Positions 1 to 53,164 of a DNA stretch of 53,164 bases are shown piece by piece. The stretch is taken from NCBI GenBank assembly GCA_020048895.1, contig JAIFLV010000002.1, forward strand, positions 1 to 53,164. The letters are read 5' to 3'. The notes beneath the pieces are model-generated. The model ran no database searches and was not told the origin of the DNA. It worked only from the letters and a program-made list of their open reading frames with translations. Numbering within the stretch: position 1 is the first letter of the stretch; the number at the start of each line of letters is the position of its first letter. Source of the DNA: Rhodoferax sp. (GTDB lineage: Bacteria > Pseudomonadota > Gammaproteobacteria > Burkholderiales > Burkholderiaceae_C). A program made the translations under genes and the position numbers.

Positions 1-1383
1 TATCCACGGGTTCAATGGCAGCCACCTGGGTGGAGTTCAGAGACCCGATCTGACTGGTGCTCAGTGCACCCACCTGTGCGGAACTCAGCGCCACGATACC
101 GTCGGTGGTCAATGCGGCAATGGCGGCGGTGGAGAGTGCGCCGATCTGGGCGGTGCTCAGGGCGGCAATTTGCTCGGTCGACAGCGAAGCAACCTGCTTC
201 GAACTGAGCGACGCGATAGATGCTGTGGACAACGCAGCGAGTGCTGTGGAGCTCAGCAGACTCGGGTCTAGCACAGTTCCGCTGCCCAGTGCCGCAGTTT
301 GTGCAGTCGTCAATGCTGCAAGTTGGGTCGATGAAAGCACCGCAACCTGGCTGCTGTTGAGTGCCGCGATATCGCCGATATCCAAGGCTGCTATTTGCTC
401 AGGGCTCAATGCTGCTACTTGGGTAGTGTTTAGCGCACTGACTTGGCTTGCCTGCAGGGCCTTTACTTGCGCAGTGCTCATTGCGGCAAGATCGTCTGCA
501 TCCAGCGCACCAATTGCGGCTGCAGACAGAACGGCTATCTGAAATTCACTCAAGGCCGCAATTTGGTCTGAAGTCAGACTCGCAACCTGCTTGGAACTCA
601 AGGCTGCAATCGTAGTTGTGGAAAGACCAGCAACCGTAGCTGGACTCAATTTCCCCAAATCCAATGCACCACTTTCCGTGAGGGCTGTGACCTGTCCGGG
701 AGTCATCGCGGCGATCTGCGAAGAAGTAAGTGCGGCAACCTGATTACTGCTGAATGCCGAAATATCACTACTTTGGATGGCTGCAATCTGCTGGGTTGTA
801 AGTGATGCTACCTGGGCAGTACCGAGTGCTGCAAGCCTAAGCTTGCCGAACGCGATGATTGCGGCAATGTGCAATGCCACGAGGTCCACGGGTTCAATGG
901 CAGCCGCCTGGTCCGTGGTTAGAGATGCAATTTGTCCGGTGGTTAGTGCGGAGACTTGGTCTGAACTCAACGCAACGATCTCATCGGTGGTCAACGCAGC
1001 GATAGCGGCGGTGGAGAGTGCGCCGATCTGGGCGGTGCTCAGGGCGGCGATCTGCTCGGTCGATAGCGAAGCAACCTGCTTCGAACTGAGCGACGCGATG
1101 GTGGCAACAGGCAGGGCTGCGATTGCAGCTGGAGTGAGCTGGCTCAGGTCCAAAGCATTGGTGCTGTTGAGCGCGGCGATCTGTGCGGTGGTCAGCGCAG
1201 CAAACTGGGTCGAGGAAAGCGCGCCGACCTGGGTGCTGTTGAGCGCCAACACGTCCCGGGTCTCGATAGCTGCTACCTGTCGCGTGCTCAGCGCTGCAAT
1301 CTGGGCGGTGGTCATTGCGCCGACTGCTGTGCTGCTCAGTGCCACTACCGCGGCCGTGCCAAGCGCTGGAATATCCACGGGTT
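1..1383 (-). pseudogene. Shifted-frame continuation of octapeptide-repeat protein (runs off left edge)
   Basis: Read on the minus strand in the frame whose plus-strand triplets start at positions 2, 5, 8 and so on, this stretch has no stop codon from about 1380 to base 1. It encodes the same eight-residue repeat as the gene upstream (variants of A-L-S-T-x-Q-I-A). It has no start of its own that looks real. The frame joins the 1345-2814 gene only if 13 bases are restored at about 1384, where the otherwise identical copy at positions 2-38 carries 13 extra bases. I read it as the 3' part of one gene of more than 930 codons, separated by a frameshift or an assembly error in repeats. The C-terminus is outside the window and the function is unknown. 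Confidence 0.6.
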
Positions 1384-1615
1384 CTGGGTGGAGTTCAGAG
1401 ACCCGATCTGACTGGTGCTCAGTGCACCCACCTGTGCGGAACTCAGCGCAACGATCTCATCGGTGGTCAACGCTGCGATGGCCGCAGTGGAAAGTGCGCC
1501 GATCTGGGCGGTGCTCAGGGCGGCGATCTGCTCGGTCGACAGCGAAGCAACCTGCTTCGAACTGAGCGACGCGATGGTGGCCGTGGACAGACCGGCCAAT
1601 GCGGCGGGGCTCAGT
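1..1615. repeat. Three near-identical ~240-bp higher-order blocks in the repeat gene
   Basis: Besides the 24-bp octapeptide periodicity, a longer block recurs at about 1-240, 880-1120 and 1371-1610. Each copy encodes the same order of octapeptides (A-T/S-I-A-S-L-S-S, K-Q-V-A-S-L-S-T, E-Q-I-A-A-L-S-T, A-Q-I-G-A-L-S-T and so on) and is followed by or ends at the string E-P-V-D. The copies at 27-220 and 1385-1578 are almost base-identical. Such long identity points to recent duplication or gene conversion within the gene, and makes this area prone to recombination and misassembly. Confidence 0.75.
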
Positions 1616-2814
1616 TTCTCCACGGAGAAGGCGCTGGACTTGGACAGGGCAGCCATTTGGCCGGTAGTCAGTGCCGCGAACTGTTCCGAAGTCAATGCGG
1701 CAACTTGGTCACTGGTAAGTGCCGCAACATCGCCAGTCTCCATCGAGGCGATTTGGCGGGTGGACAGGGCCACCAACTGGCGTGTAGAGAGTGCCGCGAC
1801 GGCCGAACTGCTTAAAGCGGCAATAGCTGCTGTTCCCAGCGCCGCCAGATCGGAGGTTTCAATTGCCGCCACTTGACTCGACGTCAAAGCAGCGACGTGA
1901 GCGGTCTTGAGTGCGCCCATTTGAGCGGAGGACAAACTTGCAATTTGATCGGTAGTGAGCGCGGCAACGGCCGCGCTGTTGAGTGCGTTGACAGATTGGG
2001 TTCCCAGGGCCTGGATGTCCTCAGTTTCGATAGCCCGCGCCTGATCTGTAGACAATGCTGAAATCTGTGCCGTTGTGAGTGCTGCAATCTGATCAGATAG
2101 CAGAGCAGCGATCTTTTCCATGCCCAGTGCCGGTATTAGCGAAACTGGCATTGCAGAAACGGCATATGTTGTAAGTGCGGGAATCTGCCAAGTGGACAGA
2201 GCCGCTATTTGATGTGTCCGCATTGCACTCACATGCGCCGGTGTGAGCGATCGGATCTGAAGCGATGTCAGCGCAGCAATATTGCCTGTAGTAAGTGCGG
2301 CTATCTGACTGGTGCTTAGTGCGCTAATACCCTTGGTGCCCAGAGCTGCGACGTCCGCAGATTCCAAGGCACCCAGTTGCGATGATGTCAGAGACCGGAC
2401 TTGCAAGGTGCTCAAGGCAGCCACATGGACCGTGCGCAGTGCTGCAATATCTTGCGTCTCGAGAGCGGCGATTTGTGCGGTGGTCAAAACACTGATCAGG
2501 TCGGTAGTAAGCGCAGCTATCTGGTCGGTGCTGAGTGCGGCGATTTGAGCGGTCGTCATCGCCGCCAGTGCTGCTGTTGTCAGGCTACTGGAAGGGGAGT
2601 TTTGGTCGGTCGTGCCCGCAGGAGTTTGCCCCTCGGGTACGTAGGGGTCCACATGAACGTAAGGGGTCAGTGGTGGGGGGGTGTACGACGTTGGTGGCGG
2701 TGCAGACGAAGTCGACGTGGACCCACCATTCTTCGAATAGGCATACGCCGCAACTGCAGCAAGGGCTAAAAAGAATCCAAACACGGAGTGCTCTATTTCC
2801 TCGCGACGAGCCAC
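1345..2814 (-). CDS. Octapeptide-repeat surface/envelope protein, N-terminal part
   Basis: The predicted product has 489 residues. The N-terminus is short and charged (MARREEIEHS), followed by one hydrophobic stretch (about residues 11-26) that could be an uncleaved signal anchor. A Ser/Pro/Thr-rich linker follows (about 30-75), then uninterrupted tandem octapeptides of the type A-L-T-T-x-Q-I-A to the end. The last 12 residues (NPWIFQRLARPR) are not repeat-like and result from a frame change at about 1384. Repeats of this type occur in large, poorly characterised proteobacterial exported proteins; I cannot assign a function. The ATG has only a weak G-rich ribosome site. The gene lies downstream of the Anbu gene on the same strand, 241 bases away, so it may have its own promoter. 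Confidence 0.7.
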   Translation of the reverse strand: MARREEIEHSVFGFFLALAAVAAYAYSKNGGSTSTSSAPPPTSYTPPPLTPYVHVDPYVPEGQTPAGTTDQNSPSSSLTTAALAAMTTAQIAALSTDQIAALTTDLISVLTTAQIAALETQDIAALRTVHVAALSTLQVRSLTSSQLGALESADVAALGTKGISALSTSQIAALTTGNIAALTSLQIRSLTPAHVSAMRTHQIAALSTWQIPALTTYAVSAMPVSLIPALGMEKIAALLSDQIAALTTAQISALSTDQARAIETEDIQALGTQSVNALNSAAVAALTTDQIASLSSAQMGALKTAHVAALTSSQVAAIETSDLAALGTAAIAALSSSAVAALSTRQLVALSTRQIASMETGDVAALTSDQVAALTSEQFAALTTGQMAALSKSSAFSVEKLSPAALAGLSTATIASLSSKQVASLSTEQIAALSTAQIGALSTAAIAALTTDEIVALSSAQVGALSTSQIGSLNSTQNPWIFQRLARPR

Positions 2815-3055
2815 TCCACTCGCCCGCCCGCGAAGTGGATGCCGTCAAACCCGAATTTATCGTATCTGCTTTATATCAATGCGCAAAGGTACCCGCCAGA
2901 ATCAGTGCAAATTCAAGAAATAGACGCAAAAACGCCACTATTCGGCAAGTTTCATTATTTCACTCGGAGAGGTTGCGAATTGCAGCCTCGATCGAGGCTG
3001 CGGTGGCGACAACGTAGTCCGAAAGCGGGGAAACTATTGGCCTGGGAAAAGATGA
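2815..3055. other. Intergenic region with 20-bp palindrome
   Basis: No gene is seen. A perfect 20-bp palindrome (gcagcctcgatcgaggctgc) lies at 2982-3001. It could fold as a hairpin but has no T-tract on either strand, so it is not a classic terminator. Reading minus, TTGCGC and TACGAT spaced by 16 bases within about 2855-2890 could be a weak promoter for the repeat-protein gene. At 3046-3072 the bases GGAAAAG and CTTTTCC form an inverted repeat around the stop codon of the upstream gene. Confidence 0.35.
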
Positions 3056-3883
3056 TCAAATCAGCTTTTCCTCCGGAGTGCGTATCTTTTTCAGGGGCAG
3101 ACTGCGTTCAGATTCCACCAGCAACGGGATGTTGGTTCGTTCGCCGTGCCACATTGGGTCTTCGATACTGTCAAAAACCTCGCGCAGTTTTTGACCCCAA
3201 CTGCCGTGCAGCATCTTGAAGTAGGGGTTGTTTTCGTCAATGCAGACAATACGGTCGGTTTGGAACTGGTTCGCCTCATACACCACCAGATCCATTGGGA
3301 GCCCAACCGAAAGATTGGACTTGAGCGTGGAGTCCATCGACACCAGTGCGCATTTGGCCGCTTCGTCCAGTGGGGTGGTGGGTGTAATCACACGATCCAG
3401 TACCGGTTTGCCGTACTTTGACTCACCGACCTGGAAATACGGCGTCTCGGGTGTGGCCTCGATGAAATTACCTGCGGAATACACCTGGAACAGGCGCATG
3501 GCCTCACCCTGTATCTGCCCACCAAAAATCAGCGACACATTGAAATCTACGCCGGCTTGACTCAGCGCTGCACCGTCGCGCTCCTGTACCTTGCGGATGG
3601 CGGAGCCCAGCACGCGGGCGGCATCGAACATGCTCTTGGCGTTCCAGATCGTGATGCCCTCGTCCTCGGGGTGGTCCTTGAGCCGCTCAATCTGAAGGAT
3701 TTCACGCACCGACTGGGAAATACTCAGGTTACCAGCCGACAACAGCACCATGAAACGGTCGCCCGGCTTCTCGTAGACGATCATCTTGCGAAAGGTGCTG
3801 ATCTGATCAAGCCCCGCATTGGTGCGCGAATCGGACAAAAATACCAGACCGGCGTTGAGTTTGATGGCGACACAGTAGGTCAT
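3056..3883 (-). CDS. Anbu proteasome-like peptidase
   Basis: The product has 275 residues from the ATG at 3883; a longer TTG-initiated form is possible but would bury the N-terminal Thr. The protein starts M-T-Y-C-V-A, and Thr2 is the expected catalytic N-terminal nucleophile once Met is removed. The segment SDSRTNAGLDQISTFRKM (about 18-35) is the family hallmark. Anbu proteins are Ntn-hydrolase-fold relatives of HslV and the proteasome beta subunit that assemble into open rings; their substrates are unclear. In many bacteria the gene lies with an alpha-E protein, an ATP-grasp protein and a transglutaminase-like protein. None of these is next to it here. It lies 56 bases after mutS on the same strand and could be the last gene of that transcript. 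Confidence 0.88.
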   Translation of the reverse strand: MTYCVAIKLNAGLVFLSDSRTNAGLDQISTFRKMIVYEKPGDRFMVLLSAGNLSISQSVREILQIERLKDHPEDEGITIWNAKSMFDAARVLGSAIRKVQERDGAALSQAGVDFNVSLIFGGQIQGEAMRLFQVYSAGNFIEATPETPYFQVGESKYGKPVLDRVITPTTPLDEAAKCALVSMDSTLKSNLSVGLPMDLVVYEANQFQTDRIVCIDENNPYFKMLHGSWGQKLREVFDSIEDPMWHGERTNIPLLVESERSLPLKKIRTPEEKLI

Positions 3884-3939
3884 ATCGGAAGTGGTTGATG
3901 CGAAACCTAGAGTGTATCGGCCCCGCAATTGCCTCAGCC

Positions 3940-6618
3940 CTACGATTTGCTAGCCAGCGCCTTGAGTTGGTACAGCGCCTCGAGCGCTTCGCGCGGACTC
4001 AGCGAATCAGGGTTTATGGCCGCCAGCGCCGTGTCCAGTGCGTGAGCAGCTACAACTTCTGTAGCAGGAGGTGCGGCGAACAGGTCAACTTGGGCTTGAC
4101 TCTGGGTGGCGTGCAACTCCAAAGCGTCGAGCACATGGCGCGCTCGGCTGAGCACCGCGGAAGGCATGCCCGCAAGGCGTGCCACTTGAACGCCATAGCT
4201 CTTGCTGGCTGGGCCACTCTGGATCTCGTGCAGGAACACGATGTCTCGCCCCGACTCGGTGGCGCTGACGTGCACGTTCTGCGCCGCATGGTGGGTGGCT
4301 GGGAACTCAGTCAGCTCAAAATAGTGCGTGGCAAACAGCGTGAAGGCCTGCGTCTTGTCGTGCAACTGGGTAGCAATGCTGGATGCCAGGGCCAGACCGT
4401 CAAAGGTGGAAGTTCCCCGGCCAATTTCGTCCATCAATACCAGTGACTGCGGCGTGGCGCTGTGCAGAATTTGCGCCGCTTCGGTCATCTCCAGCATGAA
4501 AGTGGATTGAGCATTCGCCAAATCATCCGCCGCTCCTATGCGTGTATGGATGGCATCGATCGGCCCCAGTCGGCAGCCCTGCGCCGGCACATAGCTGCCG
4601 ATGCTGGCTAGCAACACGATCAAGGCCACCTGGCGCATGTAGGTGGACTTGCCACCCATATTCGGGCCGGTGATGATCTGCATGCGCTGTTTGCTGCCCA
4701 GTCGTGTGTCGTTTGCAATAAAGTTGCCGCTGGAGACCTCCGCCAGGCGGGCTTGCACCACCGGATGGCGCCCCTGCGTGATATCGATGCAGGGCTCCAG
4801 CACGAACTGCGGCGCGCACCAGTCCAGCGTCAACGAACGCTCGGCCAATGCGCACAACGCGTCCAGTGCTGCCAGTGCCCGTGCAAGACGGGTCAGCGAC
4901 GGCACAAACGGTTGCAGGCGGTCGAGCACCTGCTCAAACAGCCATTTTTCCCGGGCCAGTCCGCGTTCCTGTGCGCTCAGGGCTTTGTCTTCAAATGCCT
5001 TGAGCTCAGGCGTGATGAAGCGCTCGGCATTTTTCAGTGTCTGGCGACGCCGGTAGTCGTCGGGCACCTTGTCTACTTGCCCCTGCGTGACCTCAATGTA
5101 AAAGCCGTGCACGCGGTTGAACTGCACCCGCAAATTGGCAATGCCGGTGCGCGCCTTCTCTCGCGTTTCCAGATCCACCAGGAAAGCGTCGCAATTGGTC
5201 TGGATGGCGCGTAGTTCGTCCAGCTCGGCATCGAAACCAGGAGCGATTACGCCACCGTCTCGCACCAGGGCGGCGGGCTCTGGATCAATTGCTTGCAGCA
5301 ATAGCGCGGTGCAGTCAGGCGGGGACAGAAGGTCGTTCGCAATCTGTCCAAGCAAACCGTCCAGAGGGTGGATCGGCTGGGAATTCTGCGCAGGTAAAGG
5401 AGGTGCCCGCAAAGCGGGCGGGGGACACGGAGCAGAATTTTCAGCCGATTCATCCTCTAGCGCCCGTAGATGCTGCGTGAGCAGCTCTGTTTTTTGTAGC
5501 GTTTGAAGCAGCGCCACCAGTTCCCGCGGCCGCACCTGGCGCAGCGAAGTGCGCGCCGTGATACGTTCCACATCCGCACAGCCCTTGAGTTGGCTGCGCA
5601 GGGTCTGCCACAGGCCGCTGCGCAGCGCTGCGATCGCATACAGGCGCTCTTGAGCGGCGGAGCGATCCCGCGCGGGGGTGAGCAGCCAACTCTTGAGCTG
5701 ACGGCTGCCCATGCCGGTCATGCAGGTATCGAGCAGTGAAAAGAGGGTGGGGGAGTCCTCGCCACGCAAGGTCTGCACCAGTTCCAGGTTGCGCCGGGTG
5801 GTGGCAGGCAGGTCGATCAGTTCATTGTCACGTTGTACCTGGATGCCACTGATGTGAGTCAGTGTGCGGCCTTGGGTGTGCTCGGCATAGCCCAGCAGGG
5901 CGGAACTGGCTGCATGAGCCAGACCCAACTCCTGCGCGTTCCAACTGGCCATGCTAGCCACGCCCAGCACATCGCAGAGTTTTCTGGCGCCCAGTGCCGT
6001 GTCAAATTGCCACTCCGGTCGGGCGGTCAGGTAAACCGTGCTGCCCATGCGCAGACGCTTGAGCCGCTCCTCGAACCCTTGCGTCACACCCACGCTGTAG
6101 GCCAGTTCGCTCGGGCCAACCCGCGCCACCCAGTCGGCAACTTCGTCGGGTGCACATTCCGCCAGATGCACGATGCCCTGCATCACGCTCAGCCAGGCCA
6201 GTCCGCACCGATTGCGCGGCCCCTGATGCACCGCCATCAAAATCGACTCGGTCTTTTCATTCATCAGTTCGGAATCGGTCAACGTGCCTGGGGTGACCAC
6301 CCGTACCACCTTGCGCTCGACCGGCCCTTTGCTGGCGCCGACTTCGCCCACCTGCTCGCAAATGGCGACCGACTCTCCATGGCGAATCAGCTTGGCAAGG
6401 TAGCCCTCCATGGCGTGAAACGGCACACCCGCCATCGCAATCGGCTGCCCGGCCGACTGACCGCGGGTGGTGAGCGTGATGTCCAATATGGCTGCTGCCT
6501 TCTCGGCATCGGCATAGAACATCTCGTAGAAATCGCCCATTCTGTAAAAAAGCAGTGTTTCCGGATGCGCGCTTTTGAGAGCGAGGTACTGCTGCATCAT
6601 TGGCGTGTGTTCGGACAT
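3940..6618 (-). CDS. mutS: DNA mismatch repair protein MutS
   Basis: The product has 892 residues and is the mismatch-recognition ATPase. The mismatch-binding F-x-E motif is in GDFYEMF near residue 33. The Walker A motif is GPNMGGKST and Walker B is [13 protein letters not shown], both in the C-terminal ATPase domain. The start is taken at ATG 6618 ([11 protein letters not shown]), 2 bases after the sdaA stop, with GGAG eight bases upstream; an in-frame GTG three codons earlier would overlap sdaA. The protein is about 40 residues longer than the E. coli enzyme. The excess matches a Pro/Ala-rich segment ([15 protein letters not shown]) in the middle of the protein, encoded by two adjacent repeat elements (5372-5449 and 5453-5501). 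A third repeat-like copy lies near the C-terminus. Confidence 0.97.
4021..4066. repeat. Interspersed ~48-bp repeat, copy 1 (in mutS)
   Basis: The plus strand shows the family core: AGCGCC near 4025, then GCGTGAGCAGCTAC and, after a short A/T-rich loop, GTAGC. The final AGCTAC and GTAGC can pair. It lies within the C-terminal coding part of mutS without breaking the frame. It is one of the weaker family members. Confidence 0.45.
5372..5449. repeat. 78-bp palindromic element inserted in mutS
   Basis: Outer arms ATCGGCTG (5372-5379) and CAGCCGAT (5442-5449) pair perfectly. Two unpaired bases follow on each side, then AATTCTGC (5382-5389) pairs with GCAGAATT (5432-5439). A central hairpin GCCCGC-aaa-GCGGGC occupies 5405-5419. 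The element is read through in frame and encodes the Pro/Ala-rich segment of MutS that other MutS proteins lack. Nested symmetry with in-frame read-through resembles the palindromic elements known inside Rickettsia genes; that comparison is inference. Confidence 0.75.
5453..5501. repeat. Interspersed ~48-bp repeat, copy 2 (in mutS)
   Basis: The plus strand reads CCTCTAGCGCCCG, seven variable bases, TGCGTGAGCAGCT, a T-rich loop and TTGTAGCG. It follows the 78-bp palindrome with only three bases between, so the two together make about 130 bp of extra sequence in mutS. The match to copy 6 (38693-38740) is strong across the shared core. Confidence 0.6.
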
Positions 6619-6620
6619 GC

Positions 6621-8009
6621 CTAGCACTCCACAATATTCACAGCAAGCCCGCCGCGCGCGGTTTCCTTGTATTTGGTCTTCATATCGGCCCCGGTTTCGC
6701 GCATGGTCTTGATGACTTTGTCCAGGCTCACAAAATGGGAGCCGTCGCCCCGCAATGCCATGCGCGCTGCGTTAATGGCTTTGACAGCTGCGATGGCGTT
6801 GCGCTCTATGCATGGAATCTGAACCAGACCACCGACGGGGTCGCAGGTCAGGCCCAGGTGGTGCTCCATGCCAATCTCAGCGGCGTTTTCTACCTGTTCG
6901 GGAGTGCCACCCATTACTGCGCAAAGGGCGCCGGCGGCCATGGAGCAGGCCACCCCCACCTCGCCCTGGCAACCGACTTCAGCCCCGCTAATGGAGGCGT
7001 TTTCCTTGTAGAGAATGCCTATGGCCGCAGCCGTCAGCAGGAAGTCCATCACGCCGGCGTCGTTGGAACCGTATACAAAGCGGCTGTAGTAGTGCAGAAC
7101 CGCCGGCACAATACCGGCTGCGCCATTGGTGGGAGCAGTCACCACCCGGCCACCGGCAGCGTTTTCCTCGTTGACTGCAAGTGCATAGAGATTGACCCAG
7201 TCCATTACCTGCAACGGGTCACGCAGCGCGGCCTCAGGATTGGAAGTGAGTGCCTGGTGCAGCGCTTTGGCACGCCTCTTTACCTTGAAGGGGCCTGGCA
7301 AAACTCCCTCAGCCAGGCAACCTCGGCGCACGCACTCCTGCATGACTTGCCAGATGCGCATCAGACCAGAGTCGATGTCTTCGTTTAAGCGCCAGTGTTG
7401 CTCGTTGCGGCGCATGATCTGCGCAATGCTCATGCCCTCCTGATTGGCAATATGCAACAACTGGTCGCCGCTGGTAAACGCCATCGGCAATACCGTGGCG
7501 TCAGGTGCAATCACCTTTTGACGCGTGCCATCGGCTGCCACTTCGTCACTGACAATAAAGCCCCCACCGACTGAGTAATACACCCGGCTTGCCAACTCGT
7601 TCCCTTGCGCGTCGTATGCAGCAAAGCGCATGCCGTTGGCATGAAAGGGCAGGGGGGCCGTCATGAAGTTCAGGTCACTGCGCTCATCAAATGCAATGCG
7701 GCGTTTTCCCAGCAGATACAGGCATTTCTCTGAGCGAATCCGTCCCAGTGATGCATCGATCAGTTCCACATCAACGGTGTCGGGCTCTTGCCCACACAAT
7801 CCCAGCAGCACGGCAGTGTCACTGGCATGCCCCTTGCCGGTGGCACCCAGCGAGCCATGCAACCAGCAACACACGCGCACAACCTGCTCCAACGCATGCG
7901 CATGCTCCAGCCGCAGAGCAAATTGGCGTGCCGCCCGCATAGGCCCCACCGTGTGCGAACTGCTCGGACCGATGCCTATCTTGAAGAGATCAAAAACCGA
8001 GACGGCCAT
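6621..8009 (-). CDS. sdaA: L-serine dehydratase (ammonia-lyase), single chain
   Basis: The product has 462 residues and converts L-serine to pyruvate and ammonia using an oxygen-sensitive [4Fe-4S] cluster. The N-terminal beta domain contains [16 protein letters not shown] (about 12-27), typical of the family. The C-terminal alpha domain carries the cluster cysteines in [13 protein letters not shown] and [13 protein letters not shown]. Alpha and beta domains are fused, as in E. coli SdaA/SdaB. It starts 15 bases after gcvP and ends 2 bases before mutS. Glycine cleavage supplies methylene-THF, from which serine can be made, so placing a serine deaminase behind gcvTHP makes a glycine-to-pyruvate route under one glycine-sensing switch. 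Confidence 0.96.
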
Positions 8010-8024
8010 GCGTCAGCCGCCGCC

Positions 8025-10913
8025 TCAGGCGTAGTCCTTGACCGGCACGCAGGAGCAGAACAGATTGCGGTCGCCGTACACGTTGTCGACACGGCCTACT
8101 GGTGGCCAGTACTTCACCTGTTTCAATGTGGCCAAGGGAAAGGCTCCGACTTCCCGTTCATAGGGTCTGTCCCAGTCCGCGCCCATCAAACTCGCAGCCG
8201 TGTGGGGTGCGTGCTTGAGCGGGTTATTGTCTTGTGGCCACTCGCCGCGCTCGACTTTGCTCACCTCACCCCGGATGGCGATCATGGCGTTGATGAAGCG
8301 ATCCAACTCGGCCAGCGTCTCGCTTTCGGTGGGTTCGACCATCAGCGTATTGGGAACCGGGAATGACAGTGTTGGCGCATGAAAACCATAGTCCATCAAG
8401 CGCTTGGCCACATCTTCAGCCATGACGCCGCTGGTCTCCTTCAGACCGCGCAGATCCAGGATGCACTCGTGCGCAACATTGCCGTTGGCACTGGCGTACA
8501 GCGTGGGGTAGTAGTCCTTCAGGCGAGCGCTGATGTAGTTGGCGGCAAGAATGGCTGCCTCCGTGGCGTGCGTCAGACCGTCCGGACCCATCATGCGGCA
8601 GTACATCCAGCTGATAGGTAAAACGGCTGCGTTGCCCAAGGGAGCAGCGCTGACAGCTCCTGTTTTGCTAGCAATTCCGCCGGTTGCATGACCCGGCAGA
8701 AACGGTACTAGGTCGGCGACCACACACACGGGTCCGACTCCTGGACCTCCGCCACCGTGCGGAATGCAAAAGGTTTTGTGCAGGTTCAGATGGCTCACGT
8801 CGCCGCCGAACTCGCCGGGTGCCGCCACGCCCACGAGGGCGTTCATGTTGGCTCCGTCCACATAGACGCGCCCACCATACTTGTGCACCATGGCACACAG
8901 TTCTGTGACCGTGGTCTCGAATACGCCGTGCGTGCTGGGGTAGGTGATCATCACCGCGGCGAGATTCGCCGCATGTTGCTCGCACTTGGCTTGCAGGTCC
9001 GCCAGGTCCACGTTGCCAGAGGCGTCACAGGCGGTGACCACCACCTGCATGCCCACCATCATGGCACTGGCCGGATTGGTGCCATGCGCGCTGGAAGGGA
9101 TCAGGCAGATGTTGCGGTGGGCATCGCCTCGCGATGCATGCCAACCCTTGATGGCCAACAGACCTGCGTACTCGCCCTGGCTGCCGGCATTGGGCTGCAG
9201 GCTGATGCCGGCGTAACCCGTGGCCTGGCACAGCCAGTCACACAGTTGCTGGTCAAGCAGCGCATAGCCCGCGCGCTGGTCGGACGGACAGAACGGGTGG
9301 ATGTCGGCAAACTCGGGCCAGGTGATGGGAATCATCTCGCTGGTGGCGTTGAGTTTCATGGTGCAGCTGCCCAGCGGAATCATGCTGCGGTCCAACGCCA
9401 GGTCCTTGTCGGAGAGCATGCGGATGTAACGCAACATGCCAGTTTCCGAATGGTAGGAGTTGAACACCGGGTGTGTCAGGAATGGGCTGGTGCGACGTGC
9501 GTGCGCGGGCAATGCACTGGCCACATCGGCGGCAATGGCGTCAAAATCCGGTGCAGCATCCGATGTGCGTGAACACACGGAGGGTTGTGCGAAGATGGAC
9601 CACAGCAGTGCCACATCGCTGCGCGTGGTGGTCTCATCCAGACTGATGGACACGAGATTGGTCGCGGTACGGCGCAGATTGACGCCCTGGCGCACTGCGA
9701 TCTCCATCAGCGTGTCGGCCTGCGCGACCTGCAGCGTCAGGGTGTCAAAGAAGGCCGAGCTGAGCAGCGTGTATCCCAAGTCCAGCAGAGTCGCGGCCAG
9801 CACACTGGTGAAGCGATGCACTCGCTGCGCAATCCGGGTCAAACCTTGCGGGCCGTGGTAGACGGCGTACATGCTCGCGACGACCGCTGGCAACACTTGC
9901 GCGGTGCAAATATTGGAGGTGGCCTTTTCGCGGCGTATGTGTTGCTCGCGCGTTTGCAGCGCCAGACGGTACGCCGGGTTGCCGTGCGCATCCACGCTGA
10001 CGCCGACCAGGCGCCCGGGCATAGAGCGTTTGAACTCATCGCGGCAGGCCATGTAGGCGGCGTGCGGGCCGCCATTGCACAGTGGCATGCCAAAGCGCTG
10101 GGTCGTGCCAATGGCGATGTCGGCGCCCCATTCGCCCGGTGCCGCCAACACCGTCAGTGCCAACAGATCGGCGGCCACAATGAAGGCGGCCTGCTGGGTG
10201 TGGGCCTGCTCAACCACGGCGCGCATGTCGTGAATGCTGCCGGTAGTGGAGGGGTATTGGGCAATCACTGCAAAGTAGTCTCCCTCGTTCATCAGACTGG
10301 GCGCAAAGCCTACTTTGACGGCAATTCCCAACGGCGCGGCACGGGTCTGAATGACTTCAATCGTCTGCGGATGGCAGTCACTGGCGACGATGAGCACATT
10401 GCTCTTGGATTTGACAGAGCGCTTGGCCAGCGTCATGGCTTCGGCGGCGGCGGTGGCTTCGTCCAGCATGGAGGCGTTGGCGATCGGCATCCCGGTCAGG
10501 TCACACACCATGGTCTGGAAGTTCACCAGTGCTTCCATGCGGCCCTGGGAGATTTCGGCCTGGTAGGGCGTGTACGCGGTGTACCAGGCCGGGTTTTCCA
10601 GGATGTTGCGCAATATGACGCCGGGCGTGTGCGTGCCGTAGTAGCCCTGGCCGATGTAGCTCTTGAGGACCTTGTTCTTGCCAGCGATAGACCTCAGTTC
10701 GGCCAGCGCTGCCGCCTCGGTAATGCCTGCCGGAATCTGCATGGCATGCTTGCGTGCGATCGAGCGCGGCACGATGCCCTCAATCAGCGCGGCGCGTGAT
10801 GCAGCGCCAACTGCCTGGAGCATGAGCCGCTCATCGGCTTCGCTGATGCCAATGTGCCGGGCGATGAATTCGTTGGCGTTCTCGAGTTCAGGAAGGGGAG
10901 TGGGGGACGACAT
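8025..10913 (-). CDS. gcvP: Glycine dehydrogenase (decarboxylating), P protein
   Basis: The product has 962 residues from ATG 10913 ([16 protein letters not shown]), four bases after the gcvH stop; an in-frame ATG at 10955 would overlap gcvH and lacks a better ribosome site. This is the PLP-dependent P protein of the glycine cleavage system, which decarboxylates glycine and passes the aminomethyl group to lipoyl-GcvH. The PLP lysine lies in [18 protein letters not shown] in the C-terminal half. Length and the double-domain fold (N-terminal inactive-like half, C-terminal catalytic half) match single-chain P proteins of proteobacteria. Confidence 0.97.
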
Positions 10914-10917
10914 GGCT

Positions 10918-11286
10918 TCAGGCGTTCTGCTCGTAAGTCTTGTAACTGGTCTCATCCATCAAAGCGTCTAGTTCGGCGGAGTTGGACAGTGTCACCTTGA
11001 AGAACCAACCTGCCCCCATCGGATCACTATTGGCCAGCGCCGGGTCGGCGCGCAGAGCTTCATTCACTTCGGTCACGACGCCAGACACGGGCATATACAC
11101 ATCGGCAGCAGCCTTCACGGACTCGACCACGCCGGCCACGTCCTTGGCAGCGTAGGTCTTGCCCACTTCGGGCAGGTCGACAAACACGACATCGCCCAAA
11201 GCGTCTTGCGCGTGGTGCGTGATGCCGACGGTGGCGCTTGCGCCCTCCACCTTGAGCCATTCGTGGTCGGGGGTGTACTTGATCAT
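10918..11286 (-). CDS. gcvH: Glycine cleavage system H protein
   Basis: The product has 122 residues. It is the lipoyl carrier that shuttles the aminomethyl group between GcvP and GcvT and is reoxidised by a lipoamide dehydrogenase encoded elsewhere. The lipoylation lysine is Lys58 in [12 protein letters not shown]. The start ATG 11286 has a clear CAGGAG eight bases upstream. It lies 36 bases downstream of gcvT and 4 bases upstream of gcvP. Confidence 0.97.
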
Positions 11287-11322
11287 ATTGTTTCTCCTGA
11301 AAAAAAGTTAGTGGTTAGGGCT

Positions 11323-12489
11323 TCAGCCCCTGTAGTAGCGTGTGGGTACAAAGGGCATGGCGCTGACTTCCATGGGTACGGTCTTGCCGCGCACGATGGC
11401 GTTGACCCGGGTGCCCAAAGGAGCAAAAGTCGCATCCACGTAGCCCATGGCCACGCACTTGTCGATGGTCGGGCCGAGCAGGCCACTGGTGACTTCGCCA
11501 ATGCGGTTGCCGCCGGCGTCCTGCAATTCGGTGTGCTCGCGCACCGGAATACGCTCCAAGGCAATCAGTCCCACCCGTTTCCTCGTGCCATTTGTGCTGC
11601 CAGCGCCCGTGGTACCTGCGATAGCAGCTAGTATTTTTGTAGCGCCCGGGAAGCCGCCTTCGCGTGCGCCACCGGCGCGGCGCACCTTTTGCATAGCCCA
11701 CAGCAGGCTGGCTTCGACCGGCGTGGTGGTGGTATCGATGTCGTTGCCGTATAGGCACAAGCCGGCTTCCAGACGCAGCGAATTACGTGCACCCAGGCCA
11801 ATGGGTTTGACCTCGGGTTGCGCCAGCAGCGCACGGGCCAGCGCATCGGCCTGCGATGCATGGACCGAGATCTCAAACCCGTCCTCACCGGTATAGCCGC
11901 TGCGCGTGAGGAACACGTCAATCTTCTGCGTGCCGGTGTTGATCGTGAAATTGCCGCCAGTCATGAAAACCAGCTTTTCCACCCCAGGTGCCATGCGCGA
12001 CAGAGCGGTTACGGCTTGAGGTCCCTGCAATGCGAGCAACGCCATCTCGGGCATGGGGATGACCTGACAAAGGCTGCCGATTCTTGCTTGGATATGGGCG
12101 ATGTCGCCTACCTTGCAGGCGCCATTCACAATCACAAATATCTCATCATCACCTTTGTTGAAGAACATCAGGTCGTCGATGATGGTCCCCTCGTCGGTGA
12201 GCAGCAGTCCATAACGCTGCTTGCCCACGGGCAGGTCAATCACGTCGACGGGGATGAGTGTCTCGAACGCAGCGGCGGCATCCGGTCCCACCAGGCGCAA
12301 CTGGCCCATGTGCGAGACATCAAACAGACCCGCTGCATTGCGTGTGTGGTGGTGTTCGGCCATCAGGCCGCTGGGGTACTGCACAGGCATGGAATAGCCG
12401 GCAAACGGCACCATGCGGGCGCCGAGCTCGATGTGCAGAGCATTCAGGGGTGTCGTCAACAGGGATGCGGGTGGGGCGGACAAAGGCAT
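11323..12489 (-). CDS. gcvT: Glycine cleavage system T protein (aminomethyltransferase)
   Basis: The product has 388 residues and transfers the methylene group from aminomethyl-lipoyl-GcvH to tetrahydrofolate, releasing ammonia. Family segments include GARMVPFAGYSMPVQYP near the N-terminus, LFDVSHMGQ, and GYTGEDGFE in the middle. Region TKILAAIAGTTGAGSTNGT, before RKRVGL, is encoded by an interspersed repeat (11596-11644) and looks like extra sequence. The start codon has GGAGA immediately upstream, unusually close, which fits control by the riboswitch expression platform. It is the first gene of the operon. Confidence 0.96.
   Translation of the reverse strand: MPLSAPPASLLTTPLNALHIELGARMVPFAGYSMPVQYPSGLMAEHHHTRNAAGLFDVSHMGQLRLVGPDAAAAFETLIPVDVIDLPVGKQRYGLLLTDEGTIIDDLMFFNKGDDEIFVIVNGACKVGDIAHIQARIGSLCQVIPMPEMALLALQGPQAVTALSRMAPGVEKLVFMTGGNFTINTGTQKIDVFLTRSGYTGEDGFEISVHASQADALARALLAQPEVKPIGLGARNSLRLEAGLCLYGNDIDTTTTPVEASLLWAMQKVRRAGGAREGGFPGATKILAAIAGTTGAGSTNGTRKRVGLIALERIPVREHTELQDAGGNRIGEVTSGLLGPTIDKCVAMGYVDATFAPLGTRVNAIVRGKTVPMEVSAMPFVPTRYYRG
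11596..11644. repeat. Interspersed ~48-bp repeat, copy 3 (in gcvT)
   Basis: The plus strand reads CCAGCGCCCGT, variable bases, TGCGATAGCAGCTA, then GTATTTTTGTAGCG. It sits in frame inside gcvT and encodes residues that appear to be an addition between FPGA and RKRVGL. Core bases AGCGCCCG, TGCG, AGCAGCTA and GTAGCG agree with copies 2 and 6. Confidence 0.6.
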
Positions 12490-12545
12490 TCTCCAAAAGG
12501 GGCATTGCTGTTACCGACGCAGATACCCCAGGGCACCCACGCCGT

Positions 12546-12785
12546 GCTGCCCCCGCTGTCCGCTTTACCTGAGAGATTCGCCAAAGCTGCCGATCGGCTT
12601 GCCAAGGGTTGCTCCTTCGGTGGGCAGCATCAGGTGCCGCCTCTCTCCAGTGGGGAGTCGCTGGCCACTGCTACGCTGCCAACGCTTGTCAGTCCTTTTG
12701 CCTGAGCGTTCAGACCGCTGCAATCAGCCATCCTGCGCCTTCGGCGGCCCGCCTTCAGCGGACGCTCTCCTGACCGGGAGAATTC
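12546..12785 (-). promoter_or_regulatory. Tandem glycine riboswitch upstream of gcvT
   Basis: On the minus strand two glycine aptamers lie in series. Aptamer 1 (about 12782-12691) has CAGGAGAGCG, CCGAAGGCGCA and GCTCAGGCAAAAGGAC; P1 can form from GTCAG (12774-12770) with CTGAC. Aptamer 2 (about 12660-12546) has CTGGAGAGAGG, CACCGAAGGAGCAA and TCTCTCAGGTAAAGCGGAC. These are the conserved landmarks of the class. A TAGAAT box (12782-12787) would start transcription at the first aptamer's P1, placing the promoter over the end of the upstream glycosyltransferase gene. No T-tract follows aptamer 2 before gcvT, so control of ribosome access is more likely than termination (inference). Glycine binding is expected to turn on gcvTHP. 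Confidence 0.95.
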
Positions 12786-12819
12786 TAAACCAGTGCAACG
12801 GCGACATCTGGCTGTCACA

Positions 12820-14103
12820 TCATGCCGGCGGTCTGGAGCTTAACTTGACATTGATTTGGGGCATGTTCAATCGGTTACGCCAGATAGAGGCAAGCTCGTG
12901 CAGCCACTCAAGTGAAGACGCATGCTTCTGCAAATGCGCCGCGTGCGCCTGGCCGGCAAGGCCAATGCGCCTGCGTTCCGCTGGATACAGATGCAAGTGA
13001 CGCATCCACGCCGCGGCGTCCTCAATTACCGGTTTGGCCCAAACCGCGCCAGGTCCCAGAACATCTTCGCGAAAGAAGGAGTAATTCCCGGTGACGCTTT
13101 CCAGTTCGTAACGTACCAGGCAGGCGACACGGTTGTTCATAAAGTCCACGTTGCCTGACCATGCGGTGGCGATCACCGGCACCCCCAGGAGCATGGACTC
13201 CAGCATGCCCAATCCCAATCCCTCCGCACGATGCAAGGAAACGTATGCGTCAGCACTTGCAAACAGGGACAGCACTTGCGGGTAGTTCAAGGGTTCAAGG
13301 GCAAAACCAATGCGCGAATCGCCCCGCGCAGCGTCCATCAGGGCACGTGTAGTTTGCTCCGCCATGTTTGTTGCATAGGCTTTGTTGAGTCGAAACACCA
13401 GTCGAACATCGGTAACGCTCGCCGCAAACGCCATGCTAAATGCTGTGATCGTAGCCAGGGGGTTTTTTCGGGCAGGGTCGCTGCTGGGATCAAAGCTGCT
13501 GACAAACACGGTAGCGCCAGCGGGCAAGCCGAATGACTTTCGATCAGCGCTGATCCCGGCGGGAATGTTGACGGGCGGAAAGCCCTTGATCACTGGCGTC
13601 ACAGGAACAGAATTGGCAAGGACGCCCAACAGAAAATCGGACGGCGCGACCAACGCATCTAACTGCATTAGTCCCGAAATCCAGGTGCCATGAAGTTTCG
13701 TGGTCTCCCACCAAACGGTTGCCGCGTTGAATTTGCCCTGTGTAACTTCGGGTGGAAGACTTTCCAAGATTCGTGGAAAATCGATCACCGGTGCGCAGAA
13801 CAAATTAATCGGATGGTGCAACTGTCGAGAGTCGGCAATCAAGAAGTGAGCAATATCGTGCATCTCTGCCGATACATCACCACTGCTGAAATACGGTGGA
13901 AGGTCAAACAATGACAGCGGAACTTCCAAGGCGCGCAGCGCCCTGGCTATGTGCCGTACTATGACTCCCAGTCCCGTGGCGCTGGAGAATTGTCCGAAAA
14001 GATTAATGCCGAAACTTGGGGCGACACTTCTCAAAGTTCGAAATCGGACCACATCTTCGCTGCTTTGCGCAAATGAACCGAAAGGGCAGTCAATATCCGT
14101 CAC
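12820..14103 (-). CDS. Glycosyltransferase, GT4-like (GT-B fold)
   Basis: The product has 427 residues. The N-terminal segment FGINLFGQFSSATGLG (about 33-48) looks like a GT-B acceptor-side loop. The C-terminal half has the retaining-type E-x7-E signature in HRAEGLGLGMLESM, followed by GVPVIATAWSGN, as in GT4 nucleotide-sugar binding domains. The sugar donor and acceptor cannot be inferred. The start is a GTG at 14103 just after an in-frame stop; a later start is possible. It begins 29 bases after the ETF-QO gene, so it may be co-transcribed, but it has no functional link to its neighbours and no other polysaccharide genes are nearby. Confidence 0.8.
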   Translation of the reverse strand: MTDIDCPFGSFAQSSEDVVRFRTLRSVAPSFGINLFGQFSSATGLGVIVRHIARALRALEVPLSLFDLPPYFSSGDVSAEMHDIAHFLIADSRQLHHPINLFCAPVIDFPRILESLPPEVTQGKFNAATVWWETTKLHGTWISGLMQLDALVAPSDFLLGVLANSVPVTPVIKGFPPVNIPAGISADRKSFGLPAGATVFVSSFDPSSDPARKNPLATITAFSMAFAASVTDVRLVFRLNKAYATNMAEQTTRALMDAARGDSRIGFALEPLNYPQVLSLFASADAYVSLHRAEGLGLGMLESMLLGVPVIATAWSGNVDFMNNRVACLVRYELESVTGNYSFFREDVLGPGAVWAKPVIEDAAAWMRHLHLYPAERRRIGLAGQAHAAHLQKHASSLEWLHELASIWRNRLNMPQINVKLSSRPPA

Positions 14104-14132
14104 GCAAAGTCACAGTGGCAGTTGCTGTGCAG

Positions 14133-15827
14133 TCACATCCCCGTATAGTTCGGCCCACCACCGCCCTCTGGCGTCACCCAGACGATGTTCTGCGTGGGGT
14201 CTTTGATGTCACAGGTCTTGCAATGCACGCAGTTGGCCGCGTTGATTTGCAGACGGTCAGTGTTGTCTTCATTCTTGACGAACTCGTAGACACCGGCCGG
14301 GCAATAGCGCGCCTCCAGCCCCGCGTACTTTGCAAGATTCACCTGCACGGGCACCGACGCATCCTTCAAGGTGAGGTGGGCAGGCTGATTCTCTTCGTGG
14401 TTGGCGCTGCTAATGAAGACGCTCGAGAGGCGATCAAACGTGAGCTTGCCATCCGGTTTCGGATACACAATCGGTTGGCACTCGGACGCGGGCTTGATGT
14501 AGGCATGGTCAGGCTTGTCGCGGCGCAGCGTCCAGGGGAAATTGCCCTTGAGTGCGAATTGCTCGAACCCGTTGGCCAGTGTGGCCACTGTGAGGCCCCA
14601 CTTGAACCAGGCTTTGAAGTTGCGCGACTTGTTCAACTCGGCGTGTAGCCAGCTGGCCTCGAATGCTTCAGGGTATGCGGTGAGCTCGTCGTGCTGGCGA
14701 CCAGCAACGATGGCGCTAAACGCTGCTTCAGCTGCCAACATGCCGGACTTCATGGCAGCATGCACGCCCTTGATTCGACTGACGTTCAGGTATCCGGCGT
14801 CGCAGCCTACCAATGCGCCACCGGCAAAGATGGTCTGGGGAAGGGACAGCAGCCCACCAGCGGTGATGGCACGAGCGCCATAGGCGAGGCGCTTGGCCGG
14901 CTTGAGACCCTGCTCCTCACCTTCCAGATACCAGCGAATATTGGGGTGCGTCTTCCAGCGCTGAAATTCCTCAAACGGGCTCAGGTAAGGGTTGCTGTAG
15001 CCCAGCCCCGTGATGAAGCCCATGGCAATCTTGTTGTCTTCCAAGTGGTAGAGAAACGAGCCACCATAGGTGTCGCTGTCCATGGGCCAGCCGGCGGTGT
15101 GCATGACAAAGCCGGGCTGATGGCGTGCCGGGTCAATCTCCCAGACTTCCTTGATGCCAATGCCATAGGTCTGCGGGTCTTTGCCCTCATCAAGGTTGAA
15201 CTTGGAGATGAGCTGCTTTCCCAGGTGGCCACGAGCGCCCTCTGCAAACACCGTGTACTTGCCCAACAGTTCCATGCCGATCTGGAAGTTTTCGCCGGGC
15301 TCACCATTCTTGCTCACGCCCATATTTCCGGTGGCCACGCCTTTCACTGCGCCGGATTCCGTAAACAGCACGTCCGCGGCAGCAAAACCTGGAAAAATTT
15401 CCACGCCCAAGGCTTCCGCTTGCTCGGCCAGCCATTTGACAACATTGCCCAGGCGCACTACATAGTTGCCATGGTTCTGCGAACATTCGGGAAGCAGGAA
15501 GTTGGGAGTACGGAATGCAGAAGTTTCGCTGAGAAAACTCATGGCTTCGTCAGTCACCGGCTGGTTCAGCGGCGCACCACGTTCTTTCCAGTCGGGAATG
15601 AGTTCGCTCAGCGCACGCGGGTCAATAACTGCACCCGAAAGAATGTGCGCCCCGGGTTCAGAGCCCTTTTCCAGCACGACTACCGACACCTCTTTTCCGG
15701 ATTTTGCGGCCAACTGCTTTATGCGGATGGCCGCGGCCAAACCGGCAGGGCCACCCCCAACGACCACAACGTCGTATTCCATCGATTCTCGGGGGCCAAA
15801 CTGGGCCAGAATTTCTTCGTTGGTCAT
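14133..15827 (-). CDS. Electron-transfer flavoprotein-ubiquinone oxidoreductase
   Basis: The product has 564 residues. It takes electrons from reduced ETF (loaded by acyl-CoA dehydrogenases and related enzymes) and reduces ubiquinone at the inner membrane. The FAD-binding GGGPAG motif lies in YDVVVVGGGPAGLAAAIRIK near residue 18-37. The C-terminal [4Fe-4S] domain shows YCPAG and NCVHCKTCDI, giving the four cluster cysteines, and the end NIVWVTPEGGGGPNYTGM is typical of the family. It is divergent from the SDR gene at 15929, with 101 bases between. Symbols used elsewhere (etfD, etfQO) vary. Confidence 0.95.
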   Translation of the reverse strand: MTNEEILAQFGPRESMEYDVVVVGGGPAGLAAAIRIKQLAAKSGKEVSVVVLEKGSEPGAHILSGAVIDPRALSELIPDWKERGAPLNQPVTDEAMSFLSETSAFRTPNFLLPECSQNHGNYVVRLGNVVKWLAEQAEALGVEIFPGFAAADVLFTESGAVKGVATGNMGVSKNGEPGENFQIGMELLGKYTVFAEGARGHLGKQLISKFNLDEGKDPQTYGIGIKEVWEIDPARHQPGFVMHTAGWPMDSDTYGGSFLYHLEDNKIAMGFITGLGYSNPYLSPFEEFQRWKTHPNIRWYLEGEEQGLKPAKRLAYGARAITAGGLLSLPQTIFAGGALVGCDAGYLNVSRIKGVHAAMKSGMLAAEAAFSAIVAGRQHDELTAYPEAFEASWLHAELNKSRNFKAWFKWGLTVATLANGFEQFALKGNFPWTLRRDKPDHAYIKPASECQPIVYPKPDGKLTFDRLSSVFISSANHEENQPAHLTLKDASVPVQVNLAKYAGLEARYCPAGVYEFVKNEDNTDRLQINAANCVHCKTCDIKDPTQNIVWVTPEGGGGPNYTGM

Positions 15828-15928
15828 GGTGCGTCTCGCTTGATAATGGTGGACAGATTCAGGCAGGATTTTATTCGCTGCGCTTTGGCAGTGAGCTTCG
15901 GAAATTTTTTAAAGTGAGGACTCTCTAA

Positions 15929-16711
15929 ATGGCATACACCATCGATCTCTCTGGCCGGGTTGCCTTCATTACTGGCGCGTCCAGCGGACTGGGCGCTCAA
16001 TTTGCACGCACGTTGGCGGGCGCTGGTGCTGCGGTTGTGCTCGCCAGTCGTCGTGTTGAGAAGCTCAAGGAGCTGCGAGCCATGATTGATGGCGAGGGCG
16101 GGGATGCGCACGTGATCGAACTCGATGTAACCGATCATGATTCGATCAAGTCCGCAGTAGCACACGCCGAGACCGAGGTAGGCTCCATCGACATTTTGGT
16201 AAATAACTCGGGCGTGAGTACGACACAGCGCTTGCAGGATGTCTCTCCCAAGGACTACGACTTCATGTTTGACACGAATGTCAAGGGCGCTTTTTTTGTG
16301 GCTCAAGAGGTCGGCAAGCGCATGCTGGCGCGCGCCAAAGGGTCCGCGCCAGGCAATTACACCGGCGGGCGCATCGTCAATGTTGCCTCAATGGCAGGGC
16401 TGCGGGTGCTACCTCAGATCGGCGTGTATTGCATGAGCAAGGCAGCCGTCATTCAGATGACCAAGGCGATGGCGTTGGAGTGGGGGAAGTTTGGCATCAA
16501 CGTCAATGCATTGTGCCCAGGCTACATCGATACCGAGATCAATCACCACCATTGGCAAACCGAAGCTGGGCAAAAGCTTGTGCAAATGCTGCCACGCAAA
16601 CGCATCGGACATCCCAAGGATCTCGACGCGTTGCTGGTCACCCTGTGCTCGGACCAAAGCCACTTCATCAACGGCGCGGTGATCGCTGCCGATGATGGCT
16701 TTGGTGTCTAA
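15929..16711 (+). CDS. Short-chain dehydrogenase/reductase (SDR)
   Basis: The product has 260 residues. The NAD(P) motif TGASSGLG is at about 16-23, NNSG follows at the usual place, and the catalytic Tyr/Lys are in YCMSK with a Ser in NVASMAG. GAGGA nine bases upstream supports the ATG. Its closest-looking functional class is the 3-oxoacyl/3-hydroxyacyl type, but substrate cannot be read from sequence. It is divergent from ETF-QO and convergent with another SDR, so a role in acyl-CoA or alcohol oxidation is plausible (inference). Confidence 0.9.
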   Translation: MAYTIDLSGRVAFITGASSGLGAQFARTLAGAGAAVVLASRRVEKLKELRAMIDGEGGDAHVIELDVTDHDSIKSAVAHAETEVGSIDILVNNSGVSTTQRLQDVSPKDYDFMFDTNVKGAFFVAQEVGKRMLARAKGSAPGNYTGGRIVNVASMAGLRVLPQIGVYCMSKAAVIQMTKAMALEWGKFGINVNALCPGYIDTEINHHHWQTEAGQKLVQMLPRKRIGHPKDLDALLVTLCSDQSHFINGAVIAADDGFGV

Positions 16712-16714
16712 AAC

Positions 16715-16765
16715 GCCACTTTAGGCAAGTGGAGATTGCGTAAGTAGCTATCAATAGAATAGCAC
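16715..16765. repeat. Interspersed ~48-bp repeat, copy 4 (between convergent SDR genes)
   Basis: The plus strand reads GCCACTTTAGGC, then TTGCGTAAGTAGCTATCAA and ATAGCAC; GCTAT and ATAGC can pair. It fills the whole 70-base gap between two convergent SDR genes. Being non-coding, it shows that the family is not restricted to genes. A terminator role is possible but there is no clear T-tract directly after the stem. Confidence 0.6.
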
Positions 16766-16781
16766 TCTGGCGGCAGCTTTT

Positions 16782-17540
16782 TTACCGCGGTGCCAGGCGA
16801 ATGGCCCCGTCGAGCCGAATTACCTCACCATTGAGCATGTCGTTCTCGAAGATGTGCAACGCCAGTTTGGCATAGTCCTGCGGTGTGCCCAAGCGTGATG
16901 GGAAGGGGACCGCGGCCGCCAACGAATCCTGCACTTCCTTGGGCATGCCAAACATCATGGGTGTGCCAAAGATCCCCGGAGCGATTGTCATGTTGCGAAT
17001 GCCATTGCGTGCCAGGTCGCGCGCTATGGGCAGGGTCATTCCGACAATGCCGCCTTTGGATGCGCTGTAGGCTGCTTGACCCATCTGTCCGTCGTATGCG
17101 GCAACAGATGCCGTCGAGATCAATACGCCGCGTTCGCCAGTGGGCTCGGGCTCATTCTTTGCCATAGCCTCCGCTGCAAGCCGAATCATGTTGAAACTGC
17201 CCACCAGATTGACCGTGATGCATTTGGTAAATGTTGCCAAGGTGTGCGCGCCGGTCTTACCAATGGTCTTTTCTGCGGGTGCAATACCAGCGCAGTTCAC
17301 CAGGCCCATCAGTTTTCCCAAAGCCAAAGCTTTGGAGACGACTGCAAGACCATCTGCCTCCTGACTGACATCGCACTTTACGAAGGCGCCGCCTATTTCT
17401 TTTGCAACAACCTCGCCCTTGTCAATTTGCATATCGGCTATGACGACGTGGGCGCCCTTTGCTGCAAGCGCCCGCGCTGTACCTTCCCCCAGTCCAGATG
17501 CACCACCCGTGACGATAAATACCTTGCCTGCAATTTCCAT
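16782..17540 (-). CDS. SDR, 3-hydroxyacyl-CoA dehydrogenase type (HSD17B10-like)
   Basis: The product has 252 residues. It has the cofactor motif TGGASGLG (about 11-18), NCAG near residue 83, Ser in [11 protein letters not shown] and the catalytic pair in YSASK. The segment [11 protein letters not shown] and the ending [26 protein letters not shown] are characteristic of type II 3-hydroxyacyl-CoA / 2-methyl-3-hydroxybutyryl-CoA dehydrogenases, which act in isoleucine and fatty acid oxidation. AGGAG seven bases before the ATG supports the start. A perfect palindrome about 30 bases upstream looks like an operator (see 17569-17584). Confidence 0.9.
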
Positions 17541-17568
17541 GACGAACTCCTGCTGTTAAATGAAAGAC

Positions 17569-17591
17569 TTTACGTTAACGTAAACGTCAAT
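17569..17591 (-). promoter_or_regulatory. Palindromic operator with -35 box, LiuR/MerR-like
   Basis: TTTACGTTAACGTAAA (17569-17584) is a perfect 16-bp palindrome. Directly upstream on the minus strand lies TTGACG (17591-17586), a good -35 box, so the palindrome would fill the promoter spacer, the usual layout for MerR-family activators. From memory, the motif resembles sites of LiuR, a MerR-type regulator of branched-chain amino acid degradation in proteobacteria; this fits the enzyme encoded 29 bases downstream. The -10 is not clear. Confidence 0.6.
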
Positions 17592-17648
17592 TATGGCCCA
17601 GCCCCCCAAGCTTGTGGGCTGACCTCGAAATGGCAGTCGGTTTGCTGC

Positions 17649-17654
17649 TATACT
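17649..17654 (+). promoter_or_regulatory. -10 box of tRNA-Val gene
   Basis: TATACT lies 21 bases before the mature tRNA start. No convincing -35 is seen. The placement fits a tRNA promoter with a short 5' leader. Confidence 0.45.
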
Positions 17655-17674
17655 TCGCACCCTCGAGAGAACTC

Positions 17675-17751
17675 AGGCGCATAGCTCAGCTGGTTAGAGC
17701 ACCACCTTGACATGGTGGGGGTCGTTGGTTCGAGTCCAATTGCGCCTACCA
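17675..17751 (+). tRNA. tRNA-Val (anticodon GAC)
   Basis: The acceptor strands AGGCGCA (17675-17681) and TGCGCCT (17741-17747) pair fully, followed by discriminator A and an encoded CCA. The D-arm is AGCTCAGCTGGTTAGAGC. The anticodon stem CCACC/GGTGG encloses the loop TTGACAT, giving anticodon GAC. The T-loop is GGTTCGAGTCC. Confidence 0.97.
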
Positions 17752-17756
17752 AATAT

Positions 17757-17790
17757 CCCTTGTAAGTCGGTGACTTGCAGGGGTTTTTTG
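17757..17790 (+). terminator. Rho-independent terminator after tRNA-Val
   Basis: CCCTTGTAAGTC and GACTTGCAGGGG form a long stem around GGT, with two small mismatches, followed by TTTTTTG. It begins five bases after the tRNA CCA end. Confidence 0.85.
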
Positions 17791-17918
17791 TTTTGGCGCG
17801 TGGTTTGCATGCATTGGTTAATCTAAGGGTAATCCTTGGAAACAACGCCATGGATGATGCCTAGAATGTGCTGCACTGCAATAGAAACAATTCGCCCCGG
17901 CGCACGCTCTTCACCTCC

Positions 17919-18434
17919 ATGCACACCACAACACCTCGGGACCATCAGGGCCATAAACGGGTCATCAAGAAGTACCCCAATCGGAGACTTTACGACACAG
18001 ATTCTTCGAGTTATGTCACTCTCGCCGAGATCAAACAACTGGTTATGGACAACGAGGCGTGTGTAGTACTGGATGCTAAGACGGGGGAGGATTTGACCCG
18101 CAGTATTTTGCTGCAAATCATTCTGGAGGAGGAAGCCAACGGATCTCCCATGTTTACAACAGCGGTGCTGGCACAGATCATCCGTTTTTATGGGCACGCA
18201 ATGCAGGGCCTGATGGGGGGGTATCTGGAAAAGAATATGCAGTCACTGGTCGACTTGCAGAGCAAGTTTGGTGAGCAAGCAGCGGGTTTCACGCCTGATA
18301 TGTGGGCCAAGTATCTCAACATACCGGCTCCACTGATGCAAGGCATCTCTGCCAATCCCATGCTGCAACAACTGCAGGAGCAAATGCAGAAGCAGACAGA
18401 GCAGTTTTTGGGTACTTTCGGGTTGAAGCGGTAG
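17919..18434 (+). CDS. phaR: Polyhydroxyalkanoate synthesis repressor PhaR
   Basis: The product has 171 residues from ATG 17919; an in-frame GTG at 17868 would add 17 unlikely residues. The N-terminal DNA- and PHB-binding domain is clear: RVIKKYPNRRLYDTDSSSYV, then LAEIKQLV and the acidic LDAKTGEDLTRSILLQII. The C-terminal part contains the PHB-associated stretch with Gln/Met-rich helices ending in QTEQFLGTFGLKR. PhaR represses phasin and its own gene and leaves DNA when PHB granules form. No phaC, phaA, phaB or phasin gene is in the window, so targets lie elsewhere. No good Shine-Dalgarno is seen. Confidence 0.93.
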   Translation: MHTTTPRDHQGHKRVIKKYPNRRLYDTDSSSYVTLAEIKQLVMDNEACVVLDAKTGEDLTRSILLQIILEEEANGSPMFTTAVLAQIIRFYGHAMQGLMGGYLEKNMQSLVDLQSKFGEQAAGFTPDMWAKYLNIPAPLMQGISANPMLQQLQEQMQKQTEQFLGTFGLKR

Positions 18435-18473
18435 CCAGTCGACCGTTGCGGGGCAATGCTGAGACAATGCAGC

Positions 18474-19868
18474 ATGAGCGAAGCAATTTCACCAACCATA
18501 CAAGCACCCAAGGTCGGGTTCGTCAGTTTGGGATGCCCCAAGGCGTTGACCGACTCAGAGTTGATACTTACCCAACTGAGTGCGCAGGGGTACCAAACGT
18601 CGAAGACCTTTGAAGGCGCAGACCTGGTGATCGTCAATACCTGTGGCTTCATCGATGCGGCTGTCAAGGAAAGTCTGGACACCATCGGTGAAGCCCTGGC
18701 CGAGAACGGCCGCGTGATAGTGACAGGCTGCCTGGGAGCCAAGGTGTCGGAGGACGGTGGTAATTTGGTGCGTCAGATGCATCCAAAAGTGCTGGCCGTT
18801 ACCGGCCCGCATGCGACCCAAGAGGTCATGGATGCGGTCCATGCCAGTCTGCCTCGGCCACACAATCCATTGGTTGATTTGGTGCCTAACTCCTTTGGCG
18901 TTGCGGGAATCAAGCTCACGCCCCGCCATTACGCCTACTTGAAGATCAGCGAGGGTTGTAACCACCGATGCACGTTCTGCATTATCCCGTCCATGCGCGG
19001 TGATTTGGTATCACGTGCCGTGGGGGACGTTTTGTCAGAAGCCAAGGCGCTTTTTGAAGGGGGAGTGAAGGAGTTGTTGGTGGTGAGTCAGGATACCTCC
19101 GCCTATGGAGTGGACGTAAAGTATCGGACCGGATTCTGGGAAGGCCGACCTGTGAAGACACGCCTGCTCGAACTGGTCGACCATCTTGGTGAAATTGCGG
19201 AGCCCTATGGTGCATGGGTCCGTCTTCACTATGTGTATCCTTATCCCGCGGTGGACGATTTGATTCCGCTGATGGCCAGCGGTCGTGTGCTACCGTACCT
19301 CGATGTTCCCCTGCAACACAGCCATCCAGATGTTCTACGCAGGATGAAACGGCCCGCCAGCGGCGAGAAGAACCTGGATCGCCTGTTGCAGTGGCGCGCA
19401 AAGTGCCCCGAAATCGTTGTTCGCAGTACATTCATCGCAGGGTTTCCGGGTGAGACAGAAGCAGAGTTTTCGCATCTATTGGACTTTGTCAAGGAAGCGC
19501 AGATCGATCGTGCGGGATGCTTCGCGTACAGCGATGTCAAAGGCGCTGCAGCAAATGAACTGCCGGGTATGTTGCCAACGGAGCTAAGGGAAGAGCGCCG
19601 CGCGCGCTTTATGCAGGTGGCCGAAGAAGTTTCGATTGCCAAATTGCAGCGCCGTGTGGGCGCGGTGATGCAGGTACTGGTCGACTCAACCGTTAGCATG
19701 GGGAAGAAAGGTGCAGTGGGTCGAACCTACGCCGACGCTCCTGAAATCGATGGTGTTGTGCGGCTACTACCGCCCGAAAAGATCAGCAAAGTGTTGCGAA
19801 CCGGCGAGTTCACAAAGGCACGTGTTGTGGGAGTTCAAGGACACGATCTCGTTGCGTTGCCAGTATGA
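18474..19868 (+). CDS. rimO: Ribosomal protein S12 methylthiotransferase RimO
   Basis: The product has 464 residues from ATG 18474. RimO is a radical-SAM enzyme that adds a methylthio group to an aspartate of ribosomal protein S12. The N-terminal UPF0004 domain has [16 protein letters not shown] and NTCGF with the auxiliary-cluster cysteines, and VTGCLGAK. The radical-SAM CxxxCxxC motif is CNHRCTFC. The C-terminal TRAM domain (from about 395) includes VLVDSTV. It starts 40 bases after phaR, an order seen in related genomes. Confidence 0.97.
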
Positions 19869-19896
19869 GAGGGCTAATAGCGCCGACTTGCGCAAC

Positions 19897-19924
19897 AAAA
19901 AAAAGCCACCGGAACGTCGGTGGC
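19897..19924 (-). terminator. Terminator of tRNA-Leu
   Basis: On the minus strand GCCACCG, a 6-base loop and CGGTGGC form a perfect 7-bp stem followed by eight T. It lies 23 bases after the tRNA-Leu CCA end. The same stem on the plus strand has no T-tract, so it should not stop transcripts coming from rimO. Confidence 0.9.
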
Positions 19925-19946
19925 AATTGTCATTGTCAAATTTGGT

Positions 19947-20031
<85 letters not shown>

Positions 20032-20049
20032 ATCTCAGGAAAGAGGGTA

Positions 20050-20055
20050 AGTATA
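20050..20055 (-). promoter_or_regulatory. -10 box of tRNA-Leu gene
   Basis: TATACT on the minus strand ends 19 bases before the tRNA 5' end. The -35 is not convincing. The box lies just ahead of the rnr start, so the two divergent genes have overlapping control regions. Confidence 0.45.
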
Positions 20056-20081
20056 TCAAAAATATTGTTCAAACCAGTGGC

Positions 20082-22346
20082 TTGCTCGACGAAGTAAGCG
20101 GCGTTGTTCAGGGTCATCGTGATGGGCATGGATTCGTGTCACGAGACGATGGAGCGCCTGACATTTACCTGCCGCCAAACGAGATGCGCGCCGTGCTGCA
20201 CAAGGACCGAGTCAAGGTGCGCATTGTTCGCAGTGACCGCAAGGGACGGCCGGAAGGCAGGGTCGTGGAGATTATCGAGCGGTCATGCCAGCCCATCATC
20301 GGACGTCTATTGCAGGAAAGTGGTGTCTGGTTGGTTGCACCTGAAGACAAACGCTACGGGCAGGACGTTCTTATTCCCAAGGGCGCAACGAGCGTCGCGA
20401 AAGTTGGGCAAGTCGTAGTGGTTGAGTTGGTGGAGCCGCCAGCGCTCTTTGGTCAACCCGTCGGGCGCATCAAGGAAGTCCTGGGTGAAGTTGATGATCC
20501 GGGGATGGAGATCGAAATTGCAGTGCGAAAGTACAGCGTGCCACACGAGTTCTCTGAAGCGTGTGTCGCCTTGGCAAGGACGCTTCCCGACAAAGTGCGC
20601 CCACAAGACAGGGAGGGCCGCATTGACCTCACTGATATTCCATTGGTTACTATCGATGGCGAAGATGCTCGCGACTTTGACGACGCGGTGTACTGCGAAC
20701 CCGCTACGTTGGGGCGTGGCAAGTCTTCGATGAAGGGTTGGCGTCTGCTGGTAGCAATTGCCGACGTCAGTCACTATGTGCAAACCGGCTCTGCAATCGA
20801 TGTAGACGCCTATGACCGAGCTACCAGTGTTTACTTTCCGCGGCGCGTGATTCCTATGCTGCCGGAGAAGCTCTCGAATGGGTTGTGCTCGTTGAACCCT
20901 GAAGTAGAGCGTCTGTGTATGGTGTGCGACATGTTTGTGACGACCGAAGGGGTGGTCAGTGCGTACCAGTTCTACCCAGCCCTGATGTGGAGCCACGCCC
21001 GCTTCACCTACACAGAAGTTGCAGCGATATTAGCCAATACCCGTGGACCGGAGGCAAGTAAGCGCAAAGATAGGGTGCCCGATCTACTGAATTTGCACGA
21101 TGCTTATCTGGCTTTGCTCAAAGCTCGCCACAAGCGTGGTGCGGTGGATTTCGAAACAACAGAAACACAGATTCTTTGTGATGAAACCGGGCGCATCGAA
21201 AAAATTGTTCCGCGTACACGCAACGCGGCACATCGTTTGATTGAAGAATCCATGCTGGCTGCGAACGTGTGCAGCGCCGACTACATCGCACAAAGCAAGC
21301 ATGCAGGGCTGTTTCGGGTACATGAAGGGCCGACACCGGAGAAAGTCGAACTACTTCGCAGCTACTTGAAGGCAACCGGGGTTGGCATGTCCATCAGCGA
21401 TGACCCGTCGCCAGGGGAGTTTCAGGCAATCGCCGAGGCGACCAAGGATCGTCCAGACGCGCAACAGATCCATTCGATGTTGTTGCGTTCCATGCAGCAA
21501 GCCATTTATACCCCTGTTAACAGCGGGCATTTCGGACTTGCCTTTGGTGCCTACACCCACTTTACAAGTCCCATCAGGCGCTACCCGGATTTGCTGGTGC
21601 ACCGGGTGATCAAGGCGGTTCTGGCGCGGACCAAGTACCAGTTGCCGGCATTGCCAACTCCGGGAGAGGCGCACGCCAAGTTGGCGCGTCGACTAGAAAA
21701 AGGACTGGCGGCGCGCGTCCCGAACCCCGAAAGCAAGCCAAGAAAAGCGAATGCGGAAGGCCAAGCCTGGCAGGCGGCAGGTCTGCATTGCAGTGCCAAT
21801 GAGCGCCGTGCAGATGAGGCAAGCCGCGACGTGGAAGCCTGGCTCAAGTGCAAGTACATGAAGGAGCACCTGGGCGAAGAGTACAGCGGGGTTGTCACTG
21901 CGGCGACGAGTTTCGGTATCTTCGTCACGTTGGATGCGATGTATGTCGAGGGTCTGGTTCATATCACTGAGCTCGGCGGAGAATATTTTCGCTTCGATGA
22001 AATGCGCCAGGAATTGCGCGGTGAGCGCACAGGAATGCGTTATGCGATTGGGACGCGCGTTCGCATTCAGGTCAGTCGTGTCGATTTGGACGGTCGAAAG
22101 ATCGACTTTCGCCTTGTCAATGATGGTGAATTGCTTGGGCTGCGGCAGTCTGGTGAAAAAGGCAGCCTGCGAGATTCTGAAGAGCGTTTGAACGTAACGC
22201 GCTTGACGCACGCGAGCCGAAGCGCAGTTGCGTCAGAGTTCCTGGTGGCCGGAAGGAAAAAGACTGCGCCAAAAGGCTCCAGAGCGGGTCAGTCCAAGTC
22301 AAGGCTCGAAGCATCGCAGGAAAAGGCACCACGCAAACGTCGGTAA
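20082..22346 (+). CDS. rnr: Ribonuclease R
   Basis: The product is about 754 residues from TTG 20082. It is a processive 3'-to-5' exoribonuclease that degrades structured RNA and matures some stable RNAs. Domains in order: a cold-shock-type domain (VVQGHRDGHGFVSRDDG), the RNB catalytic domain with the metal-binding TIDGEDARDFDDAVY and YAHFTSPIRRYPD-like YTHFTSPIRRYPD, a C-terminal S1 domain (YSGVVTAATSFGIFV), and a basic tail (KTAPKGSRAG onward). The open frame has no ATG between its upstream stop (19989) and the conserved start of the first domain. A GTG at 20004 would lie inside the antisense strand of tRNA-Leu. TTG 20082 is my choice, without a strong ribosome site. The N-terminal helix-turn-helix region of E. 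coli RNase R is absent. Confidence 0.9.
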   Translation: MLDEVSGVVQGHRDGHGFVSRDDGAPDIYLPPNEMRAVLHKDRVKVRIVRSDRKGRPEGRVVEIIERSCQPIIGRLLQESGVWLVAPEDKRYGQDVLIPKGATSVAKVGQVVVVELVEPPALFGQPVGRIKEVLGEVDDPGMEIEIAVRKYSVPHEFSEACVALARTLPDKVRPQDREGRIDLTDIPLVTIDGEDARDFDDAVYCEPATLGRGKSSMKGWRLLVAIADVSHYVQTGSAIDVDAYDRATSVYFPRRVIPMLPEKLSNGLCSLNPEVERLCMVCDMFVTTEGVVSAYQFYPALMWSHARFTYTEVAAILANTRGPEASKRKDRVPDLLNLHDAYLALLKARHKRGAVDFETTETQILCDETGRIEKIVPRTRNAAHRLIEESMLAANVCSADYIAQSKHAGLFRVHEGPTPEKVELLRSYLKATGVGMSISDDPSPGEFQAIAEATKDRPDAQQIHSMLLRSMQQAIYTPVNSGHFGLAFGAYTHFTSPIRRYPDLLVHRVIKAVLARTKYQLPALPTPGEAHAKLARRLEKGLAARVPNPESKPRKANAEGQAWQAAGLHCSANERRADEASRDVEAWLKCKYMKEHLGEEYSGVVTAATSFGIFVTLDAMYVEGLVHITELGGEYFRFDEMRQELRGERTGMRYAIGTRVRIQVSRVDLDGRKIDFRLVNDGELLGLRQSGEKGSLRDSEERLNVTRLTHASRSAVASEFLVAGRKKTAPKGSRAGQSKSRLEASQEKAPRKRR

Positions 22347-22366
22347 ATAAGCAATCTTCTGCCGAA

Positions 22367-23254
22367 TCAAAACTCGTATGACTCGCCCTCACGGGCAATT
22401 CGGATATCTAGCTGACTATCGGCCTGCGCGTTGTCTCTCAGGGCATCCCCAAAGGCGATGTCCAATGCATCGTCGCTGCGCGTAGGCTCATGATGAGTAC
22501 AGAACAGAACCTTGACGCCAGCCGTCCGAGCGGTGTGTATGCTTGAGCTAAAGGTTCCATGCCCCCACCCCTGTTTGGTCTTGTACTCGGCATCGGTGTA
22601 GGAACTGTCAGCGATCAGCACGTCTACGCCCCGCATCGCATCTTCGATGCTCTTGGTTTTTTCATCGACAAAGACTTGATATTCGTCGTGTCCGGCATCA
22701 TCAGTGCCATAGATGTTATAGGGTGGTTCGTGATCGCCCGTAAAGAACAATGATTTTCCATTGCACTCAATTCGGTAACCAAAGTTGATAACGGGGTGGT
22801 TCAGGAGATACGGTGTGACCGTGGCGGAGCCAACCTTTACGGATTGTTCTGGTGTGAGGGTCACATATTCGATCCGTGCTTTCATTTCAGCTTCTCGCAC
22901 CGGAAAGTAGCTGTACTGCAATTGCACCGACATAACCTGCTCGATACCCTTCCCTGAAACTGGATCAAAGCCGCCATGAAGGCGCAAAGTGTTTCCTGGA
23001 ATGAAGTTGGGGATAAATAATGGCAATCCCTGGATGTGGTCCCAGTGTGAATGGGTAATCAAGACATTGGCTGTGACGGGGAGTTCCGCCAAGAGCATCT
23101 GTGACAGGGGAAAAATACCTGTACCGGCATCCAGAATAATCAGTTCATTGTTATCGGTTCGAATTTCAATGCACGTTGTATTGCCTCCGTACCGAACGGT
23201 TTTCGGACCGGGTGAAGCGATGGAGCCACGAACCCCCCAAAAGCGTACTTTCAT
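22367..23254 (-). CDS. Metallo-beta-lactamase-fold hydrolase
   Basis: The product has 295 residues. The zinc signature HSHWDH (about 68-73) is preceded by LDAGTG and followed by downstream ligands in TGDHE and CTHHEP. The start MKVRFWGVRGSIASPGP is typical of a subgroup often annotated as phosphodiesterase- or phosphorylase-like MBL proteins. The substrate is unknown. AAGG lies six bases before the ATG. It starts nine bases after the HDOD gene, so the two form an operon and may share a signalling role. It is convergent with rnr. Confidence 0.85.
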   Translation of the reverse strand: MKVRFWGVRGSIASPGPKTVRYGGNTTCIEIRTDNNELIILDAGTGIFPLSQMLLAELPVTANVLITHSHWDHIQGLPLFIPNFIPGNTLRLHGGFDPVSGKGIEQVMSVQLQYSYFPVREAEMKARIEYVTLTPEQSVKVGSATVTPYLLNHPVINFGYRIECNGKSLFFTGDHEPPYNIYGTDDAGHDEYQVFVDEKTKSIEDAMRGVDVLIADSSYTDAEYKTKQGWGHGTFSSSIHTARTAGVKVLFCTHHEPTRSDDALDIAFGDALRDNAQADSQLDIRIAREGESYEF

Positions 23255-23263
23255 AGATGCCTT

Positions 23264-24106
23264 TCAGACTTTCGCGAAGATCTTTGCTTCTTCAAACAAG
23301 GAATTGAGGTCTCCCATGGACGTGATGACCGAGTCAAGCGAACCACCAAGACGACGTTCGATCGTAGGCGGAAACTCGTCAATGCAAAAGTTACCACCAA
23401 AACCGAAATTTAGTTTTTTGCAAATTTGATTTGCTCCAAAAACGCAGGCGATCATGTCGGTGTCTTTCAGGTCCTCCGTGTGCTGGTGGCGAATCGCCTC
23501 GATCAGATGCGGGGCGAAACGCCACTTCTCTGCCAGCATGGCACCCACCAACGCATGGTCCGCACCAATTTCCTGTTGGGTAGCAATGTGCAACGGTACG
23601 CCCTCTTCTTTGCACAATAACAATGCTGCTTTGAACTCTTTGGGCATCAGCTGGGCGAAGACAACTTTTCCGAAGTCGTGCAGCAAGCCAGCGATAAAGC
23701 AGTCCATCGGGTCCGCGTCATCTACTCGATTTGCCAACTGCTTGGCCACTGCAGCAGTTGCCAGGGAGTGAAGGAGGTATTGTTGAACATCGAACCCCGA
23801 GTCATTGTCCTTGGGCAACATGCCAATTGCAGCAATACTCAAGGCAAGGTTCTTTATGGTGTTAAACCCCAGATAGACCACGGCGTGGCCGATAGAAGTG
23901 ATCTGTTTCGGCAGGCTGTAATACGCCGAATTGACCACTTTCAGAATCTTGACGGTAACCACAGGATCTTTGTCAATCACCTCGACCAGATCCTTCGGTG
24001 TGCAGTTGACGTCCCGTGTAAGCTCCAGAATCTTTTGCACGCTTTTGGGAAATGCTGGCATGGCATCCACCGCAGAAGCGAGTTTTTGGGTAAGTTCTGG
24101 GCTCAT
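23264..24106 (-). CDS. HDOD-domain signalling protein
   Basis: The product has 280 residues from ATG 24106 (MSPELTQKLAS). The HDOD core runs through most of the protein: LPxxPxxV-like MPAFPKSVQKIL near residue 15, VIDKDPVVTVKILKVVNSAYY, and AGLLHDFGKVVFAQ, in which a histidine-aspartate pair remains. HDOD domains are non-catalytic relatives of HD-GYP domains and often act in motility, cell-cycle or stress signalling. No output domain is attached. It is divergent from rpsB and is followed closely by the MBL-fold gene. Confidence 0.88.
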   Translation of the reverse strand: MSPELTQKLASAVDAMPAFPKSVQKILELTRDVNCTPKDLVEVIDKDPVVTVKILKVVNSAYYSLPKQITSIGHAVVYLGFNTIKNLALSIAAIGMLPKDNDSGFDVQQYLLHSLATAAVAKQLANRVDDADPMDCFIAGLLHDFGKVVFAQLMPKEFKAALLLCKEEGVPLHIATQQEIGADHALVGAMLAEKWRFAPHLIEAIRHQHTEDLKDTDMIACVFGANQICKKLNFGFGGNFCIDEFPPTIERRLGGSLDSVITSMGDLNSLFEEAKIFAKV

Positions 24107-24134
24107 GGTGTGATGCGGGTTTTTGCAACCCACA

Positions 24135-24143
24135 TGTTATACT
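24135..24143 (+). promoter_or_regulatory. Extended -10 promoter for rpsB
   Basis: TGTTATACT is an extended -10 element (TG, one base, TATACT). Start of transcription would be near 24150, giving a leader of about 130 bases before rpsB. The -35 is weak, as tolerated with an extended -10. Confidence 0.6.
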
Positions 24144-24191
24144 CTTTGGGTTTTGCTCTCGGACGTGTTTCGGTGGCAATTCAATCGCAAA

Positions 24192-24253
24192 CCGATCCTG
24201 TCAAGGTGTTTGCCTTGCATGAAATTCTATATGCAGGCGAGTAAGTGGATCGG
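24192..24253 (+). promoter_or_regulatory. Structured rpsB leader (candidate S2 autoregulatory site)
   Basis: CCGATCC (24192-24198) pairs perfectly with GGATCGG (24247-24253). Inside it, GCC-T-TGCAT (24212-24220) pairs with ATGCA-GGC (24231-24238) with one bulged T and a 10-base loop. This nested two-helix structure ends 29 bases before the rpsB start. Ribosomal protein S2 is known to repress its own operon in enterobacteria through the leader; that this structure is its counterpart is inference. Confidence 0.6.
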
Positions 24254-24281
24254 ATTTAAGACCTAACCTTTGGAGTAGTTT

Positions 24282-25034
24282 ATGGCAGTAACAATGCGCG
24301 AGATGCTGGAAGCTGGCGTGCACTTTGGGCACCAGACCCGCTTTTGGAACCCCAAGATGGCGCCGTTCATTTTTGGACATCGCAACAAGATTCACATCAT
24401 CAACCTGGAAAAATCGCTTCCGATGTTTCAGGAAGCGGCCAAATTTGTCCGCCAGCTATCTGCTAAGCGCGGCACCATTTTGATGGTCGGCACCAAGCGT
24501 CAGGCCCGTGAAACTGTTGCGGCGGAAGCGCAGCGCGCCGGAGTTCCCTTTGTGGACCAGCGCTGGCTTGGTGGCATGTTGACCAATTTCAAGACCGTCA
24601 AGACTTCGATCAAACGTCTGAAAGACATGAAAGTTCAGCAGGAAGCTGGTCTGGATGCTATGAGCAAAAAGGAACAGTTGATGTTTGCGCGTGAGCTCGA
24701 GAAGCTCGAAAAGGACATTGGCGGCATTCAGGATATGGCAACGCTGCCTGATGCCATTTTTGTGATTGATGTGGGTTACCACAAAATTGCGATTGCCGAG
24801 GCTCGCAAGTTGGGAATTCCATTGATCGGCGTCGTTGATTCGAACCACTCACCTGAGGGTATCGACTATGTCATTCCTGGTAACGACGACTCATCAAAGG
24901 CAGTGACGCTTTATGCACGTGGCATTGCCGATGCAATCCTTGAGGGGCGCGCCAACGCCGTTGATGATGTGGTGAAGGCTGTTGCTGCAGAAAACACGGA
25001 CGAGTTTGTCGAGGTGAGCGAATCCGCTGCCTAG
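24282..25034 (+). CDS. rpsB: 30S ribosomal protein S2
   Basis: The product has 250 residues. Family landmarks are [22 protein letters not shown] at the start (given here as positions 5-26), [29 protein letters not shown] and [13 protein letters not shown] seven bases before ATG marks the start. First gene of the translation/envelope cluster. Confidence 0.99.
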
Positions 25035-25052
25035 GACTGAAATCGGTCTGAG

Positions 25053-25077
25053 AAGGGGCTTGGTGCCCCTTTTTTTT
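25053..25077 (+). terminator. Terminator/attenuator between rpsB and tsf
   Basis: AAGGGGC, loop TTGGT, GCCCCTT, then a run of T to 25077. It is a strong intrinsic terminator 18 bases after the rpsB stop. Because tsf follows without an obvious new promoter, it probably acts as a partial terminator that sets S2 above EF-Ts, as described for E. coli. Confidence 0.88.
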
Positions 25078-25117
25078 AGCATTCATTAAACTGACGAACA
25101 GAAAACGGAGAGAAAAG

Positions 25118-26041
25118 ATGGCTGCAATTACTGCGAGCATGGTTGCTGAACTGCGTGGAAAAACGGACGCGCCCATGATGGAGTGCAAGAGAGCATTGAC
25201 TGAGGCGGAAGGCGACATGGTCAAGGCCGAAGAGTTATTGCGCGTAAAGCTGGGCAGCAAGGCCGGAAAGGCCGCAGCCCGAATTACAGCGGAAGGCGTT
25301 GTTGCCGCCGCCTTGGAAGGAACCGTTGGCGCAATGATTGAAGTCAATTGCGAAACCGACTTTGTTACCAAGAACGACAGTTTCCTGGCGCTCGCCAATG
25401 CTGCCGCGCGTTTGATCGCCAAGCATGCTCCAGCCGATGTGGCTGCGTTAGGCTTGTTGGAGTATTCGCAGGATGGATTTGGCCCCACGTTGGAAGATGT
25501 TCGCAAAGGTCTGATTGGGAAGATCGGCGAAAACATGACGTTCCGTCGTTTCAAACGGTTTGCGTCTGGGGCGAAATTGGCCTCATATCTGCATGGAACC
25601 CGCATCGGCGTTGTTGTCGAGTTTGAAGGCGATGATATTGCGGCGAAGGATGTTGCCATGCACGTTGCAGCCATGAAGCCAGTGGCGTTGACCAGCGCCG
25701 ATGTGCCGGCAGAACTTGTGGAGCGCGAGCGCTCGGTGGCCGCTGCAAAGGCTGCAGAGGATGCGGCCGTAGCGACCGCTGCGGGCAAACCAGTGCAGTC
25801 AGCGGAAATCGTGGCCAAGCGTATTGACGGCGGTGTACAAAAATACCTCAAGGAAGTTTCGCTTTTCAACCAGCAGTTCGTCAAAAATGACAAGCAAACG
25901 GTGGAGCAAATGCTCAAGGCTGCTTCGACCACTGTGAAGGCATTTACACTGTATGTGGTTGGCGAAGGTATTGAGAAGAAGGTCGATGATTTTGCTGCTG
26001 AAGTGGCCGCCCAGGTTGCTGCGGCCAAAGGCGCTGCCTGA
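25118..26041 (+). CDS. tsf: Elongation factor Ts
   Basis: The product has 307 residues and is the guanine-nucleotide exchange factor for EF-Tu. The N-terminal UBA-like module has [19 protein letters not shown], followed by the EF-Ts core signature EVNCETDFV and later HVAAMKP. GGAGAG lies before the ATG. The length is usual for betaproteobacteria. Confidence 0.99.
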
Positions 26042-26089
26042 TTGTGTTGCGCTTGCGGCGCTAGCCAAGTCCACTAACGAAGGTTCCCC

Positions 26090-26812
26090 ATGAAAAACGA
26101 ACGCCCGGCTTATAAGCGAATTTTGCTAAAACTGTCAGGTGAGGCGTTGATGGGGGATGACCAGTTTGGGATCAATCGGGGCACGATTGTCCGCATGGTC
26201 GATGAAATTGCGGAAGTGACCCGATTGGGCGTTGAAGTTGCCGTTGTCATTGGCGGTGGAAACATATTTCGCGGTGTTGCCGGTGGATCGGTGGGAATGG
26301 ATCGCGCCACGGCCGACTATATGGGCATGCTGGCTACGGTCATGAACGCGCTGGCACTGGGAGACACCATGAACAAGGCGGGTCTGACTGCACGCGTCAT
26401 GTCGGCTATTGCTATCGAGCAAGTGGTCGAGCCCTATGTCCGACCCAAGGCGCTGCAGTACCTTGAAGAAGGCAAAGTAGTGATTTTCGCCGCTGGTACA
26501 GGCAACCCGTTTTTTACTACCGACACTGCTGCGGCACTTCGAGGTGCCGAGATTGGTGCCGAGATGGTTTTGAAGGCCACCAAGGTCGACGGGGTTTACA
26601 CTGCAGATCCCAAGAAAAATCCAGAGGCGACCCGCTATTCAAAAATCACCTTTGACGACGCGATGTCCCAAAATTTGGGCATCATGGACGCGGCGGCGTT
26701 TGCGTTGTGCCGGGACCAAAAGCTTCCGATCAAGGTGTTTTCGATATTCAAGCATGGCGCTCTCAAGAGGGTTGTTATGGGCGAAGACGAAGGAACGCTT
26801 GTGCACGTCTAG
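26090..26812 (+). CDS. pyrH: Uridylate kinase
   Basis: The product has 240 residues and phosphorylates UMP to UDP; the bacterial enzyme is a hexameric amino-acid-kinase-fold protein, usually activated by GTP and inhibited by UTP. Motifs are [11 protein letters not shown] near the N-terminus, IGGGNIFRG, and [15 protein letters not shown] with [13 protein letters not shown]. It lies 48 bases after tsf. Confidence 0.99.
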
Positions 26813-26859
26813 CCCGGCAGCCATTCCCCAAAATGTTGCGCGACAATGGAGTGTGAAGT

Positions 26860-27420
26860 ATGGCGATCAATGAAATCATGAAGACAACGGAGGGCAAGAT
26901 GGACCAGTCCATCGCTGCCTTCAAGCACAATTTAACCAAGATTCGTACGGGTAGAGCAAACCCCGCATTGCTGGACACCGTCCATGTCGACTACTACGGT
27001 TCGTCCTTGCCACTGAGTCAGGTTGCCAATTTGTCCCTGCTCGATTCCAGAACCATTAGCGTTCAGCCATGGGAAAAAGGGATGGGTCCCAAAATTGAAA
27101 AGGCTATTCGCGACAGCGATCTGGGATTGAATCCGTCGAGTATGGGCGACTTGATTCGCGTGCCGATGCCGATGATGAGTGAAGAGCGCCGTCGTGAGCT
27201 GACCAAACTGGTCCGCCATGAAGGTGAAGGAACCAAGATCGCAGTTCGTAATCTTCGTCGTGATGCGAACGAACATGTCAAGAAACTGGTGAAGGACAAA
27301 CTCGCTTCGGAAGACGATCAGAAGCGCTCCGAAGCAGACATCCAGAAAGTTACCGACAAGCACATCTTGGAGGTGGATCGCCTGGTGGCGACCAAAGAGC
27401 AGGAAATCATGGCGGTTTGA
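26860..27420 (+). CDS. frr: Ribosome recycling factor
   Basis: The product has 186 residues and, with EF-G, splits the post-termination ribosome. Landmarks are [13 protein letters not shown], the hinge region, and [17 protein letters not shown] plus VRNLRRDAN. It starts 47 bases after pyrH. Confidence 0.99.
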
Positions 27421-27447
27421 CGCCACCTTTGATTGACGTTTCCATTT

Positions 27448-28185
27448 ATGTCTGCTCCTTCAGGAGTTCCTTACCATGTGGCAGTTGTCATGGATGGAAA
27501 CGGCCGTTGGGCTACTAAACGCCATCTGCCAAGGATCGCGGGGCATAAGCAAGGGGTTGAGTCGCTGAAACGGTTGGTGCGTGCAAGCGTACAGCGCGGC
27601 GTATCCGTTGTCACGGTGTTTGCCTTTTCCTCGGAGAACTGGAGCCGACCTGCTGACGAAGTATCCGGGTTGATGGATATCCTCGTGTTCGCGCTGGGGC
27701 GTGAAGTATCGCAATTGCACCAGGAGGGGGTTCAACTGCGGTTTATCGGTTCCCGGGAAGCACTTTCGGAAAAGGTCCGATCAGGCTTGCACGGTGCAGA
27801 AGTCCTGACCGCCACCAATACGCGAATCGTGTTGAATGTTTGCTTCAATTACGGCGGGAGATGGGACGTCGCACAGGCTGCAGCCCGCTTGGCGGCGTTG
27901 CAGGAACCCATCACGGAGGCCAGCCTGACGCGCGTTTTGTCCCTGGCGCACTGCCCGGACCCCGACCTGATCATTCGAACCGGCGGGGAAAAACGCCTGA
28001 GCAATTTCTTGCTATGGCAGGCGGCGTATGCCGAGTTGTACTTCAGCGAAGCGCTGTGGCCGGACTTTGATGAGGTGGCGCTTGATGAAGCGCTACAGGA
28101 GTATGCCCATCGGCAGCGTCGCTTTGGCAAAACTCCAGATCAGGTGTCGCCATCACACCAATCTGCAGATGGCGCGGATCATTGA
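27448..28185 (+). CDS. uppS: Undecaprenyl diphosphate synthase (cis-prenyltransferase)
   Basis: The product has 245 residues from ATG 27448; an in-frame TTG 15 bases earlier is less likely. It builds C55 undecaprenyl diphosphate from FPP and IPP for cell-wall and O-antigen carriers. The signature VVMDGNGRWA includes the catalytic Asp, GHKQG follows, FAFSSENWSRP is the substrate loop, and RTGGEKRLSNFLLWQ with AELYF is the C-terminal motif. It ends one base before cdsA. Confidence 0.98.
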   Translation: MSAPSGVPYHVAVVMDGNGRWATKRHLPRIAGHKQGVESLKRLVRASVQRGVSVVTVFAFSSENWSRPADEVSGLMDILVFALGREVSQLHQEGVQLRFIGSREALSEKVRSGLHGAEVLTATNTRIVLNVCFNYGGRWDVAQAAARLAALQEPITEASLTRVLSLAHCPDPDLIIRTGGEKRLSNFLLWQAAYAELYFSEALWPDFDEVALDEALQEYAHRQRRFGKTPDQVSPSHQSADGADH

Positions 28186-28186
28186 G

Positions 28187-29032
28187 ATGCTAAAGCAAAG
28201 AATCATCACCGCATTGGTACTTCTGGCTATTTTGCTGCCGGCTGTTTTTTTTCACAAGGTCGAGGCTTTTGCAGGCGTCGCCTTGGTACTGATATCGGCC
28301 GCCACCTGGGAGTGGGCAAGGCTGAACCAGAGCGCTTCCATACCAGCGGTGTTGTGGGGCGGGGCGTGTGCTGTTGCATGCATTGGCGCGTGGGCCGGAG
28401 GCCTTGTACACGCCAGTGTGCCGTTGCTGTGGATTTCGAGCGGTGGTGGGTGGGTAATTATGTCTGCCTGGCTCTTGCGCTCGGGGGTGGCTAGCTGGAA
28501 TCGTGTTCCCAGGGCGCTGCGGTTGGTCGGTGGGTTGTGTGCCTTGTGGACGGCATGGCTGGCTGTGGTCCAAGCCCGCATCATCGGGATAAATTTTCTG
28601 TTTTCTGTGCTGTTTCTGGTGTGGGCGGCTGATGTATTTGCTTACTTTGCAGGGCGGGCATTTGGGGGTCGGCTATTTGCCAACAAACTCGCCCCGTCAA
28701 TCAGTCCGGGCAAGACGTGGGAAGGGGTGATAGGGGGAGCGGTTGGAGTCATTGTTGTTGCTTTGGTCTGGCGCAACGCTGACGTCACTTTTTCGATGCA
28801 CGATGTGAGTCTTTATAGTCGCCTTGCGCAAGTGGGTACCGTGTTCATGCTGTTGGCCTTGTTGTTCCTGACCATGATGAGTGTGGTTGGCGACTTGGCC
28901 GAGTCGTTGTTCAAGCGCAGCGCGGGTGTGAAAGACAGCAGTGGGCTGCTTCCGGGGCATGGCGGCGTGCTCGATCGTGTGGACGCGCTGCTGCCGGTGC
29001 TTCCACTTGCCATGATGCTCGGTTCACTATGA
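28187..29032 (+). CDS. cdsA: Phosphatidate cytidylyltransferase
   Basis: The product has 281 residues from ATG 28187 (MLKQRIITALVLLAI), one base after the uppS stop. It makes CDP-diacylglycerol from phosphatidate and CTP. It has several membrane segments, beginning at residue 5, and the family signature APSISPGKTWEGVIGG, then a C-terminal motif with VGDLAESLFKRSAGVKDSS and PGHGGVLDRVD. The next gene starts inside its stop (ATGA overlap). Confidence 0.97.
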   Translation: MLKQRIITALVLLAILLPAVFFHKVEAFAGVALVLISAATWEWARLNQSASIPAVLWGGACAVACIGAWAGGLVHASVPLLWISSGGGWVIMSAWLLRSGVASWNRVPRALRLVGGLCALWTAWLAVVQARIIGINFLFSVLFLVWAADVFAYFAGRAFGGRLFANKLAPSISPGKTWEGVIGGAVGVIVVALVWRNADVTFSMHDVSLYSRLAQVGTVFMLLALLFLTMMSVVGDLAESLFKRSAGVKDSSGLLPGHGGVLDRVDALLPVLPLAMMLGSL

Positions 29033-30228
29033 CGCAGATCCAGGCGCAAATCACTGTTTTGGGCTCCACCGGCTCCATCGGCGTCAGCACGCTCGATGTC
29101 ATCGCGCGGCATCCGGGGCGATTTGGTGTCTTCGCATTGACCGCTTCCGTCAACGTTGAACTGATGGCATCGCAGTGCGCCACGTTCAGACCTGTTTTTG
29201 CCGTCATGGCCAGCGAACCGCACGGGCGACGTTTGGCAGAAGTCCTGCGGGCGCTGGCGTTGCCAACGCGTGTGCTTTGGGGGGCAGATGCACTGGTGGA
29301 AGTGGCTTCGCATGAGCAAGCCGATGTTGTCATGGCAGCCATTGTGGGTGCCGCCGGGCTGGCTCCCTGCATGGCGGCGGCCCGCACCGGCAAGCGCTTG
29401 CTGCTGGCCAACAAGGAAGCACTGGTTGTGGGTGGGCAGCTGTTCATGGATGCCGTGCGAGAAGGTGGTGCGACCTTGCTGCCCATTGATAGTGAGCACT
29501 CGGCCATTTTCCAGTCACTACCTGAAAATCCTGGCGATTGGGTCGATCGCATTGACAAAATCATCCTGACCGCATCTGGCGGACCATTTCGCTCGCGTGA
29601 GCCATCGACCTTGTGCGAGGTGACACCAGCGCAGGCCTGTGCCCACCCCAACTGGGTGATGGGCCGAAAAATTTCTGTCGACTCCGCCACAATGATGAAT
29701 AAGGCGCTCGAGGTGATCGAGGCACGTTATTTGTTTGGTGTGACGGCGCGGCAGATCGAGGTTGTAATCCATCCGCAGAGCGTGATTCACTCCATGGTTC
29801 AGTTCGTTGACAACTCGGTGGTCGCTCAATTGGGAACTCCAGACATGCGAGGTCCCATAGCGTACGGACTGTCCTGGCCCCAACGGGTGCGTTCGGGCGC
29901 TGCGGCGATCGACTTTTCGACCCTTGGTGGACTTACCTTCGAACCCATGAGTACACGCGACCATCAGGTCCGCTTCCCGGGCTTGGCGCTGGCCTGGCAA
30001 GTGCTCGATGCGCCCACAGGCACTACCGCTGTGCTCAATGCCGCCAACGAAGTCGCGGTGGCGGCGTTTCTTGATGAAAAAATTCGCTTTGATGAGATCC
30101 ATCGCGTCAATTGCGAAACCCTGGAGGCTGTCCAGGTTGCTTGCCCGCGGTCGTTGCACGAACTTCTGGAACTCGACGCGCAGTCTCGCAGGGTGGCACA
30201 GGATCTGGTGGCAACTCTTGGTCGATAG
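29029..30228 (+). CDS. dxr: 1-deoxy-D-xylulose 5-phosphate reductoisomerase
   Basis: The product has 399 residues and catalyses the NADPH-dependent second step of the MEP isoprenoid pathway. It has the cofactor motif GSTGSIG near residue 11, NKEALV, PIDSEHSAIFQ, the metal-binding region around TASGGPFR and the active-site stretch VDSATMMNKALEVIEA. Four-base overlap with cdsA. It feeds isoprenoid precursors to UppS encoded two genes upstream. Confidence 0.99.
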   Translation: MTQIQAQITVLGSTGSIGVSTLDVIARHPGRFGVFALTASVNVELMASQCATFRPVFAVMASEPHGRRLAEVLRALALPTRVLWGADALVEVASHEQADVVMAAIVGAAGLAPCMAAARTGKRLLLANKEALVVGGQLFMDAVREGGATLLPIDSEHSAIFQSLPENPGDWVDRIDKIILTASGGPFRSREPSTLCEVTPAQACAHPNWVMGRKISVDSATMMNKALEVIEARYLFGVTARQIEVVIHPQSVIHSMVQFVDNSVVAQLGTPDMRGPIAYGLSWPQRVRSGAAAIDFSTLGGLTFEPMSTRDHQVRFPGLALAWQVLDAPTGTTAVLNAANEVAVAAFLDEKIRFDEIHRVNCETLEAVQVACPRSLHELLELDAQSRRVAQDLVATLGR

Positions 30229-30243
30229 ATTGAAGTTTCCACG

Positions 30244-31608
30244 ATGGTGACGGCGCTTGCATTTCTGGTCGCAATTGGACTGCTTGTTGTTGTCCATGAG
30301 TGGGGCCACTTTGCTATGGCGCGTGCCTTTGGTGTACGGGTGCTGAGGTTTTCGGTTGGGTTTGGCCCCAAGTTGTGGGGTTGGACCTCGCCGCGGTCGG
30401 GTACCGAGTTCGTTATTTCTGCGCTGCCATTGGGTGGTTTTGTCAAGATGCTGGATGAGGCTGAAGGACAAGTCGCAGCCGAATTGCGGCACATGGCATT
30501 CAATACCCAGCCTCTGATGCGCCGGGCGTTGATCGTGCTGGCAGGGCCGTTGGCCAACTTGATTTTGGCAGTGCTTCTGTATGCAGGGGTGAACTGGACC
30601 GGTGTTGCGCAGCCGGAAGCTCTGATTGCGCGGCCTGCTGCAGGGTCCATACTCGCCGCAGCCGGTTTTTCTGGGGGCGAACGTATCCTGCGGGTTAGTG
30701 TGGAGGGGGATGCGCCACAGACCATTGAATCTTTTGACGCGTTTCGCTGGAACCTGATACGCGCCGCACTGGAGCGCCAGGATTTGCGCGTGGACTACAC
30801 CGAGCGTTCTGGAAGTATTGAGCGGACGACCCGATTGGCGCTCAGTGAGCTCGGCCAGGATGGTGTTGATGACACTGCACTGCTCAAGCGCATCGGGCTC
30901 ACAGCGCCCCTGTCGGTGGCCCAATTGGGTGAGTTGGTGGCCGGAGGTGCCGCGCAGGTAGCGGGTTTGAAGCAGGGCGACCGCGTGCTGGAAGTGGACC
31001 GGACGGCGATTATCGATGCGGCACAGTTGCGGGAACTGATTCGAGCATTTTCCCCTGCAGGCGCGGCGCGCGGCCAACAGTGGACGGTACTGCGTGCAGG
31101 TGTTTTACATAGCTTTACCGTAGTCCCGCAGTCGGTCATGGAGAACGGTGCCACCATTGGCCGCGTAGGGGCGTACATTGGGGCCGCGCCGACCACCGTG
31201 ATGGTTCAATACGATTTGTGGGAGGGGCTCGAGCGCGCTGTTGTCCGCACCTGGGAGGTGTCGCTGCTCACGGTGCGCATGATCGGGCGCATGCTGGTCG
31301 GCGAAGCTTCGCTCAAGAATTTGAGTGGACCGATCTCCATTGCGGATTACGCCGGAAAGTCGGCGGCTATGGGGATAACTTCCTACCTTGTTTTTCTCGC
31401 GCTGATCAGTATCAGTTTGGGGGTGTTGAACTTGTTGCCGTTGCCGGTCTTGGACGGGGGACACCTGTTGTATTATCTTTGGGAAGCGGTCAGCGGAAAG
31501 CCGGTGTCGGAATTCTGGATGGATGCAACGCAGCGGCTTGGAATAGCCACGTTGCTCGTGATGATGTCGGTAGCAGTCTTCAACGATGTCGCGCGTTTGG
31601 TTGGTTAA
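30244..31608 (+). CDS. rseP: RseP site-2 metalloprotease
   Basis: The product has 454 residues. It cleaves membrane-spanning anti-sigma factors and signal peptide remnants within the inner membrane. The zinc motif HEWGH is at residues 18-22 in the first membrane segment. A PDZ domain (GGAAQVAGLKQGDRVLEVD) lies in the periplasmic middle, and the C-terminal NLLPLPVLDGG carries the third zinc ligand. It lies 15 bases after dxr and just before bamA. Confidence 0.98.
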   Translation: MVTALAFLVAIGLLVVVHEWGHFAMARAFGVRVLRFSVGFGPKLWGWTSPRSGTEFVISALPLGGFVKMLDEAEGQVAAELRHMAFNTQPLMRRALIVLAGPLANLILAVLLYAGVNWTGVAQPEALIARPAAGSILAAAGFSGGERILRVSVEGDAPQTIESFDAFRWNLIRAALERQDLRVDYTERSGSIERTTRLALSELGQDGVDDTALLKRIGLTAPLSVAQLGELVAGGAAQVAGLKQGDRVLEVDRTAIIDAAQLRELIRAFSPAGAARGQQWTVLRAGVLHSFTVVPQSVMENGATIGRVGAYIGAAPTTVMVQYDLWEGLERAVVRTWEVSLLTVRMIGRMLVGEASLKNLSGPISIADYAGKSAAMGITSYLVFLALISISLGVLNLLPLPVLDGGHLLYYLWEAVSGKPVSEFWMDATQRLGIATLLVMMSVAVFNDVARLVG

Positions 31609-31653
31609 CGGTCCGGATGCGTCTTAACGCCGGTGAAACTTGAATTGGTAAAC

Positions 31654-33963
31654 ATGCATTTCAATCGAAAATTTATACGCCCATGGGTGCTCTATGGTGC
31701 TTTGTCGGTCTACGCCAATGTGGTGTGGGCGATCGACCCATTTCCAGTGAAGGATATTCGGGTGGAGGGCCTCCAGCGGGTCGAGGCCGGGACAGTGTTT
31801 GCATCTCTGCCGGTGCGCGTAGGTGACGTATACAGCGACGATAAGGCGGCGGCATCGATCCGCGCACTGTTTGCGCTTGGCCTCTTCAAGGATGTGCGTA
31901 TCGAAGTCAATTCGGGGGTTTTGGTGGTGGTCGTTGAAGAGCGCCCTACCATTGCCGATGTGGATTTCACCGGCGCAAAAGAATACGACAAGGACGTGCT
32001 AAAAAAGGCGCTGCGGGACATCGGCTTGGCAGATGGCCGTGCGTTTGACAAGGCTTTGGTGGATCGGGCCGAACAGGAGTTGAAGCGCCAGTACATCAAC
32101 CGAAGCATGTATGCAACCGAGGTGGTAACAACGGTGACGCCGATTGAGCGCAATCGCGTCAATTTGTCTTTTGCGGTTGTTGAAGGTGACATCGCCAAGA
32201 TCAACGACATTCGGATCGTTGGTAGCAAAGTTTTTTCTGAGTCGACCCTGCTCGGACTTTTTGACCAGGATACGGGCGGTTGGCTTAGTTGGTACACCAA
32301 GTCCAACCGGTATGCGCGCGCCAAGCTCAATGCGGATATCGAATCGTTACGTTCGTATTACCTTACCCGTGGATACCTCGAGTTCAAGGTGAATTCGACC
32401 CAGGTGGCGATGTCGCCCAACAAGCAGGAGATCGGAGTCACCATCAATGTGACTGAAGGTGAGCGATTCGTGGTCTCGAAAATCAAGTTGGCGGGAAATT
32501 TCCTTGGCAAAGAGGACGAATTTCGCTCGCTGATTGCGATCCGCCCGGGTGAGCCTTACAACGCCGACAAAGTGGCGCAGACCACCAAGGCCTTCACCGA
32601 CTATTTTGGTAATTTCGGATTTGCTTTTGCCAGAGCGGAAGCGCGCCCCGAGATTGACCGCGAAACCAATCAGGTCGAACTCACTTTGCAAGTGGACCCA
32701 CAGCGGCGTGCCTACGTTCGCCACATCAACGTGGCAGGCAATGACCGCACCCGCGACGAAGTCATTCGCCGGGAGTTTCGCCAGTTTGAAGCAGCCTGGT
32801 ACGACGGTGAGAAGATCCGCCAGTCGCGCAATCGTGTGGACCGGCTGGACTATTTCAAGGAAGTAATTATCGACACCCAGGAGGTTGCTGGTTCGCCCGA
32901 TCAGGTGGACGTGACGATCACAGTGGTCGAAAAACCGACGGGAACACTGAGCCTGGGCGCCGGCATTTCCAGTGCCGACGGTGTTGGAATTTCTTTCGGT
33001 TTCAAACAGGACAATGCGTTTGGCTCCGGCAATTCACTGGGCGTCGAGCTCAACACCAGCAAGGTCAATCGCACACTGGTCTTTAACACCACCAATCCAT
33101 ACTTTACCGAGGATGGGGTGTCGCGGACGATTGACCTGTACCAGCGCAATTCGAAGCCTTACGCCGATATCGACAGCTACGCGATTGAAACCACTGGGGC
33201 AAGCGTGCGCTTCGGTGTGCCGTTCACGGAGTCAGATCGCGTGTTTTTTGGCGCGGGCATAGACCGTACCGCCATAGTTCCCGGCAACTTGCTGCCCACC
33301 GTGTACATGGACTTTGCAAACCAGTTTGGACTGGTGAGCAATGCCATACCTTTGACGGTCGGTTGGGCGCGCGACACGCGTGATAGTGCGGTGGTTCCGA
33401 GCACCGGTCGTGTCATGCGCGTGTCTGGGGAGTGGAGTGTCGCCGGTGAACTTCGTTACGCACGTGGAACGGCCCAGTTTCAGCAGTTTTACCCCGTCAC
33501 CAAGAAGATTACAGCCGCGTTCAACAGCGAAGTTTCTGTCGGTTCCGGGACAGACGGGCAACCCTATCCGATTTTCAAGAACTTCTATTCCGGCGGCTTG
33601 GGTTCGGTTCGCGGTTTCGAGCAGGGTAGCCTGACCACGGGTGCGCAACGCAATGCCTTGCTCACAACTTCAGCGGTGGCAACGGGAGGAACCAAGAAGA
33701 TCACGTTCAACGCCGAACTGCTGTCTCCATTGCCGGGCGGAGGCAGTGACCGAACCTTGCGGGTGTACGGCTTCGCGGACGCGGGCGGTATTTTCGGACA
33801 GGATGAAGCCATTCAGTTGGGCGACCTGCGGACCTCTGTTGGAGTGGGCATCAGCTGGATTTCACCTGTCGGGCCACTGCGACTGGCGTTTGCCAAACCG
33901 ATCAACAAGTTCGATAGCGATAAAATTCAGGCCATGCAATTTCAGATTGGAACCTCTTTCTAA
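31654..33963 (+). CDS. bamA: Outer membrane protein assembly factor BamA
   Basis: The product has about 769 residues from ATG 31654; a GTG seven codons earlier is also open. It has a signal peptide (to about A-x-A before IDPFPVKDIRVEGLQRVE). Five POTRA domains occupy about residues 24-420 and a 16-stranded outer membrane barrel the rest. The barrel shows the conserved VRGFEQG (VRGF/Y motif) and ends in the typical C-terminal Phe (FQIGTSF). It is the core of the BAM complex that inserts outer membrane proteins. The skp start overlaps its stop codon (TAATG). Confidence 0.98.
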   Translation: MHFNRKFIRPWVLYGALSVYANVVWAIDPFPVKDIRVEGLQRVEAGTVFASLPVRVGDVYSDDKAAASIRALFALGLFKDVRIEVNSGVLVVVVEERPTIADVDFTGAKEYDKDVLKKALRDIGLADGRAFDKALVDRAEQELKRQYINRSMYATEVVTTVTPIERNRVNLSFAVVEGDIAKINDIRIVGSKVFSESTLLGLFDQDTGGWLSWYTKSNRYARAKLNADIESLRSYYLTRGYLEFKVNSTQVAMSPNKQEIGVTINVTEGERFVVSKIKLAGNFLGKEDEFRSLIAIRPGEPYNADKVAQTTKAFTDYFGNFGFAFARAEARPEIDRETNQVELTLQVDPQRRAYVRHINVAGNDRTRDEVIRREFRQFEAAWYDGEKIRQSRNRVDRLDYFKEVIIDTQEVAGSPDQVDVTITVVEKPTGTLSLGAGISSADGVGISFGFKQDNAFGSGNSLGVELNTSKVNRTLVFNTTNPYFTEDGVSRTIDLYQRNSKPYADIDSYAIETTGASVRFGVPFTESDRVFFGAGIDRTAIVPGNLLPTVYMDFANQFGLVSNAIPLTVGWARDTRDSAVVPSTGRVMRVSGEWSVAGELRYARGTAQFQQFYPVTKKITAAFNSEVSVGSGTDGQPYPIFKNFYSGGLGSVRGFEQGSLTTGAQRNALLTTSAVATGGTKKITFNAELLSPLPGGGSDRTLRVYGFADAGGIFGQDEAIQLGDLRTSVGVGISWISPVGPLRLAFAKPINKFDSDKIQAMQFQIGTSF

Positions 33964-34475
33964 TGAAGACACTTAAATTTCGCTGCTTGATGGGCTTGGC
34001 TGTTGCTGCATTGTCTGTCAGTGCGGTCGCGCAGGACTTTACCCGTGTGGGATACATCAATACCCAACGCATTACGACGGAGTCTGGGCCTGCGAAGGCG
34101 GCACAGGTGAAGCTCGAGTCTGAATTTTCCAAGCGCCAAAAGGAGTTGGGTGATTTGCAGCCCACACTCAAGGCGATGGGCGAAAAGCTGGAGCGCGACA
34201 GTCCCACGTTGACGGAAAGCCAGCGCGTCAACCGTCAAAAGGAAATTGCAGACCAGAACCGCGAGTTTCAGCGCAAGCGTCGGGAATTTGAGGAAGACCT
34301 CAACGCACGTCGCAATGAAGAATTGCAGCAGGTGCTGGACAAAGCCAACAAGGCGGTCAAACAGGTCGCGGAAGTTGAAAAGTACGACCTGATTCTGCAG
34401 GAAGTGGTGTACAGCAACACCAAGCATGACATTACCGACAAGGTTTTGAAGATTCTCAATTCCAGTGCGAAATAG
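33963..34475 (+). CDS. skp: Periplasmic chaperone Skp/OmpH
   Basis: The product has 170 residues. A signal peptide ending near VSAVAQ is followed by a short beta-strand region (RVGYINTQRI) and long charged helices (about 45-140) rich in Glu, Lys, Arg and Gln that form the tentacles of the trimer. It carries unfolded outer membrane proteins to BamA. The start overlaps the bamA stop. Confidence 0.96.
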   Translation: MKTLKFRCLMGLAVAALSVSAVAQDFTRVGYINTQRITTESGPAKAAQVKLESEFSKRQKELGDLQPTLKAMGEKLERDSPTLTESQRVNRQKEIADQNREFQRKRREFEEDLNARRNEELQQVLDKANKAVKQVAEVEKYDLILQEVVYSNTKHDITDKVLKILNSSAK

Positions 34476-34503
34476 GCGTTCGCCCGTTGGCGAGGGTTGA
34501 TGC

Positions 34504-35478
34504 ATGCGCTTGGAACTGGGGACCATCGTCAGCGCGTTGGGTGGCGAGTTGCAAGGCGATGCCTCGGTGGTTGTATCCGGTCTGGCACCACTGGAGGTGG
34601 CGACTCCATCCGACATCAGTTTCCTGAGTAACCCCAAGTACCAGCAGCAATTGCTGGGATCCCGTGCCGCTTGCGTCATCGTGGGTGTGCAAGCAAAAGA
34701 TGCGGCAATGACGCGTGGTGCATGTATCGTCACGGCTGAACCCTATCTGTACTTTGCCCGGCTCACCCAGTGGTGGAAAAAACAGGCACATCCACAAGAA
34801 CCTGCGCGTGTGCACCCGAGTGCTGTGGTGGACCCGCAGGCAGTCGTTCATCCCACTGCGAGTGTCGGCGCCTTGTGTGTGGTCGAGCGCGGCGCACACA
34901 TCGGTGCGCACACAGTATTGAAGTCGCGTGTAACGGTTGGTGAAGACTGTCATATCGGCGAGCGGTGTCTGCTGCATCCGGGCGTGGTGATTGGTGCCGA
35001 TGGTTTCGGATTTGCGCCCAATGGGGATACCTGGGAAAAGATTGAGCAACTCGGCGCGGTGCTGGTAGGTAATGATGTTGAGATTGGAGCCAACACTTGC
35101 ATCGATCGGGGCGCGCTACAGAATACCGTGATCGAAGATGGCGTCAAGCTCGATAATCTGATTCAAATCGGTCACAACGTGCATGTGGGTCGCAACACCG
35201 CCATGGCGGGTTGTGTTGGCGTGGCGGGGAGCGCCACCATCGGTGCCAACTGCACTGTAGGCGGTGGCGCCATCATTTTGGGGCACCTCACGCTGGCGCC
35301 CTTCGTCAATATTTCTGCAGCTACGGTGGTCGGCAAGTCGATACTCAAGCCTGGCCATTACACCGGTATTTTTCCGGTTGATGACAACGCCTCCTGGGAA
35401 CGCAACGCGGCCACACTCAAGCAACTTCACTCCTTGCGTGACCGAATCAAAACATTAGAAAAAGAGATCAAACCATGA
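34504..35478 (+). CDS. lpxD: UDP-3-O-(3-hydroxyacyl)glucosamine N-acyltransferase
   Basis: The product has 324 residues and adds the second acyl chain in lipid A synthesis. An N-terminal uridine-binding domain ([15 protein letters not shown]) is followed by left-handed beta-helix hexapeptide repeats and the catalytic His region [16 protein letters not shown]. The C-terminal helix follows [10 protein letters not shown]. The fabZ start overlaps its stop. Confidence 0.98.
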
Positions 35479-35915
35479 TGGATGTCCACGAGATTCTCAA
35501 AAAGTTGCCCCATCGCTATCCGTTTCTTCTGGTGGATCGTGTGTTGTCAATGGAGAAAGGAAAATCGATTCAGGCGCTGAAGAACGTTACGATGAACGAG
35601 CCTTTTTTTACCGGCCACTTCCCGCACCGCCCGGTGATGCCAGGCGTGCTGATGCTGGAAGCGCTTGCACAAGCGGCGGCGCTGCTGTCGTTTGATGCGA
35701 TGGGTGTAACGCCGGATGATAAGACGGTGTACTACTTCGCTGGCATTGATGCAGCGCGTTTCAAGCGCCCGGTGGAGCCTGGCGACCAATTGATCATGGA
35801 CGTGGAACTGCTGCGTGCCAAGTCCGGCATCTTCAAGTTCAAGGGCGTGGTCAGGGTAGATGGCAACATTGCATGCGAAGCCGAATTGATGTGCACCATG
35901 CGCAACGTTGCCTGA
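35475..35915 (+). CDS. fabZ: 3-hydroxyacyl-ACP dehydratase FabZ
   Basis: The product has 146 residues (two ATGs in tandem; either could serve). It dehydrates 3-hydroxyacyl-ACP in fatty acid synthesis and competes with LpxA/LpxD for that substrate. The hot-dog fold has the catalytic His in [19 protein letters not shown], with the catalytic Glu in the same segment. FFTGHFP is the family hallmark. Confidence 0.98.
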
Positions 35916-35934
35916 GGTTCAGGGGATTCACGTC

Positions 35935-36723
35935 GTGAGCACTATCCATCCCACTGCACTGGTAGACCCATCGGCCGAGTTGGACGCATCGGTCACGGTA
36001 GGCCCTTACTCGGTGATCGGCCCGTACGTTCGTGTTGGTGGCGGAACGACTATTGGGCCACATTGTGTGATCGAAGGGCATACGTCTATCGGTCGCGACA
36101 ATCGTATTTTTCAGTTCAATTCTCTGGGCGCCATTCCCCAGGACAAAAAATACAACGGCGAACCTTGCGAGTTGATCATCGGTGATCGCAATACCATCCG
36201 TGAGTTTTGCACCTTCAACATTGGCTCGCCCGGCGACGCCGGAGTGACGCGGGTTGGCAGTGACAACTGGATCATGGCCTATGTGCATATCGCACACGAT
36301 TGCCAGGTCGGCGACAACACCATTTTTGCCAACGGTGCCACGCTGGGCGGGCACGTGCATGTCGGTGATTGGGTATTTCTGGGTGGGCTTTCGGGCGTGC
36401 ACCAGTTTGTGCGTATCGGGGCCCATGCCATGACCGGGTTTCAGACCCGTCTGGCGCAGGACCTGCCGCCCTATGTCACAGTCGCTGGCAACCCGGCTGC
36501 GGCGTCGGGCATCAACCAGGAAGGCTTGCGCCGTCGTGGCTTTACACCTGAGCGCATTGCCGTGATCAAGCAGATGCACAAAATGCTGTACCGCCAGGGA
36601 CTGACGCTGGCCGCTGCGCAGGTCGAGATGGCGCAGTTGCTGGGCGAGCAGACCGACAGCAATGCCGATGTCCAGATGATGCTGGATTTTCTGGCGCAAT
36701 CGGATCGCGGCATCGTACGCTGA
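35935..36723 (+). CDS. lpxA: UDP-N-acetylglucosamine O-acyltransferase
   Basis: The product has 262 residues from GTG 35935, chosen because AGGGGA lies nine bases upstream and this gives the usual LpxA length; a TTG inside fabZ would add nine residues. It performs the first acylation step of lipid A. Hexapeptide-repeat beta helix ([14 protein letters not shown] onward) with the catalytic His in [19 protein letters not shown]. The C-terminal helical domain follows [15 protein letters not shown]. Confidence 0.97.
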
Positions 36724-36735
36724 TCTACCCAAGCG

Positions 36736-37896
36736 ATGCCTAGCAAACATCCTCACCTCGCCATGGTGGCAGGCGAGGCCTCCGGTGACTTGCTGGCCGG
36801 GCTTCTCCTGGGTGGCTTGCGTTCGCGCTGGAGTGCGCTGACGGCTGTCGGCATTGGTGGTCCGCAGATGGCCCAGCACGGGTTCGAGGCATGGTGGCCG
36901 CACCACAAACTCTCGGTGCATGGATTCAGCTGGGAACTGCTGCGCCGCTATCGCGAGATTCTGGGCATTCGCAACCAGTTGCGCGACAGACTTCTGGCAC
37001 AGCGTCCGGATCTGTTTATTGGCGTCGATGCGCCTGATTTCAATCTTGGTCTGGAGGCGTCGCTCAAGGCGCAGGGAATCAAGACCGTTCACTTTGTTTC
37101 GCCGTCGGTGTGGGCCTGGCGCGCTGAGCGCATGGAGAAAATTCGCAACAGCACCGACCACGTGCTGTGCATCTTCCCGTTTGAGCCCGCCCTGTTGCAG
37201 AAGAATGGCATTTCGGCCAGCTTTGTCGGCCACCCCCTGGCCAGCGTAATCCCACTGGATCCAGACCGTGCGGCCGCTCGGCGCGCTCTGGTGCTGGACG
37301 ATGCGGATGACGTGGTCGCCTTGCTGCCGGGCAGCAGAAGCTCCGAAATATCGCATCTGGCATTGAGGTTCTTTCGGGCTGCAGCGCTTATCCGACAAGC
37401 GCGACCAGCTACAAAATTCATAGTGCCCGCGGTTCCTGGCCTGAAGGCGTTGATCGACCGTCTGGCAGTGGAAAGTGGCACAGCGCCATATTTGACTATT
37501 CTGGCGGGTCAGTCACACCTGGTACTTGCCGCGTGTGATGTCACCCTGATTGCCAGTGGTACTGCCACACTGGAGGCGGCATTGTTCAAGCGCCCGATGG
37601 TGATTGCGTACCACATGGGATGGCTGTCGTGGCAACTGATGCGGCGAAAGCAATTGCAGCCTTGGGTGGGCCTGCCTAACATCCTGTGCGAAGCATTTGT
37701 GGTGCCTGAGCTATTGCAGGACCAGGCTACGCCGGAGGCCTTGGCACAGGGAGTTCTGGCGTGGCTGGACGCCAAACACCAGGCCCCTGCGAAAATTGAG
37801 CAACTACAACACCGTTTCAGAGCGTTGCACCAAGAGTTGCAGCGCGATACCGCTACCCTAGCCACCGATGCGATCCAAAAAGTCCTCCAGCGCTGA
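36736..37896 (+). CDS. lpxB: Lipid-A-disaccharide synthase
   Basis: The product has 386 residues and condenses UDP-2,3-diacyl-GlcN with lipid X. Motifs are [15 protein letters not shown] at the start, [25 protein letters not shown] and [13 protein letters not shown]. Residues [19 protein letters not shown] are encoded by an interspersed repeat (37376-37423) yet line up with the usual LpxB sequence. The last 29 bases overlap rnhB. Confidence 0.98.
37376..37423. repeat. Interspersed ~48-bp repeat, copy 5 (in lpxB)
   Basis: The plus strand reads CGGGCTGCAGCGCTTAT, CCGACAAGCGC, GACCAGCTAC and CATAGTGC. The centre GCGCTT-atccgac-AAGCGC... contains the paired arms GCGCTT and AAGCGC. This is a variant in which the GCGCCCG arm of other copies is replaced by GCGCTTA. 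Confidence 0.5.
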
Positions 37897-38512
37897 ACGC
37901 GAACTTGCTCACCAGGCGCGGCTGCTGCGCAGCCAATTGCGCTGGGACACGGTGGGCCTGCTGGCGGGTGTGGACGAAGCCGGGCGCGGTCCGCTGGCGG
38001 GTCCGGTGGTGGCGGCGGCGGTCATCCTCGACGAGCGGTGCATCATCCAGGGATTGGCCGACTCCAAGAAACTGACTGCCTTGCGGCGGGAAAAGCTGTT
38101 CGATGAAATCCGGGCAAAAGCACTTTGCTGCTCGATTGCCCAGGCCAGCGTGGAGGAAATTGAAACGCTCAACATCCTGCAGGCGACCCTGCTGGCAATG
38201 CGCCGCGCCGTGGAGGGGCTGCGACTACGGCCGGCCAAGGTGTTGGTCGACGGAAATCGCCTGCCGGTGCTGGACGTGTCGGCCGAAGCGATTGTCAAAG
38301 GTGATGCGTTGGTGCCTGCCATTTCAGCCGCGTCCATTCTGGCCAAGGTCACGCGTGACCGCTGGTGTATTGAGTTGGACGCGCAGTACCCGCAATACGG
38401 GTTCGCCGGTCACAAAGGCTACGGCACGGCCGAGCATCTGGCCGCCCTGAAAGCGCATGGCGCGTGTCCCCAGCATCGCAAGACTTTTGCCCCAGTGGTA
38501 GCCGTTTTATGA
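37868..38512 (+). CDS. rnhB: Ribonuclease HII
   Basis: The product has 214 residues and cleaves RNA in RNA-DNA hybrids, including single ribonucleotides. The N-terminal active-site motif [19 protein letters not shown] contains the first two acidic residues, and VLVDGNRLP and [11 protein letters not shown] follow. The start overlaps lpxB, and the next gene starts in its stop. Confidence 0.97.
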
Positions 38513-39282
38513 CGAGCTCCTCCGTCATCACCTCCCGCGACAACCCGTTGCTCAAGGAATTGCGCAAACTTACGCACGACAACACCGCTTATCGCAAGTG
38601 GGGACGCTTCTGGGTAGAAGGAGATCACCTGTGCAGTGCGGCACTGGAGAGAGGCTGGAAACCCACACTGGCCGTATTTTCTGAGTCATTCTGGCCTGTA
38701 GCGCCCGCCCAGTATGCGCAAGCAGCTATCAAAAGTGTAGTTGTGAAAGATGCGTTATTGCGGGAAATCAGTGGGCTGGAGTCGCCAGCTCAGATGGGAT
38801 TTGTGCTGGATGTGCCAGCGTCAGCTCCCTTGCTTCCCGGCGCGCCCACTGTGATTCTCGACCGGGTGCAGGATGCCGGCAACGTGGGCTCCATCCTGCG
38901 CAGCGCTGGTGCTTTTGGGTTCAAGCAGGTCTTGGCCCTCACAGGCACCGCTGCCTTGTGGTCACCCAAGGTGTTGCGCGCCGGCATGGGTGCCCATTTC
39001 GGACTGCAACTGCACGAAGGCTTGACGCTGCAAGATCTGGATGCGCTGCAACTGCCCCTGGTGGTGACAAGTTCACACCGGGGCGAATTCATTCAGCGTC
39101 TGCGCATCCCCATGCCCTGCGCCTGGGTGCTGGGGCATGAAGGGCAGGGCGTTAGTGAGGAGTTGATGGGCCGTGCGGCTCATTTTGTCCGCATCGGCCA
39201 GCCTGGCGGCGAAGAGTCCCTGAACGTAGCTGCTGCTGCTGCCATATGCCTGCACGCCAGCAGTCTGTGCAACAAATCTTGA
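38509..39282 (+). CDS. SPOUT-class RNA 2'-O-methyltransferase (TrmH family)
   Basis: The product has 257 residues from ATG 38509 (four-base overlap with rnhB). The C-terminal SPOUT domain has motif 1 [13 protein letters not shown], motif 2 LGHEGQGVS and motif 3 [11 protein letters not shown]. The N-terminal part ([15 protein letters not shown]) is an RNA-binding substrate domain. The target nucleotide is not evident. The region after [12 protein letters not shown] is encoded by an interspersed repeat (38693-38740). Confidence 0.93.
38693..38740. repeat. Interspersed ~48-bp repeat, copy 6 (in SPOUT methyltransferase)
   Basis: The plus strand reads GGCCTGTAGCGCCCG, variable bases, ATGCGCAAGCAGCTATC, AAAAGTGTAG; GAGTCATT precedes it. 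It is the best representative of the family in the window and aligns without gaps over about 48 bases with the reverse complement of copy 8. It is read through in frame. Confidence 0.65.
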
Positions 39283-39294
39283 GGGAGGTACTGG

Positions 39295-39768
39295 ATGGAT
39301 TGGTTGATGTCATTTTTCCCGATGGGCCTGCAGCACTATTTCCTGGGTGGCGTCATCATCGGGTTGGGTACCGCACTGCTGTTCGTCGTGACGGGCCGCG
39401 TGGGGGGTATGAGCACAGTGTTCTCGAGCACCTGGTCATTTCTCGTGCAGCGGCCCTTTTTCCAACAGCCGCGCTTCGTGCACTCACGGCATTGGCGCCT
39501 GGTGTATGCGCTGGGTGTGTTGCTGGGCGCCGTTGTTTGGTGGATCGGTGCCGCGGGCGGGGCTGTGCAGACCACCTCAGTACCCACCTGGCAGCTGCTG
39601 GTGGGCGGATTTTTGGTCGGCTTCGGCGCCCGCCTGGGCAACGGATGCACCTCGGGCCACGGCATTTGCGGGCTGGGCTCCCTGCAGCTTCCATCGCTGC
39701 TGGCGGTGTTGACCTTCATGGCGACGGCATTCGTCACGGCCAATGTGGGCGCACGGTGGTTTGCATGA
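39295..39768 (+). CDS. YeeE/YedE-family membrane protein, N-terminal half
   Basis: The product has 157 residues with four to five membrane segments. The family motif GGFLVGFGARLGNGCTSGHGICG includes the conserved Cys and the G-rich helix break. YeeE/YedE proteins import thiosulfate or other sulfur species through successive cysteines. GGGAGG lies seven bases before the ATG. It is translationally coupled (ATGA) to the second half. Confidence 0.9.
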   Translation: MDWLMSFFPMGLQHYFLGGVIIGLGTALLFVVTGRVGGMSTVFSSTWSFLVQRPFFQQPRFVHSRHWRLVYALGVLLGAVVWWIGAAGGAVQTTSVPTWQLLVGGFLVGFGARLGNGCTSGHGICGLGSLQLPSLLAVLTFMATAFVTANVGARWFA

Positions 39769-40193
39769 CCGCACGCCAGAAGACTCTCGCGCAGAGCATG
39801 GCGACACTCGTGGCGGGCGGCATGTTTGGCTTTGGTCTCTCGGTGTCTACCATGATCCAGCCCGAGGTGGTGCGGAGCTTTCTGCGATTTTCAGATTTCG
39901 GCCTGATGCTGGTGATGGGTGGAGCCGTCTTGGTTGCGCTGGTAGCTTTCAAGTTGGCACCGCGTGTAATGCAGCGTCCCCTGCTGGGCGACCAGTTTCA
40001 AGCGCATCCCAGCGCATGGAACCGCGACACCGCCGTCGGATCTGCGGTGTTCGGCATCGGCTGGGGACTGTCTGGTGTATGCCCCGGCCCGGCCATTGCA
40101 GCCATAGGCGCAGGCAATCTGGACCTGCTGTGGGCATTGGCTGGTATTCTTCTGGGGGCGTTGGTACAGGGATTGCTGGCGGATACCCGTTAA
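39765..40193 (+). CDS. YeeE/YedE-family membrane protein, C-terminal half (DUF6691-like)
   Basis: The product has 142 residues from ATG 39765, inside the stop of the preceding gene. It has four hydrophobic segments and the matching motif FGIGWGLSGVCPGPAIAAIG with a conserved Cys. Together with the preceding gene it makes up the equivalent of one full-length YeeE transporter; this two-gene form is common in proteobacteria. No sulfur-metabolism gene is adjacent, so the substrate is uncertain. Confidence 0.87.
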   Translation: MTARQKTLAQSMATLVAGGMFGFGLSVSTMIQPEVVRSFLRFSDFGLMLVMGGAVLVALVAFKLAPRVMQRPLLGDQFQAHPSAWNRDTAVGSAVFGIGWGLSGVCPGPAIAAIGAGNLDLLWALAGILLGALVQGLLADTR

Positions 40194-40247
40194 GACAGAC
40201 TGCATTGGGGCCAGGGCACGAGCCCTAAGCCAACGGCCCTCTCCCGC

Positions 40248-40253
40248 TATAAT
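40248..40253 (+). promoter_or_regulatory. -10 box for carAB
   Basis: A perfect TATAAT lies 152 bases upstream of carA. The -35 region (CTAAGC at 17 bases) is weak, suggesting that the promoter may rely on an activator or start from a long leader. Confidence 0.6.
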
Positions 40254-40259
40254 AGGAGG

Positions 40260-40404
40260 CTTTCCAGAAAACAGCCGTCCCAAGCGCATTTCAAGCAATA
40301 TCCCCTCAAAAAAAGCACCCGCCAGGAGTCGATCCCAGCGGATACCCGCCAAGAGCCATTCTTGAGCGCGTTTGGGCGTACCCGTAACCCATTCGGAGAA
40401 ACCA
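40260..40404 (+). promoter_or_regulatory. carA 5' leader with long-range pairing
   Basis: CCCAAGCGC (40279-40287) and CAAG (40292-40295) can pair with CTTG (40361-40364) and GCGCGTTTGGG (40366-40376), closing a domain of about 100 bases. A small hairpin ATCC-CAGC-GGAT lies inside. No T-tract terminator is seen. Whether it senses pyrimidines or arginine is not known. Confidence 0.35.
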
Positions 40405-41568
40405 GTGCTTTTGTCTCTCAAGGGAAATAACCCACCCGCCATCCTGGCGCTCGCAGACGGCACGGTCTACATTGGCAATTCCATCGGAGCCTGCGGCTCC
40501 ACGGTCGGTGAGGTGGTGTTCAACACTTCCATGACCGGCTACCAGGAAATTTTGACCGACCCCAGCTACTGCCAGCAGATCGTTACGCTCACCTACCCCC
40601 ACATTGGCAACTACGGGATCAACCCGGAAGATGTGGAGTCTGACAAGGTACAGGCTGCCGGGCTGATCATTCGCGATTTGCCGATGCTGGCCTCCAACTT
40701 CCGCTCCACCCAGACTTTGGGCCAGTATCTGGTCGCGCAGGGAACGGTGGCCATTGCCAACATCGACACCCGCCAGCTCACCCGCCAACTGCGCACGCAG
40801 GGTGCCCAGAACGGTTGCATTCTGGCCCTTGCCGAGGGCGAGGCCGTGACCGACGCGTTGGTTGCCAAGGCGGTGGCCGCTGCCAGGGTGGCGCCGAGTA
40901 TGGCGGGCCAGGATCTGGCCAAAGTAGTGAGTTGTCAAACTGCCTACGAATGGACCCAGGGCGAGTGGGCTTTGGATGGCGGCTATCGTCAGGGCCGGGA
41001 TCCGCGTTTTCACGTGGTGGCCTACGATTTTGGGGTGAAAAAGAACATCCTGCGCATGCTGGTGCAGCGTGGCTGCAAAGTGACGGTGGTGCCGGCGCAG
41101 ACGACCGCAGCCGACGCACTATCGTACAAACCAGACGGCATCTTCTTGAGCAATGGTCCGGGCGACCCGCAGCCGTGCGATTACGCCATCGCGGCAGCGG
41201 CTGCACTGATGGAAGCGGGCATTCCGACCTTTGGCATCTGTTTGGGTCACCAGATCATGGCCTTGGCTTCAGGAGCCAAGACCTTCAAGATGAAGTTCGG
41301 CCACCACGGTGCCAACCATCCGGTCAAGGACCTCGATACCGGTCGCGTGTCCATTACCAGCCAGAACCATGGCTTTGCGGTGGATGAGACCACGCTGCCA
41401 GCCAACCTGCGTGCCACGCATATCAGTCTGTTTGACAACACCTTACAGGGCTTGGAGCGCACCGACAAGCCGGCTTTTTGTTTCCAGGGCCACCCCGAAG
41501 CCAGCCCCGGCCCGCACGACATCGGAACTCTCTTTGACCGTTTCATCGCCCTGATGGAAAAACACTGA
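40405..41568 (+). CDS. carA: Carbamoyl-phosphate synthase small subunit
   Basis: The product has 387 residues from GTG 40405, chosen for GGAG six bases upstream. It supplies ammonia from glutamine for carbamoyl phosphate, used in arginine and pyrimidine synthesis. The class I glutaminase domain has the nucleophile Cys in [13 protein letters not shown] and the His/Glu pair in [10 protein letters not shown]. The N-terminal small-subunit domain has [16 protein letters not shown]. It ends one base before carB. Confidence 0.98.
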
Positions 41569-41569
41569 T

Positions 41570-44500
41570 ATGCCAAAACGCACTGACATACAAAGCATTC
41601 TCATCATTGGCGCTGGTCCCATCATCATTGGACAGGCCTGCGAGTTCGACTACTCGGGTGTACAAGCCTGCAAGGCACTGCGCGAAGAGGGTTACAAAGT
41701 CATTCTGATCAACAGCAACCCGGCCACGATCATGACCGACCCGGCGACCGCAGACGTCACCTACATCGAACCCATCACGTGGCAAACGGTAGAGAAAATC
41801 ATCGTCAAGGAACGCCCGGACGCGATTTTGCCGACCATGGGCGGGCAAACCGCGCTCAACTGCGCGCTGGACCTGTGGCACCACGGTGTGCTGGATAAGT
41901 ATCAGGTTGAGCTCATTGGTGCCACGCCCGAGGCCATCGACAAGGCGGAAGACCGTCTGAAGTTCAAAGATGCCATGACCAAGATTGGTCTTGGCTCGGC
42001 GCGCTCGGGCATTGCCCACAACATGGAAGAAGCTTGGGGCGTGCAAAAGCTGGTGGGTTTTCCCACCGTCATCCGTCCCAGCTTCACCCTCGGTGGGACC
42101 GGTGGGGGCATTGCCTACAACTCTGAAGAATTTGAGACGATCTGCAAGCGCGGGCTGGAAGCTTCGCCCACCAACGAACTGCTGATTGAAGAATCGCTCC
42201 TGGGCTGGAAAGAGTACGAGATGGAAGTGGTGCGCGACAAGGCGGACAACTGCATCATCGTTTGCTCCATCGAAAACCTTGACCCCATGGGCGTGCACAC
42301 GGGGGACTCGATCACCGTGGCACCTGCCCAGACCCTGACCGACAAGGAATACCAGATTTTGCGCAATGCCTCGCTGGCGGTGCTGCGTGAAATCGGCGTC
42401 GACACCGGTGGATCGAATGTGCAGTTTGCGATCAACCCGAAAGACGGCCGCATGATCGTGATCGAGATGAATCCCCGCGTATCGCGTTCTTCCGCTTTGG
42501 CATCAAAGGCAACCGGTTTCCCGATTGCCAAGGTGGCGGCCAAGCTCGCCGTGGGCTTTACGCTCGATGAGTTGCGCAACGACATTACCGGTGGCGCAAC
42601 GCCGGCTTCATTCGAGCCCAGCATCGATTACGTGGTTACCAAGATTCCGCGTTTTGCCTTTGAGAAGTTCCCTGCAGCTGACAGCCGTTTGACTACCCAG
42701 ATGAAAAGCGTGGGCGAGGTGATGGCGATGGGGCGCACCTTCCAGGAGTCTTTCCAGAAAGCATTGCGAGGTCTGGAGGTGGGTGTCGATGGCATGAACG
42801 AGAAGACCCAGGACCGCGAATTGCTCGAGCGCGAGCTGGGAGAGCCCGGCCCGGAGCGCATCTGGTACGTGGGAGACGCCTTTGCAGCCGGGTGGAGCGT
42901 CGAGGAAGTATTCGAGCTGACCAAGATCGACCGCTGGTTCCTGGTGCAGATCGAGCAGATCGTGCAGATTGAGCTGGAGATCGAGCGCCTGCCGTTTGCA
43001 CACGGCGCGTCGGCGCTGGAGCAGATCGACGCGGGCACACTGCGCAATTTGAAACAAAAGGGATTCTCGGACCGTCGCCTGGCCAAGCAGTTCAAAACCA
43101 CCGATACCGCCGTGCGCAACAAGCGCCGCGAACTCGGAGTGCGGCCCGTCTACAAGCGTGTGGACACCTGCGCCGCCGAGTTTGGCACCAACACTGCGTA
43201 CATGTATTCGACCTATGAATCGGAAGGGGCGGAGTGCGAAGCAGCACCCACTTCGAACCGGAAGATCATGGTGCTGGGTGGTGGACCCAACCGCATCGGC
43301 CAGGGCATCGAGTTTGACTACTGCTGCGTGCATGCCGCATTGGCGATGCGCGAAGATGGGTACGAGACCATCATGGTCAACTGCAATCCCGAGACTGTGT
43401 CCACGGATTACGATACCTCAGACCGTCTCTACTTTGAGCCGCTGACGCTCGAAGACGTGCTGGAAATCGTCGACAAGGAAAAGCCACTTGGCGTGATCGT
43501 GCAGTACGGGGGGCAGACACCACTCAAGCTGGCGCTGGATCTGGAGGCCAATGGTGTGCCCATCATCGGCACCAGCCCCGACATGATCGACGCCGCGGAA
43601 GATCGCGAGCGGTTCCAGAAGTTGCTGCATGAGTTGGGCTTGCGACAACCGCCCAACGCCACGGCGCGCACGGAACCGGAGGCGCTCGATAAGGCAGCCG
43701 CGCTGGGCTACCCGCTGGTTGTGCGCCCTAGCTACGTGCTGGGTGGGCGCGCCATGGAAATCGTGCACGAGCAGCGGGACCTGGAGCGCTATATGCGCGA
43801 AGCCGTGAAGGTGAGCCACGACTCACCGGTGCTGCTGGACCGCTTTCTGAATGACGCGATTGAGTGCGATGTGGATTGTGTGCGCGACGACACGGGCGCC
43901 ACCTACATCGGCGGCGTGATGGAGCATATCGAACAAGCCGGTGTGCACAGTGGCGACTCGGCTTGTTCCATCCCACCGTACAGCCTGTCGGCTGACACCG
44001 TGACGGAGATCAAGCGCCAGACCGCTGCCATGGCAAAAGCGCTCAATGTGGTCGGCTTGATGAACGTGCAGTTTGCGATTCAGAACATTGACGACACGGA
44101 TGTGATCTACGTGCTGGAAGTCAATCCCCGCGCTTCACGCACCGTGCCGTTTGTCAGCAAGGCAACCGGCGTTCAGCTGGCCAAGGTGGCGGCGCGCTGC
44201 ATGGTCGGGCAATCGCTCGCCTCGCAAGGCATCCAGCGCGAGGTGACACCGCCGTATTTCAGCGTCAAGGAAGCCGTGTTTCCGTTCGTCAAGTTCCCGG
44301 GCGTGGACACCATCTTAGGCCCTGAGATGAAGTCGACCGGTGAAGTGATGGGTGTGGGCAAGACGTTTGGCGAGGCATTTGTCAAGTCGCAGCTCGGTGC
44401 CGGTGCCAAGATTGCACGCTCTGGCAAGGTGTTTATCTCGGTCAAGCAAAGTGACAAGCCCCGCGCTGTGGAGATTGCACGCAAACTGCATGACCTTGGG

Positions 44501-44836
44501 TTTACGCTGGTGGCCACCAAAGGAACGGCGGCCTCCATCAACGCCACCGGTGTGCCGTGTGCAGTGGTCTACAAGGTGACCGAAGGGCGCCCGCACATTG
44601 TGGACATGATCAAGAACGAGACTCTGGCCATGGTCATCAACACGGTGGAGGAGCGTCGCAATGCGATTGCCGATTCTCGCCAGATTCGCACGTCGGCCTT
44701 GCTGGCGCGGGTTACGACCTACACCACGATTGCGGGTGCTGAAGCAGCCGTGGAAGGCATGAAGTATCTGGACCATCTCGAGGTAATTTCGGTGCAGGAC
44801 ATGCACGACCAATTGCACGACCAAGTATTGGCATAA
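41570..44836 (+). CDS. carB: Carbamoyl-phosphate synthase large subunit
   Basis: The product has 1088 residues. Two homologous ATP-grasp halves are visible: [19 protein letters not shown] at the start and [19 protein letters not shown] near residue 565. The oligomerisation region lies between, and an MGS-like allosteric domain (about 945-1088, from [11 protein letters not shown]) binds effectors such as UMP and ornithine. It makes carbamoyl phosphate with CarA. Confidence 0.99.
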
Positions 44837-44858
44837 TCCGACTTCCCGTTTCGTCTCC

Positions 44859-44902
44859 AGGACAGTGCGACCCATTGGCGTTGTACTGTCCTTGTTATTT
44901 TT
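44859..44902 (+). terminator. Possible terminator after carB
   Basis: AGGACAGT (44859-44866) pairs perfectly with ACTGTCCT (44885-44892), with an 18-base loop, followed by TGTTATTTTTG. The loop is long, so termination may be partial. It separates carB from greA. Confidence 0.5.
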
Positions 44903-44921
44903 GACCCCCTGATTGACTGAT

Positions 44922-45398
44922 ATGGCAACCATTCCCATTACCAAGCGCGGCGCTGAAATGCTCAAGGCCGAGTTGCACAAACTCAAGACCGTGGATCGCC
45001 CTTGGGTCATCAACGCTATTTCCGAGGCGCGTGCACAGGGCGACCTGAGTGAGAACGCCGAATACGAAGTGGCCAAGGATCGCCAGGGTTTTATTGAAGG
45101 CCGCATTCAGGAAGTGGAAGGCAAACTGTCGGCTGCGCAGATCATTGACACTTCGGAACTCGATGCCGGGGGGCGTGTTGTGTTTGGTTCGACCGTGGAA
45201 CTCGAGGAAGAGTCTACGGGCGCACGGGTAACTTATCAGATCGTCGGTGAAGATGAGGCCGACATCAAGTTTGGCCGTGTCAACATCAGTTCCCCCATTG
45301 CCCGTGCGCTGATCGGCAAGGAGGAGGGGGATTCGGTCGACGTGCAGGCACCGGGTGGCGTCAAGACCTATGAAATTATGGCGGTGCAATACGTCTGA
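44922..45398 (+). CDS. greA: Transcription elongation factor GreA
   Basis: The product has 158 residues from ATG 44922, the standard GreA length. The N-terminal coiled coil carries the acidic tip region SEARAQGDLSENAEYEVAK, which reaches into the RNA polymerase channel to stimulate transcript cleavage. The C-terminal FKBP-like domain includes SPIARALIGKEEGD. The next gene overlaps its stop (TGATG). Confidence 0.98.
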   Translation: MATIPITKRGAEMLKAELHKLKTVDRPWVINAISEARAQGDLSENAEYEVAKDRQGFIEGRIQEVEGKLSAAQIIDTSELDAGGRVVFGSTVELEEESTGARVTYQIVGEDEADIKFGRVNISSPIARALIGKEEGDSVDVQAPGGVKTYEIMAVQYV

Positions 45399-45838
45399 TG
45401 CCGTCCACCTGGTTACGCAATCTGCCGCCATGGATAGCTGCCGCGTGGTGGGGTAGCCTGAGTACCGTGGGATTTTTTGTAGTCCCCATGTTGTTTGTGC
45501 ATTTGCCCAGCCCCGCGATGGCAGGCACCATGGCCGGCCACCTTTTCTCGGCGCAAACCGTGGTGTCTACCGTATGTGGCATGGTGTTGCTGTTGATTTT
45601 CAGGTCCAATAGGGTGCCAGGGCTTGCGCAGCATGCGCAGAGCGCTACGCTTTTTGTAGTGTCCGGGGTTTTGTTGGCGTTGCTGGTGGAGTTTGGTGTG
45701 TCGCCTCAAATCGTGGCGCGTGACAACCTGGCGCTATGGCACCGCGTCGGCTCGGCGATGTATTTTGCCCAGTGGGTCTGTGCCAGTGTGGTGTTTGCCA
45801 AACTTGTGCAGGGCCGCGCTGTAGCCGCAACCGATTGA
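45398..45838 (+). CDS. DUF4149 membrane protein
   Basis: The product has 146 residues with four hydrophobic segments (about 12-35, 50-67, 82-100, 118-138). The start W-x-G-S-L-S-T-V-G-F-F-V-V-P-M-L-F is typical of the DUF4149 family, whose function is unknown. It is translationally coupled to greA. An interspersed repeat (45616-45661) encodes the middle of the protein around AQHAQSATLFVV. Confidence 0.85.
   Translation: MPSTWLRNLPPWIAAAWWGSLSTVGFFVVPMLFVHLPSPAMAGTMAGHLFSAQTVVSTVCGMVLLLIFRSNRVPGLAQHAQSATLFVVSGVLLALLVEFGVSPQIVARDNLALWHRVGSAMYFAQWVCASVVFAKLVQGRAVAATD
45616..45661. repeat. Interspersed ~48-bp repeat, copy 7 (in DUF4149 gene)
   Basis: The plus strand reads CCAGGGCTTGCGCAGC, ATGCGCAGAGCGCTAC, GCTTTTTGTAGTG. 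The 3' half (ATGCGC..AG..GCTAC..TTTTTGTAG) matches copies 2 and 3; the 5' half has diverged. It is read through in frame. Confidence 0.45.
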
Positions 45839-45863
45839 TGCGCAGCGGCGGCTGCTGAAACTG

Positions 45864-46481
45864 TCAGCGTTTGCGCAGCCCGTCGAAGCAGGTGGATAGC
45901 ACCATGTCGATGATCTGGTCGTCGCTGTACAGGTCTCCCATCTTCAGGAATTCCAGCACCGGGTCACACGCCCGGGCAAACAGGGTGTAGAGCACCGCAA
46001 TGGCTGGCAAGCCAGTATTGAGCAAGCCTTGTTCCTGCGCCAATTCGATCCAGGCGCCCAACCGGTCACTCACGTCCATCAGACCATCCATGTAATCCCT
46101 GTTGCCCATCAAGGTGGTGCGCAGGCTCGAGTTCTGGCTCGGCAAAGAAGGCATTTCGCCTGCCAGTTTCAAGCCCATGGTCCAGCGTACAACCTGGCGC
46201 AGTTTCTCCAGCGCCGTCAGATCGTCTGCCAGGGAATCGAGGAAGGACTGCGCTCGGCGCATCACCGACACCATGGCGGCAGCCGCCAGGTCTTCTTTGC
46301 TGGGAAAGTGCTTGTACAGACTGGCTTTGGCAATGCCGACATCGGCTGCGACCTCGTCCACGGTCATGGCCTCAAAGCCTTTTTCAGCCAGCAGGCGATT
46401 GACGGTCTGAATGATCGCGTCTTCACGCGCCTGCAACATTTGCTCCTTGAAGGAGACTTTTACAACATTGGAAGTAGCCAT
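45864..46481 (-). CDS. TetR-family transcriptional regulator
   Basis: The product has 205 residues from ATG 46481 (MATSNVVKV). The N-terminal helix-turn-helix is AMTVDEVAADVGIAKASLYKHFPSKEDL (about residues 38-65, given here as landmarks MTVDEVAADVG and ASLYKHFPSK). The C-terminal ligand domain is of unknown specificity. It is divergent from the flavoprotein operon, 120 bases away, and a near-palindrome suited to a TetR dimer lies between, so it probably controls that operon and itself (inference). TetR regulators of lipid genes often sense acyl-CoA or fatty acids. Confidence 0.92.
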   Translation of the reverse strand: MATSNVVKVSFKEQMLQAREDAIIQTVNRLLAEKGFEAMTVDEVAADVGIAKASLYKHFPSKEDLAAAAMVSVMRRAQSFLDSLADDLTALEKLRQVVRWTMGLKLAGEMPSLPSQNSSLRTTLMGNRDYMDGLMDVSDRLGAWIELAQEQGLLNTGLPAIAVLYTLFARACDPVLEFLKMGDLYSDDQIIDMVLSTCFDGLRKR

Positions 46482-46550
46482 GGTCAAATTTTAACCTGCA
46501 AAGTCTGACGATAAAACACATTGGATAAAATAATACTGTATAGTCTAGTA

Positions 46551-46567
46551 AATACTGATCGGTAATT
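46551..46567. promoter_or_regulatory. Candidate TetR operator
   Basis: AATACTGATCGGTAATT is a near-perfect palindrome centred on GATC (TAC-TGATCG-GTA core). An additional inverted pair ATCGGT (46558-46563) and ACCGAT (46579-46584) extends over the start region. Upstream, TTGGAT (46521) and TCTAGT (46544) spaced by 17 bases could be the promoter, which this site would block. Confidence 0.5.
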
Positions 46568-46601
46568 TTTCGATCAACACCGATGAAAGTTCTGCGCACA
46601 G

Positions 46602-47921
46602 ATGAAAGTTGCTATCGTTGGATCGGGAATCGCGGGACTGGCTGCCGCCCATGCGCTCAAGGGCAAAGCAGAGGTCACACTGCTGGAGGCCGGCACGTAT
46701 TTTGGCGGTCATACCCACACCGTGGACGTGTCGTTGCCCACATCGCACGGCGTGGTTAGCCACGGCGTGGATACTGGTTTCCTGGTGCTAAACGAGCGTA
46801 CCTATCCTCAACTGATCCGACTTCTGGCCGAACTTGGGGTGGCTACAGCGCCATCGGATATGTCGTTTTCCGTCCAGGCGCGCGATTTTGCATCGGGTGA
46901 CGCACTGGAGTGGAGCGGCTCCAGCCTCAACACGGTCTTTGCACAGCGCGCCAACCTGCTCAACCCGCGCTTCTGGGGCATGCTCAAGGACTTGTTGCGT
47001 TTCAACGCCTTGACAACGGGCCTGGCCCAGTCAGGTGCTGCCGTTCAGATGGCGCAGCCTTTGGGTGATTTTTTGCAGGAGCACCGCTTCGGCAAGGCTT
47101 TTTGCGATTGGTACTTTCTCCCCATGATGGCCTGCATCTGGAGCTGCCCGACAGCCCAGATGCTGCAGTTTCCTGTCTCCACCATGGTGCGTTTTTGCTA
47201 CAACCATGGCCTGTTGCAAGTCACCAACCGGCCTCAGTGGTGGACGGTGCAGGGCGGTGCCAGGAACTACGTGGACAGAATCGCCGCGCACATTGCAGAC
47301 AAGCGCCTGAATGCTCCGGTGCGACGCATTTCATCCGACAGCACAGACACCCAGCAGCAGGGTTCGGTATTGATTGCCACAGACTCCGGGGTGGAGTGCT
47401 TTCACAAAGTCATCATTGCCACCCACTCCGACCAGGCACTGGCCCTGCTGGCCGCTCCTTCGAGCAAGGAGCAAAGCACGCTCAGTGCCATCGGCTATCA
47501 GGCGAATGTGGCAGTTCTGCACACCGATACCACCGTGCTGCCCGTACGCCAGCGTGCCTGGGCCGCCTGGAACTATGAGCGCTCGTCGGTGCCGGGGCAG
47601 GAAGGTGCGCAGGTGTGCCTGCATTACCTGCTCAATCGCCTGCAACCGCTGCCCTGGGAGCAACCGGTGGTGGTGTCTCTCAACCCGGTGCGACCGATTG
47701 CCGCCGACAAAGTGCTCGGACGGTACGAGTATGCCCACCCAGTGTTTGATCTCGCTGCGGTGGCGGCACAGCGCCACATGGATGCCTTGCAGGGTGAAAA
47801 CGGTCGCTACTATTGCGGTGCCTGGATGGGCTACGGTTTTCACGAAGACGGCCTCAAGGCCGGGCTGGCTGCGGCACAGCGCCTATTGGCCGATATCGGC
47901 CACCAGGGAGCTTTAGCGTGA
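46602..47921 (+). CDS. FAD-dependent amine-oxidase-like oxidoreductase
   Basis: The product has 439 residues. It has an N-terminal Rossmann motif VGSGIAGLAAAHAL (about 6-19), then LEAGTYFGGHTHTV, and a C-terminal FAD motif YYCGAWMGYGFHEDGL typical of flavin amine oxidases and phytoene-desaturase-like enzymes. Relatives are routinely found next to DUF1365 and Cfa-like genes and are thought to act on membrane fatty acyl chains. The bases GATGAAAGTT occur twice (46582 and 46601); the first ATG (46583) is out of frame. The next gene overlaps its stop (GTGA). Confidence 0.88.
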   Translation: MKVAIVGSGIAGLAAAHALKGKAEVTLLEAGTYFGGHTHTVDVSLPTSHGVVSHGVDTGFLVLNERTYPQLIRLLAELGVATAPSDMSFSVQARDFASGDALEWSGSSLNTVFAQRANLLNPRFWGMLKDLLRFNALTTGLAQSGAAVQMAQPLGDFLQEHRFGKAFCDWYFLPMMACIWSCPTAQMLQFPVSTMVRFCYNHGLLQVTNRPQWWTVQGGARNYVDRIAAHIADKRLNAPVRRISSDSTDTQQQGSVLIATDSGVECFHKVIIATHSDQALALLAAPSSKEQSTLSAIGYQANVAVLHTDTTVLPVRQRAWAAWNYERSSVPGQEGAQVCLHYLLNRLQPLPWEQPVVVSLNPVRPIAADKVLGRYEYAHPVFDLAAVAAQRHMDALQGENGRYYCGAWMGYGFHEDGLKAGLAAAQRLLADIGHQGALA

Positions 47922-48724
47922 ACGTACCGTTGCCGCTGGTGGGCTTTGGGCAGGTGCGGCACAGCCGTCTGCGTCCACAGCAGCACGCCTTTGCTTACCC
48001 TACTTACTTCCTGATGCTGCCCCTGCGCACATTAACTGCACAGTCACAGGCCGCACAGAACCCACAGAATGCTTCCTGGGCGATCAATCGTCCCGGACTC
48101 CTGAGCTTTTTTGAGACCGACCACGGCGATGGCCGCTCGCTCGCGCAGGGTGGGGCGCTTGCCTGGCTAGACGAATTGCTGCGCGGTCACGGTATTGCCG
48201 ATGCGACCGGCGAAGTGTGGTTGCATTGCTATCCACGGGTTTTGGGGTTTACGTTCAAGCCGGTCAGTTTCTGGTATTGCCACCGTGCGGCAGACGACCA
48301 GGGCGGGGCATTGCGGGCCATCGTGGTGGAAGTGAACAACACCTTTGGCGAGCGGCATTGCTATCTGCTGGAGGCACCGCGCTACGGTGTGGAGCAGCGC
48401 GCCGACAAGGTGATGCATGTATCACCTTTCAACCCGGTACAGGGGCATTACCGGTTTCGCTTCATGCGCAGCCAGTCGCAGGATGCACAGCGCACGGTGG
48501 CACGCATTGACTACTGCGACGACGACGGTGTGCTGGTGCAAACCAGTGTCAGCGGTGTGTTGGAGCCGTTGACGCCTGCGTCCCAGCGACGTGCCTTGTG
48601 GCGCTACCCGTTGATGACCCTGGGTGTGGTGTGGCACATCCATCTGCAGGCAGCTCGCCTGTGGTTCAAGAAGGTCCCGTTTTTTCGCAAGCCCCAGCCC
48701 CCAGAAGCTTTTGTTACCCGTTAA
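47918..48724 (+). CDS. DUF1365 protein
   Basis: The product has 268 residues from GTG 47918, which overlaps the preceding stop by four bases. Family landmarks are GQVRHSRLRPQQHAFAYPTYF near the start (residues 10-30), PRVLGFTFKPVSFWYCH, and VNNTFGERHCYLL, then MHVSPFNP with YRFRF. The domain has no established biochemical activity but is nearly always adjacent to Cfa-type methyltransferase and flavoprotein genes. It probably acts with them on lipids (inference). Confidence 0.88.
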   Translation: MNVPLPLVGFGQVRHSRLRPQQHAFAYPTYFLMLPLRTLTAQSQAAQNPQNASWAINRPGLLSFFETDHGDGRSLAQGGALAWLDELLRGHGIADATGEVWLHCYPRVLGFTFKPVSFWYCHRAADDQGGALRAIVVEVNNTFGERHCYLLEAPRYGVEQRADKVMHVSPFNPVQGHYRFRFMRSQSQDAQRTVARIDYCDDDGVLVQTSVSGVLEPLTPASQRRALWRYPLMTLGVVWHIHLQAARLWFKKVPFFRKPQPPEAFVTR

Positions 48725-48755
48725 CCCGCACCATTTACCTTGATTGGAGATGACC

Positions 48756-50012
48756 ATGAATACCGTCACCACCGCTGTCCCTTTCGCCGCCCCCAAGGGT
48801 GCCCCTGCTGCCGCTCGCACGGCACTGGCCTTGCTTCAAAACCTGCGTCACGGGGCGCTGACCCTGCATCTGCCCGATGGCTCGCAGCGCCGCTACGGCG
48901 AGCATCCGCAGCAGCACAGCATGCACACGCCCGACCACCCCAGCGCCAGCATCACACTGCACAACTGGAATGTGTTTGGGGCAGCCCTCAAGTCCGGCGA
49001 CATCGGTTTTGCCGAGAGCTATATTGCCGGTGACTGGACGACCCCTGACCTTACCGAGTTGCTCAAGGTGTTTTCGGCCAACCGCGCCGAAGTCGACGCC
49101 ATGGTGTTTGGCACCTGGGGCGGGCGCTTGCTGTACCGCATCAAGCACCTGCTGCAGCACAACAGCCGCACCAATAGCCGCAAGAACATCCATGCCCACT
49201 ACGACCTGGGTAACGCCTTTTATGGGTTGTGGCTGGATGAGACCATGAACTATTCGTCAGCCTGGTTTGAGGGCGATCACTCGCGCGCGCTGCCGCAGGC
49301 ACAGACCGCCAAGGTGCGCCGTGCGCTCGACATGGCCGGGGTACGCGGGGGTGATCGCGTTCTGGAAATCGGCTGTGGTTGGGGGGCGCTGGCGCAGGAA
49401 GCCACACAGCGCGGTGCCAGCGTGGTGGGGGTGACCTTGAGTACCGAGCAACTAGCCTTTGCCAATGCGCGTATGCACCGTCTCGGCGTGGCGACCGGCG
49501 CAGGCGCGACGGCAGACTTGCGCCTGCAGGACTATCGTGACATCCACGATGCGCCATTTGATGCCATCTGCTCCATTGAAATGGTGGAAGCAGTAGGCCG
49601 GGAGTATTGGCCACAGTACTTCCAGACCGTGAGCAGATTGCTTAAACCAGGTGGACGCGCATGCATACAAAGCATCGTGATCGACGATGCGCTTTTTGAC
49701 CGCTACGTCCGATCCACCGACTTTATCCAGCAGTACATTTTTCCGGGCGGCTGCCTTCCATGCCCGCGCGAATTCCGACGCCAGGCGCAGGCCGCGGGAC
49801 TGCGGGTAGTGGATGAATTCGCCTTTGGACGTGATTACGCAGAGACGCTGCGCCGCTGGCGCGATGCATTTCTGGCGCGCAAGGCGGAGGTGACGGCCCT
49901 GGGCTTTGACGAGCGCTTTCTGCGCATCTGGGAGTTTTACCTTTGTTACTGCGAGGCAGCTTTCGAGACTGGCGACATAAGCCTCGTGCAATACACCCTG
50001 GTCAAGATTTAG
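48756..50012 (+). CDS. Cfa-like SAM-dependent fatty acyl methyltransferase
   Basis: The product has 418 residues from ATG 48756, with GGAG seven bases upstream. It has the SAM motif VLEIGCGWGALA (about 202-213) and the CFA fold, with HYDLGNAFYGLWLD, IHDAPFDAICSIEMVEAVG and YIFPGGCLP. Aligned by eye with E. coli Cfa, Glu239 corresponds to E278, Tyr317 to Y361 and Ile268 to I307, but Cys139 is replaced by S168 (NYSSAW) and His266 by Q305 (CIQSIV). Both are bicarbonate-site residues of cyclopropane synthases. This favours a methyltransferase that makes a different product, such as a methyl-branched chain, over a true cyclopropane synthase (inference). Confidence 0.88.
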   Translation: MNTVTTAVPFAAPKGAPAAARTALALLQNLRHGALTLHLPDGSQRRYGEHPQQHSMHTPDHPSASITLHNWNVFGAALKSGDIGFAESYIAGDWTTPDLTELLKVFSANRAEVDAMVFGTWGGRLLYRIKHLLQHNSRTNSRKNIHAHYDLGNAFYGLWLDETMNYSSAWFEGDHSRALPQAQTAKVRRALDMAGVRGGDRVLEIGCGWGALAQEATQRGASVVGVTLSTEQLAFANARMHRLGVATGAGATADLRLQDYRDIHDAPFDAICSIEMVEAVGREYWPQYFQTVSRLLKPGGRACIQSIVIDDALFDRYVRSTDFIQQYIFPGGCLPCPREFRRQAQAAGLRVVDEFAFGRDYAETLRRWRDAFLARKAEVTALGFDERFLRIWEFYLCYCEAAFETGDISLVQYTLVKI

Positions 50013-50021
50013 GCCGAAAAT

Positions 50022-50070
50022 GCTATGAAAAAAGTAGCTTCTTACGCACTATTGGTGGGCGTTATTGCCG
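50022..50070. repeat. Interspersed ~48-bp repeat, copy 8 (start of chalcone-isomerase-like gene)
   Basis: The minus strand reads GGCAATAACGCCCACC, AATAGTGCGTAAGAAGCTAC and TTTTTTCATAGC, aligning with copy 6 without gaps. On the plus strand it contains the ATG (50025) and the first 15 codons of the following gene, i.e. most of its signal peptide. Confidence 0.6.
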
Positions 50071-50576
50071 CTTTCTGTTTGCAAGCGCGGGCACAAACTT
50101 TGTCGCCCGAACTGCGCAGTGTGCTGCCTGAGGCGACGCTGTCGGGTCAGGCAACGATGACGTTCTGGGGATTTGACGTGTACCGGGCTGGCTTGTGGGC
50201 AGCACCGGGGTTCGATGCAGCGCAATACCACCAAACACCATTTGCCTTGAGCCTGACCTACCTGCGCAGCTTACGGGGTGGAGAGATCGCCAAGCGCTCC
50301 ATTGCAGAAATGCGGCGTCAAGGGCCGATGACGGCCCAGGACGAAGCCGCTTGGGAAAGTCAAATGACCGCACTTTTTCCCAATGTGAATTCGGGCGATA
50401 ACTTGACCGGAGTGCATCTTCCCGGTCGCGGTGCCGAGTTCTGGAGCGGTGGCAGAAAGCTGGGGGAAGTGCGTGATGTCGCATTCTCGCAGCGCTTCTT
50501 TGGCATCTGGCTGTCAACGCAGACCTCGGAGCCGGCATTGCGGCTGGCACTGCTCTCCGGCGCCAAGCCGCCATGA
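50025..50576 (+). CDS. Chalcone-isomerase-like secreted protein
   Basis: The product has 183 residues. It has a Sec signal peptide MKKVASYALLVGVIAAF with cleavage likely after QARA. The mature part shows the chalcone isomerase-like fold features ATMTFWGFDVYRAGLWA and SLTYLRSLRGGEIAKRSIAEM, and GVHLPGRGAEFW. Bacterial members do not carry a demonstrated flavonoid activity; a fatty-acid-binding role, as for plant FAP proteins, would fit the operon (inference). The start codon and signal peptide lie within an interspersed repeat. There is no good ribosome site. It starts 12 bases after the Cfa-like gene, and the next gene overlaps its stop. Confidence 0.85.
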   Translation: MKKVASYALLVGVIAAFCLQARAQTLSPELRSVLPEATLSGQATMTFWGFDVYRAGLWAAPGFDAAQYHQTPFALSLTYLRSLRGGEIAKRSIAEMRRQGPMTAQDEAAWESQMTALFPNVNSGDNLTGVHLPGRGAEFWSGGRKLGEVRDVAFSQRFFGIWLSTQTSEPALRLALLSGAKPP

Positions 50577-51892
50577 CGAACACGGTTCCTGCGCCCGCAC
50601 CATGGGGCATGTTGCACGGCGTGCGCTACGGGCTGATAGGGTTTCCGTTAGCCTTCTGTGCGCTGCCGCTGTATGTGTGGATGCCCAACCTATACGCCCG
50701 CGAGTGGGGCGTGTCGTTGGCGGCGCTTGGTGCGGTATTGTTGGGCGCGCGCTTGTTCGATGCTGTCATCGACCCGGTGCTTGGGAGGCTGTGCGATCGG
50801 ATGTATGCGCATTCGTTGCGTGCGGTGCTTCTGTTCGGTGCTGCCGCCGCTGCAGTGCTGGCGCTGGGTTTTTCACTGCTCTTTGTTCCACCCCTACGGG
50901 AACCAGAGTTGCTCGTGTGGTGGGCTGCAGTCTGGTTGATTGTCACCTACGCCGCCTACAGCGCATTGTCCGTAGCCCATCAATCGTGGGGAGCCAAGCT
51001 TGGCGGTGACGCGGTTTTTCGCAGCCGGGTGGTGGCGTGGCGAGAGGGCCTTGGCTTGGTCGGCGTTGTCATGGCAGCTGTCACACCCGCGGTCGGTGGG
51101 GTACCGATGCTGTTGGCCCTGTTGCTCATCGGTCTCGCAGTTGGTATGTGGGCTTGGCTCAGAGCGCCCCGTCCAGCATTTCTGCCCTTGCCCGAACCTG
51201 GTGATGTCAGCGCTGCAGACGCAAGGAGCACTACACGTTCCTGGTTGTGGCAACCCTGGCGAAGTGCCGCATTCCGGCGATTGCTGGTGGTTTACCTGAT
51301 CAACGGCATCGCAAGCGCGATACCAGCCACACTGGTGCTGTTTTTTGTGCAGGATCGCCTGCAAGCAGGGGAGTCCATGCAGTCGGCTGCCCTGGGGCTC
51401 TATTTCGTGAGCGGTGCGTTGTCTATGCCGGTCTGGCTGCAGTGCGTCCGGTATTGGGGACTTGAGCGTTCCTGGCTTTTTGGTATGGTCTTGTCGATTG
51501 CCGCATTCTTGGGAGCATCGCTGCTCGGGGCGGGCGACGCTGGCCTGTTTCTGGTGATTTGTGCGCTCTCGGGTTTTGCGCTGGGTTCCGATCTGGCGCT
51601 GCCGGGCGCACTGCTGGCAGGAGTTATCGCCCAGGCAGGTGACCAGGGGCGTGCCGAGGGTTCTTACTTCGGGTGGTGGAATTTCGCCACCAAGCTCAAT
51701 CTGGCGTTGGCCGCCGGCCTGGCCCTGCCACTGCTGGGATGGCTTGGGTACGCGCCGGGCGCGCGTGATGCGCATGCCCTGCAGATGCTTACCGTGGCCT
51801 ACTGTCTCGTTCCCTGTGGCTTGAAGGGGCTGGCGGCTGCAACTCTGGTTTACCTTATCCCACCTCGCACTGCGGTGCAAACTACCTTATGA
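50573..51892 (+). CDS. MFS transporter, GPH (sugar/cation symporter) type
   Basis: The product has 439 residues with about 12 predicted membrane segments. Near the N-terminus LYVWMPNLYA is followed by GARLFDAVIDPVLGRLCDR, the GPH/MFS signature between segments 2 and 3. A similar layout recurs in the C-terminal half. The substrate is unknown; co-location with fatty acyl modifying genes suggests export or flipping of a lipid-related molecule (inference). Four-base overlaps on both sides imply translational coupling. Confidence 0.88.
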   Translation: MTNTVPAPAPWGMLHGVRYGLIGFPLAFCALPLYVWMPNLYAREWGVSLAALGAVLLGARLFDAVIDPVLGRLCDRMYAHSLRAVLLFGAAAAAVLALGFSLLFVPPLREPELLVWWAAVWLIVTYAAYSALSVAHQSWGAKLGGDAVFRSRVVAWREGLGLVGVVMAAVTPAVGGVPMLLALLLIGLAVGMWAWLRAPRPAFLPLPEPGDVSAADARSTTRSWLWQPWRSAAFRRLLVVYLINGIASAIPATLVLFFVQDRLQAGESMQSAALGLYFVSGALSMPVWLQCVRYWGLERSWLFGMVLSIAAFLGASLLGAGDAGLFLVICALSGFALGSDLALPGALLAGVIAQAGDQGRAEGSYFGWWNFATKLNLALAAGLALPLLGWLGYAPGARDAHALQMLTVAYCLVPCGLKGLAAATLVYLIPPRTAVQTTL

Positions 51893-52434
51893 AACTCTAC
51901 CAATCCCTTTTTCGCTCCGCCTGCGTTGCGGTTCTGTCGGCTTTGTTGCTGGTCGGTTGCAGCACGCCACAAATTCAGGACTATGCCGCTGAAAAGCCTG
52001 TGCTGGAACTGCGTGACTATTTCAATGGAACGCTGGATGCCTATGGTGTCTTTACCGACCGGTCCGGCAAGGTGGTCAAGCGCTTTACGGTGGTGATGGA
52101 GTGTTCCTGGCAAGGTGACGCCGGGGTGCTCGATGAGGCATTTACCTACTCGGATGGGACCACCCAGCGGCGCGTCTGGCGACTCACACGCTACGCGGAT
52201 GGCCGCTACACCGGCACCGCCGACGATGTGATCGGCATCGCCAACGGCCAGCAGCAAGGCAATGCATTTCATTGGACCTACACACTGGCGCTGCCAGTTG
52301 ATGGACGCATCATCGAAGTGCAATTTGATGACTGGATGTACCTGATGAACCAACGTGTGATGCTCAACAAGGCAGCCATGCGCCAGTGGGGCATCGATCT
52401 GGGCGAAGTCACCCTGTCTTTCGTCAAGCGTTGA
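51889..52434 (+). CDS. DUF3833 lipoprotein
   Basis: The product has 181 residues. The signal peptide ends in a lipobox (LLLVGCS, Cys at about residue 24), so it should be anchored in a membrane on the periplasmic side. The DUF3833 core is LRDYFNGTLDAYGVFTDRSGKVV, given here as residues 41-63, then FDDWMYLMNQRVMLNKAAM. No biochemical function is known. It overlaps the MFS gene by four bases and is followed by an SDR two bases later. Confidence 0.86.
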   Translation: MKLYQSLFRSACVAVLSALLLVGCSTPQIQDYAAEKPVLELRDYFNGTLDAYGVFTDRSGKVVKRFTVVMECSWQGDAGVLDEAFTYSDGTTQRRVWRLTRYADGRYTGTADDVIGIANGQQQGNAFHWTYTLALPVDGRIIEVQFDDWMYLMNQRVMLNKAAMRQWGIDLGEVTLSFVKR

Positions 52435-52436
52435 CC

Positions 52437-53164
52437 ATGGTTTTTCCCTTTATGCCGCTGAATCCACGCATGGACCACTGGGTCGGTCGGCGGGTTTGGC
52501 TGGTGGGCGCTTCCACCGGCATTGGCCGCGCGACCGCTTCTGCCTTGCACGCAGCAGGGGCTGCCGTGATCATCTCTGCGCGCAGCACCCATGCGCTGGA
52601 GAGTTTTGTCACTGAGCATCCGGGCGCGCAAGCGCTGGTGCTGGATGTCACTGACGTGCATGCGGTGCGCCAGTGCGCCAATAGCCTTTTTCTACAAGGT
52701 GCCGTGGACTGTGTGGTCTATTGCGCAGGGCACTACCATGCCATGGAAGCCACCCGGATCGACCTCGCGGACATGGAACGCCACAACCAGGTCAATTACC
52801 TGGGTGCGCTGTACCTGATCGATGCGGTATTGCCACACTGGCTGAGTCTGCCAGTCGACCAACGCGGCCATATCAGTCTGGTCGGTAGCGTGGCCGGATA
52901 CCGGGGGTTGCCGCAAAGCCTGGCCTACGGCCCAACGAAGGCCGCGTTGATCAATCTGGCCGAAACCTTATACCTGGATCTCCAACCCTGTGGCATCGGC
53001 GTGTCATTAGTCAATCCCGGATTTGTCGACACGCCGCTGACTGCGCAAAATCGCTTCAAGATGCCAGCCTTGCTGACGCCACAGGACGCCGCCACTGCCA
53101 TCCTGCACGGATGGTCACGGGGTGCCTTCGAAATCCATTTCCCCAGGCGCTTTACTTTTTGGCT
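52437..53164 (+). CDS. Short-chain dehydrogenase, 3' end outside window
   Basis: The open frame runs from ATG 52437 past the right edge (at least 242 codons). The cofactor motif is VGASTGIG (about 23-30), the Ser is in VGSVAGYRG and the catalytic pair in YGPTK, followed by NPGFVDTPLT. It starts two bases after the DUF3833 gene and is probably the last or near-last gene of the operon. SDRs of this type accompany Cfa-like/DUF1365 clusters elsewhere. It resembles the two SDRs at 15929 and 16782 only in the shared family motifs. Confidence 0.9.
   Translation, partial: MVFPFMPLNPRMDHWVGRRVWLVGASTGIGRATASALHAAGAAVIISARSTHALESFVTEHPGAQALVLDVTDVHAVRQCANSLFLQGAVDCVVYCAGHYHAMEATRIDLADMERHNQVNYLGALYLIDAVLPHWLSLPVDQRGHISLVGSVAGYRGLPQSLAYGPTKAALINLAETLYLDLQPCGIGVSLVNPGFVDTPLTAQNRFKMPALLTPQDAATAILHGWSRGAFEIHFPRRFTFW

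Follow-up and report, generated by a model that had tools for sequence, protein, structure and literature searches.

A predicted furan fatty acid operon in Rhodoferax with signs of a TetR-type switch acting through paired sites

Results

Organization of the locus

The window, that is, the whole stretch of DNA analysed, is an entire Rhodoferax sp. contig (C72) of 53,164 bases. Seven close-set genes occupy positions 46602-53162, the last of which, for an SDR oxidoreductase, runs off the contig end, and a divergent tetR gene lies on the minus strand at 45864-46481, with a spacing of 120 bases between tetR and ufaD. The intergenic gaps from ufaD to the SDR gene are -4, 31, 12, -4, -4 and 2 bases. 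An earlier note on this DNA had described seven coupled genes at 46551..53164, which was confirmed, all seven being matched to families; the TetR gene falls slightly outside that range. The features are the following:

45864..46481, minus strand: TetR-family regulator, 205 aa (Pfam TetR_N, PF00440, 2.6e-17)
46533..46546, no strand: predicted operator 1, ATACTGTATAGTCT, from motif discovery and scoring
46552..46565, no strand: predicted operator 2, ATACTGATCGGTAA, 19 bases from operator 1
46602..47921, plus strand: UfaD-type flavoprotein (PF01593; synteny), putative fatty acyl desaturase by analogy (PMC7380195)
47918..48724, plus strand: UfaO, DUF1365, GTG start (PF07103, E 7e-76)
48756..50012, plus strand: UfaM-type fatty acyl methyltransferase, CMAS (PF02353, E 4e-80)
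50025..50576, plus strand: chalcone-isomerase-like (CHI-like) protein, Chalcone_3 (PF16036, E 1.7e-12), signal peptide by eye
50573..51892, plus strand: GPH-type MFS_2 transporter (PF13347, 5.9e-47), RSP_1089 counterpart by family
51889..52434, plus strand: DUF3833 lipoprotein (PF12915, 2.1e-70), lipobox LVGC at residues 21-24 by eye
52437..53162, plus strand: SDR oxidoreductase, incomplete at the contig end (PF00106, 8e-35), RSP_1087 counterpart by family

In relatives, a SnoaL_2 gene is often found 3' of the SDR gene.

Core enzymes and the UfaM active site

UfaO adjoins the UfaD-type flavoprotein and, as judged from gene order and residues, a UfaM-type methyltransferase lies within the same operon. 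UfaD, UfaO and UfaM stand in an order identical to that of the R. palustris genes that were experimentally tied to furan fatty acid (FuFA) production (PMC7380195). These three assignments, and with them the correspondence to the R. sphaeroides and R. palustris proteins (e.g., RSP_2144, RPA2569), were made by family, order and residues. At this level, the core of the seven-gene set corresponds to the enzymes known to produce antioxidant FuFA, here in a beta-proteobacterium. The three core enzyme families are common to the UfaM-UfaD-UfaO pathway of R. sphaeroides and R. palustris (PMC7380195), whereas the window adds the CHI-like, GPH, DUF3833 and SDR genes in a single operon and has TetR in place of RpoE-ChrR. 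That several members have no known function, as had been noted, still holds for DUF3833 and no longer for UfaD, UfaO and UfaM, whose homologues have demonstrated functions.

The methyltransferase, earlier called an atypical Cfa enzyme, has a UfaM-type active site. CFA synthase binds bicarbonate through Glu239, His266 and Tyr317 (PMC11387697). In the alignment to E. coli Cfa (6BQC), the window enzyme, also of the CMAS family, keeps the Glu239 and Tyr317 equivalents but has Gln305 at the position of His266, Ala279 at that of His240 and Glu275 at that of Gly236, so that the ligand set of a CFA synthase is incomplete. Glutamine occupies the His266 position in 132/132 aligned rows, and the glutamate at Gly236 is common to nearby CMAS paralogues too. 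The Ala/Gln pair sets furan-pathway methyltransferases apart from true cyclopropane synthases in annotation.

Conservation of the gene set and the accessory proteins

A non-random set of 140 loci was fetched by DUF1365 score, 84 from the same family and 56 from outside it (with L074, from G088, counted within the family), and their gene-order lists include spurious ORFs and misplaced starts, as at L050. UfaD, UfaO and UfaM occurred jointly in 84/84 of the fetched same-family loci and the CHI-like gene in 66, while all seven families were found together in 62 of the 84, indicating that the arrangement is not due to chance and that the gene set is ordinary for the family. The secreted chalcone-isomerase-like member singled out earlier is present, with its signal peptide, but is not special to this genome.

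The CHI-like protein has a predicted CHI/FAP fold (model pLDDT 86.0) in common with plant chalcone isomerase and FAP, from which it differs in being secreted and bacterial, its identity to the aligned CHI and FAP sequences being 9-13%; a phmmer search against solved structures produced two matches, both with E above 0.3. DUF3833 was modelled as a nitrobindin/FABP-like beta barrel (pLDDT 79.7). Together, these predicted folds make a role of both proteins in lipid handling in the envelope plausible, and two folds of lipid-binding type provide a first testable idea for them. The transporter scored 76 bits with the GPH model TIGR00792, below the curated cut-off of 231 bits, and cleared the threshold of the broader Pfam family MFS_2. 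An MFSD2A-like lipid flippase was also considered; as a profile search of solved structures matched MelB alone (two entries, E 5e-4 and 6e-4), this idea was left without support. The R. sphaeroides fatty acid profile was the same after deletion of RSP_1087, 1088 or 1089 (PMC7380195), so the accessory genes may be unrelated to FuFA.

A TetR regulator and its candidate paired operator

A paired palindrome, ATACT-N4-AGTAT in two copies 19-20 bp apart, was detected upstream of ufaD. In the window the pair scores 30.6 bits, and no other pair with a spacing of 19 or 20 reaches 8 bits anywhere in the 53,164 bases. The TetR gene was present as a single copy in 57 of the 80 family genomes searched (a set that left out G155, G038, G122, G140 and G088), and in 50 of those 57 relatives it is located away from the operon. 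An environmental relative that shares the layout of the window is Polaromonas sp. CF318 (L197). The operator pair preceded ufaD in 36/56 genomes with TetR, a count that takes in G010 at 240 bits and G163, whose gene is partial, at 142 bits, versus 3/23 without it, and none of 938 control windows reached the level of the pair. As these controls are mostly coding and AT-poorer than promoters, the TetR-negative promoters are the fairer control. The same comparison is also a better test of the operator than the held-out count of 18/32 pairs, which is rough, one training fold having settled on an off-register motif.

Exceptions were found on both sides. In 20/56 TetR-positive genomes no pair was detected by the matrix used; among the six other genomes with an adjacent TetR, G079 has none and G125, of the window's genus, a weak one (14.1 bits). 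Three TetR-negative genomes carry a pair, G123 (23.9 bits), G045 (22.3 bits) and G130 (9.7 bits), the assemblies of the first two being fragmented (96% and 86% complete) and that of G130 not. The pair was also scored in 61 further loci (the 56 extra-family and five family loci), for which TetR was sought within the fetched locus. A pair is present at locus L050 as well. A promoter-like match ending at 46534 was discarded as being at chance level (1 found, 0.5 expected).

In the aligned TetR proteins, window included, Cys172 is found in 86/86 rows and Cys198 in 85/86. The locus combines a PF00440 protein with a palindromic site that is conserved in the promoter it would target. This upholds the TetR regulator of the earlier note and, from sequence comparison, suggests that a TetR-type repressor acting at paired sites switches the operon, in place of the regulators known to respond to singlet oxygen or light. 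Among the open-access papers listed, none linked TetR to furan fatty acids, DUF1365 or UfaM. The TetR switch looks new, while the gene set itself is ordinary for the family.

Discussion

Our preferred reading, to which we assign a probability of about 80%, is a FuFA operon under a TetR-type repressor. The analysis itself establishes which genes are present, the residues of the active site, the conservation of the operator, the co-occurrence and the predicted folds, while the host chemistry, DNA binding, repression, signal and envelope role are inferred. By analogy with the R. sphaeroides and R. palustris homologues, for which these steps were shown (PMC7380195), UfaM would methylate cis-vaccenoyl chains of membrane phospholipid, UfaD would then desaturate the methylated chain and UfaO would add oxygen derived from O2, closing a furan ring believed to act as a scavenger of singlet oxygen and radicals. 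TetR would occupy the pair of palindromes, spaced by 19 bases in the tetR-ufaD intergenic region, silencing both promoters until released by a signal, for which the two near-invariant cysteines allow a guess at thiol/electrophile or lipid oxidation chemistry. In relatives with a distant tetR, the same regulator would act from afar. The secreted CHI-fold protein, barrel lipoprotein, transporter and SDR probably act in the envelope on chains that are already modified or oxidised, handling, moving or turning them over rather than making them.

The likeness to the R. sphaeroides RpoE/ChrR regulon, pointed out in the earlier note, proved right at the family level. According to PMC7074977, PMC5507510 and PMC7380195, the RpoE-ChrR genes include RSP_1091 (UfaD), RSP_1090 (UfaO), RSP_1089 (GPH), RSP_1088 (hypothetical, its P. 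syringae homologue being termed a lipoprotein), RSP_1087 (SDR) and RSP_2144 (CfaS/UfaM). The SDR, lipoprotein, GPH, UfaO, UfaD and UfaM families are thus common to the window and the core regulon (RSP_1087-1093, RSP_2143/2144). Direct RpoE-ChrR control, as in Rhodobacter, would fit this gene set, and SigE and/or ChrR were found in 27/56 fetched extra-family loci versus 2/84 same-family loci. However, no match to ChrR (TIGR02451) was obtained in the window genome, an assembly 91.4% complete, in a search that recovered 4/4 positive controls; the four Cupin_7 matches of the window genome were not picked up by the ChrR model. The operon region also has no visible photolyase gene. Because the search found no ChrR, we rejected this mode of control, which we regard as extremely improbable; the directly controlling rpoE-chrR pair by which the earlier note would have been refuted did not turn up in this search. 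Control by something else, for instance a distant LitR/CarH-like light sensor, with TetR regulating only itself or other genes of a FuFA-producing cell, is unlikely, though less remote. LitR proteins govern light-induced ufaM in Pseudomonas, where ufaM, an FAD oxidoreductase and an SDR, gene types also present in the window, lie in one light-induced region (PMC9758184), and a gene for LitR, a B12 light sensor, lies near the operon in 40/84 fetched same-family loci. The window neighbourhood has no LitR gene beside the operon, TetR taking the divergent position instead. A weaker B12-MerR homologue is encoded elsewhere in the window genome (contig C79, 158 bits) and another in G173, where TetR also lies beside ufaD (214.5 bits), compared with 387-544 bits for the operon-linked LitR of five positive genomes; among the genomes of the 61 further loci, only G448 was searched for LitR and ChrR. 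Against such control, the pair occurs in ufaD promoters even where the TetR gene is distant, and it follows TetR presence. It is also present in 11/20 loci with both LitR and TetR, so TetR is not a plain substitute for LitR.

That the enzymes stop at, or yield, a different product, with a methyl branch or a cyclopropane ring and no furan, seems very unlikely to us. Expression of Halomonas UfaM in E. coli led to 11-methyl-octadec-12-enoate, and cyclic fatty acids were reported in ufaM and cfa strains alike (PMC12089945), but the joint occurrence of the three core genes throughout the fetched family loci and the replacement of His266 argue for the furan product.

FuFA are membrane antioxidants with known control by singlet oxygen (RpoE-ChrR) and, for ufaM, by light (LitR), and in freshwater bacteria that are common, a TetR that is conserved and has an operator legible in the sequence would add a third input. 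A single regulator and a single DNA fragment would then suffice to look for its signal. A bolder extension of the TetR reading, which we consider doubtful as a whole, is that the single-copy TetR is a dedicated third FuFA switch in many Comamonadaceae, acting in cis or in trans via the paired operator and sensing oxidised lipid or electrophiles by Cys172/Cys198, while its operon supplies an envelope route, made up of a CHI-fold carrier, an FABP-like lipoprotein and a GPH transporter, for carrying furan lipids past the inner membrane. TetR genes located away from ufaD have Usp, LysR, DAO, PhoD or fasciclin genes as neighbours, so this regulator may have other targets.

The operon and its probable lipid chemistry

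In the Rhodoferax genome (4.6 Mb in 188 contigs, with contig C72 forming the whole window), the seven genes are separated by intergenic gaps of −4, 31, 12, −4, −4 and 2 bases, and a TetR gene diverges from them:

45864-46481, divergent from the operon: TetR gene
46533-46546 and 46552-46565: two candidate operator copies, 30.6 bits together
46602 to window end, all on one strand: operon, in Pfam order Amino_oxidase, DUF1365, CMAS, Chalcone_3, MFS_2, DUF3833, adh_short

The last gene, an SDR, runs into the contig end and is incomplete; its counterparts in relatives are often followed by a SnoaL_2 gene. The observation made in the earlier note is sound, and its interpretation was mostly right. 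The likeness it draws to the RpoE/ChrR set of R. sphaeroides holds for the families of UfaD, UfaO, UfaM and RSP_1087-1089. Sections of PMC7380195 describe, in R. sphaeroides and R. palustris, methylation of cis-vaccenoyl phospholipid by UfaM, desaturation of the methylated chain by UfaD and formation of the furan ring, with O2, by UfaO, a DUF1365 protein. The window carries members of all three families, arranged as in R. palustris, and the predicted lipid chemistry of the window operon is this known pathway. RSP_1089, RSP_1088 and RSP_1087 are annotated as a GPH symporter, a hypothetical protein and an SDR (PMC7074977), a P. syringae homologue of RSP_1088 is described as a lipoprotein (passage in PMC5507510), and single deletion of each of the three RSP genes is reported to leave the fatty acid profile as before (PMC7380195). 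The statement that several members have no known function applies to the accessory genes (CHI-like, GPH transporter, DUF3833 lipoprotein, SDR) but not to UfaD, UfaO and UfaM, whose homologues have functions published in PMC7380195.

Active site of the CMAS protein

CFA synthases bind a catalytic bicarbonate through Glu239, His266 and Tyr317, according to part of PMC11387697. When the window protein was aligned to 6bqc (residues numbered manually as in E. coli, by subtracting 1 from the chain number), the Glu and Tyr ligands were retained, with His266 replaced by Gln, His240 by Ala and Gly236 by Glu. Glu, Ala and Gln occupied positions 236, 240 and 266 in all 132 CMAS rows above 450 bits (the window's own counted), and both His residues were kept in 11 of 12 lower-scoring rows, the twelfth (locus L051) being a cut UfaM gene. 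As Glu236 is common to 10 of the 11 His-keeping rows, only Ala and Gln separate the two groups, together with position 268 (Ile in the high-scoring group, Phe in 10/11 His-keeping rows). The "atypical Cfa" of the note has a UfaM-type active site. Loss of a bicarbonate ligand would fit methylation without cyclopropane ring closure. Halomonas UfaM expressed in E. coli gave 11-methyloctadec-12-enoate, and cyclic fatty acids were reported for both ufaM and cfa strains (passages in PMC12089945).

Ten furan fatty acid loci (L072, L073, L074, L075, L076, L077, L087, L132, L136 and L166; L074 and L166 belong to the window's family) have an additional CMAS gene nearby, whose six active-site positions are Glu, Glu, His, His, Phe and Tyr; in several of them DUF1295, DUF2878 or SigE-ChrR genes accompany it.

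Distribution of the gene set

A DUF1365 relative was present in 154 of 200 family genomes; in a phylum-wide sample of 299 genomes, 94 had DUF1365. Among 140 loci picked non-randomly by DUF1365 score, UfaD, UfaO and UfaM were all present in 84/84 family loci and 50/56 outside. The seven-gene set is ordinary within the family, since 62/84 family loci have all seven genes, versus 1/56 outside. The CHI-like gene occurred in 66/84 family loci versus 10/56 outside, and DUF3833 accompanied it in 73 of 76 loci.

Upstream of ufaD, two further genes recur in many family loci, nearly all on the ufaD strand. One is glutathione-peroxidase-like (43 members in its cluster, 42 of them from the family; for example L107:7170-7793), and the other encodes 313 aa and matches no Pfam family (31 members, 30 from the family; for example L056:13839-14780); neither was seen adjoining the window operon. 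Twelve loci, all in the family, have a gene with weak FA_desaturase_2/AurF matches (L100:5336-6208) that is located upstream of ufaD in the opposite orientation, often adjoining LitR. In genome G460 (C1:1215881-1216588), one in-frame TGA falls within the DUF1365 match.

A candidate TetR operator

The TetR-ufaD intergenic DNA contains the palindrome ATACT-N4-AGTAT, often in two copies 19-20 bases apart; the window pair is the sole pair of at least 8 bits in 53,164 bases. In a two-fold hold-out, one fold of which converged off register, loci with TetR adjoining ufaD had the site in 31/32 and the pair in 18/32, versus 128/640 and 1/640 shuffles. The nearest TetR relatives (best 80 of 579 in public records) include many from Rhodoferax, Polaromonas, Limnohabitans, Hydrogenophaga and similar genera, and ufaD adjoins TetR in 28 of these 80 loci. 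The other 52 had the pair in 5 and a TetR-promoter site above the 95% shuffle level in 38; for 24 of the 38 the location was constant, at two positions, a pattern indicative of putative autoregulation. On the TetR tree, whose bootstrap is not settled, ufaD-adjoining rows (32/84) required 6 label changes versus 26 in shuffles.

Possible TetR action at a distance

A single TetR orthologue was detected in 57 of the 80 family genomes searched; it adjoins ufaD in 7, the window's included. DNA before ufaD was scored in the other 79 genomes with a matrix seeded on adjacent-TetR loci and refined by five-fold cross-validation. A pair was counted when it outscored every one of 938 control windows, whose highest score was 8.2 bits. 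As these windows are mostly coding and AT-poorer, TetR-negative promoters are the fairer control.

Pairs before ufaD by regulators present
TetR adjoining ufaD (starting matrix not independent of these): 5/6
TetR elsewhere, no LitR: 20/30
TetR elsewhere, with LitR: 11/20
LitR, no TetR: 2/18
Neither: 1/5

Overall, pairs occurred in 36/56 TetR-positive versus 3/23 TetR-negative genomes (Fisher p 4e-5, uncorrected for kinship). A further 61 loci, of which 56 lie outside the family and 5 within it, yielded a pair only in L140, which alone among them had the TetR gene inside the fetched locus. A scan of up to 6 kb on each side found pairs of at least 20 bits upstream in 20/79 loci, the best pair of each lying no more than 380 bases from ufaD, and none downstream (0/79).

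LitR, a B12-binding MerR light sensor, controls light-induced genes including ufaM in Pseudomonas, as a section of PMC9758184 describes. In the fetched loci (threshold at least 100 bits), the 84 family loci had LitR in 40, TetR in 6, ChrR and SigE in 2 and none in 36; the 56 outside had ChrR and SigE in 21, ChrR only in 5, SigE only in 1, LitR in 10, TetR in 1 and none in 18. The ChrR part of the rpoE-chrR search proposed earlier was run, and the ChrR model had zero matches in the window genome and in seven others with TetR adjoining ufaD (positive controls 4/4). A single weak LitR homologue (158 bits) occurs in the window genome, so light control of the operon from elsewhere in the genome is possible. 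Across genomes, TetR was present in 36/41 with LitR-less loci versus 20/38 with LitR-bearing loci (p 0.001). Taken together, this distribution, the co-occurrence of pair and TetR and the upstream placement provide good evidence that TetR regulates the operon across a large part of the family. In the 20 TetR-positive genomes that lack a pair, the sites may be weaker or a different regulator may act.

The new part is this TetR control, with a readable candidate operator and a predicted action in trans; among the matches listed in the open-access literature, no paper links TetR to any of UfaM, DUF1365 and furan fatty acids. Cys172 (86/86 aligned TetR rows) and Cys198 (85/86) would fit a thiol switch.

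The same TetR gene adjoins fasciclin-domain genes in two Hydrogenophaga loci (L248, L249), and in a third (L253) has a strong single candidate operator, ATACTGATCAGTAT. A fasciclin gene, RSP_1409, is listed in an R. sphaeroides singlet-oxygen response table (PMC7074977).
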